Part shown: one piece after another, positions 1 through 64,000 of the stretch
Position numbering within the stretch: position 1 is the stretch's first letter
How the letters are laid out: the number at the start of each line of letters is the position of its first letter
NCBI GenBank assembly: GCA_035764005.1
Contig: DASTZZ010000099.1
Coordinates: 1-64,000, forward strand
DNA: 64,000 bases
Direction: 5' to 3'
DNA from: Terriglobales bacterium
Lineage (GTDB): Bacteria > Acidobacteriota > Terriglobia > Terriglobales > Acidobacteriaceae
Position numbers and translations under genes: made by a program
Notes under the pieces: generated by a model
What the model was told of the DNA's origin: nothing
The model's database searches: none
Seen by the model: only the letters and a program-made list of their open reading frames with translations

Positions 1-531
1 GCGAGTTGCTCTCCAGCATTGCTCGCCTCCGCTTCCTCAGCCACGCTCATGCTGCAACCTACAACCTTCGTTCGTCGAGCAAATCTCAGCGAACGGCAAC
101 CAGGGAATTCTTGCTCTGTCTCACCTCAGGGGGGCACCGCATTTCGCTGGTTAAAACGAAAATTCGCGGCTTTTGGGCAGACATCGAAGATTTTTCGCGC
201 CCAATTTTCGAGTTCGCTGTTTAATTCCCTGTTACTGCGAAAAGGACAGCGGGATCCGCGCTCGGCAGTCGACTACAGCGATCTTGTCAATGAGAGTGTC
301 CTTTCTATTTCCGTCGACGCAAATCGGCGCTCGGCAAACGGCGATGTCTCCCGAAATCTAAGCAGTTCCTCTTAAAAACTGCACAGGATCTGCTGCAATC
401 GCGCGCTCTGAGTTACGAATCGGGTTCTTTCTGAAGGTAGCGAGCACTTTAGTCATCTACATTTCGCGCGCTATCGGTGGCAAATTCAGCACTTGCACAT
501 CCAGCACATCTCGATAGCCACCGAGGGGAGA
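1..531. other. Gene-free left edge
   Basis: No convincing gene. The open frames here (6-224, 19-375) have low-complexity Ser/Arg-rich translations, no ribosome-binding site and no recognisable motif. The segment contains a TTAATTCCCTGTTA motif at 221-234 that resembles sequence at 46123-46141. I see no tRNA or rRNA. The upstream gene must end left of the window. Confidence 0.6.
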
Positions 532-2439
532 ATGAAATTCCAACTTAACAAGAGATTTTTACCCACAGTGTGGGCTCTCGGGGTAGTGACCCTACTCGCA
601 GTGAGCTCGCTCTATGCCGCACAACCGACGATCGGACCCGAAGGTGGCGACGTTCGCACCTTTGCTTATGATCCTCAAAACCCGGACCACATTCTGCTCA
701 GCACCAGCACTGGTCAGATGTATTCGTCCATCGACAATGGAAAGACCTGGTCGCGCTTTGCTCGTATTGGCGAGAGCAGCGATTACGTTCTTGATCACAT
801 CTATTTTCATCCCAGCGATTCGCGCATCATCTACGTTGCTGCATGGAGCGTCAACGGCGAGAACGGCGAACTGTTCCGCAGCGAAGATGGTGGACGTAGC
901 TGGCAGTCGCTCCGGCAGATGAAGGGCAAGTCGATTCGCTCGCTGGCGATCGCTCCTTCGAATCCGCAGATGCTCGTTGCCGGCGCGCTCGACGGCGTCT
1001 ATCGCTCGAACGACGGCGGACACAACTGGGCTCGCATCTCGACTGAGCAGATTCACAACGTTCAGTCGCTCGCGATCGATCCGAAAGATTCCAACGTGAT
1101 CTATGCGGGAACCTGGCGTCTGGCCTTCAAGACCAGCGATGGCGGCGAGAGCTGGACCAAGCTCGCCAAGGGCATGGACGAAGATTCCGACGTCTTTTCG
1201 ATCGCAATCGATCCGAAGACTCCGGCCACGGTTTACGCCAGCGCCTGCACTGGCGTGTATAAGAGCGTGAACGGTGGACAGATTTTCCGCAAAGTGGAAG
1301 CGATTCCAGTGAACTCGCGCCGCGTGCGCGTGATCAAGGAAGATCCGAGCAATCGCAGCGTGATCTACGCGGGCAGCACGACTGGCCTGTGGAAGAGCGT
1401 GAACAGCGGTTTGACCTGGCGTCGTGTCTCGGCTGCGAATCTGATCATCAATGATGTGATGATCGATCCGCGCAATTCCAAGCGCGTTCTTCTTGCTACC
1501 GATCGCAGCGGCGTTATGGCCAGCAGCGACGGCGGACTCACCTTCTTGTCTTCTAACAACGGCTTCGCGCATCGACAGATTCGCGCGGTGCTCGTCGACA
1601 AGTCCCAGAACGAAACCATGTATGCCGGCGTTGTGAACGACAAGTCGTTTGGCGGCGCCTTCATGTCGGCCGACAACGGCGCGCACTGGTCACAGCTCAG
1701 CCGCGGCCTCAACGGCAGCGACGTCTTCGCTCTCGCGCAGGACGGCAACGGCCAGCTCGTCGCCGGAACCAATACGGGAATCTATCGCATGGATGCTGCA
1801 ACCCGCACGTGGAGCAACGTATTCACGACCGCGGCGTGGCGTCCCGATGTAACCGATCTTCGCATCGATGGCGAGAATTGGTTTGCGGGTTCCACTTCGG
1901 GACTCCTCTATTCTCATGACAACGGACGCTCGTGGCAGGTTCAGCGCAACACTGGCAAAGAACCAATCGCGATCGTTCGCAGCAGCGCGAATCGCATTGC
2001 CGCAGCTGGATATCGCACGATCATGACCTCCAGCGACGGCCGCAGCTTCGCTCAGATGCCTGCTCCTTCGGTTTCCGTGATCACGGGAATGCTCCTCGAT
2101 CAGGATTCAGCTCTTTGGGTTTCATCCCCCGAAGGCCTGTTCCGTGAGAAGTCAGTGGGCGGATGGGAGTCAGTGAAGACCAACCTGCCTGATCACAGCA
2201 TCAAGGCTCTCACCTACGACCAGCGTACGCGTCGTATGTACGCAGTCGTGGATTCGTCGAACGAAGTGTTTGCCAGCAACGACGGCCGCCACTGGACCTC
2301 GGTCTACGAAAGCGGCTATCAGGTGCAGGAACTCGTGCCCGCAGGCAACAACCTGCTGGTGGTCACGAAGTACGATGGCATCATCAACTCCGACGCCAGC
2401 GACCTCAATGCGAAGCTGAGCGCCAACATCACCAAGTAA
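532..2439 (+). CDS. Exported BNR/sortilin-like beta-propeller protein
   Basis: A 635-residue secreted protein made almost wholly of repeated blades. I chose the ATG at 532, just after a GAGGGGAG ribosome-binding site, because it puts a signal peptide at the N-terminus (basic MKFQLNKR, then a hydrophobic run ending SLYAAQ). The rest shows many Asp-box/BNR-like repeats such as SSIDNGKTWSRF, SEDGGRSWQSL, SNDGGHNWARI, TSDGGESWTKL and SSDGGLTF, alternating with segments like AIDPKDSNVIYAGT. These are typical of WD40/YVTN, BNR and sortilin-type propellers related to photosystem stability factor Ycf48. No catalytic residues of a sialidase can be assigned, so a binding or scaffold role outside the cytoplasmic membrane is inferred. 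A terminator follows directly. Confidence 0.85.
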   Translation: MKFQLNKRFLPTVWALGVVTLLAVSSLYAAQPTIGPEGGDVRTFAYDPQNPDHILLSTSTGQMYSSIDNGKTWSRFARIGESSDYVLDHIYFHPSDSRIIYVAAWSVNGENGELFRSEDGGRSWQSLRQMKGKSIRSLAIAPSNPQMLVAGALDGVYRSNDGGHNWARISTEQIHNVQSLAIDPKDSNVIYAGTWRLAFKTSDGGESWTKLAKGMDEDSDVFSIAIDPKTPATVYASACTGVYKSVNGGQIFRKVEAIPVNSRRVRVIKEDPSNRSVIYAGSTTGLWKSVNSGLTWRRVSAANLIINDVMIDPRNSKRVLLATDRSGVMASSDGGLTFLSSNNGFAHRQIRAVLVDKSQNETMYAGVVNDKSFGGAFMSADNGAHWSQLSRGLNGSDVFALAQDGNGQLVAGTNTGIYRMDAATRTWSNVFTTAAWRPDVTDLRIDGENWFAGSTSGLLYSHDNGRSWQVQRNTGKEPIAIVRSSANRIAAAGYRTIMTSSDGRSFAQMPAPSVSVITGMLLDQDSALWVSSPEGLFREKSVGGWESVKTNLPDHSIKALTYDQRTRRMYAVVDSSNEVFASNDGRHWTSVYESGYQVQELVPAGNNLLVVTKYDGIINSDASDLNAKLSANITK

Positions 2440-2462
2440 GATTTGCTGATTAAGTTTCCGAG

Positions 2463-2490
2463 GCGGGACCTGACCAGGTCCCGCTTTTTT
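2463..2490 (+). terminator. Rho-independent terminator after the propeller gene
   Basis: A perfect GC-rich stem (GCGGGACCT at 2463-2471 pairing with AGGTCCCGC at 2476-2484) is followed by six T. It lies 24 bases after the stop at 2439. The T tract is on the plus-strand side only, so it serves the propeller gene rather than the convergent permease gene. Confidence 0.9.
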
Positions 2491-2523
2491 CTTCGTGTCG
2501 ACGCCTTTCGATCAAGCCAAAGG

Positions 2524-4974
2524 CTATTCGTGTCGCAAAGCCACTATCGGATCGAGGCGCATTGCTCGTCTCGCAGGAATCCAGGATGCAGCAATCCCGA
2601 CGAGCATCAGCAAGACTACAACGGTGGCAAAGGTGACAGGATCGTAGCTTCTGACGCCGAAAAGCTGGCTAGCCATAAGACGCGTTAGGCCCAGCGAAGC
2701 AATAATTCCAATCAGTGCGCCCAGGGTTGTCATCCTTGTTCCATGGGTGAGCACGAGGTGCAGGATATCCCGCGGCTGAGCGCCCAAGGCCATGCGCACC
2801 CCAATTTCCTGCGTTCTCTGGCTCACCAAGTACGAAATCACTCCGTAGATTCCAACGCACGCCATCACCAGCGCAAGCCCCGCGAAAATCGCCAGCAGGA
2901 TCATCGAGAATGTTCGTGCGGACATCGAACTCGACCAGAGGTCTTCCATGGTTTGAACGTTGTAGATCACTTCACCCGGATCGAGATCTCTTATCGCAGC
3001 GCGAACCTGGCCTATGATCGCCGCTGGATCACCGTTCGTCCGCACCACTACGGCTACTCCGCTTGCTACCAGGGGCATAACCTTCTCGGGAAGCTGCATG
3101 AACGGGTAGAAGAACTGCGCTTCGATGACGGATTTCTCGTCGGCGCCAGGTCCCCACTGCTTCACGTGTCCGACTACGCCGACGATCTCAGCCTGTACGT
3201 CGAATTGCTCCAGGTTCACGCGCTTTCCTACTGGATCCTGATTAGGGAAGTAAGTACGCGCAAAAACGTCGTCGATGTCGATCACCTTGGGCGCCCGCTC
3301 ATTGTCTTGCGGCGTGATGAATCTTCCGCGTTCGAGAGTGATTCCCATGGCTTGCTGGAAGCCTGCCTCGACAAGGTAGAAGATTGCCGGATGCATGTCA
3401 TTGTCGTGTGCCGGCTTAGGCTCGCCTTCGATCCAGAATGGCAACGAGGAATCGTGAATCATTGGCCTTGAGCCCAGCGTTACCGATACGGCTTGTACTC
3501 CGGGAAGAGAACGTAACTTGTCGTCGAATGCGCGCAAGCGAGCGCGCGTATCGGCGGAGGTGGTTGTAGGTGTTGACGGCAGAGTGACACTGAATGTGAT
3601 CGCGTGGCTCGGATTAAAACCGGGATCCACGCGCCACAGTGCCGCAAGCGTTCGTACCATCAATCCTGCGCCGACGAGCAGAATCAGCGCCATTGCTACC
3701 TCGCTAGCGACGAACATGCCATGCACACGATGACGAGCTCCGGTCATGGAGCGGCCACCCTCGCTCATCGTCTGTTGCAGGCTTACTTGGCTGCCTTTAA
3801 GGGCGGGCGTGAGGCCGAACGCAATTCCCGAAAGCAGGGAAACGGCGGTCGTAAACAACAGCACTCGCACATCGATGTGTATCTCAGTCGCTCGCGGAAC
3901 AGCCGCAGGCAGTACGCCTGGCAGTGCCCGCGTAGTCCAAAATGCAAACAACAGGCCCAGTACTCCCCCAAGGCTCGAAAGCAGGACACTCTCGGTGAGA
4001 AGCTGGCGAATAATGCGCGCTTGGCTCGCCCCCAATGCCGCGCGGACCGCAAACTCTCGAGACCGTCCTATGGATCGCGCCAGAATGAGGCTCGCGACGT
4101 TCGCGCATGCGATGAGCAGAAGAAATCCCACGGCAGCCTGAAGCACGAGTAGCAACGGTTGAATATCGCCGACGATATCTTCCTTCATCGCAAGCAGGGT
4201 GATGCCAAGGTCTTTGTCCGCTTCCGGATATGCTGCTTCCAGCTTTCTGGCGATGGCATCCATTTCAGCCCGCGCCTGCGCGAGTGTCACTCCGGGAAGA
4301 AGGCGGCCGAAAGGACGTGCGCCGACTGAGATGCGGCGGTCTCGAAATGAGGAATCTCTCCATTGACCGATGGGCGTGTAGACATCTCGACTGTTGCCGT
4401 AGAAAGTGAAGCTCGCGGGGACCACGCCCACAATCTCGTACGACGATCCGTTCAGCGTTATCGTTTTGCCGATTACCTCGAAAGAGGATCCAAACTTTCT
4501 CTTCCACAACCCTCCGCTGATGACTGCCACCGGCGACGCGCCGGGTTGATCGTCATCGGCCCTCAAGTCTCTTCCCAGAATGGGATTCACCTCCAGCGTT
4601 GAGAAGAAACTGGAGGAGATCATGTAGCCGGTCAGGCGCTCGCCTTCGCCGGTGCCCGTGAGGAGGTAGTCCTCGTTGCGGTAAACAGCCATCGACGAAA
4701 ACAGCTTCGATTCGCGCTGCCAATCGAGGAAGTTCAAATAGGAGATTGGCTGCTTATCGGATCCTGGGGCGTGTCCATACCGCCCGTAGAGGGCCACGAG
4801 TTGTCCTGAGTGGTGATAAGGCAATGGGTTCAGCAGAACACCATTCACAACAGAAAATAACGCAGTGTTCGCGCCAATGCCCAGAGCGAGAGTCAGTGCC
4901 GCAATGCACGTGAACCCCGGCGATTTCTTCCACATCCGAAGAGCAAGGCGTATGTCTGACATGACGGTATTCAT
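2524..4974 (-). CDS. ADOP-type FtsX/MacB-like permease
   Basis: An 816-residue membrane protein of the acidobacterial duplicated orphan permease type, with two MacB/FtsX permease halves in one chain and no ATPase domain. The N-terminus (DIRLALRMWKKSPGFT, then a hydrophobic stretch with ALGIGANTALFSVVNG) is the hallmark. A MacB periplasmic core domain follows at about residues 50-240, then a three-helix FtsX block around 270-420, a second periplasmic domain, and a final FtsX block from about 690 to the end with TQEIGVRMALGAQPRDIL. The start at 4974 has an AAGGTGG ribosome-binding site; an internal ATG four codons later is an alternative. No partner ATPase is adjacent. Substrate unknown; efflux or lipoprotein-related transport is inferred from MacB/LolCE kinship. 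Confidence 0.9.
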   Translation of the reverse strand: MNTVMSDIRLALRMWKKSPGFTCIAALTLALGIGANTALFSVVNGVLLNPLPYHHSGQLVALYGRYGHAPGSDKQPISYLNFLDWQRESKLFSSMAVYRNEDYLLTGTGEGERLTGYMISSSFFSTLEVNPILGRDLRADDDQPGASPVAVISGGLWKRKFGSSFEVIGKTITLNGSSYEIVGVVPASFTFYGNSRDVYTPIGQWRDSSFRDRRISVGARPFGRLLPGVTLAQARAEMDAIARKLEAAYPEADKDLGITLLAMKEDIVGDIQPLLLVLQAAVGFLLLIACANVASLILARSIGRSREFAVRAALGASQARIIRQLLTESVLLSSLGGVLGLLFAFWTTRALPGVLPAAVPRATEIHIDVRVLLFTTAVSLLSGIAFGLTPALKGSQVSLQQTMSEGGRSMTGARHRVHGMFVASEVAMALILLVGAGLMVRTLAALWRVDPGFNPSHAITFSVTLPSTPTTTSADTRARLRAFDDKLRSLPGVQAVSVTLGSRPMIHDSSLPFWIEGEPKPAHDNDMHPAIFYLVEAGFQQAMGITLERGRFITPQDNERAPKVIDIDDVFARTYFPNQDPVGKRVNLEQFDVQAEIVGVVGHVKQWGPGADEKSVIEAQFFYPFMQLPEKVMPLVASGVAVVVRTNGDPAAIIGQVRAAIRDLDPGEVIYNVQTMEDLWSSSMSARTFSMILLAIFAGLALVMACVGIYGVISYLVSQRTQEIGVRMALGAQPRDILHLVLTHGTRMTTLGALIGIIASLGLTRLMASQLFGVRSYDPVTFATVVVLLMLVGIAASWIPARRAMRLDPIVALRHE

Positions 4975-5067
4975 TTGCCACCTTCAACTAGTAAGTCACA
5001 ACGCCGGGCGAATTCTTTTGGCCGAATCCGCGGAGGTGGATAACCCCGCCCCGTGGATATCCATTCA

Positions 5068-6129
5068 TTATCGACACAAGCTTTCCAACTGAGTCGCCGC
5101 AGCTGGACGAGATGGCAGCGGCAAATGCCGTTCCGCCATCGCTCGTTCCAGGGAATCGGGAGCGGCGAGACGGAGATCTACGGAAGACCGATAGAATTCG
5201 TCATTTTCGGCGTCCTGAAGCGTGACAAATTGGAATCCTTTCGATTTGTAAAGGCTCAACAGCTTAGGAAGCATCTCCGCGTCGAATGCCCCTATGTGCA
5301 TGAGGAGTACATAAGGAATGTCGCGTCCGAACAATTTCTGTGACAAGCTTCGATAGTAGTCGGCACTCTCGTCTGCGGCTTTGAGATAACTCTCCCCGAG
5401 TGCAGCAATTGCTGCAGCATCTCCTTTGGCTTTGCAGCGTGCGTAGGGTTCGTTCCATTCATAGTCGGCAAAGCTCATCGTGACTGCAGCGACCTTGTAT
5501 CCATTCTCAGAGAGAAATTCCCGAAACGCTGTTCTTTTTTCCGGCGTCTCTCCTTCCGCGAGAAACGGATACCGAAACCAGTGCCAGTCCGCGCCTTTCA
5601 TGCGCTCACTCAACACCGGCTCGTTTCGCACGACATCCTGCTCGAAGTCGCTCGCCGAAGTCTGATTCAGGTTCAGATGTGACCAGCCATGATTCCCAAG
5701 CGGATTGCCGGTCTGGCGCCACGCGTCGAGCACCGCTGCGTCTCCAGGATTCTTGCTGATCGCGACGCCGTTTACGAAGCCGTAGATCGGCGGCAGCTTG
5801 GCGTCGTGCATCGCTCTTAGAATTTTTGCGGCAACTTCGATTCGCGTCTCATCAGGCGGCAATGGACCATGTGCAGGCAGATCGTCAAAGGTGATCGCAA
5901 GCTGTGGCGGTTTTGAGGCTACTTGCCCCCATGCGGTGGCTATAAAAAAAATCATCCCCGAAATCACAAGGGCGGGGAGCAACCCTCGAAGATTCCGCGC
6001 CAAGCCTTTTGCCACACTCTTTATAATCTCTGGCCCCAATTTGGTCTCCTGAACTGAAATCACGCAAACACATGATAATAGGAGCGAAGACTCTGTCATC
6101 CCGCCGGGTGCGCCGCCGCCATTATTCAT
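5068..6129 (-). CDS. Secreted polysaccharide deacetylase (NodB family)
   Basis: NodB-homology protein predicted to hydrolyse N- or O-acetyl groups from a polysaccharide outside the cytoplasmic membrane. The catalytic fold is marked by AITFDDLPAHG (metal-binding Asp pair) and NHGWSHLNLN (the H-x3-H motif), with WFRYPFLAEGE as the third motif and LLMHIGAFD near the C-terminus as the last. A hydrophobic segment (LLPALVISGMIFFIATAWG) precedes the catalytic domain, but in the longest frame it lies around residue 50. The true start is therefore probably further in, for example GTG at 6015; the given 5' end is an upper limit. The closest genes, an ADOP permease and a secreted hypothetical, give no clear pathway. 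Confidence 0.85.
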   Translation of the reverse strand: MNNGGGAPGGMTESSLLLSCVCVISVQETKLGPEIIKSVAKGLARNLRGLLPALVISGMIFFIATAWGQVASKPPQLAITFDDLPAHGPLPPDETRIEVAAKILRAMHDAKLPPIYGFVNGVAISKNPGDAAVLDAWRQTGNPLGNHGWSHLNLNQTSASDFEQDVVRNEPVLSERMKGADWHWFRYPFLAEGETPEKRTAFREFLSENGYKVAAVTMSFADYEWNEPYARCKAKGDAAAIAALGESYLKAADESADYYRSLSQKLFGRDIPYVLLMHIGAFDAEMLPKLLSLYKSKGFQFVTLQDAENDEFYRSSVDLRLAAPDSLERAMAERHLPLPSRPAAATQLESLCR

Positions 6130-6236
6130 CCAGACGATCCGTTAATTCTGAGCCTGAGCGCTCGTCTAACAATCAGCTGCAGCTAATGCTTACCGCTGAT
6201 TGCCAACTGGCGGGAGTTCAGGAACATTAATCCGGT

Positions 6237-7211
6237 ATGCGGGTTGTGAAGAATATGACGACTGGACGCGCAACGTTGCGGGTTTCCATTTTGGTATTGT
6301 CGGCGGTTGCAGTCGTGCTGGACGCAAATGCTCAGCAGCCGACCAGCACTGCAGAAACGGCTGCAGTCGCGACATCCAGGCCTGCGACTTCCGCCTTACC
6401 ATCCGCTCCAGGATCCTTAAGTGCGGAGCAGATTCGCGATCTCATCCAGAAAGTCGCTGCCAATGATATGGAGAATGATAAGCGGCAACGCGACTACACC
6501 TACATCGAACGCGATGTCGAGAACAGCCTTGATGGCAGGGGACGCACCAAATCTACGGAGACGAAAACGTACGAGGTCCTGAACATTTACGGCGAGCAGG
6601 TTCAGCGTCTGATCGAGAAGAACGATAAACCCATTTCAGAAAAAGAAGCAGCGAAAGAAGAAGAGAAAATCCAAAAGATCATCAACAAGCGCCGGAACGA
6701 ATCTGAGAAGGACCGCCAGAAGCGAGAACAACGTGAGGCGAAGGACCGAGAAGAGGGCCGCCAGTTTGAACGTGAGATCGCCGACGCTTACACGTTCACT
6801 CTGCTTGGCACAGAACCGGTTGGCGGACGCGAAGCTTGGGTGATCTCAGCCGAGCCCCGTCCTGGATTTGTTCCCCACATGAAGTACGCAAATTATCTAT
6901 CGAAATTCCACGGTCGCGTCTGGATTGATAAAGCCGACGTACAGATGTCGAAAATGGATATCGAGGCGCTTGACACCGTTTCTTGGGGCTTATTCCTGGC
7001 GCGTTTTCACAAAGGGTCGCATTTCATGATCGAGCAAACACGGATTAACGACGAAGTCTGGTTGCCGCGTCAACTCGATTTCAAAATCAATCTTCGGCTC
7101 GCCCTGCTCAAGAGCTTCAACATGGACGCCGAACAGAACTTCCGTGATTACAAGAAATTCCGAACTGACTCGAAGATCGTAGGCGTAGGCGAAGTACAGA
7201 ATGACCACTAA
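6237..7211 (+). CDS. Secreted hypothetical protein with charged coiled coil
   Basis: A 324-residue exported protein of unknown function. It has an N-terminal signal sequence (TLRVSILVLSAVAVVLDANAQ), a Ser/Thr/Ala-rich linker, then a Lys/Glu-rich predicted coiled coil at about residues 115-180 (KEAAKEEEKIQKIINKRR and following). The C-terminal part (GRVWIDKADVQMSKMDIEAL, then DEVWLPRQLDFKINLRL) resembles the beta-rich LolA/outer-membrane-lipoprotein-sorting fold seen in many acidobacterial secreted proteins, but I cannot prove membership. The start at 6237 is weakly supported; ATG at 6255 is an alternative. It is divergent from the deacetylase and convergent with the DinB-like gene. Confidence 0.75.
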   Translation: MRVVKNMTTGRATLRVSILVLSAVAVVLDANAQQPTSTAETAAVATSRPATSALPSAPGSLSAEQIRDLIQKVAANDMENDKRQRDYTYIERDVENSLDGRGRTKSTETKTYEVLNIYGEQVQRLIEKNDKPISEKEAAKEEEKIQKIINKRRNESEKDRQKREQREAKDREEGRQFEREIADAYTFTLLGTEPVGGREAWVISAEPRPGFVPHMKYANYLSKFHGRVWIDKADVQMSKMDIEALDTVSWGLFLARFHKGSHFMIEQTRINDEVWLPRQLDFKINLRLALLKSFNMDAEQNFRDYKKFRTDSKIVGVGEVQNDH

Positions 7212-7224
7212 AAAAATGATTAAA

Positions 7225-7899
7225 CTAGCGTCCCGCGTGGCTTTGCTGTTCAGCTCGAGGCTCCGCAGCTTCGTAGTTACGTGACTTGTCTATCTCACCT
7301 TCAACCCATACTTCTGCGTCGTCGGCGGGACAATGCTTCATGCGCAGATACTCGACTAACTGTCCGTAGTGATCGGTCACGTGCCAAACTGAAACAACGG
7401 AAATTCCAAGCTTCGTATTCGGTCCGGCGTAGCGCCCCTCGACGCGATCGACCGCGTTTTCTGCGGTAAGTGTTGCGATCACGCGCTTCGAATAATCGAA
7501 CGAGTCTTTCAGATATTTAATCAGCTCCGCCTTGCTTTTCGCCGGATCGTGTCCGCCTCGTTCGCAATCATCGGGCGGCTTCTTGCCTTCGAATTCATTG
7601 AAGAACGCGAATTGCCCGCACGCCACATGCTTCACCTGCTCACCAAAGCTGCGAGCGTCATCGAACTTTCCTGTTGTAGGAATGAAACCGTACTTGTCCT
7701 CCGGCATCGCCTCGACTACTCCGAGGAAACTGCCTTCGACGAACTTCAACGACTCTCCGACGCTATCTGCAATCGTCGTGGGAACGTCTCCCAAGAACGA
7801 TCGTTGACGGCCCTTGGCTCCTGTACCCGAATCGGGTTTGTTTTGACCAGCACAAAGTGTGACGCCTACGACTAGGAACAAAACGATTCCGATTTTCAT
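7225..7899 (-). CDS. Secreted DinB-like four-helix-bundle protein
   Basis: A 224-residue protein with a signal peptide (MKIGIVLFLVVGVTLCAGQ) followed by a DinB/YfiT-like four-helix bundle. The likely metal-binding histidines are in EQVKHVACGQFAFFNEF and in VWHVTDHYGQLVEYLRMKH, the latter being the typical C-terminal H-x3-H pattern of DinB_2 proteins. Most DinB-like enzymes are cytoplasmic thiol-dependent transferases, so the export signal is notable and common in Acidobacteria. The start is firm: AAGGAGGA lies just upstream of the ATG. Substrate unknown. It is the last minus-strand gene downstream of the kai locus but is 103 bases from the nearest gene and likely separately transcribed. Confidence 0.8.
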   Translation of the reverse strand: MKIGIVLFLVVGVTLCAGQNKPDSGTGAKGRQRSFLGDVPTTIADSVGESLKFVEGSFLGVVEAMPEDKYGFIPTTGKFDDARSFGEQVKHVACGQFAFFNEFEGKKPPDDCERGGHDPAKSKAELIKYLKDSFDYSKRVIATLTAENAVDRVEGRYAGPNTKLGISVVSVWHVTDHYGQLVEYLRMKHCPADDAEVWVEGEIDKSRNYEAAEPRAEQQSHAGR

Positions 7900-8002
7900 T
7901 GATCCTCCTTATCGAACGGGCGAGGTCTTCATGTAGCAATCGTTCGCGGATCGACTGACTCGCCTGATTAGCCTCAGCGAGCTTGCAGTTGACTCATACA
8001 AT

Positions 8003-8224
8003 TCAGCGGGTATCGCGGTGACGGAAGAGTTCCCAGGGCTTTCGATTCAATGCAGCTTCCGGATGACGCTCCCGCACATGCTGGGAAAAATCTTTCATAC
8101 ACTTGCGTGGTCCTACTGGAGAGGAGTGGAACTGCTCCTTGCAAATTGAGCAGCGCGCGATGCTGCTGTCGGCGTCGGGAACGGGTTCGAGAAATACTTC
8201 GGTCGTCACAAGGGCATTATGCAC
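8003..8224 (-). CDS. Small C2H2-like zinc-finger protein
   Basis: A 73-residue reading frame starting at GTG. It contains CSICKEQF, then FSQHVRERH, a C-x2-C-x18-H-x4-H spacing that could bind zinc; an extra Cys lies in RKCMKDF. The aromatic and basic pattern around the finger looks like real protein, but the start is poor: there is no clear ribosome-binding site, and the open frame continues upstream without another usual start until a stop at about 8282. It lies 90 bases downstream of the histidine kinase on the same strand, so it could be a distal member of the kai transcription unit. Function unknown; nucleic-acid or protein binding is only inferred. Confidence 0.45.
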   Translation of the reverse strand: MHNALVTTEVFLEPVPDADSSIARCSICKEQFHSSPVGPRKCMKDFSQHVRERHPEAALNRKPWELFRHRDTR

Positions 8225-8314
8225 CGAAGCGCCCGGGCTGTCGTCGCGGAACGAAAGACAGGAGACATTGGCGCGACAGACTCACGTCAGGAACCTACTT
8301 GCGCCGGTACCGGG

Positions 8315-9979
8315 TTATGCCGCAGTGTGGCGAGGCATTCTACTTTCTTCGGCAGGAAGGAAGATGCTGAACACGGTTCCACGATGATGTGGGCCCGTGC
8401 TGCTTTTTAGTCGAATGAACCCACCGTGTTTTTCGACGATGCCTTGCGACACCCAGAGACCGAGTCCGGTTCCTTTTTCCGCTTTCGTAGTGAAGAACGG
8501 TTCGAAGAGATGTGCGCGATGATCCGGGAGTATCCCTTCTCCGGTATCGCCAATCACGATGCGGACACCAAGCGTGCGCGAGTTGCACCACTCTTGTGAT
8601 CGATACACACGAATGCGCAGACATCCATCCTTGGGCATTGCTTCTACGGCATTGCCGACGAGGTTTGAAAAAACCTGACGCAATTCGCTGGCATATCCGT
8701 GAATACTGCCGCTGAAGCGAATCTCGCGCTTCACCGCGAGATTCTTGCTGCGGATCGCACCAGCGTAGAGGAACAGAGCTGAGTCGATCAACTCTGTGAG
8801 ATTTACGTCGTTCGGCGTGCCGGAGTCACGGTAGAAGGCGAGCGTTTGCCTGGTGATGTGCGCGACGCGCGAAAGCTCCTCTTGCGCGGTGTGAGCGTAA
8901 TTGCGAACGATGTCCGAGATTGCTTCGGTTTCGATCAGATAAATCAGGTTTGTAAGCGCAGCCAGTGGATTATTAATTTCGTGGGCAATCGAAGCAGCGA
9001 GCCGTCCGGTGGCGGCGAGTTTCTCTGACCTGCGCAGGGCTTGCTCGGTCCGGAGGCGCTCTTCGATATTGAAAAGCGTGATCAGCAGGCCTGCTCGTTC
9101 CATATTGGGAAGTATCAGCGGGCTCACGCTCAGGAGAAGATGGATCGCTTGATTATCCCGACGGAGGCAGACTTCGGTGCCCCGGAATTCGTTGCCGGCA
9201 AGAGCCTGCTCGATGTCGAACCATCGCTCGTCCTGCTCTTCCTCGCCGGGCCGATGATGATCGATGATCTCCAGGCGAACGACATCATCGAAACGACGCA
9301 ACAGCGGATTACCGGCAGATAAGCCTTCGAACGCGCGATTGCAGTGCTGGATGACGCCATTGCCGTCACACACGGCCATAGGCTCGCTGGCATGGCTGAG
9401 GATAAGCCTGGCCAGCTTGCCGTCAGAGACAATTTGTTCGTTTCGCTTCTGCTCGGAGAGATCCGTCACCACCATGCAAATCGCTCGGGCGCCGAACTCG
9501 ACGCAACTGCGCGCCGAAACAAACACAGGGACCTGTTCACCACTGCTGCGGGTGAGCGTGAGCTCGCAGCGTCCGCCGGAATCGTTGCTGGCCTCACGGA
9601 AGATGGCATCGAACTGGCTGCGTTCCGATTCGGGAACAAAGCCGAAGATCGAGGTTCCAATTACCATTCCCAGAGGACGCGCCAGCAGATTGGCAGCCGC
9701 TTTGTTAGCAAACAGAATGGTTCCCGCGGAATTTACGGTGATCGCTCCTTCGTCCATTGCTTCGACGAAGACCCGGTAAGCATTCTCGGTTCCCGCGAGA
9801 GTAAAAACTTGTTCATGTCCGGTGCCCGAGACAACGATGGCATCGACTCCGCCGCCACGGATGGCGGCAAGTGTGTCCTCGCATTCCTGCAGACGCACCC
9901 GCAGCTCTCTCAGTTCTTCGGAGAGACGGTTCACTTCGGCTGCGCCAGGGTCAGTTCTTTTTTGTTTTGCTACTGCCAT
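8315..9979 (-). CDS. PAS-domain sensor histidine kinase of the kai locus
   Basis: A 554-residue soluble histidine kinase. The N-terminus is a short coiled coil (residues 14-41); two PAS domains follow (about 65-175, ending with MVVTDLSEQKRNE, and about 190-305). The dimerisation/phosphoacceptor helix has IAHEINNPLA with His333. The ATPase domain shows the N box (LRQVFSNLVGNAVEAMP, 433-449), DTGEGI (478-483) and GTGLGL (503-508). No transmembrane segment, no KaiB-like sensor domain as in SasA, and no receiver domain is present. It overlaps the end of the upstream kaiB gene by 29 bases, so co-translation is likely. It is the best candidate for the output or input kinase of the KaiC module; its response regulator is not in this window. 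Confidence 0.93.
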   Translation of the reverse strand: MAVAKQKRTDPGAAEVNRLSEELRELRVRLQECEDTLAAIRGGGVDAIVVSGTGHEQVFTLAGTENAYRVFVEAMDEGAITVNSAGTILFANKAAANLLARPLGMVIGTSIFGFVPESERSQFDAIFREASNDSGGRCELTLTRSSGEQVPVFVSARSCVEFGARAICMVVTDLSEQKRNEQIVSDGKLARLILSHASEPMAVCDGNGVIQHCNRAFEGLSAGNPLLRRFDDVVRLEIIDHHRPGEEEQDERWFDIEQALAGNEFRGTEVCLRRDNQAIHLLLSVSPLILPNMERAGLLITLFNIEERLRTEQALRRSEKLAATGRLAASIAHEINNPLAALTNLIYLIETEAISDIVRNYAHTAQEELSRVAHITRQTLAFYRDSGTPNDVNLTELIDSALFLYAGAIRSKNLAVKREIRFSGSIHGYASELRQVFSNLVGNAVEAMPKDGCLRIRVYRSQEWCNSRTLGVRIVIGDTGEGILPDHRAHLFEPFFTTKAEKGTGLGLWVSQGIVEKHGGFIRLKSSTGPHHRGTVFSIFLPAEESRMPRHTAA

Positions 9980-10316
9980 ACGGGGTAATCGGGATTCCGA
10001 GCTTGTGCAGGACGTGAGTCGCGTCCTCGCTGATGCCGATGAAAGCGCGACGAGGAGGTGGTTCGACCTTAATCAGGCTAGGAGCGGCGATGATATTGTC
10101 CTCACGCGCCATTCCCGGCTCCTGGTAGAGGTCGATTACCTCAAACTTGCATCGTCCTTCAGGGAACATGGAAGCGACCCTGCGAACCATCTGAATCGCT
10201 TGCGATGATTTCAGAGTTGATCCAGCCACGTAGAGCCGGAGCCAGTACGCCGTCATGCCAGGCGCAACGCCATTTCCCCCAGGCTCACGTTCTTTGGCGC
10301 GGACTGCCCGTGGCAT
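9951..10316 (-). CDS. kaiB: KaiB-family protein (copy 1)
   Basis: A 121-residue KaiB domain protein with a thioredoxin-like fold. The diagnostic start of the fold is YWLRLYVAGSTLKSSQAI (about residues 24-41), followed by FEVIDLYQEPGMA and by NIIAAPSLIKVEPPPRRAFIG, the equivalents of the KaiB strand 2 and the PTL/LIK loop region. KaiB binds the KaiC CI ring in cyanobacteria. The start ATG has GGGAG about ten bases upstream. It lies 21 bases after the second kaiB gene and overlaps the kinase by 29 bases. Compared with copy 2 it lacks the basic N-terminal tail and ends soon after the fold. A role in KaiC regulation or in passing state to the kinase is inferred from context. Confidence 0.93.
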   Translation of the reverse strand: MPRAVRAKEREPGGNGVAPGMTAYWLRLYVAGSTLKSSQAIQMVRRVASMFPEGRCKFEVIDLYQEPGMAREDNIIAAPSLIKVEPPPRRAFIGISEDATHVLHKLGIPITPYGSSKTKKN

Positions 10317-10337
10317 CGCTCGATTGCTCCCTCGAAA

Positions 10338-10739
10338 TCATCTGCTTGCAGCAAAGCTTCGCGCCGGTTTCAAATCCAGACCGACCAGCACTCGCTCCGT
10401 GTTCGACAAGTCTCCGATAATCTTCTTGATCGGAGTGGGCAGGCGGCGAACCAGAGTGGGAACAGCGACGATCTGATCGCCGCGCGCCAGTTGCGGATTT
10501 TCAAACAGGTCGATGATTTCGATTCGATAGCGCCCGCCCATGTGCTTCTCGCAGAGCTGCTGAAGATTGCTGAACGCTGCGATTGAATTGGGCGTGTTGC
10601 CGGCGACGTAGAGGCGCAGCTCCCATTCCATAACTTTTTCCTTGGTGCCTCGCTTTGATGTCTCGCTGCGCCGACCAGCGCTTCCATTTCTAGAGCTCTG
10701 GGTGCGCCTGGTTTTTGAACTCTTCTTGTTCTTACTCAT
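10338..10739 (-). CDS. kaiB: KaiB-family protein with basic N-terminal tail (copy 2)
   Basis: A 133-residue KaiB domain protein. The core begins at about residue 39 with [20 protein letters not shown] and continues with [20 protein letters not shown] and [20 protein letters not shown], all close to the KaiB consensus (VAVPTL..P...IIGDL is more canonical than in copy 1). It is preceded by about 37 residues rich in Lys, Arg, Ser and Thr and predicted disordered. Start and kaiC stop overlap in an ATGA, which indicates translational coupling. If the KaiC ring is controlled by KaiB here, this copy is the better candidate for the classical KaiC partner. A downstream start near residue 37 (VMEWEL) would remove the tail, but the ATGA coupling favours the long form. 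Confidence 0.93.
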
Positions 10740-12340
10740 CGCGCTTTCCTTCGAGTTCCGGCCGAGTGCGCTGCTGCCCGCGCATTTTCATCGAGCAATA
10801 ACATGTGGATTCCATCATCGGTGATCTCAAATGGTTCCATCTTGCGCGAGTGCATCATGCCGCGTGATTTGAGCAGATGGATCGCGCGTTGCCGTTCGGG
10901 CGCCGCCGTGCTTACATCGCGAACCAGGATGTCCATTTCTCGCAGCAAAATCCACGTGTCCATCAGCGAGGAGATTCCGACCGCTGTCTCTTCCACCATT
11001 CCCTTGATGGTTAGATTTGTAAATAACGCCGTGATGTTGTTGATTTTGAGGAAATCGATGAGGCGCGTGAGCATCGACTTCACCGCCAATGCCTCTCCAA
11101 CCGACACCAGGTTCGTGATTGGGTCCACGACAACGATGGCCGGCTTAAAGGCCACGACCTCGCGATGCATCCTCGCCAGGTGGCCTTCAAGGCCTGTGCT
11201 GGTTGGACGCGATGCGTCGATGCGTAGCAGGCCGCGATCCATCCATGGCTCCAGATCGAGGCCAACCGAGCGCATGTTGCGCAGAATCTGGCTCGGCGAC
11301 TCCTCAAAAGCGAAGTAGAGGCAGCGTTCTCCGCGCTCCGAGGCAGCATTCGCAAAATGCGCGGCAAAGCTTGATTTGCCAGTGCCTGCGGTTCCCGAAA
11401 TGAGAATGCTGCTGTTGCGGAAAAATCCTTTTCCTCCCAGCATGCGATCGAGTCCCCGCACGCCGCTGGAGACACGATCGGTGGATGCCAGATGCGTGAG
11501 TCCGACCGAAGTGATTGGCACTACCGAGAGCCCAGTTTCATCGAGCAGGAACGGGTACTCGTTGGTTCCGTGCGCCGAACCGCGATATTTCACCACGCGC
11601 AATCGCCGCGTCGAAACCTGTTCGGTTACCCGGTGATCGAGGCGAATCACGCAATCAGCCACGTACTCTTCCAGCCCATATCGTGTGAGAGTGCCGCCGC
11701 GTGCGCCAGTCTCGGCAGTGATGATCGTCGTGACGCCCTGTTCTTTCAGCCAGCGAAACAGCCGCCGCAGTTCGGAACGGACAATTGCTTCGTTGGGAAG
11801 TCCCGTAAACAAGACTTCAACAGTATCGAGTACCAATCGTCTCGCACCGATGCTTCGAATGCCGTGCTCAATACGCACAAAAAGCCCGGAGAGATCGTAC
11901 TCGCCGGTTTCCTCGAACTCATGGCGCGCGATCTGCACGTGATCGATCACCAGCATCTTCTTCTTTTCCAGCCCAACCAAGTCATAGCCCAGTGACGCCA
12001 TGTTTTGCGCAAGTTCTTCTGCGTTTTCCTCGAAGGAAATGCAGAGGCCTGGCTCGTTGAACTCCAGCGCGCCGCAAAGGAGATACTTCATGGCAAATAG
12101 GGTTTTTCCGGATCCGGGGCCGCCACACACCAGAGTGTTTCTGCCGGTGGGGATTCCGCCGTTAGTGATCTCGTCTAAGCCTGCAGTGCCGGTGGGGGTT
12201 TTCTTGACGAATTCCTGCTCGTGCAGGAGCTTGCTGGCGACTCTTGTACGTGGGTTGCCGTCGTTCTTCATCTCGTTTCGCTCGCACACAGACTGCGTCT
12301 GGAAAGCAGGAAGCGTATGTCCTGCCTTCGTGCGGCGCAT
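10736..12340 (-). CDS. kaiC: KaiC circadian-clock-type double RecA ATPase
   Basis: A 534-residue KaiC with two RecA-like halves. CI has Walker A GGPGSGKT (73-80), catalytic Glu pair FEEN (104-105) and Walker [11 protein letters not shown] (Asp172). CII has GTAGTGKS (316-323), FEES (346-347) and [11 protein letters not shown] (Asp406). The phosphorylation segment [16 protein letters not shown] aligns with the Synechococcus site so that Thr452 matches T426, Ser457 matches S431 and Ser458 replaces T432; autophosphorylation is therefore plausible. There is no kaiA nearby. Full-length by family standard. Start is uncertain: ATG at 12340 gives about 23 extra residues, while ATG at 12271 (MKNDGNP) fits the family better. 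First gene of the kaiC-kaiB-kaiB-kinase run; divergent from a small hypothetical gene. Confidence 0.95.
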
Positions 12341-12479
12341 CGTTCAGTCATCAAACGTGCCCGCATGTCCGCAGCTTTTTGTTTGGGGCCCACTACCAAT
12401 TACAGAAAAGAAGATGCTGCATAGGGCAGAAAAAGTTGTATGATAGTAACGACGTTAGTACCGATGTTATAGGCCATGC

Positions 12480-12773
12480 ATGCCGTCGAATCGCCTTAAA
12501 CTGGTTGAGAAAGAGCTGAACTTCGAGACAGTTGGAGTCACCGACGTTCCGCATGAGCGCAAAGGCAAACACAACGCGCTCATCAGCCGCATCCTTCATG
12601 ATTTGCAGAGAATTCAACCTGGAGTTGCGCTAAAGATTCCAGTCGCGGTTTTGGGGTCGCAGAAGGTCGAGAATATCCGCGCGGCATTGGCGCGGGAAAT
12701 CAAGAAAACAACGCTCAAGATTGGGACTTCGATCGACGACGATTATTTCTACGTTTGGCGCAAGAAATCATAA
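12480..12773 (+). CDS. Small hypothetical protein
   Basis: A 97-residue soluble protein that I do not recognise. It is basic, with a helix-rich middle (HNALISRILHDLQRIQPG) and a segment AALAREIKKTTLKIGTSID before the C-terminus DDYFYVWRKKS. The start ATG at 12480 has no strong ribosome-binding site. It is divergent from kaiC, sharing a 139-base intergenic space that may hold both promoters. Its 3' end overlaps the end of a small minus-strand frame by 25 bases. Composition looks coding, but there is no motif that gives a function. Confidence 0.55.
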   Translation: MPSNRLKLVEKELNFETVGVTDVPHERKGKHNALISRILHDLQRIQPGVALKIPVAVLGSQKVENIRAALAREIKKTTLKIGTSIDDDYFYVWRKKS

Positions 12774-12937
12774 GAATCGCGCCGCTCGCGCTTCCTTAAT
12801 TCCTCAAGCGAGAGCGGTTTTTCCCAGATGAACCGGTTGCGCTCGGCGCGCGTCATCTCTCTTCCAAATGCGGCTTTGAATAACCGTTCGGGCGCGCTTA
12901 ACGTTTGCCTCGAAGAAGGTTTTCTCGTTTGCGGCAT
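12749..12937 (-). CDS. Small hypothetical protein, convergent with its neighbour
   Basis: A 62-residue frame from ATG at 12937 (MPQTRKPSS); a GTG at 12973 would add 12 residues. The translation is rich in Arg and Glu with a predicted helical stretch (PERLFKAAFGREMTRAERNRF) and KPLSLEELRKRERRDSYDFL. No family recognised. The start codon sits inside a 21-base dyad at 12933-12953, and the 3' end overlaps the plus-strand small gene by 25 bases. It may be real given its amphipathic composition, but there is no good ribosome-binding site. Confidence 0.4.
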   Translation of the reverse strand: MPQTRKPSSRQTLSAPERLFKAAFGREMTRAERNRFIWEKPLSLEELRKRERRDSYDFLRQT

Positions 12938-12953
12938 ACAGACATTGTATGCC
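12933..12953. promoter_or_regulatory. 21-base dyad over a small-gene start
   Basis: GGCATACA and TGTATGCC are perfect 8-base inverted arms separated by five bases. The dyad covers the ATG of the minus-strand small frame. Such a dyad over a start could be an operator for autoregulation or an RNA hairpin that hides the start. Direct observation; function inferred. Confidence 0.35.
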
Positions 12954-13136
12954 TCAGAGAGACTTTGCTGCACGTGGAGAGCACGGGTCTCAGCCGGTGC
13001 GTCGAAAAGAGTTTCTTCGGTCTGGGCGCTTGGCCCGCATTTCGTTGGGTAATATTCCGTTCACCGCTTCTCATGGACAACTCAAACAATTTATGTGTAA
13101 TCGAATTGTCTTCCCCGAGTATGTCAGAGACCAGAG

Positions 13137-13166
13137 TACTAAAATAGGAATTACTAAAATAGGAAT
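13137..13166. repeat. Tandem duplication of a 15-mer
   Basis: TACTAAAATAGGAAT is present twice with no gap (13137-13151 and 13152-13166) in the gene-poor stretch 12974-13259, an AT-rich spot beyond the 3' end of the VWFA gene. It looks like a recent tandem duplication. I see no gene associated with it. Confidence 0.85.
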
Positions 13167-13259
13167 AATCTTGCGTCGGACGCACGACTGCACCTGTGCT
13201 CTTCCAGGGAGGCGTGAAGATTTTAAATTCGGTCTAATGTCAACATTCTTCGGAAGAAC

Positions 13260-15125
13260 TTACGCCTGCGGTACTTCTACTTTGGCCACGAGCGTGCCGA
13301 TCGCGTTGCTGCGATGGTCGCGCACTCCCATTTTGAGAACGTACTTGCCGGGGGGCAGGCTGACCGTCTGACGGTAGCGCAAACCGTGGGTCATTATTTG
13401 CTTATAGGTCTCGGGTTTTAGTTGCGTGCTGATGAGATCGGCGTTGGTGGAACCCACTGGTTTGCCCTTCAGGTCATAAATGCGCGTAAGGAACTCGATT
13501 TCCGCGTGCTCTAGGCCGTTTTGCGGCTCGAAGTTGATAGCTTGCGGTACAACGCTAAAATCGAGCGAAAGCTCTTTGTGCTCTTTATCGGGCGGAGTCA
13601 CGCGCACGAGGAACGGAAGCGCTGTGCTCGTGGGAGCGTCCGGGGCTAATGAGCGCAGAAAATCGTTGCGAGCGGTTTTCTCATCTGGTGGCTGGGTGTC
13701 CGTCGCGAAGTAGCCTTTCCTGTAACGGGACTGCAGGCCCTTGCGGTCAAGTTTTACTTCGATTTTGCGGAACTTGCCATCGTTGCCCTTGTCTTCGGGA
13801 TAGTAGGCCAGCGTGTAGTAAGTCGAGCCCTCGGCGACACTGAGCCCAATGGCACGATCGATGTCATTGCGGTTGTAGAAGGCGCGTCCGCCGGTCTGGC
13901 TGGCGAGCTCGTTCATCGCGTCGTGGGAGGCAGCCAGTTGTGCGCTCGCGCGTTGCATCTGCTGCATTCCCCGCATCCCTCCTCTCGGCCCGGCAAGAGA
14001 AGCACCACTCTGCGAAGCGTCGGGCATGAAACTCCCAACCAGCCCACGTGCATCCACTGGATACACAGCAATCTGCTCGTTGGCAAACACAGTTGCAGTG
14101 TTGCGCAGATCATCGCCGTATTGGCGCGCGACGTTGAACGGATTGCTCGAAGTCTCGTCGGGGAAGATCGTCAGCGGGAACGAACCTGAAAGCCATACGA
14201 GATTCTTCCGCCCTGGATAGCCGGCGATGTTGTGTGCCAACTCTTTCATGGCGTCGAGTGTGATACGCACCTGCAGGTCGCGCTGATATGCCTGCTGCTC
14301 CGACTCGAATTCCTGCATTTGCTGCGCCATCTGCGCGATGCTCTGATCGCTCGAGTCTGGATCCAATCCGGGGAACTCGTCGCTTAAGTCCTGCTGGTCC
14401 TGATTAAACATCGAGCTTTGCAGTGTGATTTTTTTCAGCGCTTCATGGAGCAGGTCGGGATCGCTGGTGAAGTCCTGAATCATGCGCAACCGCCTGCCCA
14501 GCGTGTAGATGGCCACGTTGCGTCCAGGCTCGAGGTGTTCGAGGTACTTCACAAGCTGCTGACGCATGTAGGGCTGATCTTTGAATGGCGTGTTAAGACC
14601 ATCGATCAGCAGGATTGTCGGCGGACCCACTTCGCCGTTGAGATTGCGCAGGTTTGTGAAAACGCCCGGAGCCAGCGTGAATGGCTTATAAGCTGGTTTT
14701 CCCGGAACGGGAGGAGGCGGTGGAGGCTGAAACGCGAAAGCAACGATCTTTTGTGGCTTGCCGTTTTCCTTCACCGCGAAATCGGCTTGCTTCAGATCGG
14801 TAACTGGCCGTCCGTAGCCGTCGGTTACGACTACATCCACTAAAACCAGCCGCGTTGTTACCTTCAGGACGGGAGGATTCGCCGACTGAGTTTGCTGGCT
14901 AGTGGAGTTCGGGGCGGACGAACTCTGGCTAGATGTCGAAGGGTTATTCGGTGCGGTCGGCGCTGCGGACTGGCTTTGCTCAGTTGCAGTCGCCGGCGTC
15001 ATGGTTGATGATCTCCCCGCAGTAGTTCCATTTTGAGACGTGCTCTGGGCTTGCGTCGACGGAGAAGGGGTTTGCTGACCTGCGGCAACGAAAGTCGCAA
15101 GCAGGACGGGAACGACCAACCGCAT
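13260..15125 (-). CDS. Secreted VWFA-related acidobacterial protein
   Basis: A 621-residue exported protein with a signal peptide (MRLVVPVLLATFVAAGQQ), a low-complexity Ser/Gln/Thr/Ala-rich linker (about 20-85), then the start of the VWFA-related Acidobacterial domain (KVTTRLVLVDVVVTDGYGRP, DFAVKENGKPQKIVAFAF). A short poly-Pro run follows, and then a von Willebrand A-like fold beginning with ILLIDGLNTPF; the usual DxSxS MIDAS is here DGLNT, so metal binding is doubtful. SGGRAFYNRNDIDRAIG and YTLAYYP are typical of the family. Ribosome-binding site AGGAG precedes the ATG. The function of the family is unknown; protein-protein contact in the periplasm or at the surface is inferred. It lies downstream of the S41 protease gene, separated by a terminator. 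Confidence 0.92.
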   Translation of the reverse strand: MRLVVPVLLATFVAAGQQTPSPSTQAQSTSQNGTTAGRSSTMTPATATEQSQSAAPTAPNNPSTSSQSSSAPNSTSQQTQSANPPVLKVTTRLVLVDVVVTDGYGRPVTDLKQADFAVKENGKPQKIVAFAFQPPPPPPVPGKPAYKPFTLAPGVFTNLRNLNGEVGPPTILLIDGLNTPFKDQPYMRQQLVKYLEHLEPGRNVAIYTLGRRLRMIQDFTSDPDLLHEALKKITLQSSMFNQDQQDLSDEFPGLDPDSSDQSIAQMAQQMQEFESEQQAYQRDLQVRITLDAMKELAHNIAGYPGRKNLVWLSGSFPLTIFPDETSSNPFNVARQYGDDLRNTATVFANEQIAVYPVDARGLVGSFMPDASQSGASLAGPRGGMRGMQQMQRASAQLAASHDAMNELASQTGGRAFYNRNDIDRAIGLSVAEGSTYYTLAYYPEDKGNDGKFRKIEVKLDRKGLQSRYRKGYFATDTQPPDEKTARNDFLRSLAPDAPTSTALPFLVRVTPPDKEHKELSLDFSVVPQAINFEPQNGLEHAEIEFLTRIYDLKGKPVGSTNADLISTQLKPETYKQIMTHGLRYRQTVSLPPGKYVLKMGVRDHRSNAIGTLVAKVEVPQA

Positions 15126-15234
15126 AAATACTCCTGAGTTAGAACTCTGAACCAGAGTAGCTTACCTCGGTTCGCGAGAATGTTTGCGCTATTTGCATGC
15201 ATTCGATGGAGAGCTACTTGGCGTAAAAGCAAAT

Positions 15235-15265
15235 GTAAAAAGGCGAGACCTGCGGCCTCGCCTTT
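15235..15265 (-). terminator. Rho-independent terminator of the S41 protease gene
   Basis: Read on the minus strand, AAAGGCGAG and CTCGCCTTT form a nine-base stem around a nine-base loop, followed by a short T tract (CTTTTTAC). It starts 21 bases after the protease stop codon, separating that gene from the downstream VWFA gene. Confidence 0.85.
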
Positions 15266-15285
15266 CAACCGTTTACGCGCATTGA

Positions 15286-16923
15286 TTACTGTGGCTGCGC
15301 ACTGGCGGAAGCGTTATTCGCAGGAGCGGTTGCTCTGGCGCTGGCGCGTTCGGCAATGATGTGTTTCGCGTTGTCTGCCAGTTCCTTCGCCTGCGGCAGC
15401 AGTTGCAGAGCTTTGATCACCTGCGGATCGCTCTCCGCCTGGACCTTCAGACCTTCCTGCTGTCCAAATTCGGAGACGAACAGTTCCGCCTTGATGTGCG
15501 ACGAGACCCAATCCTGCTCCGCTGCGAAATCCGCTTCGGTGTAGGGAATCTTTTCTTCGTCGAGGAACTTGCGGAAGTCCTGAAGCACGGCTTCGTTCAC
15601 CTGGAAGTCTTTGTTGATGTGGCGATTCAGCAGGTACTTCTTCGTGAAGTTGAAGAACGCGTAATGCTGCAGGAGTTCGTCGTCGAAGCGCGTCGGCTTA
15701 GGCGTGGGAATCTTCACGTCGGGCGTGATTCCGCCACCGCCATACACAGTGCGTCCACTATCGGTCAGCTTAACTTCTTTGCCTGCGGTGGTTTCCTGAT
15801 CGTCGTGGTTGTAGTAGTAGTCGTAGAGCGAAACACCGTTATAGTCGCGCTGGATGAGGCGTCCGCTGGGCGTGTAGTACTTGGCTGTAGTCAGAGCAAG
15901 GCCGGTGTTTTCAGATAACGGATAAACCGTCTGAACCAGACCTTTGCCGAAGGTGTTTTCACCGACTACCAATCCGCGATCATGGTCCTGGATCGCTCCG
16001 CTGACGATTTCAGCAGCGGAAGCAGTGCCGCGGTTCACCAGCACGACCAGGGGGTAATCCTTGCCGCCATTGCCGTGCGCCGCACGATAGACCTTCTCAG
16101 GCGAATTGCGTCCATGGTGGGAAACGATCACCTGGCCTTTGTGCAGGAACTTATCGGCAACGCCGACGCCTTCGCTCAGCAGTCCGCCAGGATTTTGCCG
16201 GAGATCGAGAATGAGCCCTTTGATCTCACCTTGTGACTGGAAGTTATCGAGTGCCTGTGCGACTTCGTGCTCCGTGGTCTCGGTGAATCCGTTCACGTGC
16301 ATGTAGCCGATGCCCGGACGAATTTCGAACGCGAGATCGACGCTGTAGCGCGGAATCTCGTCGCGAACAACGGTGAACTCGATCGGCTTGTCCGCGCCCT
16401 CACGAATAATCGTGATATGAACGGTCGTGCCTTTAGCGCCTTTAAGCAGATCGGCAACTTCACTCGTGGTCATGTTGTCCGTGGCATGGCCATCGACGGC
16501 GGCGATCACGTCGCCGGGACGAATACCGGCTTTGTACGCCGGCGTGCCCACGAACGGCGCAATCACGATGACTTTGTTATTACGAGGTCCAACCGACATG
16601 CCCACGCCGTAGTACTTGCCGCGTTGATCTTCGCGCAGCAGCGCGTACTGCTTGGGATCGAAGAAGTTCGAGTGCGGATCGAGCACGCGCAGCATTCCCG
16701 GAATGGCACCGTTGTAAATGGCCTTATCCGGATTGACCGGCTCGGCATAGTTCTTCTCGACCAGGTCGTAAACCTGCGTAAATTCCTTCAGGTTGTCGCG
16801 AATTTCGCCATCACTGGAGCCTTCGACAGCCGAACTCCGCTGTCCGAAAACGGCACCCATGAAACCGCAAAGAAGAAGAACAAATAGAACCAGGAAGAGA
16901 GAGCGACGGGAGCTACGCGCCAT
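15286..16923 (-). CDS. S41 C-terminal processing protease (CtpA/Prc type)
   Basis: A 545-residue exported serine protease that cleaves proteins near their C-termini. A signal anchor (LFLVLFVLLLCGFMGAVFG) is followed by an N-terminal helical domain, a PDZ domain at about 105-190 (YYGVGMSVG, AGIRPGDVIAAVDG) and the S41 core. The Ser/Lys dyad is Ser302 in NRGTASAAEIVSG and Lys327 in ENTFGKGLVQT. LILDLRQNPGG is the standard strand before the active site. The C-terminal 150 residues are helical, as in longer bacterial CtpA proteins. Monocistronic, with its own terminator. Substrates are probably envelope proteins; this is inferred from the family. Confidence 0.95.
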   Translation of the reverse strand: MARSSRRSLFLVLFVLLLCGFMGAVFGQRSSAVEGSSDGEIRDNLKEFTQVYDLVEKNYAEPVNPDKAIYNGAIPGMLRVLDPHSNFFDPKQYALLREDQRGKYYGVGMSVGPRNNKVIVIAPFVGTPAYKAGIRPGDVIAAVDGHATDNMTTSEVADLLKGAKGTTVHITIIREGADKPIEFTVVRDEIPRYSVDLAFEIRPGIGYMHVNGFTETTEHEVAQALDNFQSQGEIKGLILDLRQNPGGLLSEGVGVADKFLHKGQVIVSHHGRNSPEKVYRAAHGNGGKDYPLVVLVNRGTASAAEIVSGAIQDHDRGLVVGENTFGKGLVQTVYPLSENTGLALTTAKYYTPSGRLIQRDYNGVSLYDYYYNHDDQETTAGKEVKLTDSGRTVYGGGGITPDVKIPTPKPTRFDDELLQHYAFFNFTKKYLLNRHINKDFQVNEAVLQDFRKFLDEEKIPYTEADFAAEQDWVSSHIKAELFVSEFGQQEGLKVQAESDPQVIKALQLLPQAKELADNAKHIIAERASARATAPANNASASAQPQ

Positions 16924-17254
16924 GCTGTTTTTAGACGTCCTTGAGCGCCGGACGGTATCAGCCGCCGCAAACCTCGGGGATGGAGACTACGGGGACGAAA
17001 ATCGGCCGGAAGCCAGTATTTAGTTGAGTATAGCATCGGTTCTCCAGCTTCTCTCATGGAAAACCGACAACAAACCACCGTAGATTTGGATGCTGAGCAG
17101 GTGCTCTGGGAAGCAGGAACCCTTCCAAAGCCGGTCGTTAACGATCCCGCTTTACCCTCCCCTCCCCCTCCCCCCGTGCCCTTTCCGGAAAAAACACTCA
17201 GAAGGAACGACTTACACGCAAATTGGGAGCAATTTCGGCATTTCTAAATACAAC

Positions 17255-17296
17255 ATCTTGGGATTCCGAAACTCGAAATCCCAAAATCTTGGGATT
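17255..17296. repeat. Direct repeat flanking its own complement
   Basis: ATCTTGGGATT occurs at 17255-17265 and 17286-17296. Between them AATCCCAA (17277-17284) can pair with either copy: an 8-base stem with an 11-base loop on the left or a 4-base loop on the right. The two hairpins are mutually exclusive. No function assigned. Confidence 0.75.
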
Positions 17297-17567
17297 GAGC
17301 AATTTCAAGTCTGCTCGAATTCCGTGCTTTTCGGGAGCAAGCCCGCAGCTCCATCGAGATCCCTGGATGCTGCCCGTCGCCCGTGCTTAAAACCAAATTC
17401 GCCATGCTTCCTTGCTATGACGGAAACACGCACAAGTCAAGGTTTGTACCGTCGCTCGCTGTGGAAATCTGCGAGACGCCCCACTCTTTACTTCCAAGAG
17501 TTCGCCGCGCTGCTATTCAGATTTTGTGCTTCAGGGGGAATGGAATTCAGCAAACTCGGGTTCAAAG

Positions 17568-17606
17568 GCTTAGAAGCTCAGGAGCTTAGCAGCTCAGAAG
17601 CTGCAG
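17568..17606. repeat. 8-base-period tandem repeat
   Basis: Four successive octamers GCTTAGAA, GCTCAGGA, GCTTAGCA, GCTCAGAA, followed by GCTGCAG, 40 bases upstream of tatA. The alternation of GCTTAG and GCTCAG gives a degenerate 16-base super-period. It looks like a simple-sequence repeat able to change copy number. Confidence 0.8.
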
Positions 17607-17645
17607 TCCATTGCTCCACATCAACCTCAAGGATATGATTAACCC

Positions 17646-18047
17646 ATGAATCTCGGTTTCCCAGAGATGATGTTCATCTTCATTCTGGCCCTCATCATCT
17701 TTGGGCCGAAGAAGTTGCCGGAAATCGGACGGCAAATCGGCAAAGGACTGGCCGAATTCAAGCGCGCCAGCCGCGAATTCCAATCGCAGATCGAAGACGA
17801 AGTACGCAAATTGGAACTCGAAGCCGACATCAAGAACACCATCGCGCCCATTTCTCTCACTGATACGGTTTCCTCCCAGCCGCCGGCGCTTACCGTCGGC
17901 AGCGCCCCGAGCGCGTCAGAGACCACAACCGCTTCTAGCGCTTCTACGCCGGAAGTAGCGGCGGCAGCAGCGCATCCGGATTACACGGTCGAGCATTTGC
18001 CGGCTTCATCGTCATTGCCCAAGGCTGATTCAGCGGCAAATGCCTAG
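17646..18047 (+). CDS. tatA: Sec-independent translocase subunit TatA/TatB
   Basis: A 133-residue TatA/B-family protein of the twin-arginine translocase. It has an N-terminal membrane helix (FPEMMFIFILALIIFGPKKLPEIG), the conserved FGPKKLPEIGR hinge and an amphipathic helix (QIGKGLAEFKRASREFQSQIEDEV), then an Ala/Ser/Thr-rich unstructured tail. The EFKRASREFQ...EDE part is rather TatB-like, so this single protein may serve both TatA and TatB roles. It overlaps tatC by eight bases, so the two are an operon. A Tat-signal protein encoded at 28.0 kb is a likely client. Confidence 0.93.
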   Translation: MNLGFPEMMFIFILALIIFGPKKLPEIGRQIGKGLAEFKRASREFQSQIEDEVRKLELEADIKNTIAPISLTDTVSSQPPALTVGSAPSASETTTASSASTPEVAAAAAHPDYTVEHLPASSSLPKADSAANA

Positions 18048-18858
18048 AGACATCGAAGACATCACAGAACGAGCACGCAGCGAAGTAGTGAGCCGGGCAG
18101 AGCTTCCCGGCATGTCGCTGCTGGAGCATCTCGAAGAGCTGCGCCGCAGAATCATCTATTCCATCATTTCCGTCATCGGTGGATTCTGCGTTTGCTACGG
18201 GTATCGTGAACGGATCTATGAGCTGATGGAAAGCCCGATCACGTTTGCGCTCAAGAATCATCATCTTGATACGCAGCTCGTCTATACCAATCCCACCGAT
18301 CCGTTCAACATGTATTTGAAGATGGCGCTGATCGGAGGCATCTTCGTCGCGTCGCCGCTTGTGTTGTACCAGGTATGGCTATTTATCTCGCCCGGACTCT
18401 ATAAGCACGAAAAGCGATACGTAGTGCCTTTCATGGTCGCGACTGTCGGACTTTTCCTCGCCGGCGGATTCTTCGCCTACAAAATGGCTTTTCCCGCCGC
18501 GCTGGACTTCCTGGTGGGCTACAGCTCGCAGTTCAAACCGATGATTACGATCGGCGAGTACACCGATCTGTTTCTCACGCTGATCATCGGCATGGGGATC
18601 ATCTTTGAGCTTCCCATTTTGGTATTCTTCCTGTCGTTACTGGGGATTGTGAACGCCAAATGGCTGTGGAAGAACCTGCGCTATTCGATCCTGATCATCT
18701 TCACGATCGCAGCCATCGTGACGCCTACGACTGACATCCTGAACATGTGCATCTTCGCCGCGCCGATGGTAGGACTCTACGTGCTGAGCATAGGCGTAGC
18801 CTGGCTGGTACATCCGAGCAGGCGCAAGGCGAGAGAGGCAAAACAGAAAACGTCGTAA
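18040..18858 (+). CDS. tatC: Twin-arginine translocase subunit TatC
   Basis: A 272-residue polytopic membrane protein, the signal-peptide receptor of the Tat pathway. The N-terminal MSLLEHLEELRRRIIYSI is the conserved TatC cytoplasmic motif. Six membrane helices follow, with the signature YQVWLFISPGLYKHEKRYV in the first cytoplasmic loop and FFAYKMAFPAALDFL after it; TPTTDILNMCIFAAPMVGLY marks the last helices. The C-terminus is short and basic. It starts within the last codons of tatA, indicating translational coupling. No other Tat gene is adjacent. Confidence 0.96.
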   Translation: MPRDIEDITERARSEVVSRAELPGMSLLEHLEELRRRIIYSIISVIGGFCVCYGYRERIYELMESPITFALKNHHLDTQLVYTNPTDPFNMYLKMALIGGIFVASPLVLYQVWLFISPGLYKHEKRYVVPFMVATVGLFLAGGFFAYKMAFPAALDFLVGYSSQFKPMITIGEYTDLFLTLIIGMGIIFELPILVFFLSLLGIVNAKWLWKNLRYSILIIFTIAAIVTPTTDILNMCIFAAPMVGLYVLSIGVAWLVHPSRRKAREAKQKTS

Positions 18859-18865
18859 ATTTTCT

Positions 18866-19000
18866 GTCATTCCGAACGCCCGCTTTTGGCGGAGGAATCC
18901 CTATCAACATCTTATGATCTTTGCTGAGAGCATAGCCCCGGTAGGGATTCCTCTCTCCTGTTCACGCGAACAACACGCGTGAGCATCCGCTCGGAATGAC
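18866..19000. repeat. Dispersed inverted-repeat element, family A copy 1
   Basis: Begins GTCATTCCGAACG and ends CGGAATGAC, with inner inverted parts GAGGAATCCCTA and TAGGGATTCCTC. It shares the sub-segment TTCACGCGAACA...CACGCGTGAGC with copy 3. Related copies are at 24994-25076 and 50520-50657. It fills the space between tatC and the next gene; no reading frame. It resembles a REP-like or MITE-like element. Confidence 0.85.
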
Positions 19001-19029
19001 AAAGCAATGGCGTAACATTGAATGCTTCA

Positions 19030-20031
19030 ATGCGCGTGCTCATAATCTGCCTCTCCGCTTGTCTCCTAATGGCCTGCAACACAGCCAAGAGCGATGCCGC
19101 TAGCCCTCAGGCTGAAACTGCACAGCCAGCCGCTTCAAACTCAAGCACCGAGATCGGTCTCACCCAGCAGCAGATCGATTCTGCAATGGATAGCGCGCTC
19201 AAGCTCGACCCCCAACGCTGCTGGACGCTGCTAAAGCAGTTCGTCGCGATCGGCTCGCGTCCTCTCGGCAGTCCTGGACACAAGAAAGCCGAAGATTTCA
19301 TCCACGCACACGTCAAAGGCGATCAGGTTGAGGATGACGCCTTTACGCAACAAACCCCGGTCGGTTCTTTCCCGGTTCGGAACATCATTGCTAAGTATCC
19401 CGGGAAGAAGCCGGGCATCGTGGTCTTCGCCTCCCATTACGAGACAAACTCCTGGCTGCCGAAAAAGTACGTGGGCGCCAATGACGGCGGCTCATCGACC
19501 GCCCTTCTGCTCGAATTCGCGAATCTGTTACGTGAGCGTGTGAAGAACGGACCCATGGAGGGATACAGCGTCTGGCTGGTATTCACCGATGGCGAAGAAG
19601 CGATGCAGCGCGAGTGGTCGAGCGACAGTCTCTACGGGAGCAAGCACCTCGCGCAAAAATGGCAGCAGGATGGAACCGCGAAGCAGATTAAAGCTCTCCT
19701 GCTCGCAGATATGCTTGGCGATGCGGATCTCAACATCGAGCAGGACGCTAATTCCTCACCGCGCCTGCAGGCCATCGCATATGTCGCCGCATCGCACTAC
19801 GGCTATCAGTCGCATCTGTTCGCTCGCCAAAGCGCGATTGAAGACGATCATCTGCCATTTTCAAAAGTTGGTATTCCCGTAATGGATTTCATCGACCTCG
19901 ACTACGGCTACAACAATTCCTTTCACCACACCGTCGAAGACACCATCGACAAGCTCAGCCCCAAAAGTCTCGAGATTTCGGGCGATACGATGCTGGGCAC
20001 GCTGGCGCTGCTGAATGCAGGGGCGAAGTAA
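19030..20031 (+). CDS. Lipoprotein M28-type glutaminyl-peptide cyclotransferase-like
   Basis: A 333-residue secreted zinc hydrolase-fold protein. The start is ATG at 19030; a TTG four codons earlier is less likely. The signal sequence ends in LLMAC, a lipobox, so it should be lipid-anchored. Zinc-site motifs are ASHYETNSW...GANDGGSS (Asp), FTDGEEA (Glu) and NSFHHTVEDT (His), with DMLGD and YGSKHLAQ, a pattern closer to glutaminyl cyclase than to M28 aminopeptidases. Predicted to cyclise N-terminal Gln or to act as an exopeptidase. It stands alone between two dispersed repeats. Confidence 0.87.
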   Translation: MRVLIICLSACLLMACNTAKSDAASPQAETAQPAASNSSTEIGLTQQQIDSAMDSALKLDPQRCWTLLKQFVAIGSRPLGSPGHKKAEDFIHAHVKGDQVEDDAFTQQTPVGSFPVRNIIAKYPGKKPGIVVFASHYETNSWLPKKYVGANDGGSSTALLLEFANLLRERVKNGPMEGYSVWLVFTDGEEAMQREWSSDSLYGSKHLAQKWQQDGTAKQIKALLLADMLGDADLNIEQDANSSPRLQAIAYVAASHYGYQSHLFARQSAIEDDHLPFSKVGIPVMDFIDLDYGYNNSFHHTVEDTIDKLSPKSLEISGDTMLGTLALLNAGAK

Positions 20032-20034
20032 ACC

Positions 20035-20138
20035 AGAAGAGCGAACACGAAGGTCACGAAGCCTGAACACTGGAGGTCACGAAGACGGACTCCGTGGCCT
20101 CTGATTTGCGACTTCGTGACCTTCGTGTTCGCTCTTCT
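20035..20138. repeat. Perfect 27-base inverted repeat, family B copy 1
   Basis: Left arm 20035-20061 (starts AGAAGAGCGAACACGAAG) is exactly complementary to right arm 20112-20138, with a 50-base spacer that holds a second, imperfect arm pair (GGTCACGAAG / CTCCGTGGCC). It lies between convergent genes and overlaps the end of the hpnG-like gene. Related sequences are at 21848-21943 and 49360-49386. It could act as a bidirectional transcript end. Confidence 0.9.
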
Positions 20139-20811
20139 CACGGGTCATGTTCTTCGCCCACTCCTCCAACCGTTTGCATAATGCATCGCGTGACTGCAGA
20201 GAAGCCTGGCTCATGTCGGAGATCGCTCCCCAGATAGCTGGGCGCACTCCGACGTAGGCGAGAAATCGCCAGACGCTGAATTTGCCGTTGCGACTGAAGC
20301 GGTTCATATCGGGAAGGCGGGCATCGTGGGCATCCGAGATGGCCTTGAAGCAGTAGAAAGGAAGCTCTGCTTGCTGCGCGCATTCGGCGATCGCGGCAGC
20401 TTCCATGTCAACGTAGTCGCCGCCGAATCGCTCGCCGATCTGACGCTTTTCTTCCAACCCGGCGATGCGTTCAACTGTGACGAGCGTGCCATTAGTTCCA
20501 TTTCCGGAAAAGCGCTCACCCGAACTTCCGCTGATCACGACGGATGGCTCGACCACCAGTCCGCCAGATGCGGTCGGATTTAGACCGCCGGCCCACCCGA
20601 CTGAGGCAACGGCACTCAACTCACCGGTAGCCAGCACAGCCCGACATGCGACTGCCGCCGAGCTGCTTCCCATTCCGGCGTAGGCGATGACCTTTTGATC
20701 ATCTTCGTAGAGGCGAACGCGTTTATCGGGCAGGTACTTCAGCGGCTTCATGGTGCGAAGCATCGGATGCACTTCGCGAAACATGGCAGCAACAATTCCG
20801 ACGCGTGCCAT
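20077..20811 (-). CDS. hpnG: Hopanoid-associated nucleoside phosphorylase (HpnG-like)
   Basis: A 244-residue member of the purine/uridine phosphorylase superfamily. MARVGIVAAMFREVHPML, AYAGMGSSSAAVACRAVL, ASVGWAGGLNP and GGDYVDMEAAAIAECAQ (the DMEAAA nucleoside-binding motif) are visible, as is CFKAISDAHD. In hopanoid producers HpnG releases adenine from adenosylhopane to give ribosylhopane. The assignment rests on its pairing with hpnA: the ATG overlaps the hpnA stop by one base. The C-terminal residues (KSEHEGHEVANQ...) are read from the family B repeat, so the tail is probably not conserved. Alternative: an MTA/SAH nucleosidase. Confidence 0.82.
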   Translation of the reverse strand: MARVGIVAAMFREVHPMLRTMKPLKYLPDKRVRLYEDDQKVIAYAGMGSSSAAVACRAVLATGELSAVASVGWAGGLNPTASGGLVVEPSVVISGSSGERFSGNGTNGTLVTVERIAGLEEKRQIGERFGGDYVDMEAAAIAECAQQAELPFYCFKAISDAHDARLPDMNRFSRNGKFSVWRFLAYVGVRPAIWGAISDMSQASLQSRDALCKRLEEWAKNMTREKSEHEGHEVANQRPRSPSS

Positions 20812-21833
20812 CAGTTAGCAGCTCCGAGCGCCAGAGGAACCGGCTCGCGAACGTACTGGTGTCCGATGAACCAGCCACAAGCGCGGCGCAGCGCATCTTC
20901 GACCGGCAATACGCGATATCCCAAGTCTCGTTCCGCCTTCGCGGATGATGCAAACATCTTCTTGCGGCCCATGCGGACGGCTTCAATCGTGGCGCGAGGT
21001 TCCTTGTGAAGGACGATGCCCATAAAGAATTGATCGAATGCGGCAAATCCTAACGCGACAGCATGAGGCACTTTCACTGTGGGTGACGCCAGACCGGTAA
21101 TCGCCGCAAGTCTGTCGAGAATCTGCTTTAAGGTGAGGTTCTCTCCACCAAGGATGTAGCGTTCGCCCGGCGTGGCTCTTTCCAGCGCGAGCAGATGCCC
21201 GCGTGCGACTTCACGCACATCGGCTAAATTCAGTCCCGTATCGACGTATGCTGGAAAATTCCGATTCAGGAAATCCAGAATGATCCGCCCCGTGGGAGTT
21301 GGTTTGATGTCGCGCTCGCCGATCGGAGTCGTAGGATTCACCACCACCACGGGCGAGCCTGCACGTCCCGCAGCCAGTGCCACCTGCTCGGCCATGAATT
21401 TTGATTTCTTGTAGTGCCCGATCATCTGGGAGATGTCGACTGGCGTGTTCTCATCAGCGATCGTTCCGTCGGAGAAAAATCCCATGGTCGCGACAGAACT
21501 CGTGTACACCACGCGCTTCACTCCAGCCTGGCGCGCTGCGTCCATGATGGCCAGCGTTCCATCAAGATTGGCACGATACATCTCTTCCGGATTGCGCACC
21601 CAAAGCCGGTAATCGGCGGCGACGTGAAACACTGCCTCGCATCCTGACATCCCTTTGCGCAGCGACTCAAAATCGCCTAGATCGCCGATGACGCGCTCTG
21701 CGTTAAGAAAGTCGATGTTTTCGGTCCGGCTGTTCGCGCGTGCCAGAAGACGCAGTTCCGCGCCTTGCTGCTGAAGGGCTTCGGCGATATGACTGCCTAG
21801 GAATCCGGTTGCGCCTGTGACGAAGGCTTTCAT
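20811..21833 (-). CDS. hpnA: Hopanoid-associated sugar epimerase/dehydratase HpnA
   Basis: A 340-residue extended short-chain dehydrogenase. GATGFLG (7-13) is the NAD(P)-binding turn; HVAADYRLW, YTSSVATMGF and the catalytic YKKSK (Tyr141, Lys145) follow. NPTTPIGERDIKPTPTGRII and TGLNLADVREVARGHLLAL are characteristic of the HpnA group. HpnA is linked to hopanoid side-chain or isoprenoid metabolism, though its reaction is not established. It is translationally coupled with hpnG downstream. No squalene cyclase gene is in the window, so the remaining hopanoid genes must lie elsewhere. Confidence 0.92.
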   Translation of the reverse strand: MKAFVTGATGFLGSHIAEALQQQGAELRLLARANSRTENIDFLNAERVIGDLGDFESLRKGMSGCEAVFHVAADYRLWVRNPEEMYRANLDGTLAIMDAARQAGVKRVVYTSSVATMGFFSDGTIADENTPVDISQMIGHYKKSKFMAEQVALAAGRAGSPVVVVNPTTPIGERDIKPTPTGRIILDFLNRNFPAYVDTGLNLADVREVARGHLLALERATPGERYILGGENLTLKQILDRLAAITGLASPTVKVPHAVALGFAAFDQFFMGIVLHKEPRATIEAVRMGRKKMFASSAKAERDLGYRVLPVEDALRRACGWFIGHQYVREPVPLALGAAN

Positions 21834-21847
21834 GCGGTAAAGAAACC

Positions 21848-21943
21848 GGAGGTTAACACGAAGATCACGAAGTTGAAAGGGAAGGTCACAAACAAGGTCT
21901 TCCTGACCTCCCCTTCCGACTTCGTGGCCTTGTTTTCACTCCG
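21848..21943. repeat. Imperfect inverted repeat, family B copy 2
   Basis: Contains AACACGAAGATCACGAAG on the left and CTTCGTGGCCTTGTTTTC on the right, with a nested GGGAAGGTCA / TGACCTCCCCTTCC pair. The words match the family B element at 20035-20138. It fills the 111 bases between korB and hpnA and probably separates their transcripts. Confidence 0.75.
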
Positions 21944-21944
21944 G

Positions 21945-22991
21945 TTATCGCAGGCTCTCCATTACTTCGTCCAGGACGCGCTTTGGCGGGCGCAAAGCCT
22001 CTTGAGGCATGTGGGCAAGCGGCGTATCGGTCATGTGCAGCAGGTCGACGAAGTTCGGTTTTTGCGTATCGACGTAGAAAACGCCGGTGAGGACTTCGCC
22101 TTTTTCGTGCGCTTCCAGTAACGACTCGACGGCTTTGATCTTGTTGGTCGGGTCATAGCCTTCGTGCAGCTTACGCAGCCGGAGATGCGAGCCGTCGTGC
22201 ATACGCACGTCGAAGGTTGTGCCGGGATCGTACTCAACAGAGATGTCTTCGAAATGCGGGACAAATCCAGCTTCGGAGATAGCCTCCTCGTGCTCCTGCA
22301 CGTATTTGTACGATTTGGTCGAGCCTTCATGGTCATTGAAAGTGACACACGGCGAGATCACGTCGAGCATGACCGTCCCCCGATGCGCTATGGCTGCCTT
22401 CAGCATAGTGAGCAACTGTTTCTTGTCGCCGGAGAAGGAACGCCCAACGAAAGTCGCACCCATCTGAATTGCCAGCGCGCACGTATCGATCGCGGGAAGA
22501 TCGTTGATGACGCCGGTCTTCTGTTTCGATCCCAAATCCGCGGTGGCGGAGAACTGGCCCTTGGTAAGTCCGTACACGCCGTTGTCTTCGATGATGTAGA
22601 TGATCGGTAGATTGCGGCGCATGAGATGGACGAACTGTCCCATGCCGATCGAAGCCGTATCCCCATCGCCGCTCACACCGAGCGAGAGCATGCTGCGATT
22701 CGCTAAAACGGCGCCGGTGGCGATGGACGGCATACGTCCATGCAGGGAGTTGAAGCTGTGCGCGCGGCTCACGAAGTATGCCGGCGTTTTTGACGAGCAG
22801 CCAATGCCGGAAAGCTTAAGTACACGCTCAGGCTTCACGCCCATCTCGTAGAGCGCATCGACGACGCGTTCCGAAATGGCATTATGCCCACAGCCGGCGC
22901 ACAGCGTGGTCTTGCCGCCGCGATAGTCGAGCACCTGCAGGCCCAGGCGGTTTGTCTTTGGTGCGGGGATAGAGGTTGGAGTCGAGGCCAT
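21945..22991 (-). CDS. korB: 2-oxoacid:ferredoxin oxidoreductase beta subunit
   Basis: A 348-residue thiamine-diphosphate-binding subunit of a 2-oxoacid:ferredoxin oxidoreductase, probably acting on 2-oxoglutarate. CAGCGHNAISERVVDAL is the family N-terminal Cys motif; GVSGDGDTASIGMGQF with EDNGVYGLTKGQFSAT is the ThDP/Mg site (GDGD...N). LDVISPCVTFNDHEGSTKSYK is typical of KorB. It starts three bases after korA ends, so the two form an operon. The enzyme makes succinyl-CoA and reduced ferredoxin, or works in the reverse direction. Confidence 0.93.
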   Translation of the reverse strand: MASTPTSIPAPKTNRLGLQVLDYRGGKTTLCAGCGHNAISERVVDALYEMGVKPERVLKLSGIGCSSKTPAYFVSRAHSFNSLHGRMPSIATGAVLANRSMLSLGVSGDGDTASIGMGQFVHLMRRNLPIIYIIEDNGVYGLTKGQFSATADLGSKQKTGVINDLPAIDTCALAIQMGATFVGRSFSGDKKQLLTMLKAAIAHRGTVMLDVISPCVTFNDHEGSTKSYKYVQEHEEAISEAGFVPHFEDISVEYDPGTTFDVRMHDGSHLRLRKLHEGYDPTNKIKAVESLLEAHEKGEVLTGVFYVDTQKPNFVDLLHMTDTPLAHMPQEALRPPKRVLDEVMESLR

Positions 22992-22994
22992 GAA

Positions 22995-24833
22995 CTACTT
23001 ACCTTCCTGAGAGATGATGTCGTCGGTCACGGAGCGTGCGTCGATCGGCAGCCCATTAAAATGCCGCACGCTGCGCAGCCGGGGAGTGTGCGACGGATTG
23101 ATGTCGAGCTTCAGCAGGCTGAGCATCTGCGAGTCGCGATTTTGCTCCACGACGTACACGCGATCGTGCTTCTCGATGAACTCATGTACCTCGCGACTAA
23201 ACGGGAACGCCCGAATGCGGAGGTAATCGACGTCGACACGATACTCGCGCTTGAGTTGGTCGTGGCTCTCGCGCACGGCGAAATCGCTGCTGCCATAGGC
23301 GATCACTCCGACTTTCGATCCGTTGTTTGCGACTACTTCGGGTCGCGGCACAATCGATCGCGCTGTCTCAAACTTGCGCGCCAGACGCTCCATATTGTTC
23401 TGATAGTCATCCGGACGCTCGCTGTACTGCGCCTTCTCGTTGTGTCCGGAGCCGCGCGTGAAGTAGGCCGCTGCAGGATGATCGGTACCGGGCAACGTGC
23501 GATAGGGTATGCCGTCGTTGTCTACATCTTTATAGCGGCCAAATCCACCGAGCCGGTTCAGGTCTTCGGCAGTAAGCACTTTGCCCCGGTTGAACGGTTT
23601 GTCCGGATACGGGAATGGAGCAGACATCCAGTTATTCATTCCCAAGTCGAGATCGGACAGCACAAAGACCGGAGTTTGCAACTGCTCGGCAACGTCGAAG
23701 GCTTCGCCAGCCATGGTGAAACACTCGGTCACGCTACCGGGAAAGAGCATGACGTTCTTGGTGTCGCCGTGGCCAAGGAAGGCGGTCGATAGAACATCGC
23801 CTTGCGAAGTTCGCGTGGGTAATCCCGTAGATGGGCCGACGCGCTGAATGTCGAAGATTACGCCGGGAATTTCCGCGTAGTAGCCCATTCCGGTGAATTC
23901 CGTCATGAGCGAGATGCCGGGCCCTGAGGTGGCGGTCATCGAGCGTGCACCTGCCCAGCCTGCGCCGAGGACCATACCGATGGCGGCGAGTTCATCTTCT
24001 GCCTGCACGATCGCGAAGGTCGCTTTGCCGTCCGGACCGATTCGGTACTTCTTCATGTAGTCGATCAATTGCTCGCAGACGGAAGACGAAGGCGTGATTG
24101 GATACCAGGTGACCACGGTTACGCCGGCGAACATGGCTCCGAGAGCGACGGCGGCGTTGCCGTCGATGATGACCTTGCCTTCGTTCTCGTTCATTTGCTC
24201 AACCCAGAGCGGGTCTTTCTTCGTGAGCGAGGCAGCGGCGTAGTCATAGCCCGCGCGTGCGGCGTTCATGTTTAGGTCAGCGGCTTTGATCTTCTTTGCG
24301 AATTGTTTGCGCAGAGCGGCTTCCACTTGCTTCATATCGATGCCAAGCAGTTGCGCCACTACGCCCACGTAGATCATGTTCTTGACCAGCTTGCGCAGCT
24401 TGGCCTCGGAGCAAACGCTCACGACGATCTTGTCGTATGGGACCGAATAAAAGATGAGGTCGGAGCGCAGCGCGTCAAGCTTGAGTGGCTCGTCGTACAC
24501 GACGGCAGCGCCCGAGTCGAGCGACATCACGTCGTCCTTTGCGGTCTCCGGGTTCATCGCCACCAGCATGTCGATCTCTTTCTTGCGGGCGATGTAGCCG
24601 TGCTTGCTGCAGCGGATGGTGTACCAGGTAGGCAGGCCGGCGATGTTCGACGGGAAGAGGTTCTTGCCGGAAACCGGGATGCCCATGCGGAAGAGGCTGC
24701 GGAGCAGAACGGTATTGGCCGACTGCGATCCGGATCCGTTTACTGTTGCTACCTGAATGCTGAAGTCGTTGACGATGCGGTTCCGCTCAGAACCTTGTGC
24801 AAGGTCCTGAACGGCTAAGTCCCCTGATGCCAT
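22995..24833 (-). CDS. korA: 2-oxoacid:ferredoxin oxidoreductase alpha subunit, gamma domain fused
   Basis: A 612-residue fusion of the gamma domain (about 25-195: TVNGSGSQSANTVLLRSLFR, MNPETAKDD) and the alpha, pyrimidine-binding domain (about 220-590: GNAAVALGAMFAGVTVVTWYPITPSS, ATSGPGISLMTEF, LPTRTSQGD, VYVVEQNRDSQM). This architecture is usual for KorA/VorA-like enzymes of Acidobacteria and Bacteroidetes. AAGGA seven bases before the ATG supports the start. No separate delta ferredoxin subunit is next to it, so a free ferredoxin is presumably the acceptor. First gene of korA-korB. Confidence 0.93.
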   Translation of the reverse strand: MASGDLAVQDLAQGSERNRIVNDFSIQVATVNGSGSQSANTVLLRSLFRMGIPVSGKNLFPSNIAGLPTWYTIRCSKHGYIARKKEIDMLVAMNPETAKDDVMSLDSGAAVVYDEPLKLDALRSDLIFYSVPYDKIVVSVCSEAKLRKLVKNMIYVGVVAQLLGIDMKQVEAALRKQFAKKIKAADLNMNAARAGYDYAAASLTKKDPLWVEQMNENEGKVIIDGNAAVALGAMFAGVTVVTWYPITPSSSVCEQLIDYMKKYRIGPDGKATFAIVQAEDELAAIGMVLGAGWAGARSMTATSGPGISLMTEFTGMGYYAEIPGVIFDIQRVGPSTGLPTRTSQGDVLSTAFLGHGDTKNVMLFPGSVTECFTMAGEAFDVAEQLQTPVFVLSDLDLGMNNWMSAPFPYPDKPFNRGKVLTAEDLNRLGGFGRYKDVDNDGIPYRTLPGTDHPAAAYFTRGSGHNEKAQYSERPDDYQNNMERLARKFETARSIVPRPEVVANNGSKVGVIAYGSSDFAVRESHDQLKREYRVDVDYLRIRAFPFSREVHEFIEKHDRVYVVEQNRDSQMLSLLKLDINPSHTPRLRSVRHFNGLPIDARSVTDDIISQEGK

Positions 24834-24993
24834 GAATAGTCCTTGAGCGATTAGTTCCGTACTGCGAGCAATCTGAGCAGTGGGAAAGGAAAATTATAGT
24901 GCCGTCGAGGGGTGAGAAGGAGCAACTTTCGTCTAATGGAAGCGGCAGGGGATTCGACGGACATGTCTGGGAGCTGAATAGCTCTTCTGGATC

Positions 24994-25076
24994 GTCATTC
25001 CGAACGCAGTGAGGAATCCCTACTGTACGCATGCATTCTGGGCACGGTAGGGATTCCTCGCTTTGCTCGGAATGAC
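24994..25076. repeat. Dispersed inverted-repeat element, family A copy 2
   Basis: GTCATTCCGAACGCAG at the left and GCTCGGAATGAC at the right, with GAGGAATCCCTA and TAGGGATTCCTC inside. This is the shortest of the three copies, with the outer and inner arms retained and the long spacer missing. Confidence 0.88.
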
Positions 25077-25090
25077 AAGGGCAATGACAA

Positions 25091-25114
25091 GGCCGAAGGA
25101 TCGCTCCTTCGGCC
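25091..25114 (-). terminator. Hairpin after the OmpA-like gene
   Basis: A perfect 10-base stem (GGCCGAAGGA / TCCTTCGGCC) with a four-base loop, 25 bases downstream of the OmpA-like gene on the minus strand. It lacks a strong T tract, so termination is likely but not certain. Confidence 0.55.
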
Positions 25115-25138
25115 GAGTGTTGAAGTTGAGGTTTCGAT

Positions 25139-26800
25139 TTAGCTGGGCTTCTTCGCCGCAGCCGCTGGACGCCGGCGAGCCGGAGCCCTTCTCGCTGCTG
25201 GATGATCCGGGATCGGTTTGATCTTGTTCTCATCCACAGTCGGTTCGGTGCCCTGGTAAGTAGCGCCGGCCGGGACGATCCAGAACTCAGCGATCTTGCC
25301 TGCCGTCCCGCCCGAACGGGTTTCGATTCGATTCGGGTCGATGCCCTTGTCGTTCGTGAGGTAGAACTTTGCATCTACCGCGCGCTCGGCGGAGAGGTTC
25401 GGACGCTTCTCGGTCGGATCGGTCGAGCCGACAATGACGAGTTTTGAATCGGGTTCGCGCTGGAGACGGAGAGCCACGTCGTCGAGCACAGCTTTCGCGG
25501 TGTTATCGACGCGCCACGGCTTCGCTTTATTCGGGAACTCGATCTGATTGATTTTGCTCGCCTGCGGCGGCGGCGGTGGCGGCGGTGGCGGAGCCTCGAC
25601 CGTCACAGTCGTTTGCGTGTTCGCGCTCAGGTTGCGGTCATCGGTTACTGTGCTTGTCACCGTAATTGGACCAGGCTGCGCGCCGGTGGTGTTGAGCGTA
25701 GCATTCGGTCCATTCGGCGTCAGGTTGCCGGAACTCGACTCGTGCTTGTAGGTCAGCGGACGATTGTCGGGGCTCTGGCCCTGGCAGCTAATCTGGACGC
25801 TATCGCCAGGACGAACCGTAGTCGGGTTGGCCGAGCAGGAGATCGTCGGCGGCTGGTTCTGCTTCACGCTGAACGTCGCGTTGCAGCTCGCGGTACCTTT
25901 CTTGCCGTCGCTGATGTTGGAGGTGACGGTGTACGAACCAGGCGCAAGTCCCGCCGTATCGACATTGACGGTCGCACCATTGCCGTTCACTTTTCCGCCG
26001 GTCGCGGTGTAGGTGTAGCTGAGCGTTCGCTTGGGATTAAATCCGGAAGGCTGAACAGTAATCTGGACTGGCTCGCCGGCCATCACTTCCGTTGGTTGTG
26101 CCGAGCAGGAGGCGGTCGGCGGAGCAGGAGGCGGACCGAGGGTTCCAAAGTGGAATACCAGACCGCCGCTGATTTTTACCGCGCCCATGTTGTCGCGGAC
26201 GGAGCCAACGCCGGGGCCATTTACGAAACCAAAATTATGGTGGCCATATTCGTACTCAGCCTCAAAGAGACGAATCGAGAGCTTCTTGAATGCCTGCAAG
26301 TCGAAGCCCCCGCCACCTGTGAATCCAAATCCTATGGACTGACCGAATCCGCGGGCTTCTTCGTGATTAATTCCGAAGCTCGCGAGCCCGAACGGGGTAA
26401 GCCCTTCCAAGGGAATGCGGAAGGTTGGGCCGGCCGTGAGCGTATTGATGGTGTTGATATCGCCGAAGTGGTTGCCCGTCTCCACCACGCCGCCGAAGTA
26501 CTTGTTGAACCAGTACGACGCCGCAACCGTGAAACCGGCGGGAATACCCTTATTCCCATTCACCGCTCCATTGGGACTCAGCCATGAGTACCCGGTGAAA
26601 ACGTCCACTTTGGACGGCTGGTTCTCATCGGAGTATGTGCTGGGAGCGGGATTCGCGGGTGGTGCGGGAGCGGTCTGCGCCGCTGCATTATTTGACTGCG
26701 TCGCCGTCCCTTGATCAGATTGCTGCGCCGCCAACCCCACACACGCAGCAACGATTGCCAGCAATAGACGGCCTATAAAACTCGAAAAGCGAGGTGACAT
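25139..26800 (-). CDS. Outer-membrane barrel / Ig-like / OmpA-domain protein
   Basis: A 553-residue envelope protein. The ATG at 26800 follows a GGAGG site and gives a signal peptide (FSSFIGRLLLAIVAACVGLAAQ). Residues 45-235 resemble an OmpA-like eight-strand barrel (VDVFTGYSWLSPNG, YWFNKYFGGVVETGNHF). Two Ig-like/PKD repeats follow (ASCSAQPTEVMAGEPVQITV; ISCSANPTTVRPGDSVQISC), then a run of nine Pro and a C-terminal OmpA-type domain (LVIVGSTDPTEKRPNLSAERAVDAKFYL and DPNRIETRSGG) that should bind peptidoglycan. It probably links the outer membrane to the cell wall. Divergent from the NGP-repeat gene. Confidence 0.87.
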   Translation of the reverse strand: MSPRFSSFIGRLLLAIVAACVGLAAQQSDQGTATQSNNAAAQTAPAPPANPAPSTYSDENQPSKVDVFTGYSWLSPNGAVNGNKGIPAGFTVAASYWFNKYFGGVVETGNHFGDINTINTLTAGPTFRIPLEGLTPFGLASFGINHEEARGFGQSIGFGFTGGGGFDLQAFKKLSIRLFEAEYEYGHHNFGFVNGPGVGSVRDNMGAVKISGGLVFHFGTLGPPPAPPTASCSAQPTEVMAGEPVQITVQPSGFNPKRTLSYTYTATGGKVNGNGATVNVDTAGLAPGSYTVTSNISDGKKGTASCNATFSVKQNQPPTISCSANPTTVRPGDSVQISCQGQSPDNRPLTYKHESSSGNLTPNGPNATLNTTGAQPGPITVTSTVTDDRNLSANTQTTVTVEAPPPPPPPPPQASKINQIEFPNKAKPWRVDNTAKAVLDDVALRLQREPDSKLVIVGSTDPTEKRPNLSAERAVDAKFYLTNDKGIDPNRIETRSGGTAGKIAEFWIVPAGATYQGTEPTVDENKIKPIPDHPAARRAPARRRPAAAAKKPS

Positions 26801-27062
26801 GCGCGTTTCCTCCAAAGAAACAACACGAGAACAGTTTCAAGAGAGACCGATACGGCAGATAGCGAGCCCGAGACCCCAGACTGAAACGGAAATTGTACAG
26901 CATCGTTTATCGTGCTGAAAAGCAAGCGGCTGTCCGGCAAAGCTTCTTTACAAAAAAGCCAGCGCCGCTTTGCGCCAACAATAAAACCAACAGTTCCAAA
27001 AAAGTTCTGCTAACCCCGACTGCGCCCCGAAGTCTATTCGCAGAGACAGGAGGTCTAGTTCG

Positions 27063-27968
27063 ATGCTCCGAACAGGTACTCTGGTTGCACTCGCGTTGTT
27101 CTCATTTGGAACTCTCAGCGGCCGCGTCTACGCCAGCCACCACGGATTAAATGTCAACATCGACGGCAATGAGCCGATAACCACTTGCGATCAGATCCAT
27201 GTGCGTCCCGACGACGGCGAAGTTGCGCGGTCGGAAGACCGGCTCAACCTGCCCGAGACTTCGTCCACAGTGCGCATCCGCGCAGCACAGAACGGCGGAA
27301 TTTTTGTGTACGGAAGCGATCGCAAGGATTTTGCTGTGCTCAACTGCAAGCTTGCCATGGGCGACGAGCAGGCCACGGCGGAAAAGCGATTGCTGACTGT
27401 CAAGACTTCGTTCGAAGGCGGACAGCTGAGCGTGAGCGGACCCGAGGATGGCGATTGGACCTCGTACCTCATCGTGCAGGCGCCGCGTACCAGTTCACTG
27501 TCGCTGAGCGGATTGAATGGTCCGATTTCCTTTTCTGGAATGAGCGGCAAAGTCGAAGTGCAGAACACGAACGGTCCGCTGTCGATCAAAGACTCCTCGG
27601 GCGAGATCAGCGCTGATATCACAAACGGTCCTATCAGTTATGCCGGCAATTCGGGCGATGTCAGGCTGCGCGCCGAGAATGGCCCCATTGCCGTGAAGCT
27701 GGCCGGCACTTCCTGGAATGGGAAGGGGCTGGACGCCGCATCAACTAACGGTCCGCTGGCTCTCAAGGTGCCAAACAACTATATGTCCGGAGTGCTGGTC
27801 CAGACCCGAGGCTACTCGCCATTTCACTGCTCCGGCTGTGAATCGGCACGCAAGGATTTCGATGATGACAACAAGAGTGTCCAATTCGGAACTGGCCCCA
27901 CGGTAGTCAGGCTTTCCACGGTGAACGGGCCAGTGTCGATCAATGAGAATGATCGCGATATGGAATAG
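27063..27968 (+). CDS. Secreted NGP-repeat beta-solenoid protein (DUF4097-like)
   Basis: A 301-residue exported protein; AGGAGG lies ten bases before the ATG and the signal sequence is LRTGTLVALALFSFGTLSG. The C-terminal half has six NGP(I/L/V) motifs spaced about 16-25 residues apart, each followed by a short beta strand and a Gly turn (GLNGPISFSGMSGKVEV, NTNGPLSIKDSSGEI, TNGPISYAGNSGDVRL, ENGPIAVKL, TNGPLALKV, VNGPVSI). This is the pattern of DUF4097/polymer-forming beta-solenoid proteins. Four Cys (two near the N-terminus, and HCSGC late) could form disulfides. Function unknown; adhesion or scaffold role inferred. Confidence 0.82.
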   Translation: MLRTGTLVALALFSFGTLSGRVYASHHGLNVNIDGNEPITTCDQIHVRPDDGEVARSEDRLNLPETSSTVRIRAAQNGGIFVYGSDRKDFAVLNCKLAMGDEQATAEKRLLTVKTSFEGGQLSVSGPEDGDWTSYLIVQAPRTSSLSLSGLNGPISFSGMSGKVEVQNTNGPLSIKDSSGEISADITNGPISYAGNSGDVRLRAENGPIAVKLAGTSWNGKGLDAASTNGPLALKVPNNYMSGVLVQTRGYSPFHCSGCESARKDFDDDNKSVQFGTGPTVVRLSTVNGPVSINENDRDME

Positions 27969-28038
27969 CACGTCACGAGAGATACCTAGATAAACGTTTT
28001 CGCCGGGTCGGCTTTCTGTGCGTTTAAGATGTTTTCCC

Positions 28039-30762
28039 GTGAAACGCAATCGTCTGACTCGGCGACGCTTTCTTGAACTGGGGGCACTTTCGGTCGGAGC
28101 TGTTGGACTCCGCTCTCCTGCCTTATCAGCAGCCGCACAGGAAGGGATCTCGCTCATCTCTGATCCTGACGATCCAATTGCCGCGAGTCAGCCAGTGGCA
28201 TGGGCTCGGCAGGAGTTAACCGCAGCCGTTTCCCAGGCCGGAACTTCCGTCCGGCAGTTTTCCTCCTTCGCTCAAGCGCCGCAATCGGACCACATCGTGG
28301 TTGCTGCAGGAGTTCGCTCTGCCCTTGTCGGAGAAGCCTTGAAGGAGGTAGGTGTGACTCCACCGACTGCGCCGGAATCTCTCGCTGTCGTGCAAGCGAA
28401 ATATAAAGACCGCCCCATTCTGCTCGTCAGCGGAGCCGACGCGCGCGGAGTTATGTACGCGCTGCTCGAACTCGCTGACCGAATTCGACACGGCGAGAAT
28501 CCAATCGGTGTTATTGCCGATCAGAAGACGCTCATAGAACAGCCCTTCAATGAGGTCCGCAGCATTGGGCGTCTGTTCGTTAGCGATGTGCAGGACAAAC
28601 CCTGGTTCAACGATCGCGAAATGTGGCCGGCGTACTTTTCAATGCTGGCAACTCAGCGCATTAATCGCTTTAGTCTCAATCTGGGAATCGGCTTTGATTT
28701 TCTGCAGTATGTTACGGACTCGTATTTCCTCTTTGCTTATCCGTTTCTTCTACAAGTTCCCGGTTATGAAGTGCGTGCTGTGAATCTGCCCGACTCTGAG
28801 CGCGATCACAATCTCGAAATGCTGCAGTTCATCTCGCGCCAAGCGGTAGCTCACGGAATTGACTTTCAACTCGGCATCTGGACGCATGGCTACCAGTGGG
28901 CCGACACGCCGCAGTCCAACTACACCATTTCGGGACTTACTCCAGATAATCACGCTGCCTATTCCCGCGACGCGCTCGCCGCTTTGCTGAAGGCATGCCC
29001 TGATATCAGCGGCGTCACGCTCCGAACTCACGGCGAGAGCGGCGTGCGAGAAGGCAGCTATGACTTCTGGCGAACGGTATTCGACGGAGTTCCCAAATCA
29101 GGACGCCGCGTCGAGATCGATCTCCATCCTAAAGGCCTCGATCAGAAGATGATCGATTCGGCGCTGGCCACAGGCATGCCGGTTAGGCTCTCGCCAAAGT
29201 ACTGGGCCGAGCACATGGGGCTGCCTTACCAGCAGACCGCGATTCGCGAATTGGAAATGCCACGGGAGGCGCCCAAGGATGGCACGTTCTTCGCGCTCAG
29301 CACAGGCTCGCGAATTTTCACGCGTTATGGCTACGCTGATTTCCTGCGCGAGGACCGCCCTTATAGCTTGATCTACCGCATCTGGCCGGGCACCCACCGG
29401 TTTTTGTTGTGGGGTGATCCGGTTTCGACGGCAGCGCACGCCCAAGCGTTCCAATTCTGCGGCAGCAATGGAGTGGAACTGTATGAGCCGTTGTCGTTCA
29501 AAGGCCGGCGCGGCTCCGGCCTGCCGGGAAGCCGCTGTGCTTATGCTGAAGCCTCGCTTAATCCAGACCGAGATTGGCAAAAGTATCTTTATACCTATCG
29601 TGTCTGGGGACGAATGCTTTACAACCCCAACGCCGATCCCGACGTTTGGCGCCGCGAGTTGCGAAAAGATTTCTCAGAGCGTGCCACGGCCGTCGAAGGT
29701 GCTTTGGGCGCCGCCACTCGTATCATTCCACTCATCACGACTGCGCATCTGCCGTCAGCCGCAAACGATACGTACGGTCCGGAGTTCTACACCAACCAAT
29801 CGATCGTCGACGCGAACAAGTACTCTCCCTACGGAGATACTCCTGCTCCGAAAGTATTCGGCAACGTCAGCCCGCTCGATCCAGAACTGTTCGCGCGCAC
29901 GAACGACTTCGCAGCCGAGCTTCTCAAAGGAGAGCATGGAGCGAAGTACAGTCCGATCGAAGTCGCGCAGTGGCTTGAGGATCTAGCCGCCCTCGCCGCG
30001 ACACATCTGGCTGAAGCGGAGAAGGGAAGCGCTCGAAACACGCCGGAGCTCCGCCGGCTCTCGGCAGACGTGAAAATCCAAATTGGGATTGGAACATTCT
30101 TCGCCGCCAAACTCCGCGCGGCTACGCTGTACGCGATCTACGAGCAATCGGGCAGTCGCACTGCGCTGGAACACGCGGTGAGGATGTACAGCCAGGCGCG
30201 TGATACATGGAAAGGTTTCACCAATGACGCGACGGGGGTCTATGTGAAGGACATCACCTACGGTCCTCGCCCATATCAGCGCGGCCACTGGAGTGATCGT
30301 CTCGCCGCAATCGAAGAGGATGTTGTGGAAATGGCCAAGCGGCTCGAAGGAGCGTCGTCAACGACCAACAGTTCGGAGAACGTGAGCGCAGCCGTTGCCG
30401 AGGCACTTGGCCGGCCGCGCAGGGACGTAATTCAGTGCAACCACGTTCCTCCGCCGAACTTTGTCCCGAGACAGGAGCTGCCGATCGTCGTCACGATCGC
30501 ACAGTCGCAGGTTCCCATTTCGGTCTTACTGCGCTACCGACATGTGAATCAGGCGGAGCGTTATCAGTCGCTCGAAATGCGGCTCAATGGTGAGAATCGC
30601 GAGGCGGCAATTCCAGCGAGCTATACAGACTCAGTGTTTCCAATTCAGTACTACTTTGAGTTAAGAACAAACCAGAGATCGTGGCTCTATCCGGGGCTCG
30701 GCATGCAGCTCAACAATCAGCCCTATTTCGTAGTGCGTTCCGGAAAGCTGCGGTCGAGCTAA
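28039..30762 (+). CDS. Tat-exported glycoside-hydrolase-like protein
   Basis: A 907-residue exported protein. I use the GTG at 28039 because it gives a clean twin-arginine signal (RLTRRRFLELGALSVGAVGL); a GTG at 28018 adds seven residues. An N-terminal domain (HIVVAAGVRSALVGEAL, GADARGVMYALLELADRI) resembles the accessory domain before the barrel in GH20/GH67/GH84-type enzymes. The middle, from RSIGRLFVSDVQDKPWFND to SPKYWAEHMGLPYQQ and LIYRIWPGTHRFLLWGDP, has alpha-glucuronidase-like TIM-barrel character with acidic residues, but the catalytic pair cannot be fixed. The C-terminal part is helical and ends in a beta-rich domain. Export should use the TatAC at 17.6 kb. Probably a polysaccharide-degrading enzyme. 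Confidence 0.8.
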   Translation: MKRNRLTRRRFLELGALSVGAVGLRSPALSAAAQEGISLISDPDDPIAASQPVAWARQELTAAVSQAGTSVRQFSSFAQAPQSDHIVVAAGVRSALVGEALKEVGVTPPTAPESLAVVQAKYKDRPILLVSGADARGVMYALLELADRIRHGENPIGVIADQKTLIEQPFNEVRSIGRLFVSDVQDKPWFNDREMWPAYFSMLATQRINRFSLNLGIGFDFLQYVTDSYFLFAYPFLLQVPGYEVRAVNLPDSERDHNLEMLQFISRQAVAHGIDFQLGIWTHGYQWADTPQSNYTISGLTPDNHAAYSRDALAALLKACPDISGVTLRTHGESGVREGSYDFWRTVFDGVPKSGRRVEIDLHPKGLDQKMIDSALATGMPVRLSPKYWAEHMGLPYQQTAIRELEMPREAPKDGTFFALSTGSRIFTRYGYADFLREDRPYSLIYRIWPGTHRFLLWGDPVSTAAHAQAFQFCGSNGVELYEPLSFKGRRGSGLPGSRCAYAEASLNPDRDWQKYLYTYRVWGRMLYNPNADPDVWRRELRKDFSERATAVEGALGAATRIIPLITTAHLPSAANDTYGPEFYTNQSIVDANKYSPYGDTPAPKVFGNVSPLDPELFARTNDFAAELLKGEHGAKYSPIEVAQWLEDLAALAATHLAEAEKGSARNTPELRRLSADVKIQIGIGTFFAAKLRAATLYAIYEQSGSRTALEHAVRMYSQARDTWKGFTNDATGVYVKDITYGPRPYQRGHWSDRLAAIEEDVVEMAKRLEGASSTTNSSENVSAAVAEALGRPRRDVIQCNHVPPPNFVPRQELPIVVTIAQSQVPISVLLRYRHVNQAERYQSLEMRLNGENREAAIPASYTDSVFPIQYYFELRTNQRSWLYPGLGMQLNNQPYFVVRSGKLRSS

Positions 30763-30786
30763 GAGTAGTGCTGTGCTGGAGCCTGT

Positions 30787-33700
30787 CTACCACCCTGGAA
30801 GCAGCGTGAACTGCCACACGTGATCCTGCAGCGGACGATTGTGCGGCCGGGCGTAGCTGACCTCACCAACAGCAAAGCCAAGGATATTGAAGCGCAGGAA
30901 TCCGCCAATGCTACTCACCGTTTTCGTTGGACCACCAGTGAAGCCCAGATCTTGCAGTTTGCCCCAGGCAACACCCGCGTCGTAGAACGGACCAATCTCC
31001 ACCGGCGGTACTCCCGTTGTGTGTGGGATCAACCCCAAAGGACCGAGGAGTTCCGTCCGCAGCTCCGCGTTGGCTACGGCGATGCGGCTGCCTATGAGTT
31101 GATCGAACACAGGACAGTCCCCGGTTTGACTGAAGCTGGCGCCGCATTCGTTTGGCGAGATGGAATTGATGTTGTAGCCGCGCACGAACTCCGGATAACC
31201 AAGATAAAGAGGCTGCAGGCGCTGGTCCTCGGAATCGCCGCCGTAACGGCCGTAATGCAGCACCCGTCCGGCCAGAGATACTGAACGCGCCAGATGAAAG
31301 TAGCGGCGGTAGTCGAGCAGGAGATTGGAGAAGTTCAATGTGCCGCCGTTCACACCAGCCTGGAAGCGATAGCGCTGTCCAGCGATAGGACTCACGCCGG
31401 CGAATATCGACGTGTCATAGACTAGCGCCGCTGAGGTCGTGCCCTCGTTCAGTGCTCCCAAAGTGGGAATATCCTGCGTCTGACGAGCCAGCAAATTCCC
31501 AAACACGTCAAACACTTCAGTATCCGCCTGGGCTGCAAAGCCGATGTTCTCGTATCCGCCGCTGAACTCCAGCCGCTGCGCGCGGTTGAACGGATACTGC
31601 AGGTAGGCCGTTGCGGGCCGATTCTCCTGCCATGTAGTAATGACCTGCTGAAAAAAGATGGGAGTTCCGTCAGATGCAACTCCCTGCGCGACGCCAGCAC
31701 TGCCACTGACGTACGGAACCTGTCCGCCGGTGAGTCCCCAGGTGAAACGATGGCGATTGTTTTCGTAGTTCACCAATCCGGTGAGATTGCGCACGAAGTT
31801 CTGCGTGCCGTTGTCGGTGATGGCTTCGCCGACGACGTTTACCTGGTGATAGTTCAGCATGTCGCTGAAATGAAGCTGTGTGCCGCCGCCAAAGCTGGTT
31901 CCGAAGGTGCTTTGACCGGCGAAAAAGCTGGGCGGCGCCACGTAGTCAAGACTGAGATGTGAATGGTAAGGCACGCTGCGGAAGTTCGCCGAGGCGACGA
32001 GACCTGTGCCTGCATCGCGCAGATACGCCTCGACATTGCTCTGCCGGCGCGCGTGAGGCGGCAGCAGCGCCGGAAGCAGGTCCGCGACTGCCTTTATTTC
32101 TCTCGTTGAAGGAGACTGCGGCGAATCGATGCGTTCGATGTGGAAGTCGCCTTTCACGAAGGCGCTGTACACAAGCGTGCCCGACTTTGCCGCGACCGTG
32201 AACGCGGGGCTCGTTCCAGTCACTCCGCTTACGCCGGTCTGGACATTTGTGACCTGCGCCGCCTCGCCTCCCGAAACGGGAACACGATAGAGGTTGGCGA
32301 TCCCATTCGCGTTCGAGAGGAAGTAGACAGACGATCCATCGGGCGACCACTGCGGATTCATGCTGTCGCCGGTCTGCAATGTGGGAAGCTCGCGGATGTT
32401 CCCAGAGGCTACATCGAGCAGCGCGAGTCGATAGCGGCCCATGGCGAGATCGTCGAGTTGACTGGTGAAGCGATCGGTCGCGAAAGCAATCGTCCGACCG
32501 TCCGGCGACCACGCCGGCTGAAGATCGGCGTAAGCATCCTTCGTCAGTTGCTTCACCGCTCCAGTTTTCACATCAACCGTGAAAAGATCCGCGAGTCCCC
32601 CGACATTGGCTGAGATCGCAATCTGGCTGCCGTCGGGCGACCACGTCGGGTTCAGCACCTCGCCCAAGTGCGTGAAGGGAATGTGCCGCGTGATCTTGCC
32701 TTTCTGCACGTCGTAGATGGACAACTCGGCTTTACCGCCGGTGACGTTCGCGAATGCAAACTGGCGCCCATCGGAGTTCCATGCGCCTGCGGAGTTCACG
32801 AACTCAAGATTCACAAAGTGGGGGCTGATCGCAGTCGAGGTGATCTTGCGAAGTACGCTTCCCGTTTCGGCATCGGCTTCGTAGAGATCGATGGAGAAGA
32901 GCCCCTTCGCCGAAAAGAACATCAACTGCTTGCCGTCAGGACTGATCGCCGGACTTACGTTATAGGGGCCTCCGTGCTTCTTCGGAGAGATAAGCAGTCG
33001 TCCTTCTTCATCCGCGGGAGTCGTAGCTGCGAGGATCGGCCGCTCGGCATCGATCATTGCCGATTTCCATTGCTCAGAAAGCGCATCTTCGCCTTCATGC
33101 GCGACGGCTGCGATGGCAGCCTTTGCTCCACCGCGACTGGCAGCTCGCAGCATTTCCCCGACGGCGCGATCGCCGTACTTGCCGCCGACAAAAGCCCAGA
33201 ATGCCTGGCCCCAGCGGTAGGGAAAATACTTGGGATTGTCGAGGTCCTTAATACGTGGAATTTTGTTTTCCTGCACTGCGTCGCGCAGCCACATCGCCGT
33301 GTTGGGGTCGACCGGACCAATCGACAGATACTCGGCCATGCCCTCAATAAACCAAAGCGGCAGGTTGGAAGCGGCAGGCATTTGCCCAAAAAGGGAAGAG
33401 CCTCTCTTCGTGATGTCGTACTGAAAAGCATGAACCAGTTCATGGCCGAGGACGTGATCGGTGTCGGAGAGAGGCCCGGCAAGAGGCATAACAACGCGTC
33501 GTCGCAGCGGCTCCGTTACGCCGCCAACGGACTCGCCGAGCATCTCAGGAATGACGGTCGTTCCTGAGAAGTCGGCATGATTCGCGTATACGATGACCGG
33601 CTGGCGCGATGAGAGCTGATGCCCAAGAATTCCCGACAGCCGCGTGTACCAGCGCTCGGCCATGCGTCCAACTTCGTCGATCGCAGGCTTTTCCTGATCG

Positions 33701-33855
33701 TAGTAATAGATGTCGAAGTGCTGCGTCTTCAGAACTTTGAAATCCAAGGTTCGATATCGAACCTGGTTTTGTCCGAAATACTCCTGTGCAATTAGAGATG
33801 GGCTGATTAGAAAAAGTACGGCCAGAAGAAGTCGGGCAAGCCACTCACGATCCAT
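30787..33855 (-). CDS. Zincin / TolB-like propeller / outer-membrane barrel protein
   Basis: A 1022-residue exported protein with three parts. After a signal sequence (LLLAVLFLISPSLIAQ), an MA-like metallopeptidase domain carries HELVHAFQYD (HExxH) at about residue 138. The middle, about 285-600, has PD40/TolB blades such as YNVSPAISPDGKQLMFFS, NPTWSPDGSQIAIS, QPAWSPDGRTIAFATD and NPQWSPDGSSVYFLS. The last 350 residues alternate polar and hydrophobic strands (LDYVAPPSFFAG..., PLYLGYPEFVRGYN) and end in QFTLLPGW, consistent with an Omp85-like or other barrel with an aromatic terminus. GGGGGA precedes the ATG. It lies downstream of lacI on the same strand. Role inferred: surface or outer-membrane protease/assembly factor. 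Confidence 0.87.
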   Translation of the reverse strand: MDREWLARLLLAVLFLISPSLIAQEYFGQNQVRYRTLDFKVLKTQHFDIYYYDQEKPAIDEVGRMAERWYTRLSGILGHQLSSRQPVIVYANHADFSGTTVIPEMLGESVGGVTEPLRRRVVMPLAGPLSDTDHVLGHELVHAFQYDITKRGSSLFGQMPAASNLPLWFIEGMAEYLSIGPVDPNTAMWLRDAVQENKIPRIKDLDNPKYFPYRWGQAFWAFVGGKYGDRAVGEMLRAASRGGAKAAIAAVAHEGEDALSEQWKSAMIDAERPILAATTPADEEGRLLISPKKHGGPYNVSPAISPDGKQLMFFSAKGLFSIDLYEADAETGSVLRKITSTAISPHFVNLEFVNSAGAWNSDGRQFAFANVTGGKAELSIYDVQKGKITRHIPFTHLGEVLNPTWSPDGSQIAISANVGGLADLFTVDVKTGAVKQLTKDAYADLQPAWSPDGRTIAFATDRFTSQLDDLAMGRYRLALLDVASGNIRELPTLQTGDSMNPQWSPDGSSVYFLSNANGIANLYRVPVSGGEAAQVTNVQTGVSGVTGTSPAFTVAAKSGTLVYSAFVKGDFHIERIDSPQSPSTREIKAVADLLPALLPPHARRQSNVEAYLRDAGTGLVASANFRSVPYHSHLSLDYVAPPSFFAGQSTFGTSFGGGTQLHFSDMLNYHQVNVVGEAITDNGTQNFVRNLTGLVNYENNRHRFTWGLTGGQVPYVSGSAGVAQGVASDGTPIFFQQVITTWQENRPATAYLQYPFNRAQRLEFSGGYENIGFAAQADTEVFDVFGNLLARQTQDIPTLGALNEGTTSAALVYDTSIFAGVSPIAGQRYRFQAGVNGGTLNFSNLLLDYRRYFHLARSVSLAGRVLHYGRYGGDSEDQRLQPLYLGYPEFVRGYNINSISPNECGASFSQTGDCPVFDQLIGSRIAVANAELRTELLGPLGLIPHTTGVPPVEIGPFYDAGVAWGKLQDLGFTGGPTKTVSSIGGFLRFNILGFAVGEVSYARPHNRPLQDHVWQFTLLPGW

Positions 33856-33999
33856 CTCATCCCCCGGGAACCTACTGCGAGTGCTAGAAGGGATGTGCTC
33901 GCAAAGAGCAATGTTGCACAGTTCTCAAGTGACAGTTTGTGCCATTTCGTTGCTGTTCACGCCATTCAGGACGTGAGCTGGACTGGCGCTCGCGCGTAC

Positions 34000-35043
34000 T
34001 CATGAACCGCAGCCACAAGAATTTCGAATGGTCAATTCCGTAGGCAGCTTGATTCGGACCGACGTGCGGGGATTCTCTTTCTGGTCAAAGAGGAGTTCGG
34101 CCGAGCGTCGACCCAATAATGCGACTGGCTGTTTCACGACCGTCAAGCTCGGCGAGAATGCAGATGCGAGATCAAAGTCATCGAAGCAAGCTAAGGCAAC
34201 ATCTTTGGGAATTTGTAAGTTCTCTTCGCCTAGCAGGTGGAGGAGTCGGACCGTAGCCACGGAGTTAAGCGTAAAGATCGCTTCAGCTCCGTTCTTTCCC
34301 GATAAGAATCTATGCAGGGCAGGGTGCTCAATATCTTGCTCGATGCCCGCGATGAGTTCCATTCGCGCGCACCCAGCACGATCCACCGCTTCTCGATACC
34401 CGAGCAGACGCCGCGAGATCGTGTGAAGATGAGCCTTGGCTCCCACTGCAAGAATTCTTTTGTAGCCATGACCGAGGAGATGCTCGACCGCTAGGCGGGC
34501 ACCCTCGCGGTTAGTGACCGCCACCGCGGGTATTTCCCTATTCGGAATCGGCTGATCGAAGGCGATGACCGGCAGGTTGTGTGTGTTGAGATTTGCCAGA
34601 TATGCGCTGCGTTGATCCGCCGGCATAACGATCAGACCCTCGATCTGCCGGCGCAGCAAAATCTCAATCTGCGCCTGTTCCGTTTGCGGAGAACCATCCG
34701 AGCATGTCAATACGACTGTGTAGTTCCTTTCCCGCGCAACCTGCATGACGGCGTGAATGGCCGCGGCCGTGAACGGGTCGGAGATGTCGGGAACAATCAT
34801 TCCGATAATGGACGAAGCGCGCGTCTTGAGGCCGCGCGCCAGCAGGTTCGGGTGGTAACCCAGACGGTCCATCACCGCGCGCACGCGCTCGGCAGTGACG
34901 TCACTCACATCGGGTTCGTTATTGAGGACGCGAGAGGCCGTCTTCAGGGATACTCCGGCGTATTTCGCGACGTCGACGAGTGTCGCCTTTCCATTCCTGC
35001 CATTCTGCAAATGCAATGCGATCTCCGGGAGCGAATGCTTCAT
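34000..35043 (-). CDS. LacI-family transcriptional regulator
   Basis: A 347-residue repressor. The N-terminal helix-turn-helix is TLVDVAKYAGVSLKTASRVLN (about 21-41), followed by the hinge helix LGYHPNLLARGLKTR and a periplasmic-binding-protein-like effector domain (SIIGMIVPDISDPFTAAAIHAVMQ; IEGLIVMPADQRS; NREGARLAVEHLLGHGYKRIL). Three Cys are near or at the C-terminus (CFDDF, NSCGCGS). A perfect palindrome, the operator at 35049-35060, is six bases before its ATG, so it should repress itself. It is divergent from the TonB receptor, which has the same site. The ligand is probably a sugar or glycan breakdown product. Confidence 0.95.
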   Translation of the reverse strand: MKHSLPEIALHLQNGRNGKATLVDVAKYAGVSLKTASRVLNNEPDVSDVTAERVRAVMDRLGYHPNLLARGLKTRASSIIGMIVPDISDPFTAAAIHAVMQVARERNYTVVLTCSDGSPQTEQAQIEILLRRQIEGLIVMPADQRSAYLANLNTHNLPVIAFDQPIPNREIPAVAVTNREGARLAVEHLLGHGYKRILAVGAKAHLHTISRRLLGYREAVDRAGCARMELIAGIEQDIEHPALHRFLSGKNGAEAIFTLNSVATVRLLHLLGEENLQIPKDVALACFDDFDLASAFSPSLTVVKQPVALLGRRSAELLFDQKENPRTSVRIKLPTELTIRNSCGCGS

Positions 35044-35048
35044 CTTCC

Positions 35049-35060
35049 GACAACGTTGTC
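35049..35060. promoter_or_regulatory. LacI-type operator O1
   Basis: GACAACGTTGTC, a perfect 12-base palindrome with central CG, typical of LacI-family sites. It overlaps the position expected for the lacI ribosome-binding site. The same core recurs at 35190-35201. Confidence 0.85.
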
Positions 35061-35143
35061 AAAGACACAAGCAAAAACCTTACTGTCGCATACAGCTTTT
35101 GTCGTAGGCGTTGATTTTCCGCAAGAAAATGCCGGAAATCGGG

Positions 35144-35173
35144 TTGACTATTGCGATTGGACCGTACTAACAT
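35144..35173 (+). promoter_or_regulatory. Likely sigma-70 promoter of the TonB-receptor gene
   Basis: TTGACT (35144-35149) and TAACAT (35168-35173) with an 18-base spacer. The downstream operator at 35188-35203 would fall at about +8 to +23 of the transcript, a position where a LacI-type protein blocks transcription. The -10 match is only four of six. Confidence 0.5.
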
Positions 35174-35187
35174 CCGTCGCCTGCTGA

Positions 35188-35203
35188 CCGACAACGTTGT
35201 CGG
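35188..35203. promoter_or_regulatory. LacI-type operator O2
   Basis: CCGACAACGTTGTCGG, a perfect 16-base palindrome, sits between the putative promoter and the start of the TonB receptor. Its 12-base core equals O1, and centre-to-centre distance is 141 bases, which would allow looping between the two sites. Confidence 0.9.
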
Positions 35204-35271
35204 AGCAATATGAAGGCGGCCCCAAAACTCAGGAGAACGATTCAGGGCTGCCTTGCCCAAGGAGTTCTTCG

Positions 35272-38200
35272 ATGAAAGCCCTTCGCCGTGCCTGCCTCCG
35301 CTTTTGCCCTCAGTTGCTTACCAGATTTCTCATTCACCGTTGTGCCGAGCTTGCAAGCGCTCTAAGCATGACGTTGATACTGGGCGGTCTCCTGATCGCT
35401 CAGGTGGCGCCCACAACCAGGCTTTCCGGCGAGGTAATGGACAGCTCCGGCGCATATGTCCCCGGCGCACAGGTCGATTTAATTATGTCGGGCACGCAAG
35501 CCGTGAGGCATGCTTCCACGAATGGCGAAGGCCGCTTCATCTTTGATCTCGTGCCTCCGGGCAGCTATGAGTTGAACGTTTCCGCAAACGGCTTCGCCAC
35601 ATTTCATCAGAGCGGCATTCAACTCGATGTAAACGTGCCGGCGGATCTAAAAGTGAAGCTGACGGTGCGCGGCGCGGTGCAGCAGGTAAATGTGATCGAG
35701 AACGCTCCCATGATCGACGCCGAATCGGGAACACTGCGCCAGGTGGTGAACGAGCGGTACATTCACGAGATGCCGCTGGAGGGCAGAAATGCGGCGGCGC
35801 TCGTATTCATGGCTCCGGGAACGGTGACCGGCAAGGGCACGGATAGAGCGGGCTATGCGAGCACCAGTGACACCATTGCAGTGTCGGTGAACGGCACATA
35901 TGGCAATCAGGTGGCCTACAAGCTCGACGGCGCCACGCATGAAGACAACATCACGAACCTGAACGCGGCCTTTCCCAATCCGGACGCCTTGGCCGAGTTC
36001 AGCGTCGAAACCAATAACTTCGACGCGCGCTACGGCGGCTCCGGCGGCGCAGTGGTAAACATCGTTACCAAATCGGGAACAAACTCTCTTCACGGATCCC
36101 TCTTCGAGTACCTTCGCAATGGCGCCCTGAACGCGACTAATTATTTCGCATCACAGAAAGACGCTCTGAAGCGTAACCAGTTCGGCGGTTCAATCGGCGG
36201 CCCGATCATTCATGACAAGCTTTTCTACTTCGGTTCCTACCAGGGCACGACTATCGCCAGTACGTCCAACGCGAACACCGCATTTGTTCCTACCGACGCC
36301 GAGCGACGCGGGGATTTTTCTGCCATCAAGAAACAACTCGTGGATCCGTTCACAAAGACCCCATTTGCCGGCAATCAGGTGCCGGTATCGAGTTTCGCGA
36401 GTGCGCTATTCAGCAAAGTTCCGACCTCAGCTGATCCGACAGGAAAGCTTCTCTACGCAGTTCCAACAGAGACTCGCAATCACCAGGGCTTGGCAAAGCT
36501 GGACTACAACGCTGGTAAGCATCAGCTTTCCGGAAGTTTCTTTTACGTGCACTACAGTGATCCCGGTTGGAACGCGAACAATACTCTGCTGAACTACAAG
36601 ATTGGCCAGCTCCAGACGACTAAAGAATTTAAGGTCAGCGATACCTGGACCCTGAGTTCGAGCCTGCTGAATTCCGTCACCTTTGACGGTCTGAACCTCG
36701 ATTCCATTCAGACGGGCACTGCTCCGTTTTCGATTTTTGATTTTGCCAACATCAATGCGAGCAAGCCTGCCCAGCAATTCCTTGAGACTGGTTTGTCGGT
36801 AACTGGATTCTCCGGTTGGGGATCCGGCGGTTCGCAGCCTCCGGGTGAATGGATACGCGGCAACTATGAAGTGTCTGATGTCGTCACCTGGGTTCGTGGG
36901 AACCATATGATGCACATGGGAGCTACATACGACCCTTATCAAAAGTTCGATTCCAAAACGGGATTTCAGGAAGATCCGGTATTGAAGTTTGACGGCTCGG
37001 GCTCGGGCAATGCCCTCGTCGATCTGATGACTGGATATGTAAGTTCGTTCACACAGACCGCAGGCAAAGCGAAGTTTACCCGCGGTCCGCAAATCAGCAC
37101 GTTCTTCCAGGATACCTGGCGCGTTTCTCAGAGACTCTCTCTTGATCTCGGCCTACGTTGGGAGCCGTTTCTTCCTTACACTGATCCAGTCGAAAATCAG
37201 GTGGGTGGTTTCATTCCGGGATTTAAGTCGCAAAGATTCCCGAATGCGCCAGTTGGGCTTGCCTTCGCGGGCGATCCCGGATTCCCCGACGGCGGTGTAT
37301 TCGCAGACACCAACAACTTTGCGCCGCGTCTCGGATTCTCTTACGCAGCGCGTCAGGGCCAGCATCCCACGACGATTCGTGGCGGATGGGGAATGTTCTA
37401 CATCATGCCTTTCATGAAGCTATACAACAACTTTGTGCAGAACGCTCCCTTCAGTCCGTCGGTGACTCTGTTCGGCACGAATCTCTTCGATCCCTACACC
37501 AGCGCCGGTGTTACCAATCCGTTTCCGCCGTTTGCTCCCGTACACGCCGACGCCAACTCTCAGTTCGTGCTACCCCAGCAATATCAGTATTTCAATACGC
37601 ACTGGGGACTTGGCCACACCAACGCTTTCAATCTCACGGTCGAGCAGCAGTTAGCCTCTGACCTGGTATTTCGCGCAGCTTACGTGGGAACACAAGGACG
37701 TGATCTTCAGTACTTTCAGGAACGGAATCCCGCGATCTACCAAACCGGCGCGACAGTCAGCAATACCAATGCGCGTCGCTCGTTGGCTCCAACTTATGCC
37801 TCGTTGATGGAGATGACCAACGATGGCGTCTCCAACTATCACTCCTTGCAGTTAACTCTAGAGAAGCGCTTTAGTTCACGATTCTCTTTGATCTCTAACT
37901 ACACTTATTCGAAGTCATTGGATAATCAATCGGTAGACAATCAGTTCACGGTGTCTGACCCTGACCCGTTTGATTCACACTTCAATTACGGCCGTTCCGA
38001 CTTTGACACTCCTCACAACCTTTCCATTTGGGGAATCTACGATCTCCCGACATTGAATGCTGCGCCGTGGCTCGTCCGCGCGGTGGCAGGTGGATGGGAG
38101 ACCGCTGGTGCATTCGCCTGGCGGAGCGGCACGCCGTTCACGGTCGTCTCTGGACAGGATCGCTCGTTCAGCGGTGTTAACCAGGACCGCGCCGATCTAG

Positions 38201-38535
38201 TGGGCGATCCGATTCTCTCCGGAGATCGTTCACGCGCAGCCACGATCGCTCAGTATTTCAATACGGCTGCTTTCGCACTCAACGCCATTGGAACGTTTGG
38301 AGACTCTCCTCGGAACCTGCTTCGCGGCCCCGGCTTCTTTAATCTCGATTGGTCGGTGCAGAAGTCGTTTGGTGAGACTCGCAAGACATCCATCCGCGCT
38401 GACTTCTTCAACGTGTTCAACAACGTCCACCTAAATGCGCCGGGAGCGAACGTGAGCAGCGCATCCACCTTTGGGAAAATTACTTCGGCCGGAGATCCGA
38501 GAATTCTTCAACTTGCCTTGAGGTACCAATTCTGA
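35272..38535 (+). CDS. Oar-like TonB-dependent receptor with carboxypeptidase-regulatory domain
   Basis: A 1087-residue outer-membrane transporter. The ATG at 35272 has AAGGAG upstream; the TTG at 35197 lies in the operator and is not a credible start. After a signal-like hydrophobic segment (SMTLILGGLLIAQ), a CarboxypepD_reg-like domain at about 33-115 (LSGEVMDSSGAYVPGAQVDL, FDLVPPGSYELNVSANG) precedes a plug with LEGRNAAALVFMAPG and NNFDARYGGSGGAVVNIVTKSG. The beta barrel fills the rest (NFAPRLGFSYA, FSLISNYTYSKSLDN) and ends in LALRYQF with the terminal Phe required for BAM. LacI control suggests uptake of a carbohydrate or glycan oligomer. Two further plus-strand genes follow. Confidence 0.94.
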   Translation: MKALRRACLRFCPQLLTRFLIHRCAELASALSMTLILGGLLIAQVAPTTRLSGEVMDSSGAYVPGAQVDLIMSGTQAVRHASTNGEGRFIFDLVPPGSYELNVSANGFATFHQSGIQLDVNVPADLKVKLTVRGAVQQVNVIENAPMIDAESGTLRQVVNERYIHEMPLEGRNAAALVFMAPGTVTGKGTDRAGYASTSDTIAVSVNGTYGNQVAYKLDGATHEDNITNLNAAFPNPDALAEFSVETNNFDARYGGSGGAVVNIVTKSGTNSLHGSLFEYLRNGALNATNYFASQKDALKRNQFGGSIGGPIIHDKLFYFGSYQGTTIASTSNANTAFVPTDAERRGDFSAIKKQLVDPFTKTPFAGNQVPVSSFASALFSKVPTSADPTGKLLYAVPTETRNHQGLAKLDYNAGKHQLSGSFFYVHYSDPGWNANNTLLNYKIGQLQTTKEFKVSDTWTLSSSLLNSVTFDGLNLDSIQTGTAPFSIFDFANINASKPAQQFLETGLSVTGFSGWGSGGSQPPGEWIRGNYEVSDVVTWVRGNHMMHMGATYDPYQKFDSKTGFQEDPVLKFDGSGSGNALVDLMTGYVSSFTQTAGKAKFTRGPQISTFFQDTWRVSQRLSLDLGLRWEPFLPYTDPVENQVGGFIPGFKSQRFPNAPVGLAFAGDPGFPDGGVFADTNNFAPRLGFSYAARQGQHPTTIRGGWGMFYIMPFMKLYNNFVQNAPFSPSVTLFGTNLFDPYTSAGVTNPFPPFAPVHADANSQFVLPQQYQYFNTHWGLGHTNAFNLTVEQQLASDLVFRAAYVGTQGRDLQYFQERNPAIYQTGATVSNTNARRSLAPTYASLMEMTNDGVSNYHSLQLTLEKRFSSRFSLISNYTYSKSLDNQSVDNQFTVSDPDPFDSHFNYGRSDFDTPHNLSIWGIYDLPTLNAAPWLVRAVAGGWETAGAFAWRSGTPFTVVSGQDRSFSGVNQDRADLVGDPILSGDRSRAATIAQYFNTAAFALNAIGTFGDSPRNLLRGPGFFNLDWSVQKSFGETRKTSIRADFFNVFNNVHLNAPGANVSSASTFGKITSAGDPRILQLALRYQF

Positions 38536-38540
38536 AGATC

Positions 38541-39416
38541 TTGGAGAAACTCAAAGGCTTCCTTCTGATCGGTGTTCTGCTGGCGTGCCATTTTGCGCAC
38601 GCCAGCGGCCCGCAATTCTTCGTGAATATGTCCGATCCGCAAATGGGAATGTTCGCGAAAAATCAGGACACGTTGCAGGAGCAGGCAAACCTCAGCTTCG
38701 TGGTCGCCAGCATCAACCGCTTGCGGCCTGCTTTCGTGGTGGTGTGCGGCGACCTCGTAAATCGCACTGCCGACGCGGAACAGATCAGCCAGTACAAACG
38801 CATCATCGGCGAGGTTGATTCTCATATTCCTGTTTATAACGTGGCAGGGAACCACGATGTCGGAAATCAACCGACGCCGGAAACTCTGGCGCAGTATCGA
38901 AAGAGTTTTGGGCGCGACTATTACACCTTCGATTCCGGCGACGTTCGCGGGATCGTGCTCGATTCAAACTTGATCGCCAGCCCGAAGAATGTGCCGCAGG
39001 AGTCCCAGCAACAAGAGCAATGGTTAGTTACCGAACTGCAGCGGGCGCGCCGCGAAGGGGTGAAGCACATCTTCATCTTCCAGCACATTCCATATTTTCT
39101 GGAGCGAGCCGATGAGCCGGACCAGTACTTCAATATCCCGCTCACGATCCGGCGCCACTACCTCGAACTGTTTCACCAATACGGCGTCGAAGCTATCTTC
39201 GCCGGTCACTACCACCGCAACGCGTCGGGAACTGACGGGAACCTAGAGATGATCACCACGGGAGCAGTAGGCGTGCCCATGGGCGGAAGCCAATCTGGAT
39301 TTCGCCTCGTTCGCATCGGGTCGGCAGTTGAGAGCAATTTTTACGATCTCGGAGCAATTCCCCACACGATCGATCCAGCAGCAAGCCTGCCACCATGCGT
39401 AGGTTGCGCTCGATAG
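38541..39416 (+). CDS. Secreted calcineurin-like metallophosphoesterase
   Basis: A 291-residue exported phosphoesterase. The five metal-site motifs are visible in order: SDPQMG (replacing D-x-H), VVCGDLVNR, VAGNHDVG, IFQHIPYF and FAGHYHRN. Arrangement and spacing match the CPPED1-like group. The first motif has Gln instead of His, as in that group. The frame starts at TTG 38541, five bases after the TonB-receptor stop; signal peptide KLKGFLLIGVLLACHFAHASG fits well, so TTG is accepted though unusual. Probable operon with the receptor. Substrate unknown. Confidence 0.87.
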   Translation: MEKLKGFLLIGVLLACHFAHASGPQFFVNMSDPQMGMFAKNQDTLQEQANLSFVVASINRLRPAFVVVCGDLVNRTADAEQISQYKRIIGEVDSHIPVYNVAGNHDVGNQPTPETLAQYRKSFGRDYYTFDSGDVRGIVLDSNLIASPKNVPQESQQQEQWLVTELQRARREGVKHIFIFQHIPYFLERADEPDQYFNIPLTIRRHYLELFHQYGVEAIFAGHYHRNASGTDGNLEMITTGAVGVPMGGSQSGFRLVRIGSAVESNFYDLGAIPHTIDPAASLPPCVGCAR

Positions 39417-39460
39417 TTTCCGACTTCACAGGCTGCGGAGAAAGGCGGCGCGACGAGGCA

Positions 39461-39600
39461 ACGGAACCGGCGCCGATAGGCGCTGGGGCAGCCGCGTGTG
39501 TTGCGGCTGTGTTTCTGCGCAATTGCTGGCAGTATCATCGCATTCGGAGTTCGCCTTCCGGCGCCCTCCGACCCCCCGGCTACCGCCGGCGGTTCTGTTT
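39461..39600. repeat. Dispersed inverted-repeat element, family C copy 1
   Basis: Starts ACGGAACCGGCGCC and ends in GCTACCGCCGGCGGTTCTGTTT, with GGGGCAGCCGCGT...TTGCGGCTG inside. The same layout occurs at 52202-52333. It fills the gap between the phosphoesterase and hydrolase genes. No reading frame belongs to it; a long frame reading through it is an artefact. Confidence 0.8.
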
Positions 39601-39655
39601 GGCGTTTTTCGCAGCCCGTTCAGCCAGCGGCTCCAGCAGGAGTACCATTTCGACC

Positions 39656-40900
39656 ATGAATCGCCTGCTGCTTGCTTGTGTCATCTGCGCGTCCTTTGCG
39701 GCGGTCGCCCAGTCCAAGTCGAAGGATGTTGACCTCACCGTATCCGACGGCACTCATTTGAAAGCGACGTTCTACCCCGCCACTGCAAACGCGAAGTCCG
39801 CTCCCGCTGTGATGTTGCTGCATATGTGCAACACCGATCGCACGTCGTGGACGCCGGTAGCCGAGCAACTCGCCGCAACCGGCATCAGCGCACTCACCAT
39901 CGATAATCGCGGCTTTGGCGAGAGTGGCGGGCCGCGCTTTCAGGATGCCACTCCGGAAGTGCAGCGAGAGGTCCGCGACAAATGGCCCGGTGATTTCGAT
40001 ACCGCGTTCAACTGGCTGCTCTCGCGACCTGGTGTAGACAAGAATCGACTCGGTGCAGGCGGAGGTTCATGCGGCGTGAATAATGTTGTGAAGCTCGCCA
40101 GCCGCCACGGAGAGATTCGATCTCTGGTGCTTCTGGCGGGACCGGTCGATCCTGGCGCATTAACTTACCTGCAGCAGAATGCCTGGATCCCACTCTTCAC
40201 TTCGGCGGCCGCCGATGACGAATACATGAGCGACGCGCCGCAGCTCATGAAGTGGTTCGCTGAACTCAATGGAAATCCTCGAAACAAGTTCGTCGGCTTC
40301 AAAGATGGACGCCACGGCACCGAGATCTTTGGACCACATCCTGAACTACCGAAGCAGATCGTCGCGTTCTATGTGGACACCCTGGAAAAGAAGCCCGCGA
40401 ACGCAAATGCGAAGTTCACGCCCAGGCCAACGGCGGCCTCACAATTCTGGGCAGCAGCCTCCGAACCCGGCGGCGCTGCACGTGCCGCGCAGATCTTTCA
40501 CGAGACGCGCAAACGCGATCCAAATGCATTCGTTTTTCCAGAACCAATGCTGAACGTGCTTGCCTACGAGCGGCTGCAGGCGGGCGGAGTCCACGTCGCT
40601 GGCTTTAATCTGCCCACTCAGAAGCCCGCGTCTCCTTCTGCCCGGGATGTAGCTCAAGCGAAGTCTGATGCGCTCACGCTGTTTAAGCTGAACGCAGAAG
40701 CCTATCCAGAATCGGCGAACGCGCAGGACAGCCTCGCCGACGCGTATGTCCTCAACGGCCAAAAAGCGGAAGCGCTCGCAGCGGAGCAGAAATGCCTGGA
40801 GCTATTGCCGAACGACAAAAGCAATGATCAATTCAAAGCGCAACTGCGTCAGGCCGCAGAAGAGAAAATCGTGAAGCTGAAAGGCTCGAAGGGAGATTAG
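39656..40900 (+). CDS. Exported alpha/beta hydrolase with C-terminal TPR-like helix pair
   Basis: A 414-residue exported protein. ATG at 39656 follows AGGAG and starts a signal peptide (NRLLLACVICASFAAVAQ). The hydrolase core has MLLHMCNTDRTSW (oxyanion region), TIDNRGFGESGG, the nucleophile in GGGSCGVNN (GxSxG) and DGRHGTEIF with the likely catalytic His. The last 90 residues (DALTLFKLNAEAYPESANAQDSLADAYVLNGQKAEAL) form a tetratricopeptide-like helix pair. Likely an esterase or peptidase-like enzyme in the periplasm. A family C repeat separates it from the upstream gene, so co-transcription is uncertain. Confidence 0.87.
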   Translation: MNRLLLACVICASFAAVAQSKSKDVDLTVSDGTHLKATFYPATANAKSAPAVMLLHMCNTDRTSWTPVAEQLAATGISALTIDNRGFGESGGPRFQDATPEVQREVRDKWPGDFDTAFNWLLSRPGVDKNRLGAGGGSCGVNNVVKLASRHGEIRSLVLLAGPVDPGALTYLQQNAWIPLFTSAAADDEYMSDAPQLMKWFAELNGNPRNKFVGFKDGRHGTEIFGPHPELPKQIVAFYVDTLEKKPANANAKFTPRPTAASQFWAAASEPGGAARAAQIFHETRKRDPNAFVFPEPMLNVLAYERLQAGGVHVAGFNLPTQKPASPSARDVAQAKSDALTLFKLNAEAYPESANAQDSLADAYVLNGQKAEALAAEQKCLELLPNDKSNDQFKAQLRQAAEEKIVKLKGSKGD

Positions 40901-40909
40901 TAGGACGCC

Positions 40910-41791
40910 TTAGTGAGCGGCGGACTGCTTTGCCAATTCCGAACGGAAAGCCTCTTCCTTTTCCGAAACGAAACTTTTATATCCCTCAGGATCGATGAAC
41001 GGATTCGCCCCGCCGGTCTTCAGCTTCGCGAACTTCTCTTCCATGTTGTAGTAGGCGCCGTGCGCGCCGAGGAAGATATCGCAGGGCAATTGGTTGAGCA
41101 CGCGGAACATCTTCTCGTAATCCGCGGCAATAGTTGGATACTTCGCGTTATTCACCAGCTTGTATCCCGGATTCACGTTCGGACTTCCGACGATCACCAC
41201 GTTGTAAGTCTTGCCGCCATCGTTGACCTTCAGCGTCCAGGTGGTGCAGCCCTTCGTGTGTCCTGGCGTGAGATGCGCCGTCAACACAACGCCGCCGAGC
41301 GTGACCTGATCGCCATCGTGCAGAATGCGATCGACCTTCGCCGGCGGATACAGCATGCTCGCATTATTCCCATATTGGAAATCGGTCTTGCCGCCTGACT
41401 CGACCACCGGCACGTCAGCGTCCATCACCATGTACCGTGCGCCCGTGAGCTTCTTCAAATCCGCACTGCCGGCGTCGTGGTCCCAATGCGCGTGGCTGAT
41501 GAGCAAAATCTTTACGTCGGAGAAATGAAATCCGAGCTTCTCGACGCTCTCGCGAATCTGCGGCGCAGAGCTGACCAGGTTGCTATTGATGAGGATGTGC
41601 CCCTTCGGCGTCGTGATCAGATAAGACGCCAGCCCGCGACTGCCGACGTAATACACGTTGTCGGCGATCTTGAATGCAGGAAAAGGCTCCGTCCACGTGG
41701 GGTCGGCCTGAGCCAGCAAACTTGCGGCGAGAAGAAGGGGAAAGGACAACCACGCAACTCGTCGCAACCAACGCGCTGAACACTGAAGCAT
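40910..41791 (-). CDS. Subclass B3-like metallo-beta-lactamase
   Basis: A 293-residue exported metallo-hydrolase. Signal peptide WLRRVAWLSFPLLLAASLLAQ. All B3 zinc ligands can be placed: HAHWDH gives His100, His102, Asp104 and His105; PGHTKGCTTW gives His178; GAHGAYY gives His244. Ser203 in VGSPNVNPGY corresponds to the B3 Ser221. GHTKGCTTW is a B3 signature. Beta-lactam hydrolysis is plausible, but many environmental B3-like proteins have weak or other activity. It is convergent with the hydrolase gene; no mobile element or regulator is next to it, so it looks like a chromosomal housekeeping or intrinsic gene. Confidence 0.88.
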   Translation of the reverse strand: MLQCSARWLRRVAWLSFPLLLAASLLAQADPTWTEPFPAFKIADNVYYVGSRGLASYLITTPKGHILINSNLVSSAPQIRESVEKLGFHFSDVKILLISHAHWDHDAGSADLKKLTGARYMVMDADVPVVESGGKTDFQYGNNASMLYPPAKVDRILHDGDQVTLGGVVLTAHLTPGHTKGCTTWTLKVNDGGKTYNVVIVGSPNVNPGYKLVNNAKYPTIAADYEKMFRVLNQLPCDIFLGAHGAYYNMEEKFAKLKTGGANPFIDPEGYKSFVSEKEEAFRSELAKQSAAH

Positions 41792-41876
41792 GGCCGAGCA
41801 TTATACGCAGCGAGAGAGGTGAACCCACACCGCGGTTCCCGATGTATCCTCATTCGTCACTGATAGGGAGATAGTC

Positions 41877-42878
41877 ATGATGCCTCGCAAGTCAGCGCTT
41901 TGCTGTGCACTTTTCGTTGGAGCCCTTGCTGGGAGAATATGGGCCCAGAACACTACGACCAACACGCCGCCAATCATCGACGTTCACGTGCACGCGATGG
42001 ACGAGTCCTTTCCCGGCGGTCCCATGTGCCCAAATGAGTCGAAGTTCTTGGCCTCGGATCCTGCCACGAAGGAAGGTCCGATCGGATGGAGCCAGGAGGA
42101 ATGCACGCCCAAGCTATATCCCGCGGCCAAAGGCGAGTACATCAAAGATGTGGTCGCGGAGATGGAACGACTCAACGTAACTGCTGTAGTCTTCGGCGAT
42201 CCCAAAAGCGTACAGAAGTGGAAGGACGCGGCGCCCGGCCGCGTGATTCCCGGAACCAGCTTCAGTGATCCAATGGCGCCGAGTAAGCGTATCGCGCTCC
42301 CCGAATTGCGCAAGGACTTCACTCAGGACGGTTTCAAAGTCATGGGCGAAATCGGACTACAGTACGAAGGTCTGTCGCCGAGCGATCTTTCGGTCGACCA
42401 GTATTTCGCGCTGGCCGAGGAACTCGACGTGCCGGTTGCGATCCATATGGGCACCGGCGGATCAGGCCGCGCGAACATCACCTCCCCGAAGTTTCGCGGG
42501 TCAATGGGCAATCCACTGCTGCTCGAAGACCTGCTCGCACGCCATCCGAAACTGCGCGTGCAAGTCATGCATGCCGGCTATCCGATGATCGACAATATGC
42601 TGACCCTGCTGCAGGCAAACTCACACGTGTACGTCGATGTGGCCGGACTGATCTGGAGCTATCCGCTGAAAGAAGTGAATCGCTACATTCAGCGTCTGGT
42701 CGAAGCAGGATTCGAGGACAGGGTGATGTACGGCACCGACCAACTACAGTGGCCAAAGCTGATGGCATATTCGATCAGCATCATCCAGAACGCCGACTAC
42801 CTCAGTCCCGAACAGAAACGCGACATTCTGTACAACAATGCTGTGCGGTTTCTGAGGCTGGATGTGAAGCCCAAATAA
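41877..42878 (+). CDS. Secreted metal-dependent amidohydrolase (TIM-barrel)
   Basis: A 333-residue exported amidohydrolase-2 family protein. GGGAG precedes the double ATG. Signal sequence: KSALCCALFVGALAGRIWA. The metal-site pattern of the family is visible: IIDVHVHAMDE (HxH) at the first strand, AIHMGTGG mid-chain, QVMHAGYP and YGTDQLQWP (Asp). Members cleave or decarboxylate small cyclic or amide substrates; the exact one cannot be read. It is followed 48 bases later by an M28 peptidase gene in the same direction, so an operon is likely. Confidence 0.87.
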   Translation: MMPRKSALCCALFVGALAGRIWAQNTTTNTPPIIDVHVHAMDESFPGGPMCPNESKFLASDPATKEGPIGWSQEECTPKLYPAAKGEYIKDVVAEMERLNVTAVVFGDPKSVQKWKDAAPGRVIPGTSFSDPMAPSKRIALPELRKDFTQDGFKVMGEIGLQYEGLSPSDLSVDQYFALAEELDVPVAIHMGTGGSGRANITSPKFRGSMGNPLLLEDLLARHPKLRVQVMHAGYPMIDNMLTLLQANSHVYVDVAGLIWSYPLKEVNRYIQRLVEAGFEDRVMYGTDQLQWPKLMAYSISIIQNADYLSPEQKRDILYNNAVRFLRLDVKPK

Positions 42879-42926
42879 AGCTGCTGCGGGCGAGGTTTTC
42901 CCTCCGACAGAGTGGATGAAAGAGGT

Positions 42927-43766
42927 ATGAAGCGAAGCTGCTCGGTAATGTTGGCGTTGCTGCTCTTGTTCGGCGCAAAGAGCGTGATCGCCGCGATACG
43001 ATTTGAATTGCTCGATCGCAATACGGTGCTTACCCGACTGCGCTCCTGCCCGAAAAATGATGTAGACCGGCAGGCCCAGCTCGCGGCTTACTTTGCTGAG
43101 GTTGGCTGTACCGGGCCGGCACTCACTCTCGATGCGGCGCGGCATTCAAAATTTGCCAATGTAATTTGCACGCTTCCGGGTAGTTCGATCGAAAAGATTA
43201 TTGTCGGCGCGCACTTTGATCATGCGGAGCGGGGCTCGGGCGCTGTCGACAACTGGAGCGGAGCATCGCTTCTGCCCTCGCTGTACCAGGCGCTCGCCGC
43301 GACTCCGCGGAAGCACAGATTCATCTTCGTTGGTTTCTGGGGAGAGGAACGCGGGCTGCTCGGATCTCAGCAGTACGTTCGCAAGCTAGGGAAAGAGGAT
43401 CTTGCGAGCATCGATGCCATGGTGAACATGGATACGTTCGCTGCAGGGCCGACCGAATTTTGGGTCGGCCATTCCGATCCAATGCTGGAGAATGCGGCAG
43501 TCGCAGTGGCTTCTACGATGAAGCTGCCCATCGAAGGCCTCAAATTGGAACACGTGAGCACCGACTCCGAAACATTTCGAGGAAAGAAGATTCCAAGCAT
43601 TGAATTTTGTGCGTTAACGCAAGCGACGCGGAATCTGCTGCACTCACCAGAGGACCAGGTTTCCCAAATCAACCAAGACGACTACTACAACGCTTATCAC
43701 CTGCTGGCCGCCTATCTTGCTTACATAGATGACGTTGTGCCAAGCCGCACAGCGGAGACGAAATGA
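42927..43766 (+). CDS. Secreted M28-family metallopeptidase
   Basis: A 279-residue exported zinc aminopeptidase-like protein. ATG at 42927 gives the signal peptide KRSCSVMLALLLLFGAKSVIA; a GTG 15 bases upstream is less suitable. The dinuclear zinc motifs are VGAHFDHAERGSGAVDNWSG (His-x-Asp and Asp), GFWGEERGLLGS (Glu pair) and AMVNMDTFA (Asp), with a probable last ligand in LLHSPEDQVSQI. Together with the amidohydrolase it could release amino acids or amides outside the membrane. Distinct from the glutaminyl-cyclase-like M28 protein at 19 kb. Confidence 0.88.
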   Translation: MKRSCSVMLALLLLFGAKSVIAAIRFELLDRNTVLTRLRSCPKNDVDRQAQLAAYFAEVGCTGPALTLDAARHSKFANVICTLPGSSIEKIIVGAHFDHAERGSGAVDNWSGASLLPSLYQALAATPRKHRFIFVGFWGEERGLLGSQQYVRKLGKEDLASIDAMVNMDTFAAGPTEFWVGHSDPMLENAAVAVASTMKLPIEGLKLEHVSTDSETFRGKKIPSIEFCALTQATRNLLHSPEDQVSQINQDDYYNAYHLLAAYLAYIDDVVPSRTAETK

Positions 43767-43809
43767 ATTGGTCGCTCTCCCGCGCGACGACCTTCCTCTA
43801 ACGTTTTGT

Positions 43810-44736
43810 TTACTGACCCAGCGCCGCAGAATGTCCCGCCGCGACCGAAAGATTCGGCCGCGCAGTCGAAGACGGTATCGCTCGGGCGATCACCAGCAGC
43901 GTTCCGGCGAATAGCAGAGTATCGAAGACGAAGTTGATGCCAGTAATGTATTGCGATACGTCCTTGGCCAGGAAAAGATCGGGACCGAAGAGAGCTATGG
44001 CAAGAAACGTCATCACCGCGCCCGCACTGGTGGTTGCGAGTCTGGCTCGGTTCTTGAACAGCATGGCGATTCCGAGGGCAGCCAGAATGATGCCGACGAG
44101 ATAGGCGAACACATGCGGGGCAGGGACCCAGGCTGGTGTCGGACGGCTATCAGGCACGCCGGGCGAAAATTCCGGATGAACGAAATGATGCAGGCCAAAG
44201 ACAATGACAGCGACTGCGCTCCAAAATCGGGCGATCGTTGCTAGCGTCCCCGCCCGTTGCGGCCAGCGCTCCCTCACCTCATATGCATACAGAGCAACCG
44301 CGCCAATCCCAAATGTGGAATCCCGAAGCGAGATCATCCAAAACAGGCGGTTTGTGGGCTGCAGGATTACTCCTCGAAGATGCAGCAGCACAACGAAGAG
44401 ACCGAACATAATAGCCAGGCAGATCGCGGACCAGCGGATGTATTTTCTGGCGACAATACTCAGTGCGGCACTGACGTGGGCCGCGCCGACAAAATATGCG
44501 ATGAAGACGCGGTCCGGCATCCATTTCGGGACGAGTCGCGCCAGGTCTTTGGCATCGGCAAAGTGCTCTCCTCCGAACGCCGCCAGCGATGCGGCCACAA
44601 ATACCGGCCCGAGCGCAGCGAAAATCAATCCATCTTGCGAGGAACTGGACGCGAGATCGCGCCGGTAAGTCCAGAGTCCGGCGGCTAAGAAGCCGCCTCC
44701 CAGGACAGAGGGCCAGAACTCGAGTGGAGCAATCAC
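43810..44736 (-). CDS. Multi-pass membrane protein (DoxX-like, duplicated)
   Basis: A roughly 308-residue integral membrane protein with about eight hydrophobic helices in two similar halves. The first half has VFIAYFVGAAHVSAALSIVA and the second HVFAYLVGIILAALGIAMLF, each preceded by a loop with an HF-containing helix (GGEHFADAKDLA; LHHFVHPEF). This internal symmetry recalls DoxX-like proteins. I prefer GTG at 44736, which follows GAGGTG and directly precedes the first helix; a TTG at 44787 would add 17 polar residues. Function unknown. It is convergent with the M28 gene. Confidence 0.7.
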   Translation of the reverse strand: MIAPLEFWPSVLGGGFLAAGLWTYRRDLASSSSQDGLIFAALGPVFVAASLAAFGGEHFADAKDLARLVPKWMPDRVFIAYFVGAAHVSAALSIVARKYIRWSAICLAIMFGLFVVLLHLRGVILQPTNRLFWMISLRDSTFGIGAVALYAYEVRERWPQRAGTLATIARFWSAVAVIVFGLHHFVHPEFSPGVPDSRPTPAWVPAPHVFAYLVGIILAALGIAMLFKNRARLATTSAGAVMTFLAIALFGPDLFLAKDVSQYITGINFVFDTLLFAGTLLVIARAIPSSTARPNLSVAAGHSAALGQ

Positions 44737-44854
44737 ATGCACCTCGAAGCTGCCGATTTTAGCTGTGTTGCGGCTCGGCAACGACAAAAAAGGATGAAAA
44801 AAGCAGAAAAGGGGACTGGGTCGAATAGCAAGAAAGGAGTGAGTGATGCCCCAT

Positions 44855-44873
44855 CAATCCCAATATGGGATTG
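44855..44873. repeat. Short dyad in the 44.8 kb intergenic region
   Basis: CAATCCCA and TGGGATTG are separated by ATA. It lies between the divergent membrane-protein and DUF5996 genes and shares the GGGATT word with the hairpins at 17255-17296. An operator or a small hairpin are both possible. Confidence 0.5.
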
Positions 44874-45002
44874 CGCCTTCTTTCGTCGTAGCCTTTCGCC
44901 GAAAGCAATGATGCCACCCTGGAATCAGCAACAAAGTTGATTCGCTGCCCTGTTTGAACAATTCCCTATCCGCGGAGCACAATCGTCATTGCGAGGTGCT
45001 TC

Positions 45003-45923
45003 GTGAATGCTCTTCCTTTGTCTTTCACATCCGCAGAACTCTGGCCTGAGCTGCATCTGGCCGATTGGGCGGATACGCGCGATACCTTACACATGTGGAC
45101 GCAGATTGTCGGCCATGTGCGGATGGTGTTGTCGCCGCCTGTGAATCACTGGTGGCACATCACGCTTTATGTCACATCACGCGGGCTGACGACCTCGCCG
45201 ATTCCGTACGCGGATCATACCTTTGAGATTCACTTTGATTTTCTCGATCATCGGCTGGTGATCGCGACCAGTCGTAACGAATGGCGCGCGTTAAAGCTGG
45301 AGCCGAAATCCGTCGCTGAGTTCTACAACGAATTCATGCGATTGCTCGGCGAATTGGCCATTCAGGTGAAGATCCACGGCAAGCCCGATGAAGTTGCTGA
45401 GCCGATTCCGTTTGCGGAAGACCGCACCCATCGCTCGTACGATCCGGAATATGCGCGTCGGCACTGGCAGGTGCTGGTTGCGATCGATTCGGTGCTGAAA
45501 GAGTTTCGAGGACGGTTCATCGGTAAGTGCAGTCCGGTGCATTTCTTCTGGGGCAGCTTCGACCTTTGCTGCACGCGTTTTTCCGGGAGGCGCGCACCGG
45601 AGCGTCCGGGCGCCGACGCCATGACACGCGAAGCGTACTCGCACGAGGTGATCAGCGCAGGCTTTTGGCCGGGCGGTGGCGCGGTGAATGACGCTGCGTT
45701 CTACGCCTACGCCGTTCCCGAGCCGCAGGGGTTCCGCACTGCGCGCGTGCTGCCCGCTTCCGCAAGTTACAACCAGACACTCGGAGAATACATTTTGATG
45801 TATGAGGACGTGCGGCAAGCACCGGATCCGAAGCGGGCGCTGCTCGACTTCCTGCAAAGCACCTACGACGCCGGTGCAACGCTCGGCCGATGGGATCGCT
45901 CGGCGCTGGAGCGGCAGGCTTGA
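45003..45923 (+). CDS. DUF5996 family protein
   Basis: A 306-residue soluble protein of the DUF5996 type, found in many soil bacteria, function unknown. Conserved-looking segments are LHMWTQIVGHVRMVLSPPVNHWWHITLYV near the N-terminus, FAEDRTHRSYD in the middle, GKCSPVHFFWGSFDLCCTRFSGR and SHEVISAGFWPGGG, the last two being strongly characteristic. Many His, Trp and Phe residues suggest a binding pocket. It starts at GTG with GAGGTG just upstream and no signal peptide. Likely monocistronic. Confidence 0.9.
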   Translation: MNALPLSFTSAELWPELHLADWADTRDTLHMWTQIVGHVRMVLSPPVNHWWHITLYVTSRGLTTSPIPYADHTFEIHFDFLDHRLVIATSRNEWRALKLEPKSVAEFYNEFMRLLGELAIQVKIHGKPDEVAEPIPFAEDRTHRSYDPEYARRHWQVLVAIDSVLKEFRGRFIGKCSPVHFFWGSFDLCCTRFSGRRAPERPGADAMTREAYSHEVISAGFWPGGGAVNDAAFYAYAVPEPQGFRTARVLPASASYNQTLGEYILMYEDVRQAPDPKRALLDFLQSTYDAGATLGRWDRSALERQA

Positions 45924-46299
45924 TCGATCCAGCGTGGGCGATGGGCTCGTCGGCAAGGCTTCCCCATGCTCGCCGGAGTTTCCCACGAAACAGTCATGAC
46001 GGAGATTGCGAGTTCCAATTTGGTACAAAAAAATCCCTGCAAAATCCCTGATATTTTTTCCGCCATTACGCCAAACGAGGCTAACTCCAATCGAATGTGG
46101 CCGTTTGCGTCGAAAGGATGTGAATCCCTGTTAATTCCCTGCCTGCGACAAAAAACTTCAAATTATGGGCAGAATTTGCGAATTTCTTGCGCAGAAAAAT
46201 AAAAATCGCTGTATTTCTCGCTGTTCTTGGCTCATCCTGCGCCAACATGCCCTGATAGGGCTGCTCCGGCCGTTATAGAATCCTTCTCCATCACCGGTC
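45924..46299. other. 376-base AT-rich intergenic region
   Basis: No gene. It contains four (T)CCCTG words: AATCCCTG at 46032-46039, 46043-46050 and 46123-46130, and AATTCCCTG at 46133-46141, followed by a TTGCGAATTTCTTGCG-like AT-rich stretch. A similar word set exists at 221-231 near the left edge. Upstream signals for the STAS gene may lie here but are not clear. Confidence 0.65.
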
Positions 46300-46662
46300 A
46301 TGAACTCGCAAGACCTCATTATCGAGTCGCTGCCAGATACCCCTCGCGGTCAGGGAGTGCTTTTCCTGCGGGGACCTCTGACGATGGAAAATGTCGCCCA
46401 GTTCAAAACCGCGGTTCAACGGCAGGAAGCGCCGAAAATGATTCTCGATCTCAGCGAGGTTCCCTACATCGACTCAATTGGATTGGGATCGCTCGTGAGC
46501 ACCTATGTCTCGCTGCAAAAGGCTGGACGATGGATGGCGCTGGTCGGGGTCAACGATCGTGTTTCCAACCTGTTTGAGATTACTCGCGTGCAGGATCTGT
46601 TTTTGACCTTTCCGAACGTTTGGGACGCGATCGAAGCCCTCGCCAACTCCGCCCGCGCTTAG
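46300..46662 (+). CDS. STAS-domain anti-sigma factor antagonist
   Basis: A 120-residue single STAS domain, SpoIIAA/RsbV-like. The phosphorylation loop YIDSIGLGSLVSTY contains the conserved Asp-Ser pair followed by GLG, so Ser59 is the expected target of a partner kinase (an anti-sigma factor). GVLFLRGPLTMENVAQF and VNDRVSNLFEITRVQDLF are the usual first strand and last helix. No anti-sigma kinase or sigma gene is adjacent, so its partner is elsewhere. Likely monocistronic. Confidence 0.92.
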   Translation: MNSQDLIIESLPDTPRGQGVLFLRGPLTMENVAQFKTAVQRQEAPKMILDLSEVPYIDSIGLGSLVSTYVSLQKAGRWMALVGVNDRVSNLFEITRVQDLFLTFPNVWDAIEALANSARA

Positions 46663-46737
46663 CCTGGCCATTCGCCCAAACGAAAATCCGCCTGAGCCGT
46701 CCAAAATAGGACAATTGATCCCAGGAGTTCACATCCG

Positions 46738-49281
46738 ATGAGGGACCTGAAACTCGCTTTCCGTCAACTTCGAAACAATCCTGCATTTGCGATTACCGTG
46801 ATTCTTACGCTTGCTCTCGGTATTGGTGCGAATACCGCGATTTTTTCATTAGTCCAGGCGGTGCTTTTGCAGTCGCTACCCGTGGCCGATCCGGCGACTC
46901 TCTACCGAATCGGCGATACCGACAACTGCTGCGTCAATGGTGGCTACCAGAGCGATAACGGCGATTTCGATCTTTTTTCTTATGAACTTTTTCTTCATCT
47001 GAAGCAGGCGGCGCCTGAATTTGAAGAACTGGCAGCGTTCCAGTCTGGGTACGATTACAACAATCTCACCGTCAGACGCAATTCTGAACCGGCGCGAGCG
47101 AGTCATGGGGAGTTCGTAACCGGGAATTACTTTTCCACTTTCGGGATCAAGCCGTTTCTCGGTCGCATGCTGCTGCCTTCCGACGACAAAGCTGGCGCAG
47201 CTCCGGTGACGGTTCTGAGTTATCAAAGCTGGCAGAACGACTATGCCGGTGATCCCGGTGTGGTGGGTTCAACGTTCTACATCCAGGGACATCCCTTCAC
47301 GATTGTGGGAGTTGCTCCTCCCGGATTCTTTGGCGATCGCGTTGACAGCCATCCACCTGAGGTGTGGTTGCCGCTCTCGACCGAGCTGGTTATCAACGGC
47401 GAGAATGCAATCCTGAATCATGCCGACGCGAACTGGCTTTATGCCATTGGACGTCTGAAGCCCGGAGTAAATATCTCAGCACTGCAGCAGAAGCTGTCGG
47501 CGAGTCTGCGGCAATGGCTGGCGACGCAACCAACGTATGTTCAGCGCGGAGGCGATACGCTGATTCCCAAGCAACACGTTGTGCTGACTCCAGCCGGCGG
47601 CGGCGTGCAGAACCTGCAGCAGGAAACCGGTAAGGGACTCAATCTGCTGATGGCACTTTCCGCGCTCGTGCTGTTAGTAGCTTGCGCGAACGTCGCAAAC
47701 ATTCTGCTCGCCAGGAACGCAGCCAGACGCGCCGAGACGTCATTGCGCGTTGCTTTAGGCGCCGCACGTGGACGTCTGATCAGGCAAGTGCTGGTGGAGA
47801 GCGTGTTGCTCGGATGTATCGGTGGTGCGCTGGGCCTGGCGGTAGCTTATGGCGGTACCCGAACGATCCTCGCTCTCGCCTTCCCCGACTCGAAGTACCT
47901 CCCGATCCATGCCACTCCCTCGCTTCCCGTTTTGGGATTTGCTCTTGCCGTCTCCTTCGTAACAGGGATCATCTTCGGCATCGTGCCGGCATGGATCACC
48001 TCGCGCTCCGATCCGGCGGAGGCGTTGCGTGGCATCAGCCGGTCCACGCGCGATAGCTCCTCGCTGCCGCAAAAGTCACTCATCATTTTTCAGGCGGCGT
48101 TGTCGTTGGTTTTGCTGATTGGCGCCTCATTGCTGACCAAAACGCTGCGCAATCTCGAGCATCAGAATTTCGGGATTCAAACGCAAAATCGTTACGTCCT
48201 GCATCTCGATCCACATGGCGCGGGGTACACCATCGATAAGCTGCAGCCTTTGTATCAGCGGCTGCAGCAGGATTTCTCAGCATTGCCAGGGGTAAAGAGC
48301 GTCGGACTTGCGCTGTATAGTCCGCTTGAAGGGAATAACTGGGGAGAGGGCGTGTACATCGAAGGCAGACCCGAGCCGGGTCCGAATGCCCATAATGGTT
48401 CATCGTGGGACCGCGTGAGCACCCACTTCTTTGAAACTGTAGGCCAGCCTGTAATCCGCGGGCGCGACTTCACAGACCAGGACACCGCATCCTCGCAGAT
48501 GGTCGCCATTGTCAATCAGGCTTTCGTGAAAAAGTTTTTTCCCAATGAGGATCCCATTGGGCGCCATTTCGGGAATAACGGCCAGCAGTTCGCGGGCAGC
48601 TATGAGATCGTCGGCGTCGTGGCCGATGCCAAGTACAACAATCCCCGCGGAGAATATCGCCCGTTCTATTACCGGCCGCTGACGCAACGAAATACGAGAT
48701 TTGAGAAACCCTCGGATGCGACCGGAGAAAATTGGTCGATGTTCATCAACTCGATCGTTATCCAATTCGACTCTCAGCCGCAAAATGTCGATGCGTTAGT
48801 CCGGCGTACATTGGGAAACATCGATCCCAACCTCACCGTCATTGATCTGCGATCGCTGGATTACCAAGTAGCCGGCAACTTCAATCAGGAGCGCCTCATC
48901 GCGCGCCTTACGATGCTTTTTGGAATCCTGGCGCTCGTGCTTGTATCGGTAGGCTTGTACGGGATTACTGCCTACTCTGTTGCGCGTAGAACGAGCGAGA
49001 TCGGGGTACGCATGGCGTTGGGCGCTAACCGAGGCGACGTGATTGGGATGGTGATGCGGAGCGCATTCGCGCAGGTGCTCCTCGGACTAGCGATCGGCAT
49101 CCCAATCGCTCTGCTTGGCGGCCGTCTCATAGCCTCGCAACTCTATGGTGTGCGCGCTTGGGATCCGATCAGTTTGTTGTTAGCGGTGTTCGTGCTATCG
49201 GTAGCGGCCGCGGTCGCAGGTTATGTTCCAGCGCACCGTGCATCGACCATCGAGCCCATGAAAGCACTGCGCAGCGAATAA
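46738..49281 (+). CDS. ADOP-type FtsX/MacB-like permease (second copy)
   Basis: An 847-residue duplicated orphan permease. The N-terminus DLKLAFRQLRNNPAFAITVILTL with ALGIGANTAIFSLVQAVLL is the hallmark. A periplasmic core domain, a first FtsX block (LMALSALVLLVACANVANIL, ALGAARGRLIRQVLVESVLL), a second periplasmic domain and a final FtsX block (LVSVGLYGITAYSVARRTSEIGVRMALGANRGDV) follow in order. AGGAG is upstream of the ATG. It shares the architecture of the 2524-4974 gene but has distinct periplasmic regions. No ATPase gene is adjacent; the substrate is unknown. Confidence 0.92.
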   Translation: MRDLKLAFRQLRNNPAFAITVILTLALGIGANTAIFSLVQAVLLQSLPVADPATLYRIGDTDNCCVNGGYQSDNGDFDLFSYELFLHLKQAAPEFEELAAFQSGYDYNNLTVRRNSEPARASHGEFVTGNYFSTFGIKPFLGRMLLPSDDKAGAAPVTVLSYQSWQNDYAGDPGVVGSTFYIQGHPFTIVGVAPPGFFGDRVDSHPPEVWLPLSTELVINGENAILNHADANWLYAIGRLKPGVNISALQQKLSASLRQWLATQPTYVQRGGDTLIPKQHVVLTPAGGGVQNLQQETGKGLNLLMALSALVLLVACANVANILLARNAARRAETSLRVALGAARGRLIRQVLVESVLLGCIGGALGLAVAYGGTRTILALAFPDSKYLPIHATPSLPVLGFALAVSFVTGIIFGIVPAWITSRSDPAEALRGISRSTRDSSSLPQKSLIIFQAALSLVLLIGASLLTKTLRNLEHQNFGIQTQNRYVLHLDPHGAGYTIDKLQPLYQRLQQDFSALPGVKSVGLALYSPLEGNNWGEGVYIEGRPEPGPNAHNGSSWDRVSTHFFETVGQPVIRGRDFTDQDTASSQMVAIVNQAFVKKFFPNEDPIGRHFGNNGQQFAGSYEIVGVVADAKYNNPRGEYRPFYYRPLTQRNTRFEKPSDATGENWSMFINSIVIQFDSQPQNVDALVRRTLGNIDPNLTVIDLRSLDYQVAGNFNQERLIARLTMLFGILALVLVSVGLYGITAYSVARRTSEIGVRMALGANRGDVIGMVMRSAFAQVLLGLAIGIPIALLGGRLIASQLYGVRAWDPISLLLAVFVLSVAAAVAGYVPAHRASTIEPMKALRSE

Positions 49282-49359
49282 CATCGAAAATACCGAAGAG
49301 GCAAAGCAGATAGCGCACGTTTCCAGGCCGCAATCGGTCTCAGTGACCTCTTCATTCAA

Positions 49360-49386
49360 CTCCGTGACCTTCGTGTTCGCTCTTGC
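49360..49386. repeat. Family B repeat half-element
   Basis: CTCCGTGACCTTCGTGTTCG, continuing CTCTTGC, matches the right arm of the family B inverted repeat at 20112-20138 nearly exactly. Only one arm is clear here; a weaker CAGTGACCTCTTCATTCAAC lies just upstream. Located between the ADOP permease and mtnA. Confidence 0.8.
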
Positions 49387-49427
49387 TTCTACCCGCAAGG
49401 CAAGGTAGCTAATAGAATCAAAGAACA

Positions 49428-50507
49428 ATGGTCAAAACCCTGGAATGGACGGATGCAGGCGTGCGCTTCATCGATCAGACGCGCCTCCCTACGGAAGAAA
49501 TTTACGTAATCTGCCGCGACTATCGCGAGGTGGCGACCGCAATTCGCGAGATGATCGTGCGCGGAGCGCCGGCGATCGGCGTCTCGGCAGCCATGGGCGT
49601 GGCGCTTGGCGTACGCAATTCGAAAGCGAAGAACGTCGCCGAGCTACGGCCTGAGTTCGATGAAATCTGCAATACGCTGGCGAGTACGCGTCCTACGGCC
49701 GTGAACCTGTTCTGGGCGATTCAGCGCATGCGCGACCGTTTCGAGGAGCTTTCGTCGGAGCCATTGGAAACCATCAAGCGCGAACTGATCGAAGAAGCTC
49801 AGCGGATGTACCTGGCCGACATCGCTGCCTGCAAAATGATGGGCCGCAACGGAGCGGTGCTCATGCCTTCCTCCGGCGGCGTCCTTACCCACTGCAATGC
49901 CGGAGCCCTCGCCACCTGCGGTTATGGAAGTGCTCTGGGCGTGATCCGCGCAGCCGTGGAAGAGGGAAAAAAGATCCATGTATTCGCCGACGAGACGCGT
50001 CCCTTCCTGCAGGGCTCGCGTCTCACAGCATGGGAGCTGACCAAAGATGGAATTCCCACAACGGTAATTTCGGACAACATGGCTGGCGCCATGATGAAGC
50101 AAGGTAAGATCGGAGCCGTGGTTGTCGGCGCCGATCGAATTGCCGCAAATGGTGACGTTGCCAACAAGATCGGCACCTACACCGTCGCGGTACTAGCCAA
50201 AGAGCATGGCATTCCCTTCTATGTTGCCGCGCCATGGTCGACCATCGATCTTGCGACTTCGACCGGCGACTCGATTCCGATCGAGCAGCGCTCGGCGCGC
50301 GAAGTCACGCATATGGCAGGGAAGCAGCTCACACCCGAAGGCGTCAGCATCGAGAATCCGGCATTCGATGTCACACCGCATCGCTATGTTGCGGCAATCA
50401 TCACCGAGCGAGGCATTGCGAAAGCTCCGTATTCAGAGTCGCTGCGCGAATTGGCAAGCGTCGATGACGTGACCACACGAGAGATGCCGGCCGAAGCTGC
50501 TCGTTAA
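49428..50507 (+). CDS. mtnA: S-methyl-5-thioribose-1-phosphate isomerase
   Basis: A 359-residue eIF2B-like isomerase of the methionine salvage pathway, converting methylthioribose 1-phosphate to methylthioribulose 1-phosphate in the cytoplasm. [37 protein letters not shown] (catalytic Cys at about residue 156) and [20 protein letters not shown] (catalytic Asp at about 237) are all present. [25 protein letters not shown] is also typical. Full length. No other salvage gene is adjacent. Ribosome-binding site weak. Confidence 0.96.
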
Positions 50508-50519
50508 GGTTTCGTATTT

Positions 50520-50657
50520 GTCATTGCGAGCGCCTGTGGTTGACGTGAGGAATCCCTATCATTGAGTCCCGAAGCACGACGCAACAGTTTCGCGTCAATA
50601 GGGGATTCCTTACTGCTGCTCACGCGAACACACGCGTGAGCCTCCGTTCGGAATGAC
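50520..50657. repeat. Dispersed inverted-repeat element, family A copy 3
   Basis: GTCATTGCGAGCG on the left, CGGAATGAC on the right, GAGGAATCCCTA and AGGGGATTCCTTA inside, and the CTCACGCGAACACACGCGTGAGC segment shared with copy 1. It starts 12 bases after the mtnA stop codon. The left end is the most diverged part. Confidence 0.85.
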
Positions 50658-50720
50658 AAACGAATGTGCCAACTTGCCCTTGCAGCCCCGCATCCTTCTT
50701 ACAAGGAGCGAACTCGGACT

Positions 50721-51146
50721 ATGCCAATTTCAACGAAGCTGACGGAACTTGTCACCAAGCCTTTGCCGAAGGTGATCACCCCAGGAATGCATGCTGCCAT
50801 CGACTGGGGAACCGCAGGAGCTTTTGCCTTGTCAGGAGCTCTGCTGTGGAGAAAGAACAAACGGGCTGCCCTGTCTTCTTTTATTTGCGGGAATCTGGTA
50901 GGCGGCTTGATCTTCCTCACCGATTGTCCGGGAGGAGTGTGGAAGAAGATCAGCTTCGAAACCCATGGCAATGTCGATCCCGGCGTGGCAGCTCTCGTTG
51001 CCTCGTTGCCGAATTTGCTGGGATTCTCTGAAGAGACCGAATCGAAACTGTTCCAAGGCATGGGAATCGCCCTTGCCGCCGTGCGCAGCCTTACGAACTT
51101 TGACGAGGGATCCAGCAATATCGAGAGCCGTCACAAAGCCGCTTGA
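50721..51146 (+). CDS. Conserved hypothetical membrane-associated protein
   Basis: A 141-residue protein starting at ATG 50721 (AAGGAG upstream). Two hydrophobic helices are visible: MHAAIDWGTAGAFALSGALLW and LSSFICGNLVGGLIFLTDCPGG, followed by a soluble part (VDPGVAALVASLPNLLGFSEE). The DWGTA and LTDCPGG motifs recall SPW-repeat-like or DUF-type membrane proteins, but I cannot name the family. Terminator follows directly, so it is a single-gene unit. Function unknown. Confidence 0.8.
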   Translation: MPISTKLTELVTKPLPKVITPGMHAAIDWGTAGAFALSGALLWRKNKRAALSSFICGNLVGGLIFLTDCPGGVWKKISFETHGNVDPGVAALVASLPNLLGFSEETESKLFQGMGIALAAVRSLTNFDEGSSNIESRHKAA

Positions 51147-51167
51147 AAAACTCGTTTCCTCCAGCTA

Positions 51168-51193
51168 ACCCGGCCCGCATGGCCGGGTTTTTT
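51168..51193 (+). terminator. Rho-independent terminator
   Basis: ACCCGGCC and GGCCGGGT pair around a five-base loop and are followed by five more T. It is 21 bases after the stop of the hypothetical membrane protein gene. Confidence 0.92.
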
Positions 51194-51330
51194 GTGTGCA
51201 CGTGCGGAACATTCCCTGTGGAGGCTGCGTATCAATCACTAAGGTGAAGTGTTTGTCAGATCGACAGGTTGCAGCGTTTGCGATGCCGCGAATCCCGTGA
51301 AAGACTGGAGCATCTACATCTACAAAGCTT

Positions 51331-52203
51331 ATGGGAAATAACCTGAAAACGTTGGCTCTGCTTACCGGCCTCACGCTCTTTCTGATGTTTGTCGGAGAGG
51401 TGATAGGCGCACATCTGGGGACGCAGCATGGCATGGCCATCGGCCTGGCTATTGCCGCCGTGATGAATTTCTTCAGCTATTTCTTTTCTGACAGGATTGC
51501 TTTGTCGATGTATCGCGCGCAGCCGGCGTCGCGCGAAGATTTGCCGCGCGTGTACAACGTGGTCGAGCGCATGACCCAGCGGGTCGGATTGCCGATGCCG
51601 AAGATCTATGTGATTCCCACCGATTCGCCCAACGCTTTCGCCACCGGGCGCAATCCGTCGCACGCTTCTGTTGCCGTGACGCAAGGCATTCTTAATCTGC
51701 TCGATGACGAAGAGTTGGAAGGCGTGCTAGCACATGAATTGGGCCATGTCAGGAATCGTGACATCCTGATCAGCTCTGTCGCGGCAACATTGGCGGGCGC
51801 GATTACGTTCCTGGCACGCTCGCTGATGTGGGCTGGAATGTTCGGTGGATACGGCGATCGCGATGACCGCGACCGCGGCGGAGGATTCGCGGCTATCCTC
51901 ATGATGATCCTTGCGCCGATTGCCGCGCTGCTGATTCAGATGGCGGTCTCTCGCTCGCGCGAATACGAGGCCGATCACACTGGCGCAAACACCACCGGGA
52001 ATCCTTATGCTCTTGCTCGCGCTCTGCAAAAGCTGGATGCCTGGTCGAAGCGGCGTCCGCTGGTTGCTACGCCGTCGACGGCGCATTTGTTCATCGTGGC
52101 TCCGCTGATTGGAGGCGACACGCTCGCGAACCTGTTCTCGACGCATCCGCCCATCGCCAAGAGAATCGAGCGGCTTACTGGACGTCCGCCAGAGTTCCAA
52201 TAA
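51331..52203 (+). CDS. htpX: Membrane zinc metalloprotease HtpX
   Basis: A 290-residue M48B protease that degrades misfolded membrane proteins. Two N-terminal helices (LKTLALLTGLTLFLMFVGEVIG and a second near 35-55), the zinc motif HELGH at about residues 134-138 (GVLAHELGHVRNRD), two more membrane helices with a short Gly/Asp-rich loop between them, and SREYEADHTGA with the third ligand Glu. FSTHPPIAKRIERL is the typical C-terminal motif. Length is normal for the family. Convergent with the DoxX gene. Confidence 0.97.
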   Translation: MGNNLKTLALLTGLTLFLMFVGEVIGAHLGTQHGMAIGLAIAAVMNFFSYFFSDRIALSMYRAQPASREDLPRVYNVVERMTQRVGLPMPKIYVIPTDSPNAFATGRNPSHASVAVTQGILNLLDDEELEGVLAHELGHVRNRDILISSVAATLAGAITFLARSLMWAGMFGGYGDRDDRDRGGGFAAILMMILAPIAALLIQMAVSRSREYEADHTGANTTGNPYALARALQKLDAWSKRRPLVATPSTAHLFIVAPLIGGDTLANLFSTHPPIAKRIERLTGRPPEFQ

Positions 52204-52333
52204 CAGAACCGCCGGCGGTAGCCGGTGGGGCAGCCGCGTCTTTTGCGGCTGCGTCTGCAGCCAGCACCAGATCTCTTCAAATCCCGGAGCTCGCCATTCG
52301 GCGATCTCCAGCCCACCGGCGGCGGTTCTGTTT
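52202..52333. repeat. Dispersed inverted-repeat element, family C copy 2
   Basis: Starts AACAGAACCGCCGGCGGTAG and ends GCGGCGGTTCTGTTT, with GGGGCAGCCGCGT...TTGCGGCTG inside as in copy 1 at 39461-39600. Its left edge overlaps the stop codon of htpX and its right end stops before doxX, so it lies exactly between two convergent genes. Confidence 0.88.
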
Positions 52334-52336
52334 GAT

Positions 52337-52777
52337 TTACCCGCGCCGCATCGCATCCAGCGCCAGATTCCCAGGTCCAACAATCAGCAGGAAGAGCAAT
52401 CCGAGCAGCATCGAGAAATCTGTGCGCGCTTCATGCAGCATGCCCAGAATCCCGTAGTGTTTCACATTAGGAAGTGCGAAGCGCCAGAATGGATGACCGA
52501 GCAGAATGGGAACTTTGGTCGACAGAATCGCGACGGCAATGTCAATCAGCAGAGGAATGCACGCCCATCTCGTGAGCAGACCGATGATGACCAGCGCGCC
52601 GCAGACGATCTCTACGCCTCCAACAAACGGCGCTAAAACGTGAGGATCAGGAATACCGATGTTGGCGAAGCGACCAACGCCGAGTTCCTGCGGCAAGCGA
52701 AATTTGAGAATGCCTTCAACAAGAAAGACCCAGCCAACCAGTATGCGAACGATAATGACTGCGCCGCGATGAGCCAT
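52337..52777 (-). CDS. DoxX-family membrane protein
   Basis: A 146-residue protein with four membrane helices. I chose ATG at 52777 because AGGAGGAGGG lies directly upstream; longer frames add a polar leader. GAVIIVRILVGWVFLVEGILKF is the typical DoxX first helix; GVEIVCGALVIIGLLTRWACIPLLI and FSMLLGLLFLLIVGPGNLALD follow. Members are often linked to oxidative stress or quinone-related chemistry, but the role here is unknown. Likely single-gene. Confidence 0.92.
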   Translation of the reverse strand: MAHRGAVIIVRILVGWVFLVEGILKFRLPQELGVGRFANIGIPDPHVLAPFVGGVEIVCGALVIIGLLTRWACIPLLIDIAVAILSTKVPILLGHPFWRFALPNVKHYGILGMLHEARTDFSMLLGLLFLLIVGPGNLALDAMRRG

Positions 52778-52921
52778 TGCCCTCCTCCTGTCGTAAACAT
52801 CGTACTTACCTGACTCCGGAGAGGCCAAATCTGTTGATTTTCCACCTTATGACCCACAATTTCCTCGCTTGCTAAATTCGCCTTTCTTTCGCATAATCAT
52901 ACGGCGCGTTGTAGCAGACCC

Positions 52922-55900
52922 GTGGGCATTTCGTATTCGCAGCTCAATTCGAAGCAAAAAGAAGCCGCCAACCATGTGTACGGTCCCATGCTGGTGCTCG
53001 CCGGCGCCGGCACAGGCAAGACCAGTGTTCTCGTCCATCGCATCTCGCGGCTGATTCTCGGCAAGCACGCCCGGCCAAACGAAATTCGGGCATTCACGTT
53101 TACGCACAAAGCTGCACGCGAGATTCGATCGCGTGTGGCGAAGTCCTCGGCGGGAATTGCGGCTGGGGGTCTGAATGCATCTACTTTCCACGGGTACTGC
53201 TATCAACTTCTGCGCGAGGCAGGTGAGGACTTTCAACTGCTCGACCAATGTGAGCTGTGGACCTTTCTGCGTCAACGCGTCGCCGATCTGCCGCTGAATC
53301 GATTCTTGCGCGCGGCGAATCCCGGGCGCTTTCTAAAAGATCTGCTCGCCTTTTTCGATCGTTGCTCCGATGAACTTGTCACAGCTGAAGTCTATGCCGA
53401 TTACATTGCACGCGTGAGTCGCGGCGAGTTGCGTCTGCCGCGAGTCGCGAAAAAAAAACAAGCAGAGGTGATGACGCGCGACGAAGTTTTAGAACGTTGC
53501 GAGGAAATCTCGGCGATCTTCAGGACGGTTGACAAGCTGCTTGCGGAAAATCGTCTGCTTACCTTCGGAGCGCTCGTTTCCCGTACTGCTACGCTGCTCA
53601 CAAATGACAGTCAGCTATTGCAGCGCGAGCGCAGTAGCGCGCGCTTTCTTCTGATCGACGAATTCCAGGACTCGAATCACGCCCAGATCGAACTGGCGCG
53701 CGTGCTTGCGGGGGAAGCACAAAATGTGTTCGCGGTGGGCGATCCCGATCAAGCGATCTATCATTTCCGCGGAGCGTCAAGCGCGGCCTTCAACGAGTTC
53801 GCCAATGTTTTTGACAAACTGGACCGCCGGCATCTGATCAACCTTGCAGAGAATCAGCGCTCGACGCAGAACATTCTCGACTGCGGCTACGCGGCAATTC
53901 GCCACAACCCGAAGCTGACCGAAGGCGGGAGTCGCCTGCAGTTTGATCGCGAAAAGTTGATTTCTGCACGCGACATCGAAGAAGGCAATCGCGGCAGCGG
54001 ATTGCTCTTCGGCGCTCAACCCGTTGATGTTGTTCCATATCGGAACTACGAAGAAGAGTGCTCCGATGTTGCAGAGCGGATTCTGGCGCTGCACGCCGAT
54101 GGTGCGCGCTGGAGCGACTGTGCCGTGCTCTTCCGCAGCCACTCGAATGCCGAAGGTCTCGTCGAAGAACTCGGAGCGCGCTCGATTCCGTTCGAAGTTC
54201 AGGACACCGACCTGTTCGAAAGCGACGCTCTCCGTGATGTAATGGCATGGCTTCACTGTGTGCATTCCCGCAACGAGGATGTGAGCTTCTTCCGGCTTGC
54301 TCTGCGGGAGGGATCGGGAGTCGATCTTTCTGAGCTGCATGAGAAATTATCGTCGGCTGCGCGGGGGACCAAAGTCGCGACTGTGCTTGAAAACGTGAAT
54401 GGTGGTCCGGAACTGCTCCGCGTCCTGCAGGTCTTTTCGGATCAACACGGATCTGAGAGTAAGGACCTGGTCCAGACAGTCCATGCCGCAGCCGATCTTC
54501 TCGGAATCGCTCGCAATGGGATCGAGCTCACGAGGTTTCTCGACTTCACGCGCAAGTGGCTGGGAAGCCGGATTTGCGCGACCGGTAAGCTGAGCGAGTT
54601 TCTCGAATTTCTCGATCTCTACCGCGAAGGCGGGGGGACGCTTGCCTTGTCCCCACCTGAGCGTCCCGAAGAGGAATTCGCAGGCGCTTCACAGGAAGCC
54701 GCCCCTGATGAACACGATGCTGTGAAGCTGCTGACCGTCCACGCGGCAAAAGGACTCGAGTTCAAAAACGTCTTTGTTCTGAGGGTGGTCAGTCCGTCGT
54801 TTCCTACCAACTATAAGGAAACACTTTTCGAATTTCCGCGAGAATTGAGTCCCGGAAGCTACCGCATCGAAAAAGCCGACGACCAGATTCATAAGGAAGA
54901 AGAAAGGCGTCTTTTTTACGTTGCAGTGACTCGCGCGCGCGACACGCTCAGCCTCTACGGCAAGAAGCGCGTAAGTAAGAAGAAGGACGCGGAAATTCCA
55001 CCGACTTATCTGCGCGAGATGAGTGAGGACCAGGCCCTCAAGCAGGCGCTCTGCATCCGTGATCCCATTTTGGTTCAGCGTGACGAAGTCACAGTCGAAA
55101 CGCCGGCATGGGTAACGCTGGCCGCCGAAAAAGTTGCGGGCAAGATCGAGTTGAGCGCGTCGGCCATCGAGGCGTATGCGACGTGTCCGATGAAATTCGC
55201 CTTGCAGAAGCGCTGGCGTTTGCCCGAGGAGCCGTCGGCCGCGCTTCAATATGGGGCGGCCATGCACACCGCGCTCAAAGATTTCTATGAAGCGGCATCG
55301 CGAGGAATCGATCGCACTGCCGACGAAACTGTGGAAATCTTCCGGCGCGAGTTCGAGCACGCCAAGATCGATGAAGAGCTCCAGCGAAGGCTGTACGAGA
55401 GACAAGGCGAAGAGCAACTGCGTCAATTTATTGCGCTTCGTGCGGTCGAACCCAGGCCGCACGTGCTGTGCACTGAAAAATCAATTCGCTATACGATCGA
55501 AAACGTGGTGATCAATGGTCGCATCGATCGGATCGATCGTTTGGAAGGTGGCGGCGTCCTCGTCCTCGACTACAAAACTGGCGCACCACGCAACACCCTT
55601 GATGCTGTGAACAGCATTCAACTCGGGCTCTATTCGTTGGCGGCGGAGCTCGAAGGCCATCGCGTAGAGCGAGCCGCCTTCTACAACCTTGAAGACAATA
55701 CAACTGCTGAAACGACCAGCGTTAAAAAAGAAAAAATCTATGAACAGGTGATGGAAGTCGCCGAAGGCATTCGCAACGCGAACTTCGCGCCGACGCCTGG
55801 GTTCCATTGCAGGAATTGTGGATACAGGACTCTGTGTCCAGCAACGGTGGAGACGGTGTTCGAACCGGGCGAGAAGAGAGCCGCAGGACTTGGTGTCTAG
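52922..55900 (+). CDS. Single-chain UvrD-family helicase with RecB-type nuclease and Fe-S cysteines
   Basis: A 992-residue SF1 helicase-nuclease. The N-terminus has the Q motif SQLNSKQKEAANH and Walker A AGAGTGKT (27-34), then FTFTHKAAREI, LIDEFQDSNHAQ (Walker B, about 245), GDPDQAIYHFRGA, LLTVHAAKGLEFKNV and RRLFYVAVTRARDTL. From about residue 735 a PD-(D/E)xK nuclease of RecB/AddB type follows: LSASAIEAYATCPMKFALQ, GRIDRIDRL (about 865), VLDYKTGAP (about 883). The Cys of YATCP with C-x2-C-x5-C in FHCRNCGYRTLCP (about 962-971) forms the pattern of the AddB/Cas4-like 4Fe-4S nuclease. GTG start with weak ribosome-binding site. Probable role: DNA end processing and repair. Confidence 0.93.
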   Translation: MGISYSQLNSKQKEAANHVYGPMLVLAGAGTGKTSVLVHRISRLILGKHARPNEIRAFTFTHKAAREIRSRVAKSSAGIAAGGLNASTFHGYCYQLLREAGEDFQLLDQCELWTFLRQRVADLPLNRFLRAANPGRFLKDLLAFFDRCSDELVTAEVYADYIARVSRGELRLPRVAKKKQAEVMTRDEVLERCEEISAIFRTVDKLLAENRLLTFGALVSRTATLLTNDSQLLQRERSSARFLLIDEFQDSNHAQIELARVLAGEAQNVFAVGDPDQAIYHFRGASSAAFNEFANVFDKLDRRHLINLAENQRSTQNILDCGYAAIRHNPKLTEGGSRLQFDREKLISARDIEEGNRGSGLLFGAQPVDVVPYRNYEEECSDVAERILALHADGARWSDCAVLFRSHSNAEGLVEELGARSIPFEVQDTDLFESDALRDVMAWLHCVHSRNEDVSFFRLALREGSGVDLSELHEKLSSAARGTKVATVLENVNGGPELLRVLQVFSDQHGSESKDLVQTVHAAADLLGIARNGIELTRFLDFTRKWLGSRICATGKLSEFLEFLDLYREGGGTLALSPPERPEEEFAGASQEAAPDEHDAVKLLTVHAAKGLEFKNVFVLRVVSPSFPTNYKETLFEFPRELSPGSYRIEKADDQIHKEEERRLFYVAVTRARDTLSLYGKKRVSKKKDAEIPPTYLREMSEDQALKQALCIRDPILVQRDEVTVETPAWVTLAAEKVAGKIELSASAIEAYATCPMKFALQKRWRLPEEPSAALQYGAAMHTALKDFYEAASRGIDRTADETVEIFRREFEHAKIDEELQRRLYERQGEEQLRQFIALRAVEPRPHVLCTEKSIRYTIENVVINGRIDRIDRLEGGGVLVLDYKTGAPRNTLDAVNSIQLGLYSLAAELEGHRVERAAFYNLEDNTTAETTSVKKEKIYEQVMEVAEGIRNANFAPTPGFHCRNCGYRTLCPATVETVFEPGEKRAAGLGV

Positions 55901-55905
55901 TCTGA

Positions 55906-55933
55906 GTAGAGACGCGGCATGCCGCGTCTCTAC
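55906..55933. repeat. Perfect 28-base palindrome between convergent genes
   Basis: GTAGAGACGCGGCA is followed immediately by its reverse complement. It starts five bases after the helicase stop and ends 13 bases before the end of the dehydrogenase gene on the other strand. There is no T tract. A bidirectional transcript end or a dispersed palindrome of the type often seen in Acidobacteria are both possible. Confidence 0.9.
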
Positions 55934-55945
55934 CGGAGATCCGAC

Positions 55946-57145
55946 CTAAGCCGCTTTTGCTCCATCTGCCCAAGGATCTAGCACAACTTTCGTGCAGTGA
56001 TCTTCCTTGTCCCGGAACATTTTGTACGCCTCTGGCGCTTTCGACAGCGGTAGGCGGTGACTGATCACGACAGTTGGGTCGATTTCACCTCGCTCGATTC
56101 GCTCCAGCAGCGGACGCATGTAGCGCATCATGTGCGTCTGTCCCATTTTGAAAGTGAGACCTTTATTCATGGCCGCTCCGAAAGGAATCTTGTCGAGGAA
56201 GCCTCCATAAACACCAGGGACCGAAACGGTCCCGCCTTTTCGGCACGCCATAATGCATTGCCGCAGCACGTTTGGACGATCCGTTGCGAGCTTCATGGCC
56301 TGTTTGGCGCGATCGACCAGGAACGGCAGCGTGTGTCCGTACGCTTCCATGCCGACCGCGTCCATGCATGAGTCCGGACCGCGATTACCGGTCATATCTT
56401 TGAGAGTCTGTACAACGTCCTCTACCTGCTCGTAGTTGATCGTCTCCGCACCGGCATCTTCGGCTAAGCGCAGGCGTTCCGGAATGCGATCGATCGCAAT
56501 CACCCGCCCCGCTCCGAGCATGAACGCGCTGCGGATCGCGAACTGGCCCACAGGTCCACATCCCCAGATGGCAACCGTGTCACCAGGACGAATGTTGCAG
56601 TTCTCCGCTCCCATGTAGCCGGTAGGGAATATATCCGAGAGGAAGACGACCTTCTCATCATCAAGTCCGTCAGGAACTTTGATTGGACCAACGTCCGCGC
56701 AAGGTACACGCGCGTACTGTGCCTGTCCTCCTGCGTATCCGCCCAGCATGTGGGTGTAGCCAAATAGCCCAGAGGGCGAGTAGCCCATCATTTTTTCGGC
56801 AATCCAGGCGTTCGGATTAGTGTTGTCACAAAGCGACCAGAGCTCCTGCTGGCAGAAAAAGCACTTGCCGCAGGCGATGGTGAACGGCACCACAACCCGA
56901 TCTCCGACTTTCAATTTCGCACGATCAACTCCAGGTCCAACTTCGACGACTTCGCCCATAAATTCGTGCCCGAGAATGTCGCCTTGTTCCAAAGTGGGCA
57001 TGTAACCGTCATAAAGATGCAGATCGGAGCCGCAGATGCAGGTGCGCGTGACGCGGATGATCGCGTCGCGAGGATTCAGAATCTTCGGATCGGCAACGTC
57101 TTCGACGCTTAATTTTTCGATTCCCATCCAGCACAGTGCTTTCAT
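55946..57145 (-). CDS. Zinc-dependent medium-chain dehydrogenase (FdhA-like)
   Basis: A 399-residue zinc alcohol dehydrogenase close to glutathione-independent formaldehyde dehydrogenases. Catalytic zinc ligands are Cys38 (ICGSD) and His60-Glu61 (GHEF); structural zinc ligands are Cys92, Cys95, Cys98 and Cys106 ([16 protein letters not shown]). The NAD site is [33 protein letters not shown] and [19 protein letters not shown] mark the FdhA-like group. It follows the SRPBCC gene with a four-base overlap, so the two are co-translated. Substrate specificity is not certain. Confidence 0.92.
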
Positions 57146-57918
57146 GACGCGCTCCTTTGCGTTTGCAGTTGTTGGAGATTGGCTTCGAACTCGGCGGGCT
57201 TGCGCTTCTCGGGATAGGCGGCATGAATGGCTTTGTCGAGCCGCGAGCGCGGGCCGTGCGTCTGGCCTTCGATGTTGGGGATCTCGCCAGCTTCCATCAA
57301 TGCTTTGAAGCGGCGCAGATCCTCGCGCATCATGAACTCAGGATCTTTGCCGAAGGCGAGCGCCACTGCTTTGCCGAGAGCGCCGGCCACCGGACGACAC
57401 TGCATCGATGCCGTCACGATCGTGCCGCGATCTCCGACGGCAGTACGGAAGTGAACCGAGCCGCGGCAATCGATGTCAGAACCTTCGAGCGAGCGCCAGA
57501 CGATCCATTCGTTCTCACGCTGATCGACGATCTCCGCCGTCCAGCGGACGTTCATTCCCATGCGCCCGAGCGCCGTCCATTCCGAACGGCCATTGCTCAG
57601 AACTTTCACCGATTCCAAGTTGCGCATGAATTTTGGAAGGTTTTCGAAATCGCGCCAGAACTGAAAAGCCTGCTCGGGTGAGCAGTTGATAGCAAAGCTG
57701 GTTTCGACGTACCACTCCTGATCGGCTTCTTCCAGAGTTGCGCCGCGATACGCGAGCAGACCACCGGCGGCTGCGAGTGCGAAGCCGGGCTTCGAGCGTC
57801 GCGAGAGGCCGAACAGTGCAAGAGCACCGCCGCCCAGCATCGAGCCCCAGCGAATTACGTCGAACTTACGGCCCTGCGCGCGTCCATTGGGAAACTGAAT
57901 GACTGAATCGGAATCCAT
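57142..57918 (-). CDS. SRPBCC-fold protein with N-terminal membrane helices
   Basis: A 258-residue protein. ATG at 57918 follows GAGGAG. An N-terminal glycine-rich hydrophobic pair ([31 protein letters not shown]) is followed by a START/SRPBCC (polyketide cyclase/dehydrase-like) domain at about 75-220: [56 protein letters not shown]. Such proteins bind hydrophobic ligands. The C-terminus is charged. It overlaps the dehydrogenase by four bases (ATGA), so both are likely one operon and may act on or protect against the same compound; this is inference. Confidence 0.88.
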
Positions 57919-58182
57919 AAAGCTCCTCAAACAGGAAAGCGGTTGTTATGAGAGGAAACGAGTATCGACAAATAGGCGAGCAAAGTATGTAGGATGCCCA
58001 GATTTTTTGAGAAGAGCGCTAAGGTACTCTCGATTGATGGCCAGCAATGGAGCTGATAGCTGCCTTCGGAGGGACTTTGATCGAGCTATTGCAAGCCAGC
58101 AGCTTGCGTTGTAGATCTTTGCTGCTCGTAATGGAGTAGAAAACCGGCGGAGCGCGGCCGGACCAGAATCAATTAACTGTGT

Positions 58183-58515
58183 CTATCTGTGTCCGGCGTA
58201 GTATTTGCCGATGATCACGCCGATCTCAACTGCGGAATCTGGTCCAAGATCGTCAAACGCGAAGCCAATGCCTTTCTCTTCCGAGTAGCGGACTTCACAA
58301 TTCAGTACGCGCTCGATGCCTTCGGTGGGATCGACGATGCGCAACGTGACCATCTGCCCTGGACGATAGAGCTTGGGATCGCACTCGCACAGCAGGCCGC
58401 CCTGGCCAATCACGCGAAGCGCACCAATTTTCTTGCCGTTCGCGTCTTCCACGTAAGCAGCAGCTTCGGGCGGCAGAGTTACTCGCTCATACTTTCGCTT
58501 CTCAGCTTGATCCAT
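58183..58515 (-). CDS. PilZ-domain protein
   Basis: A 110-residue PilZ domain. The N-terminal MDQAEKRKYERVTLP has the RxxxR-like c-di-GMP-binding arginines in degenerate form (EKRKYERV), and GALRVIGQGGLLCECDPKL stands where the D/NxSxxG motif is expected; the Asp/Asn-x-Ser is not intact (VIGQGG), so nucleotide binding may be weak or lost. AAAGGAGAT precedes the ATG. It lies 11 bases downstream of the DPP III-like gene on the same strand, so they probably form an operon. Role: c-di-GMP-related or structural, not provable here. Confidence 0.82.
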   Translation of the reverse strand: MDQAEKRKYERVTLPPEAAAYVEDANGKKIGALRVIGQGGLLCECDPKLYRPGQMVTLRIVDPTEGIERVLNCEVRYSEEKGIGFAFDDLGPDSAVEIGVIIGKYYAGHR

Positions 58516-58526
58516 CGAGATCTCCT

Positions 58527-60242
58527 TTATTGGACCTTTTCGGGAAACGGCTGCACTGGATCGACGTCAACCGGGATATTGCGCAACTCTGCCATCGCCG
58601 ACTGCAATTCGCTCGGCATCACGTCATACTTCTTGAACCATGCCGCCGCCCGATCGCGATCGCCTGTAGCTTCCTGCTCCAGCAACTCCTTCGCGAGCGC
58701 TGCAATGGTATCGGGCATCTTGGCGTAGTCCACGTGATAGCGGCCGGATGCATCGCGCGTGATCGCCTTCTGCTCACTGAGGTAGTTGAATTCCATCATC
58801 TCGGCGCGTCCGTGGGCCTCGCCTACGCCGAAGCGTACCGTGCGAAAGATTCCGGCCACGTACGAAGCATAGTATTCCTGCTCGCGCTCCTTCGGGAGCA
58901 CTCCCTTGTCCATGAGAAACTTCAATGCAAACATGCCGACCACGTCGGCTTTTGCTTCTTCCAATCCGGGGTAGATGTCGGCCAGCGCCTCGCGAATATC
59001 CTTCTTGCCCGACCCGGTGCGCGAGTAGGCGGGACCGAGCCCATGGCAGATTTCGTGCATCACCGTGCTTGCCATGTAGCCATCAGCAGTGGCCTGCGCC
59101 GCCTGTGCGGGATCCATGATGCCTTTCGCGAGCGGCAGGATCACGTAGTTCACGCGCGCGTCCATGTAGTTCTTGAAAAAGATTTTCTTCGTACCTTTTT
59201 GTTCGTGGATGCGCGCATCATTCGGGAGATTGTCGGCTACAGCCTGGTAGCCGTGGCGCAGATCGCCGCCGCGGAATGGAGTGTCCATCACTTCCATCGG
59301 CGTGGGCTGGCCGGCTTTCGACGGACGATCTTCTGGCGCTAGCGGCAGCGCGTCCTGAACCTCGGGAACATGCTGTTGATAGACGGCCAGCTTCGCGCTC
59401 TCGGCTTCGTTGCGAATCATCACCGCTGCGCCGTAAGAAGTCTTCACTCCGAGCACGCCGTCGAGATAGGTCTCGTAAGGCGCCATGATCACGTCGAACT
59501 TTGGATTCTGCAGATCGACCCAGGCCAGATCGCTCTTGTAGTAATCGTCGGAGAGCAGAGCGTCGGCACGCAGGCGAAGAAAATCAGCGAAAGCTTTGTC
59601 CTCGGAGAGATCGGCGGCTTCGCGCAGGTCCTTTGCAGCCGGAATCAGGAACTGGCGAAACGCGGTGCGATAGGGAATTGCTTCCAGTTGATCGCCGTTG
59701 CGGCGGATCACGGTGTATGGACTGTAGAGTTCGTCCTTTTGATCCGGATGTGCAGCCACATACTTCTCAAGTTCCTCGCGAGTGAGTTCCTCGGGATATA
59801 GTCCGCGGCCAGGCGGCATCGGCTTCGTGCCGACAAACGGCTTGTTGTCGTTCGTCAGGTCAAAGCGGCTGCCGTTAATGATCAGGAATTGCCGCAGCTT
59901 GACGTCGCGCGGATTCTTCGAGTTCTCCAGGCTCTTGTAGAGTTCCAGGCCCTCCGGATCGCTCTGCCGCCAGAAGATGTCATCGAGATAGCGTGAGGCA
60001 TCGACCAGCTTGTCGATCATCTGCAGCTCGCGTGCAGAGAATTTCGATTTATCAAACGGGATCACAACCCGCTTGTATTTCGCCAGCCGTTCCGCCAAAT
60101 CCGGCACAACGTATTCAGGCTTTGCGAACCGCGAGACGCCGTGGTGCAGCGGCGTGCTGGCTTTCCTGGATTTGCTCTGAGCGATCAAAAACGAAGAGAA
60201 AAGAATCAAAAGGAAGATGCAAGACAGTTTGTAAGAAGACAC
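58527..60242 (-). CDS. Exported dipeptidyl-peptidase III-like (M49) metallopeptidase
   Basis: A 571-residue exported metalloprotease. GTG at 60242 gives a clean signal peptide (SSYKLSCIFLLILFSSFLIAQ); a TTG at 60272 would place ten residues before it. The zinc site is HEICHGLGP with a second motif EEAKADVVG downstream, matching the M49 layout of HExxGH plus EExxA(E/D) but with the shorter HExxH form, as described in some bacterial DPP III proteins. LVIPFDKSK-like N-terminal segments and ARVNYVILPLAKGIMDP also fit the family. Expected to release dipeptides or act on peptides outside the cytoplasmic membrane. Followed closely by the PilZ gene. Confidence 0.85.
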   Translation of the reverse strand: MSSYKLSCIFLLILFSSFLIAQSKSRKASTPLHHGVSRFAKPEYVVPDLAERLAKYKRVVIPFDKSKFSARELQMIDKLVDASRYLDDIFWRQSDPEGLELYKSLENSKNPRDVKLRQFLIINGSRFDLTNDNKPFVGTKPMPPGRGLYPEELTREELEKYVAAHPDQKDELYSPYTVIRRNGDQLEAIPYRTAFRQFLIPAAKDLREAADLSEDKAFADFLRLRADALLSDDYYKSDLAWVDLQNPKFDVIMAPYETYLDGVLGVKTSYGAAVMIRNEAESAKLAVYQQHVPEVQDALPLAPEDRPSKAGQPTPMEVMDTPFRGGDLRHGYQAVADNLPNDARIHEQKGTKKIFFKNYMDARVNYVILPLAKGIMDPAQAAQATADGYMASTVMHEICHGLGPAYSRTGSGKKDIREALADIYPGLEEAKADVVGMFALKFLMDKGVLPKEREQEYYASYVAGIFRTVRFGVGEAHGRAEMMEFNYLSEQKAITRDASGRYHVDYAKMPDTIAALAKELLEQEATGDRDRAAAWFKKYDVMPSELQSAMAELRNIPVDVDPVQPFPEKVQ

Positions 60243-60272
60243 GGCCTGAATTTTAGCAGTAGCCGCTCGCAA

Positions 60273-60660
60273 GCTTCGGGTCGGAGGACCAGGATGGAGG
60301 TCGAGCCGATTTCGATGGCGAATCAGCCGAATTCTGCTAAGATTTCCACAGCTCTCGCCGATTCCCGCGTTCCCCTCTACATGATTGTTTCTGTGCGCAC
60401 CTGCAGCAACTCAGGTGCAACATCGTGGGTTCCTGCCGCAATATCCACAACATATTGTGTGCCGTTGTTGACGCAAGCTACTGCCAATCGTAAATTGAGC
60501 AGGTCGCTTTCTTCTCTGGCCGGTAGCATCATGGGCCAAAGCGGCAGGTGTAACCATTTGAGTCAACACGACGCAATGGCGCTCAAATTGACCGCACCTC
60601 GGCCTGAATCTCGAGTTTCGCGATTCACCGTCCTCCCCTCTTTCCTCCAAGGAGCGTGCA
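60273..60660. other. 388-base intergenic region upstream of smc
   Basis: No convincing gene: the plus frame 60141-60668 runs into the start of smc and overlaps the divergent gene, with a Ser-rich translation. The promoters of smc and of the DPP III-like gene should lie here but no clear boxes are visible. Confidence 0.6.
60649..60654 (+). promoter_or_regulatory. Ribosome-binding site deciding the smc start
   Basis: AAGGAG lies six bases before the GTG at 60661. This and the immediate LKLKKLQILGFKSF sequence fix the smc start even though the codon is GTG. Confidence 0.85.
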
Positions 60661-63600
60661 GTGCTTAAGCTCAAAAAGCTTCAGATTCTCGGCTTCAAAT
60701 CTTTCTGTGACCGGACCGAACTCAAGTTTCACGGAGAAGGCATAGCCGCGATCGTCGGACCGAACGGATGCGGCAAGTCCAATGTCTCCGACGCGATCTC
60801 GTGGGTTCTTGGCGAGCAATCAGCGCGCAGCCTGCGTGGCGCCCGCATGGAAGATGTGATCTTCGCCGGCACACGTGATCGCAAGCCCACCGGCATGGCG
60901 GAAGTTTCGCTCACGCTGATCGATCCGGAGGTCTACGAAGGAGATCACAGCGCTGCGCCTGAAATCGATATTCAGGATGAACTCACGGGTGAGGACTGGG
61001 ATGAGGCATCGCTGCGCGCCTCCGCCGCCGACGAGACAGCACGAGCAGAAGAAGAAGCGCGTCCTGGACAGTTAATAGACGCGGAAGGAAACGTCATTGC
61101 AGTCTCGGCGGAGAGGAACGAAGCCGAAGAAGCTCCGGGTTTCGAGGGCGAGGATCCATCTGCACCCGCATCTGTTCCCGATTCGGGAACTGCTGAAGTT
61201 CAAGCAGTAAACCCGGATGTCGTGCTCAGGATCCGCCGCCGCAAATTCAACTCGCAATTTCGAGCAGGTGAGATCGTCGTCACCCGTCGTCTGTTCCGTT
61301 CCGGTGAATCGGAATACCTGCTGAACGGGAAGCTTTGCCGCCTGCGCGATATTCAGGACATCTTCATGGGCACGGGTCTTGGCCCCGAGTCCTACGCAAT
61401 CATCGAGCAAGGACGCATCGGTCAAATCCTCTCGAGCAAGCCGCATGATCGTCGCGCCATCATCGAAGAGGCTGCGGGCATAACGAAGTTCAAGACGAAA
61501 AAGCGTCTCGCCGAGCTCCGGCTGGAGCATGCGCGTCAGAACCTGGCGCGCATCAACGACATCTTCGACGAAGTCACGCGGCAGATGAACTCACTCAAGC
61601 GTCAGGCGGCGAAGGCCGAGCGCTACGCCAAGCTGCGTGATGAAATGCGCGAGAAGCTGCGCGTAGTGCTGGCAAGCAAGCTCACGCAGATGGCGCTTGA
61701 GAATGCTGCACTCGCGGAGAAGATTCAAGCTCTCAGTATTGAAGTAGGCGATCGCGCCGGTGCAGTGGAGTTAATGGAACGCGCGCATTCGTCAGTATCC
61801 GAACGCGCCTACTCGCTCGAAGCAGAAGGTCGTGCGGTTCACGATCGTTTGAGTCAGATTGATGTCGAAGCCGGCCGGGCGAATTCGCGAGGTGCGAACA
61901 ACGAAGAGCGCTGTGCTGAGCTTGTTGTCCGCGCTGCTTCGGACGAGGCGGAACTCGAACGCACACGGACGAGACTGCAGGAACTCGCTGCTGAAGAAGG
62001 TGGAAATCGTACCGTTCTGGAATCGGCTTCAGCAGAGGTCCAGATGGCCGAAGAGCAGCATCGTTTCGAGCAGGAGCAGGCCGCCGAAGCAGGTCGCCAG
62101 CTTGCCGGCGTGGAACAGGAGCAAGAACTGCGGCGCAGATCGGTATATGAGGTGATGTCGGCGGTGACGAAGGTGCGCGGCGAGATCGCGCAAACCGAAG
62201 ATCATCTTGCCTCGCTCTCCGAGCAGACGCTCCGACTCAATTCCGAAACCGAATCGACTCTTTCAGAAGTCGAAGCGCTCGGCGGACGTCGTGGACAGGT
62301 CACGATGGAGTTTGAATCCATCAACGAGACCGTGGGTGCGCTCTCGGCTCGTATCGCTGAAGTGCGGACCAACCTTGAAGAGAAACGTGCTCTCGAACTC
62401 GAATGCAAGCGCCATCTCGACGGGCTGCGCTCGGAATTGGCAACTGCGATGGGAAAGCGCGCCTCAATTGAGGCTCTGCTGCGCGATCACGGATATTCAA
62501 CCGAATCAGTAAAGCGCTTGTTGAAGGCCAACTCGCTCGAAGGCGGGCTCGCTCCCGCCGGAGTGCTCGCGGATTTCCTTGAAGTAGACGATCAATACGA
62601 AGGAGTCATCGACGACTTCTTCCGCGACGAGCTGAACTACATCGTGGTGAAGTCGTGGAATGCCGCCGAGGAGGGAATGCGGCTGCTCAAGACTGATGTC
62701 GATGGCCGCGCAACCTTCCTGGTTCACCCCAGCGATTCTCAAGCGAAATTCTCCTTCGCGGTCGACGAAAATGCGCAGCGACAACCGGCTCGTGATTGCG
62801 TCGTTCCGCTCACCCGCTGCATTCGCGTGCTGAATGGATTCGGGAAATCACTGGAAGTGATCCTGCCCAAGCTGCGCGACGGATACATCGCTCCCGATGC
62901 TTCGGTCGCTCGCGAGTTGGCGCTGGAAAATCCCGATGCGTTCTTCCTGTCGCCCACAGGCGAAACATTTCACAACGTAACGGTCACGGGTGGTAAGCAG
63001 CGGACCGAAGGTCCGCTCTCACTCAAGCGCGAGCTGCGTGAAGTGAATCGCCTAGTCCAGATGCTGGAAGACGCGCTGCGTAACGAAGAGATGCGCGTCC
63101 AGCAATTGGGACGCGAAGTATCCGAACTGAGCGCGCTGCTCGAACGGCTGCAAGACGAGAAGCGCGAAGCCGAGAAGAACGCGCACAGCTCAGGAGTCGC
63201 GCTCAAGCAGATGGAATCGGAGCTTGCGCGAGCCGAGCAGCGATTGCATCAACTGCGCCTTGAGATGGACCGAGTACTGCAGCAGCAATCGGGCAAGCAG
63301 GAGCTGCTGGCATTCAAGCGGGAAGAGCTCGAGCGACACGAAGTGCGTCAATGCGAACTCGAACTTGAAGTCAACAATGCACAGCAGAGCTTGATCGAAC
63401 ACCGGGCCACGCGTGACTCAGCAACTCACCGCGCTGCCGAAGCCCGGGCCCGACTTGCCGCACTCGAAGAGCGTCGTCGCGCGGCGGCAGTTGCGCTTGA
63501 GCGGATCAGCCATATGGTGCGGGAAGTAAGCTCGCGAGTGGAAGCGCTCGAATCCCAAATCGCGAATGCACATGCTGAGAAGCAAGAGCGCGAAGCTGAG

Positions 63601-64000
63601 AACGTTCGCATCGCCGAGTTTCTGGTTACGTTACAGACCGAGCGCGAGCAGGGTGAACGAAAGGCTGCGGAGTTGAAAACCGCAGGCGAGAAAATCCGCG
63701 TACTTTGTGCAGAACTCGATGTGTCGCTGCGAGCCGTCCGCCAGGAGTTGGAGGTTGTTCGCGAGCGCCGCGGGGAACTGTCCACCGCATTGGCACGGCT
63801 GCAATCGGACACGCAGCATATGGCCGAGACGTGCGTGCAAGAGCTGTCGATGACCTCGGACGCGTTGCTCGCCGAACCGTCGATCTCGATTATCGAAGGC
63901 GAACCGCTCGCGCAAGAGGAAGGACTCTATCGCGAGATGCGGACGAAGCTCGAGAACATGGGTCCGGTGAACATGATGGCGCTCGAAGAGTACAAAGAAA
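60661..64000 (+). CDS. smc: Chromosome segregation ATPase SMC, partial at right edge
   Basis: The first 1113 codons of SMC; no stop in the window. LKLKKLQILGFKSFCDRTEL and Walker A GPNGCGKS (33-40) start the head domain, which continues with RRLFRSGESEYLLNGKLCRL and SYAIIEQGRIGQILSSKP. A first coiled coil runs from about 275 to 615, the hinge at about 620-790 (NSLEGGLAPAGVLADFLEV, GFGKSLEVILPKLRDGYI, ETFHNVTVTGG), then the second coiled coil. The C-terminal head with the ABC signature and Walker B lies beyond the edge; the last visible residues (NMGPVNMMALEEYKE) open that part. Oddity: about 90 acidic residues (about 92-186) are inserted in the N-terminal head. SMC acts with ScpA/ScpB in chromosome condensation. 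Confidence 0.95.
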   Translation, partial: MLKLKKLQILGFKSFCDRTELKFHGEGIAAIVGPNGCGKSNVSDAISWVLGEQSARSLRGARMEDVIFAGTRDRKPTGMAEVSLTLIDPEVYEGDHSAAPEIDIQDELTGEDWDEASLRASAADETARAEEEARPGQLIDAEGNVIAVSAERNEAEEAPGFEGEDPSAPASVPDSGTAEVQAVNPDVVLRIRRRKFNSQFRAGEIVVTRRLFRSGESEYLLNGKLCRLRDIQDIFMGTGLGPESYAIIEQGRIGQILSSKPHDRRAIIEEAAGITKFKTKKRLAELRLEHARQNLARINDIFDEVTRQMNSLKRQAAKAERYAKLRDEMREKLRVVLASKLTQMALENAALAEKIQALSIEVGDRAGAVELMERAHSSVSERAYSLEAEGRAVHDRLSQIDVEAGRANSRGANNEERCAELVVRAASDEAELERTRTRLQELAAEEGGNRTVLESASAEVQMAEEQHRFEQEQAAEAGRQLAGVEQEQELRRRSVYEVMSAVTKVRGEIAQTEDHLASLSEQTLRLNSETESTLSEVEALGGRRGQVTMEFESINETVGALSARIAEVRTNLEEKRALELECKRHLDGLRSELATAMGKRASIEALLRDHGYSTESVKRLLKANSLEGGLAPAGVLADFLEVDDQYEGVIDDFFRDELNYIVVKSWNAAEEGMRLLKTDVDGRATFLVHPSDSQAKFSFAVDENAQRQPARDCVVPLTRCIRVLNGFGKSLEVILPKLRDGYIAPDASVARELALENPDAFFLSPTGETFHNVTVTGGKQRTEGPLSLKRELREVNRLVQMLEDALRNEEMRVQQLGREVSELSALLERLQDEKREAEKNAHSSGVALKQMESELARAEQRLHQLRLEMDRVLQQQSGKQELLAFKREELERHEVRQCELELEVNNAQQSLIEHRATRDSATHRAAEARARLAALEERRRAAAVALERISHMVREVSSRVEALESQIANAHAEKQEREAENVRIAEFLVTLQTEREQGERKAAELKTAGEKIRVLCAELDVSLRAVRQELEVVRERRGELSTALARLQSDTQHMAETCVQELSMTSDALLAEPSISIIEGEPLAQEEGLYREMRTKLENMGPVNMMALEEYKE

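What the first reader, a model, noticed from the sequence alone, without database searches (positions are those of the whole stretch)
8315..12340. KaiC-KaiB-KaiB-PAS kinase operon without KaiA in an acidobacterium
Four minus-strand genes overlap or nearly touch: kaiC and kaiB copy 2 share ATGA, the two kaiB genes are 21 bases apart, and kaiB copy 1 overlaps the kinase by 29 bases. KaiC keeps both Walker A motifs, both Glu pairs and a T-x4-S-S phosphosite row (Thr452, Ser457, Ser458). The kinase has two PAS domains and no KaiB-like domain, unlike SasA. This suggests a timer or stress-signalling module in which two KaiB variants link KaiC state to a PAS kinase. KaiA-less Kai sets are known in other bacteria; whether this layout works as a clock is open.
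Basis: partly seen in the sequence, partly recalled or inferred. Interest (0 to 1): 0.75.

Follow-up and report, generated by a model that had tools for sequence, protein, structure and literature searches.

The report
KaiBC timer operon with dedicated kinase
This acidobacterium carries a clock-like gene set without the cyanobacterial KaiA protein, and its kinase begins with a short, undescribed protein piece that in many other microbes turns up almost only beside such clock genes, which suggests how these timers may pass on their signal.

Summary
The layout is widespread, and kaiC-kaiB-kinase operons are in print. KaiC is of the Rhodobacter sphaeroides hourglass type, with the same T-x4-S-S row, but lacks that protein's coiled-coil tail. 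Two things look new in the searches made. (1) The two KaiBs belong to separate families tied to gene position (204 of 204 classified correctly by profiles built on the other half). The kinase-side family is nearer SasA's KaiB-like domain; this copy has fold-switch-favouring residue types. (2) The kinase starts with a ~54-residue module (helix, AIRxGxVDAxVV, hairpin) that no Pfam or NCBIfam model covers. It follows kaiB in 130 of 143 scorable regions. Full-length matches occur in 40 of 81 KaiB-positive and 0 of 693 KaiB-negative genomes of three phylum samples, and in 13 of 72,556 plasmids, all kaiC plasmids (9 of one species). I propose that the module couples KaiBC to its signalling proteins where the SasA route is missing. 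Function is inferred; no interaction was tested.

The parts
10736..12340 (-). kaiC, 534 aa, two RecA-like domains; nearest solved relative is KaiC of R. sphaeroides; short C-terminal tail (36 residues after KSRGMMHS)
10967..10987 (-). phosphosite row T452-x4-S457-S458; S457/S458 align with S413/S414 of R. sphaeroides KaiC
10338..10739 (-). kaiB-a (next to kaiC), 133 aa; a-type; switch positions I/V/G as in ground-state KaiBs
9951..10316 (-). kaiB-b (next to the kinase), 121 aa; b-type, strongly diverged; switch positions R/H/K
8315..9979 (-). PAS histidine kinase, 554 aa; H-box His333, N-box from 439, G boxes at 478 and 503
9773..9928 (-). N-terminal module of the kinase (helix, AIRGGGVDAIVV, hairpin); the only match to the module profile in the genome
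9461..9778 (-). first PAS domain (residues 68-173)
8828..9007 (-). HisKA domain (residues 325-384)
8348..8692 (-). HATPase_c domain (residues 430-544)

Best explanation
A KaiA-independent KaiBC timer or metabolic switch with a kinase dedicated to it. Inferred working: KaiC autophosphorylates S457/S458 when ATP/ADP is high, as KaiC of R. sphaeroides does without KaiA. KaiB-a, a slow fold-switcher, binds KaiC's CI ring after hydrolysis and drives dephosphorylation. KaiB-b, nearer to SasA's KaiB-like domain and here with residue types that favour the thioredoxin-like binding fold, is a second, more readily binding partner of KaiC. The state of the KaiB-KaiC complex is passed to the kinase through its N-terminal module, directly before the first PAS; the kinase then signals to a response regulator not encoded next to it. 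Shown: gene order, domains, two KaiB families, near-exclusive linkage of the module to kaiBC. Inferred: all binding, timing and direction of signal.
For: KaiC's best solved match is KaiC of R. sphaeroides (538 bits; cyanobacterial chains about 303-319), with the same phosphosite row. Module follows kaiB in 130 of 143 scorable regions. Full-length module: 20 of 31 KaiB-positive and 0 of 365 other genomes in the phylum sample, 13 of 19 and 0 of 169 in the Bacteroidota sample, 7 of 31 and 0 of 159 in the third; each of the 40 genomes has a full-length hit beside kaiB. Genomes behind 44 named loci: 44 of 44 have it, 39 once (11 of the 44 had given a row to the profile). Plasmids with a module-only query: 13 of 72,556, all among the 16 kaiC plasmids, including R. 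sphaeroides KD131. Module is joined to HisKA, HisKA_2, HisKA_3 kinases, sigma-54 activators, GGDEF, EAL and HD proteins, which suits an output adaptor. Module divergence tracks KaiB-a (partial 0.34, 0 of 300 permutations). KaiB-b profile finds SasA's N-domain at 8.2e-6, KaiB-a's at 0.045.
Against: No interaction tested. No response regulator beside the kinase. 24 of 31 KaiB-positive genomes in the third sample, 11 of 31 in the phylum sample and 6 of 19 in the Bacteroidota sample have no full-length module: it goes with one KaiC type, not with all KaiB. 13 of 143 regions lack it, four having a CRP-type regulator instead. Module divergence also correlates with KaiB-b (0.148, 4 of 300) and KaiC (0.152, 1 of 300). 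The window's KaiB-b has one of the longest branches (0.83, best identity 49%) and could be decaying. The set is absent from the 5 same-genus genomes listed.
Confidence: 0.58

Rival explanations
1. The kinase is an input device: its PAS domains sense redox or another cue and the module delivers that signal to KaiC or KaiB.
For: Passages in PMC5520375 and PMC10931921 report the suggestion that the kinase beside R. sphaeroides kaiBC relays a redox or oxygen signal to the clock. Module and first PAS form one unit (66 of 67 module proteins match PAS).
Against: The same module precedes effectors that make outputs (4 sigma-54 activators, 2 GGDEF, 2 EAL, 2 HD among 67), and relatives L042 and L048 have a LuxR-type response regulator after the kinase.
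Confidence: 0.25
2. The module is only the inherited N-terminus of one kinase family that travels with the operon; it does not contact Kai proteins.
For: Genes of one operon share history; the first PAS is also kept; Fisher values are not corrected for kinship.
Against: The module keeps 56% mean column identity (A2) while the full-length proteins keep 11% and change effector type; PAS divergence does not track KaiB-a (0.01) whereas the module's does.
Confidence: 0.2
3. Split SasA: KaiB-b is the kinase's own adaptor, so that KaiB-b plus kinase together do what SasA does in one chain.
For: KaiB-b is nearer to SasA's N-domain and always the copy nearest the kinase side where two families could be told apart; its gene overlaps the kinase gene here.
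Against: 26 of 30 scorable regions with a single a-type KaiB have the module kinase without KaiB-b, R. sphaeroides KD131 among such sets; module divergence tracks KaiB-a more than KaiB-b; no KaiB-kinase fusion was seen in the 153 regions.
Confidence: 0.2
4. A stress or nutrient switch without timing function.
For: A passage in PMC10808063 says that a Legionella KaiB was implicated in stress responses, not rhythms. The set is patchy and thus dispensable.
Against: KaiC keeps the residues of the R. sphaeroides hourglass; the two readings do not exclude each other.
Confidence: 0.35

Closest known systems
KaiBC hourglass of Rhodobacter (Cereibacter) sphaeroides KD131 (PMC10076222, passages; locus L238)
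   Same: Best solved match of KaiC (538 bits) and KaiB-a (105.5 bits); same T-x4-S-S row; kaiC-kaiB-kinase order; kinase RSKD131_RS21470 carries the module (52 bits); no KaiA
   Different: One KaiB (a-type) instead of two; HWE instead of HisKA kinase; KaiC has the coiled-coil tail that the window's KaiC lacks
Rhodopseudomonas palustris kaiC-kaiB-PAS kinase (PMC4794148, legend passage)
   Same: kaiC, kaiB and a PAS histidine kinase, KaiA-free, probably one transcript
   Different: One KaiB as described; module not examined there (sequence not fetched)
KaiC-kaiB-kinase or GGDEF/EAL contexts outside cyanobacteria (PMC3164672, passages)
   Same: Gene context of the same kind, described in 2011
   Different: The N-terminal domain defined there belongs to kinases beside kaiC without kaiB; passages seen do not mention tandem KaiB families or this module (figures are not held)
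SasA of cyanobacteria
   Same: Histidine kinase thought to be tied to KaiC; KaiB-b resembles SasA's N-domain more than KaiB-a does
   Different: No KaiB-like domain in the kinase; a different N-terminal module
KaiB stabilised in the fold-switched state: Legionella 4KUN and KaiB-TV4 8UBH (PMC10808063, passages)
   Same: 4kun is the top structural match of the KaiB-b model; KaiB-b has R/H/K where I68R, V83D and N84R or A shift KaiB of R. sphaeroides to that fold
   Different: By sequence the b profile scores KaiB of R. sphaeroides and cyanobacterial KaiBs (118-106 bits) above 4kun (93.6) and 8ubh (75.1); fold of KaiB-b not measured

Membership tests
KaiC (NCBIfam NF006799) | score over the curated cut-off | tested here: met
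   657.4 bits, cut-off 408
KaiC, circ_KaiC equivalog (TIGR02655) | score over the curated cut-off | tested here: not met
   330.1 bits, cut-off 546.25: not the cyanobacterial KaiC1 kind
KaiC of the R. sphaeroides type | two Walker A motifs, two Glu pairs, S-S phosphosite | tested here: met
KaiC of the R. sphaeroides type | C-terminal coiled-coil tail forming a dodecamer | tested here: not met
   36 residues after KSRGMMHS, against 109 or more in tailed relatives
KaiB (Pfam PF07689) | score over the gathering score of 27 bits | tested here: met
   93.7 and 65.4 bits
KaiB equivalogs (NF006798, TIGR02654) | score over the curated cut-offs 110 and 145.3 | tested here: not met
   KaiB-a 104.2 and 99.7; KaiB-b 55.8 and 56.2
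KaiABC oscillator | KaiA | tested here: not met
   no PF07688 match in the genome
SasA | KaiB-like N-terminal domain on the kinase | tested here: not met
   no KaiB match in the kinase; SasA model NF006800 not among the best 25 of its 75 NCBIfam matches
Histidine kinase | HisKA with His, HATPase_c with N and G boxes | tested here: met
KaiBC-linked module proteins (defined here) | N-terminal module within 600 bases of the last kaiB | tested here: met
Circadian clock or timer | rhythm, or timed response over hours | not testable with these tools
   needs biochemistry or growth assays

The most novel reading that the evidence does not exclude
The helix-hairpin N-terminal module is the general coupling element of KaiBC timers outside cyanobacteria: a non-SasA domain that docks on the KaiB-a/KaiC complex and is shared by kinases, sigma-54 activators and c-di-GMP enzymes in many bacterial phyla and in Methanoperedens archaea. 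It works with two ancient KaiB families, one switching fold slowly, the other (at least in this operon) resting in the binding fold.
Probability: 0.48. Interest if true: 0.85.

Novelty: new variant of a known kind. Interest (0 to 1): 0.7.

Why it matters
Section 16 of PMC5520375 (read in full) states that clocks outside cyanobacteria must use an output pathway different from SasA-RpaA, because kinases there lack the KaiB-like domain; the route was left open. A small module that adjoins kaiBC this tightly is a concrete, testable candidate for that route, and it is present in R. sphaeroides KD131, the source of the KaiA-free KaiBC complex with solved structures. It also marks which of a genome's many sensor proteins belong to a KaiBC system. 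The two position-bound KaiB families pose a further question: why do many of these systems keep a second, different KaiB?

Tried and rejected
KaiB-b as a fold-locked family: rejected. At the three switch positions 66 of 102 b-type KaiBs have no fold-switched-type residue, 23 one, 11 two and 2 all three (the window and L093); of 102 a-type, 99 none, 1 one, 1 two, 1 three (L125).

KaiB-kinase fusions: long open frames around KaiB (L060, L046, L044) overlap kaiC in another frame and are not taken as fusions. Module in Pfam or NCBIfam: five segments gave only weak matches, E 0.022 at best. Module in solved structures: E 0.03 at best. KaiC tail length as the reason for one or two KaiBs: short and long tails occur with either number. 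A response regulator for this kinase: none among the nearest genes; partner not identified. Promoters and transcription were not examined. PMC4113418 (Legionella kai operon) is not held.

Rows dropped or counted twice: of 153 regions, 6 without a kaiC followed by a scored kaiB (L054, L061, L063, L094, L118, L199) and 4 with too little sequence downstream (L195, L206, L099, L166) are outside the 143; L199 on inspection has two kaiBs and the module. L139/L039, L155/L122 and L209/L034 are the same contigs, counted twice, once in the KaiB tree. Three middle KaiB copies and 39 single ones are not part of the 204 classified. The 80 named loci are the best of 575 or more, so their layout counts are biased. 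Module hits at E up to 1e-4 not counted as full-length (they end at or before profile position 41): G293 (two), G203, G098, G164, G224, G1088. KaiB-negative means no match over the curated cut-off; 25 such genomes of the phylum sample have a weaker match. Each phylum sample contains its centre genome (G000, G768, G775), chosen because it has the set: without them 37 of 78. The profile A2 holds the window and 14 rows from genomes of the Acidobacteriota sample. At most 16 or 35 candidates per genome were scored, so absences there are not complete; all were.
Full report
What was checked. The genome (5.1 Mb, 97.5% complete) has two KaiB matches, both here, and no KaiA match. The host is an acidobacterium (shared contigs).

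KaiC and KaiB-a. The nearest solved chains are KaiC and KaiB of R. sphaeroides: 538 bits against 303-319 for most other full-length KaiC chains (8zn5 reaches 355), and 105.5 bits for KaiB. S457/S458 fall on S413/S414 and T452 on a threonine. That system works without KaiA as an hourglass driven by ATP/ADP (PMC10076222, passages). This KaiC lacks the coiled-coil tail: 36 residues follow KSRGMMHS, while the regions compared fall into 24-41 or 109-172. PMC11372060 (passages) groups the Rhodobacter proteins with KaiC2/KaiB2.

Layout. In the phylum sample 31 of 396 genomes have KaiB over the cut-off; in the family sample 50 of 398, and none of the 5 same-genus genomes listed there: the set is patchy. 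After kaiC, two kaiBs stand in 19 of 32 regions of the phylum sample, 14 of 40 of the family sample and 69 of 80 named loci; one kaiB in 10, 23 and 9 (L199, scored as none among the named loci, has two). So two kaiBs are usual in the phylum and elsewhere, but one is commoner in the window's own family. By record title the named loci include Bacteroidetes, alpha- to deltaproteobacterial groups, Acidobacteria, planctomycetes, Nitrospira, Anaerolineales, Lentisphaerae, Spirochaetia and Candidatus Methanoperedens. That kaiC-kaiB is followed by a kinase or a GGDEF/EAL protein outside cyanobacteria is in print (PMC3164672, passages), as is kaiC-kaiB-PAS kinase in R. palustris (PMC4794148, legend passage).

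Two KaiB families. In a FastTree of 246 KaiB domains (88 columns, 118 of 243 inner branches open) the 102 copies next to kaiC and the 102 farthest from it need two label changes when only these are counted; with single and middle copies included, a needs 12 and b 5, against shuffled means of 78. One copy, L125_a, falls on the b side. As the tree is weak I also classified by profile: models from the named loci place 70 of 70 copies of the acidobacterial set correctly, and models from that set 134 of 134 named ones. Typical residues in T. elongatus numbering: a W8, F25, L48; b Y8, I25, Y48-Q49. The b profile finds SasA's N-domain (6x61 8.2e-6; 1t4y 1.7e-5), the a profile 6x61 at 0.045. The three prolines tied to slow switching (PMC11551320, passage) are kept in 97 of 102 a and 100 of 102 b. 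I68R, V83D and N84R (N84A in the methods) move KaiB of R. sphaeroides to the binding fold (PMC10808063, passages); the window's KaiB-b has R, H, K there and its KaiB-a I, V, G. This holds for the window and one relative, not for the b family. KaiB-b is also strongly diverged (end branch 0.83, best identity 49%), so decay is possible.

The module. Reading the genes after kaiB showed one recurring N-terminus; a strict pattern caught 84 of 136, a profile 125 of 136. With a distance rule, 130 of 143 scorable regions have it: 97 of 103 with two or more kaiBs, 26 of 30 with one a-type, 7 of 10 with one b-type. Four of the 13 exceptions have a CRP-type regulator in that place. No Pfam or NCBIfam model covers the five segments tried. 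AlphaFold2 on residues 1-183 with 62 relatives (mean pLDDT 91.2) gives a helix 11-41, a hairpin 47-51/56-60 of lower confidence (blocks 79 and 74), then PAS.

Specificity. Own genome: one match, this kinase, all 60 candidates scored. Phylum sample: 25 of 396 genomes at E up to 1e-4; 20 have full-length hits, all 20 KaiB-positive and with a hit beside kaiB; of the five weak ones G293, G098 and G224 are KaiB-positive with the hit beside kaiB, G203 and G164 are KaiB-negative. Bacteroidota sample: 13 of 188, all among the 19 KaiB-positive, all beside kaiB. Third sample (phylum of a Rhodocyclaceae record): 8 of 190, seven full-length and beside kaiB, one (G1088) partial and KaiB-negative; 24 of 31 KaiB-positive genomes lack a full-length module. 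Pooled: 40 of 81 KaiB-positive, 0 of 693 others (Fisher 1.4e-44, kinship not corrected; centre genomes included). Of the 80 named loci I searched the genomes of 44: 44 of 44 match, 39 once. Six regions with extra copies were opened: L257, L258, L262 and L261 are kaiC-kaiB-kaiB-module loci (L261 with one more copy on the other strand), L260 has a kaiC piece about 1 kb off at the contig end, L259 (a 1,776-residue frame) has no Kai gene in 13 kb. A weak third hit in G766 was not opened. Plasmids, module-only query at E up to 0.01: 13 of 72,556 records, all among the 16 found with KaiC; nine are one species, and the gene order was read in five. Phages: 0 of 50,697.

What the module is joined to. 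Of 67 module proteins from the window and named loci (66 loci rows), 66 match PAS, 48 HATPase_c, 36 HisKA, 5 HisKA_2, 5 HisKA_3, 15 a receiver, 4 sigma-54 activator domains, 2 GGDEF, 2 EAL, 2 HD. The conserved unit is module plus first PAS before varied effectors. Over 84 loci the module's divergence follows KaiB-a beyond KaiC, KaiB-b and PAS (0.34, 0 of 300 permutations), and more weakly KaiB-b (0.148, 4 of 300) and KaiC (0.152, 1 of 300); PAS does not follow KaiB-a (0.01); in the 60 named loci 0.31, 0.159, 0.105. This hints at contact with KaiB-a, as CikA contacts KaiB in cyanobacteria (recalled), but the method is coarse.

Print. Nine full-text searches of an open-access library gave listings in which no title or abstract start names position-bound KaiB families or such a kinase module, nor did the passages read. 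Subscription papers and figures are not held, so this is no proof of novelty.

Verdict. The operon is a new member of a known kind; the module and the two KaiB families make it a new variant worth testing. After the recount I lowered the best explanation to 0.58 and the novel case to 0.48, because one kaiB is the commoner state in the own family and KaiB-b here may be decaying.

Noticed in passing
L049:4845-5531, L052:5755-6432, L056:6513-7265, L057:4538-5239: In four acidobacterial loci the kaiC-kaiB-kaiB set is followed by a CRP-type DNA-binding regulator (cNMP_binding plus HTH_Crp_2) instead of the kinase, with no module.
   Followed up: partly
L042:3834-4466, L048:7225-7908: A LuxR-type response regulator directly follows the module kinase in two same-family genomes; a likely partner type for such kinases.
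   Followed up: partly
L176:6724-8183; L125:4422-5416: Four kaiB domains in a row (a planctomycete) and three in a row (G700) after kaiC.
   Followed up: no
L259:6440-11767: A free copy of the module at the start of a 1,776-residue kinase-type frame in G062, with no Kai gene in the 13 kb fetched: possibly a second KaiBC-coupled protein.
   Followed up: partly
L092, L097, L104, L120, L123, L126: kaiC appears split over two or three open frames: broken genes or assembly errors.
   Followed up: no
G1081:C26, G1006:C178 and others: Many KaiB-positive genomes of the third phylum sample have two kaiBs about 2 kb apart and no module: another arrangement with probably another coupling.
   Followed up: no
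regions: KaiC tails fall into two length classes (24-41 or 109-172 residues after KSRGxxHS); short ones with two kaiBs are, apart from L141, from acidobacterial loci.
   Followed up: partly
window 2524-4974 and 46738-49281; 35197-38535; 52922-55900: Neighbourhood: two MacB/FtsX-type permease genes, an outer-membrane beta-barrel protein, and a UvrD-helicase with a PD-(D/E)XK nuclease domain.
   Followed up: no
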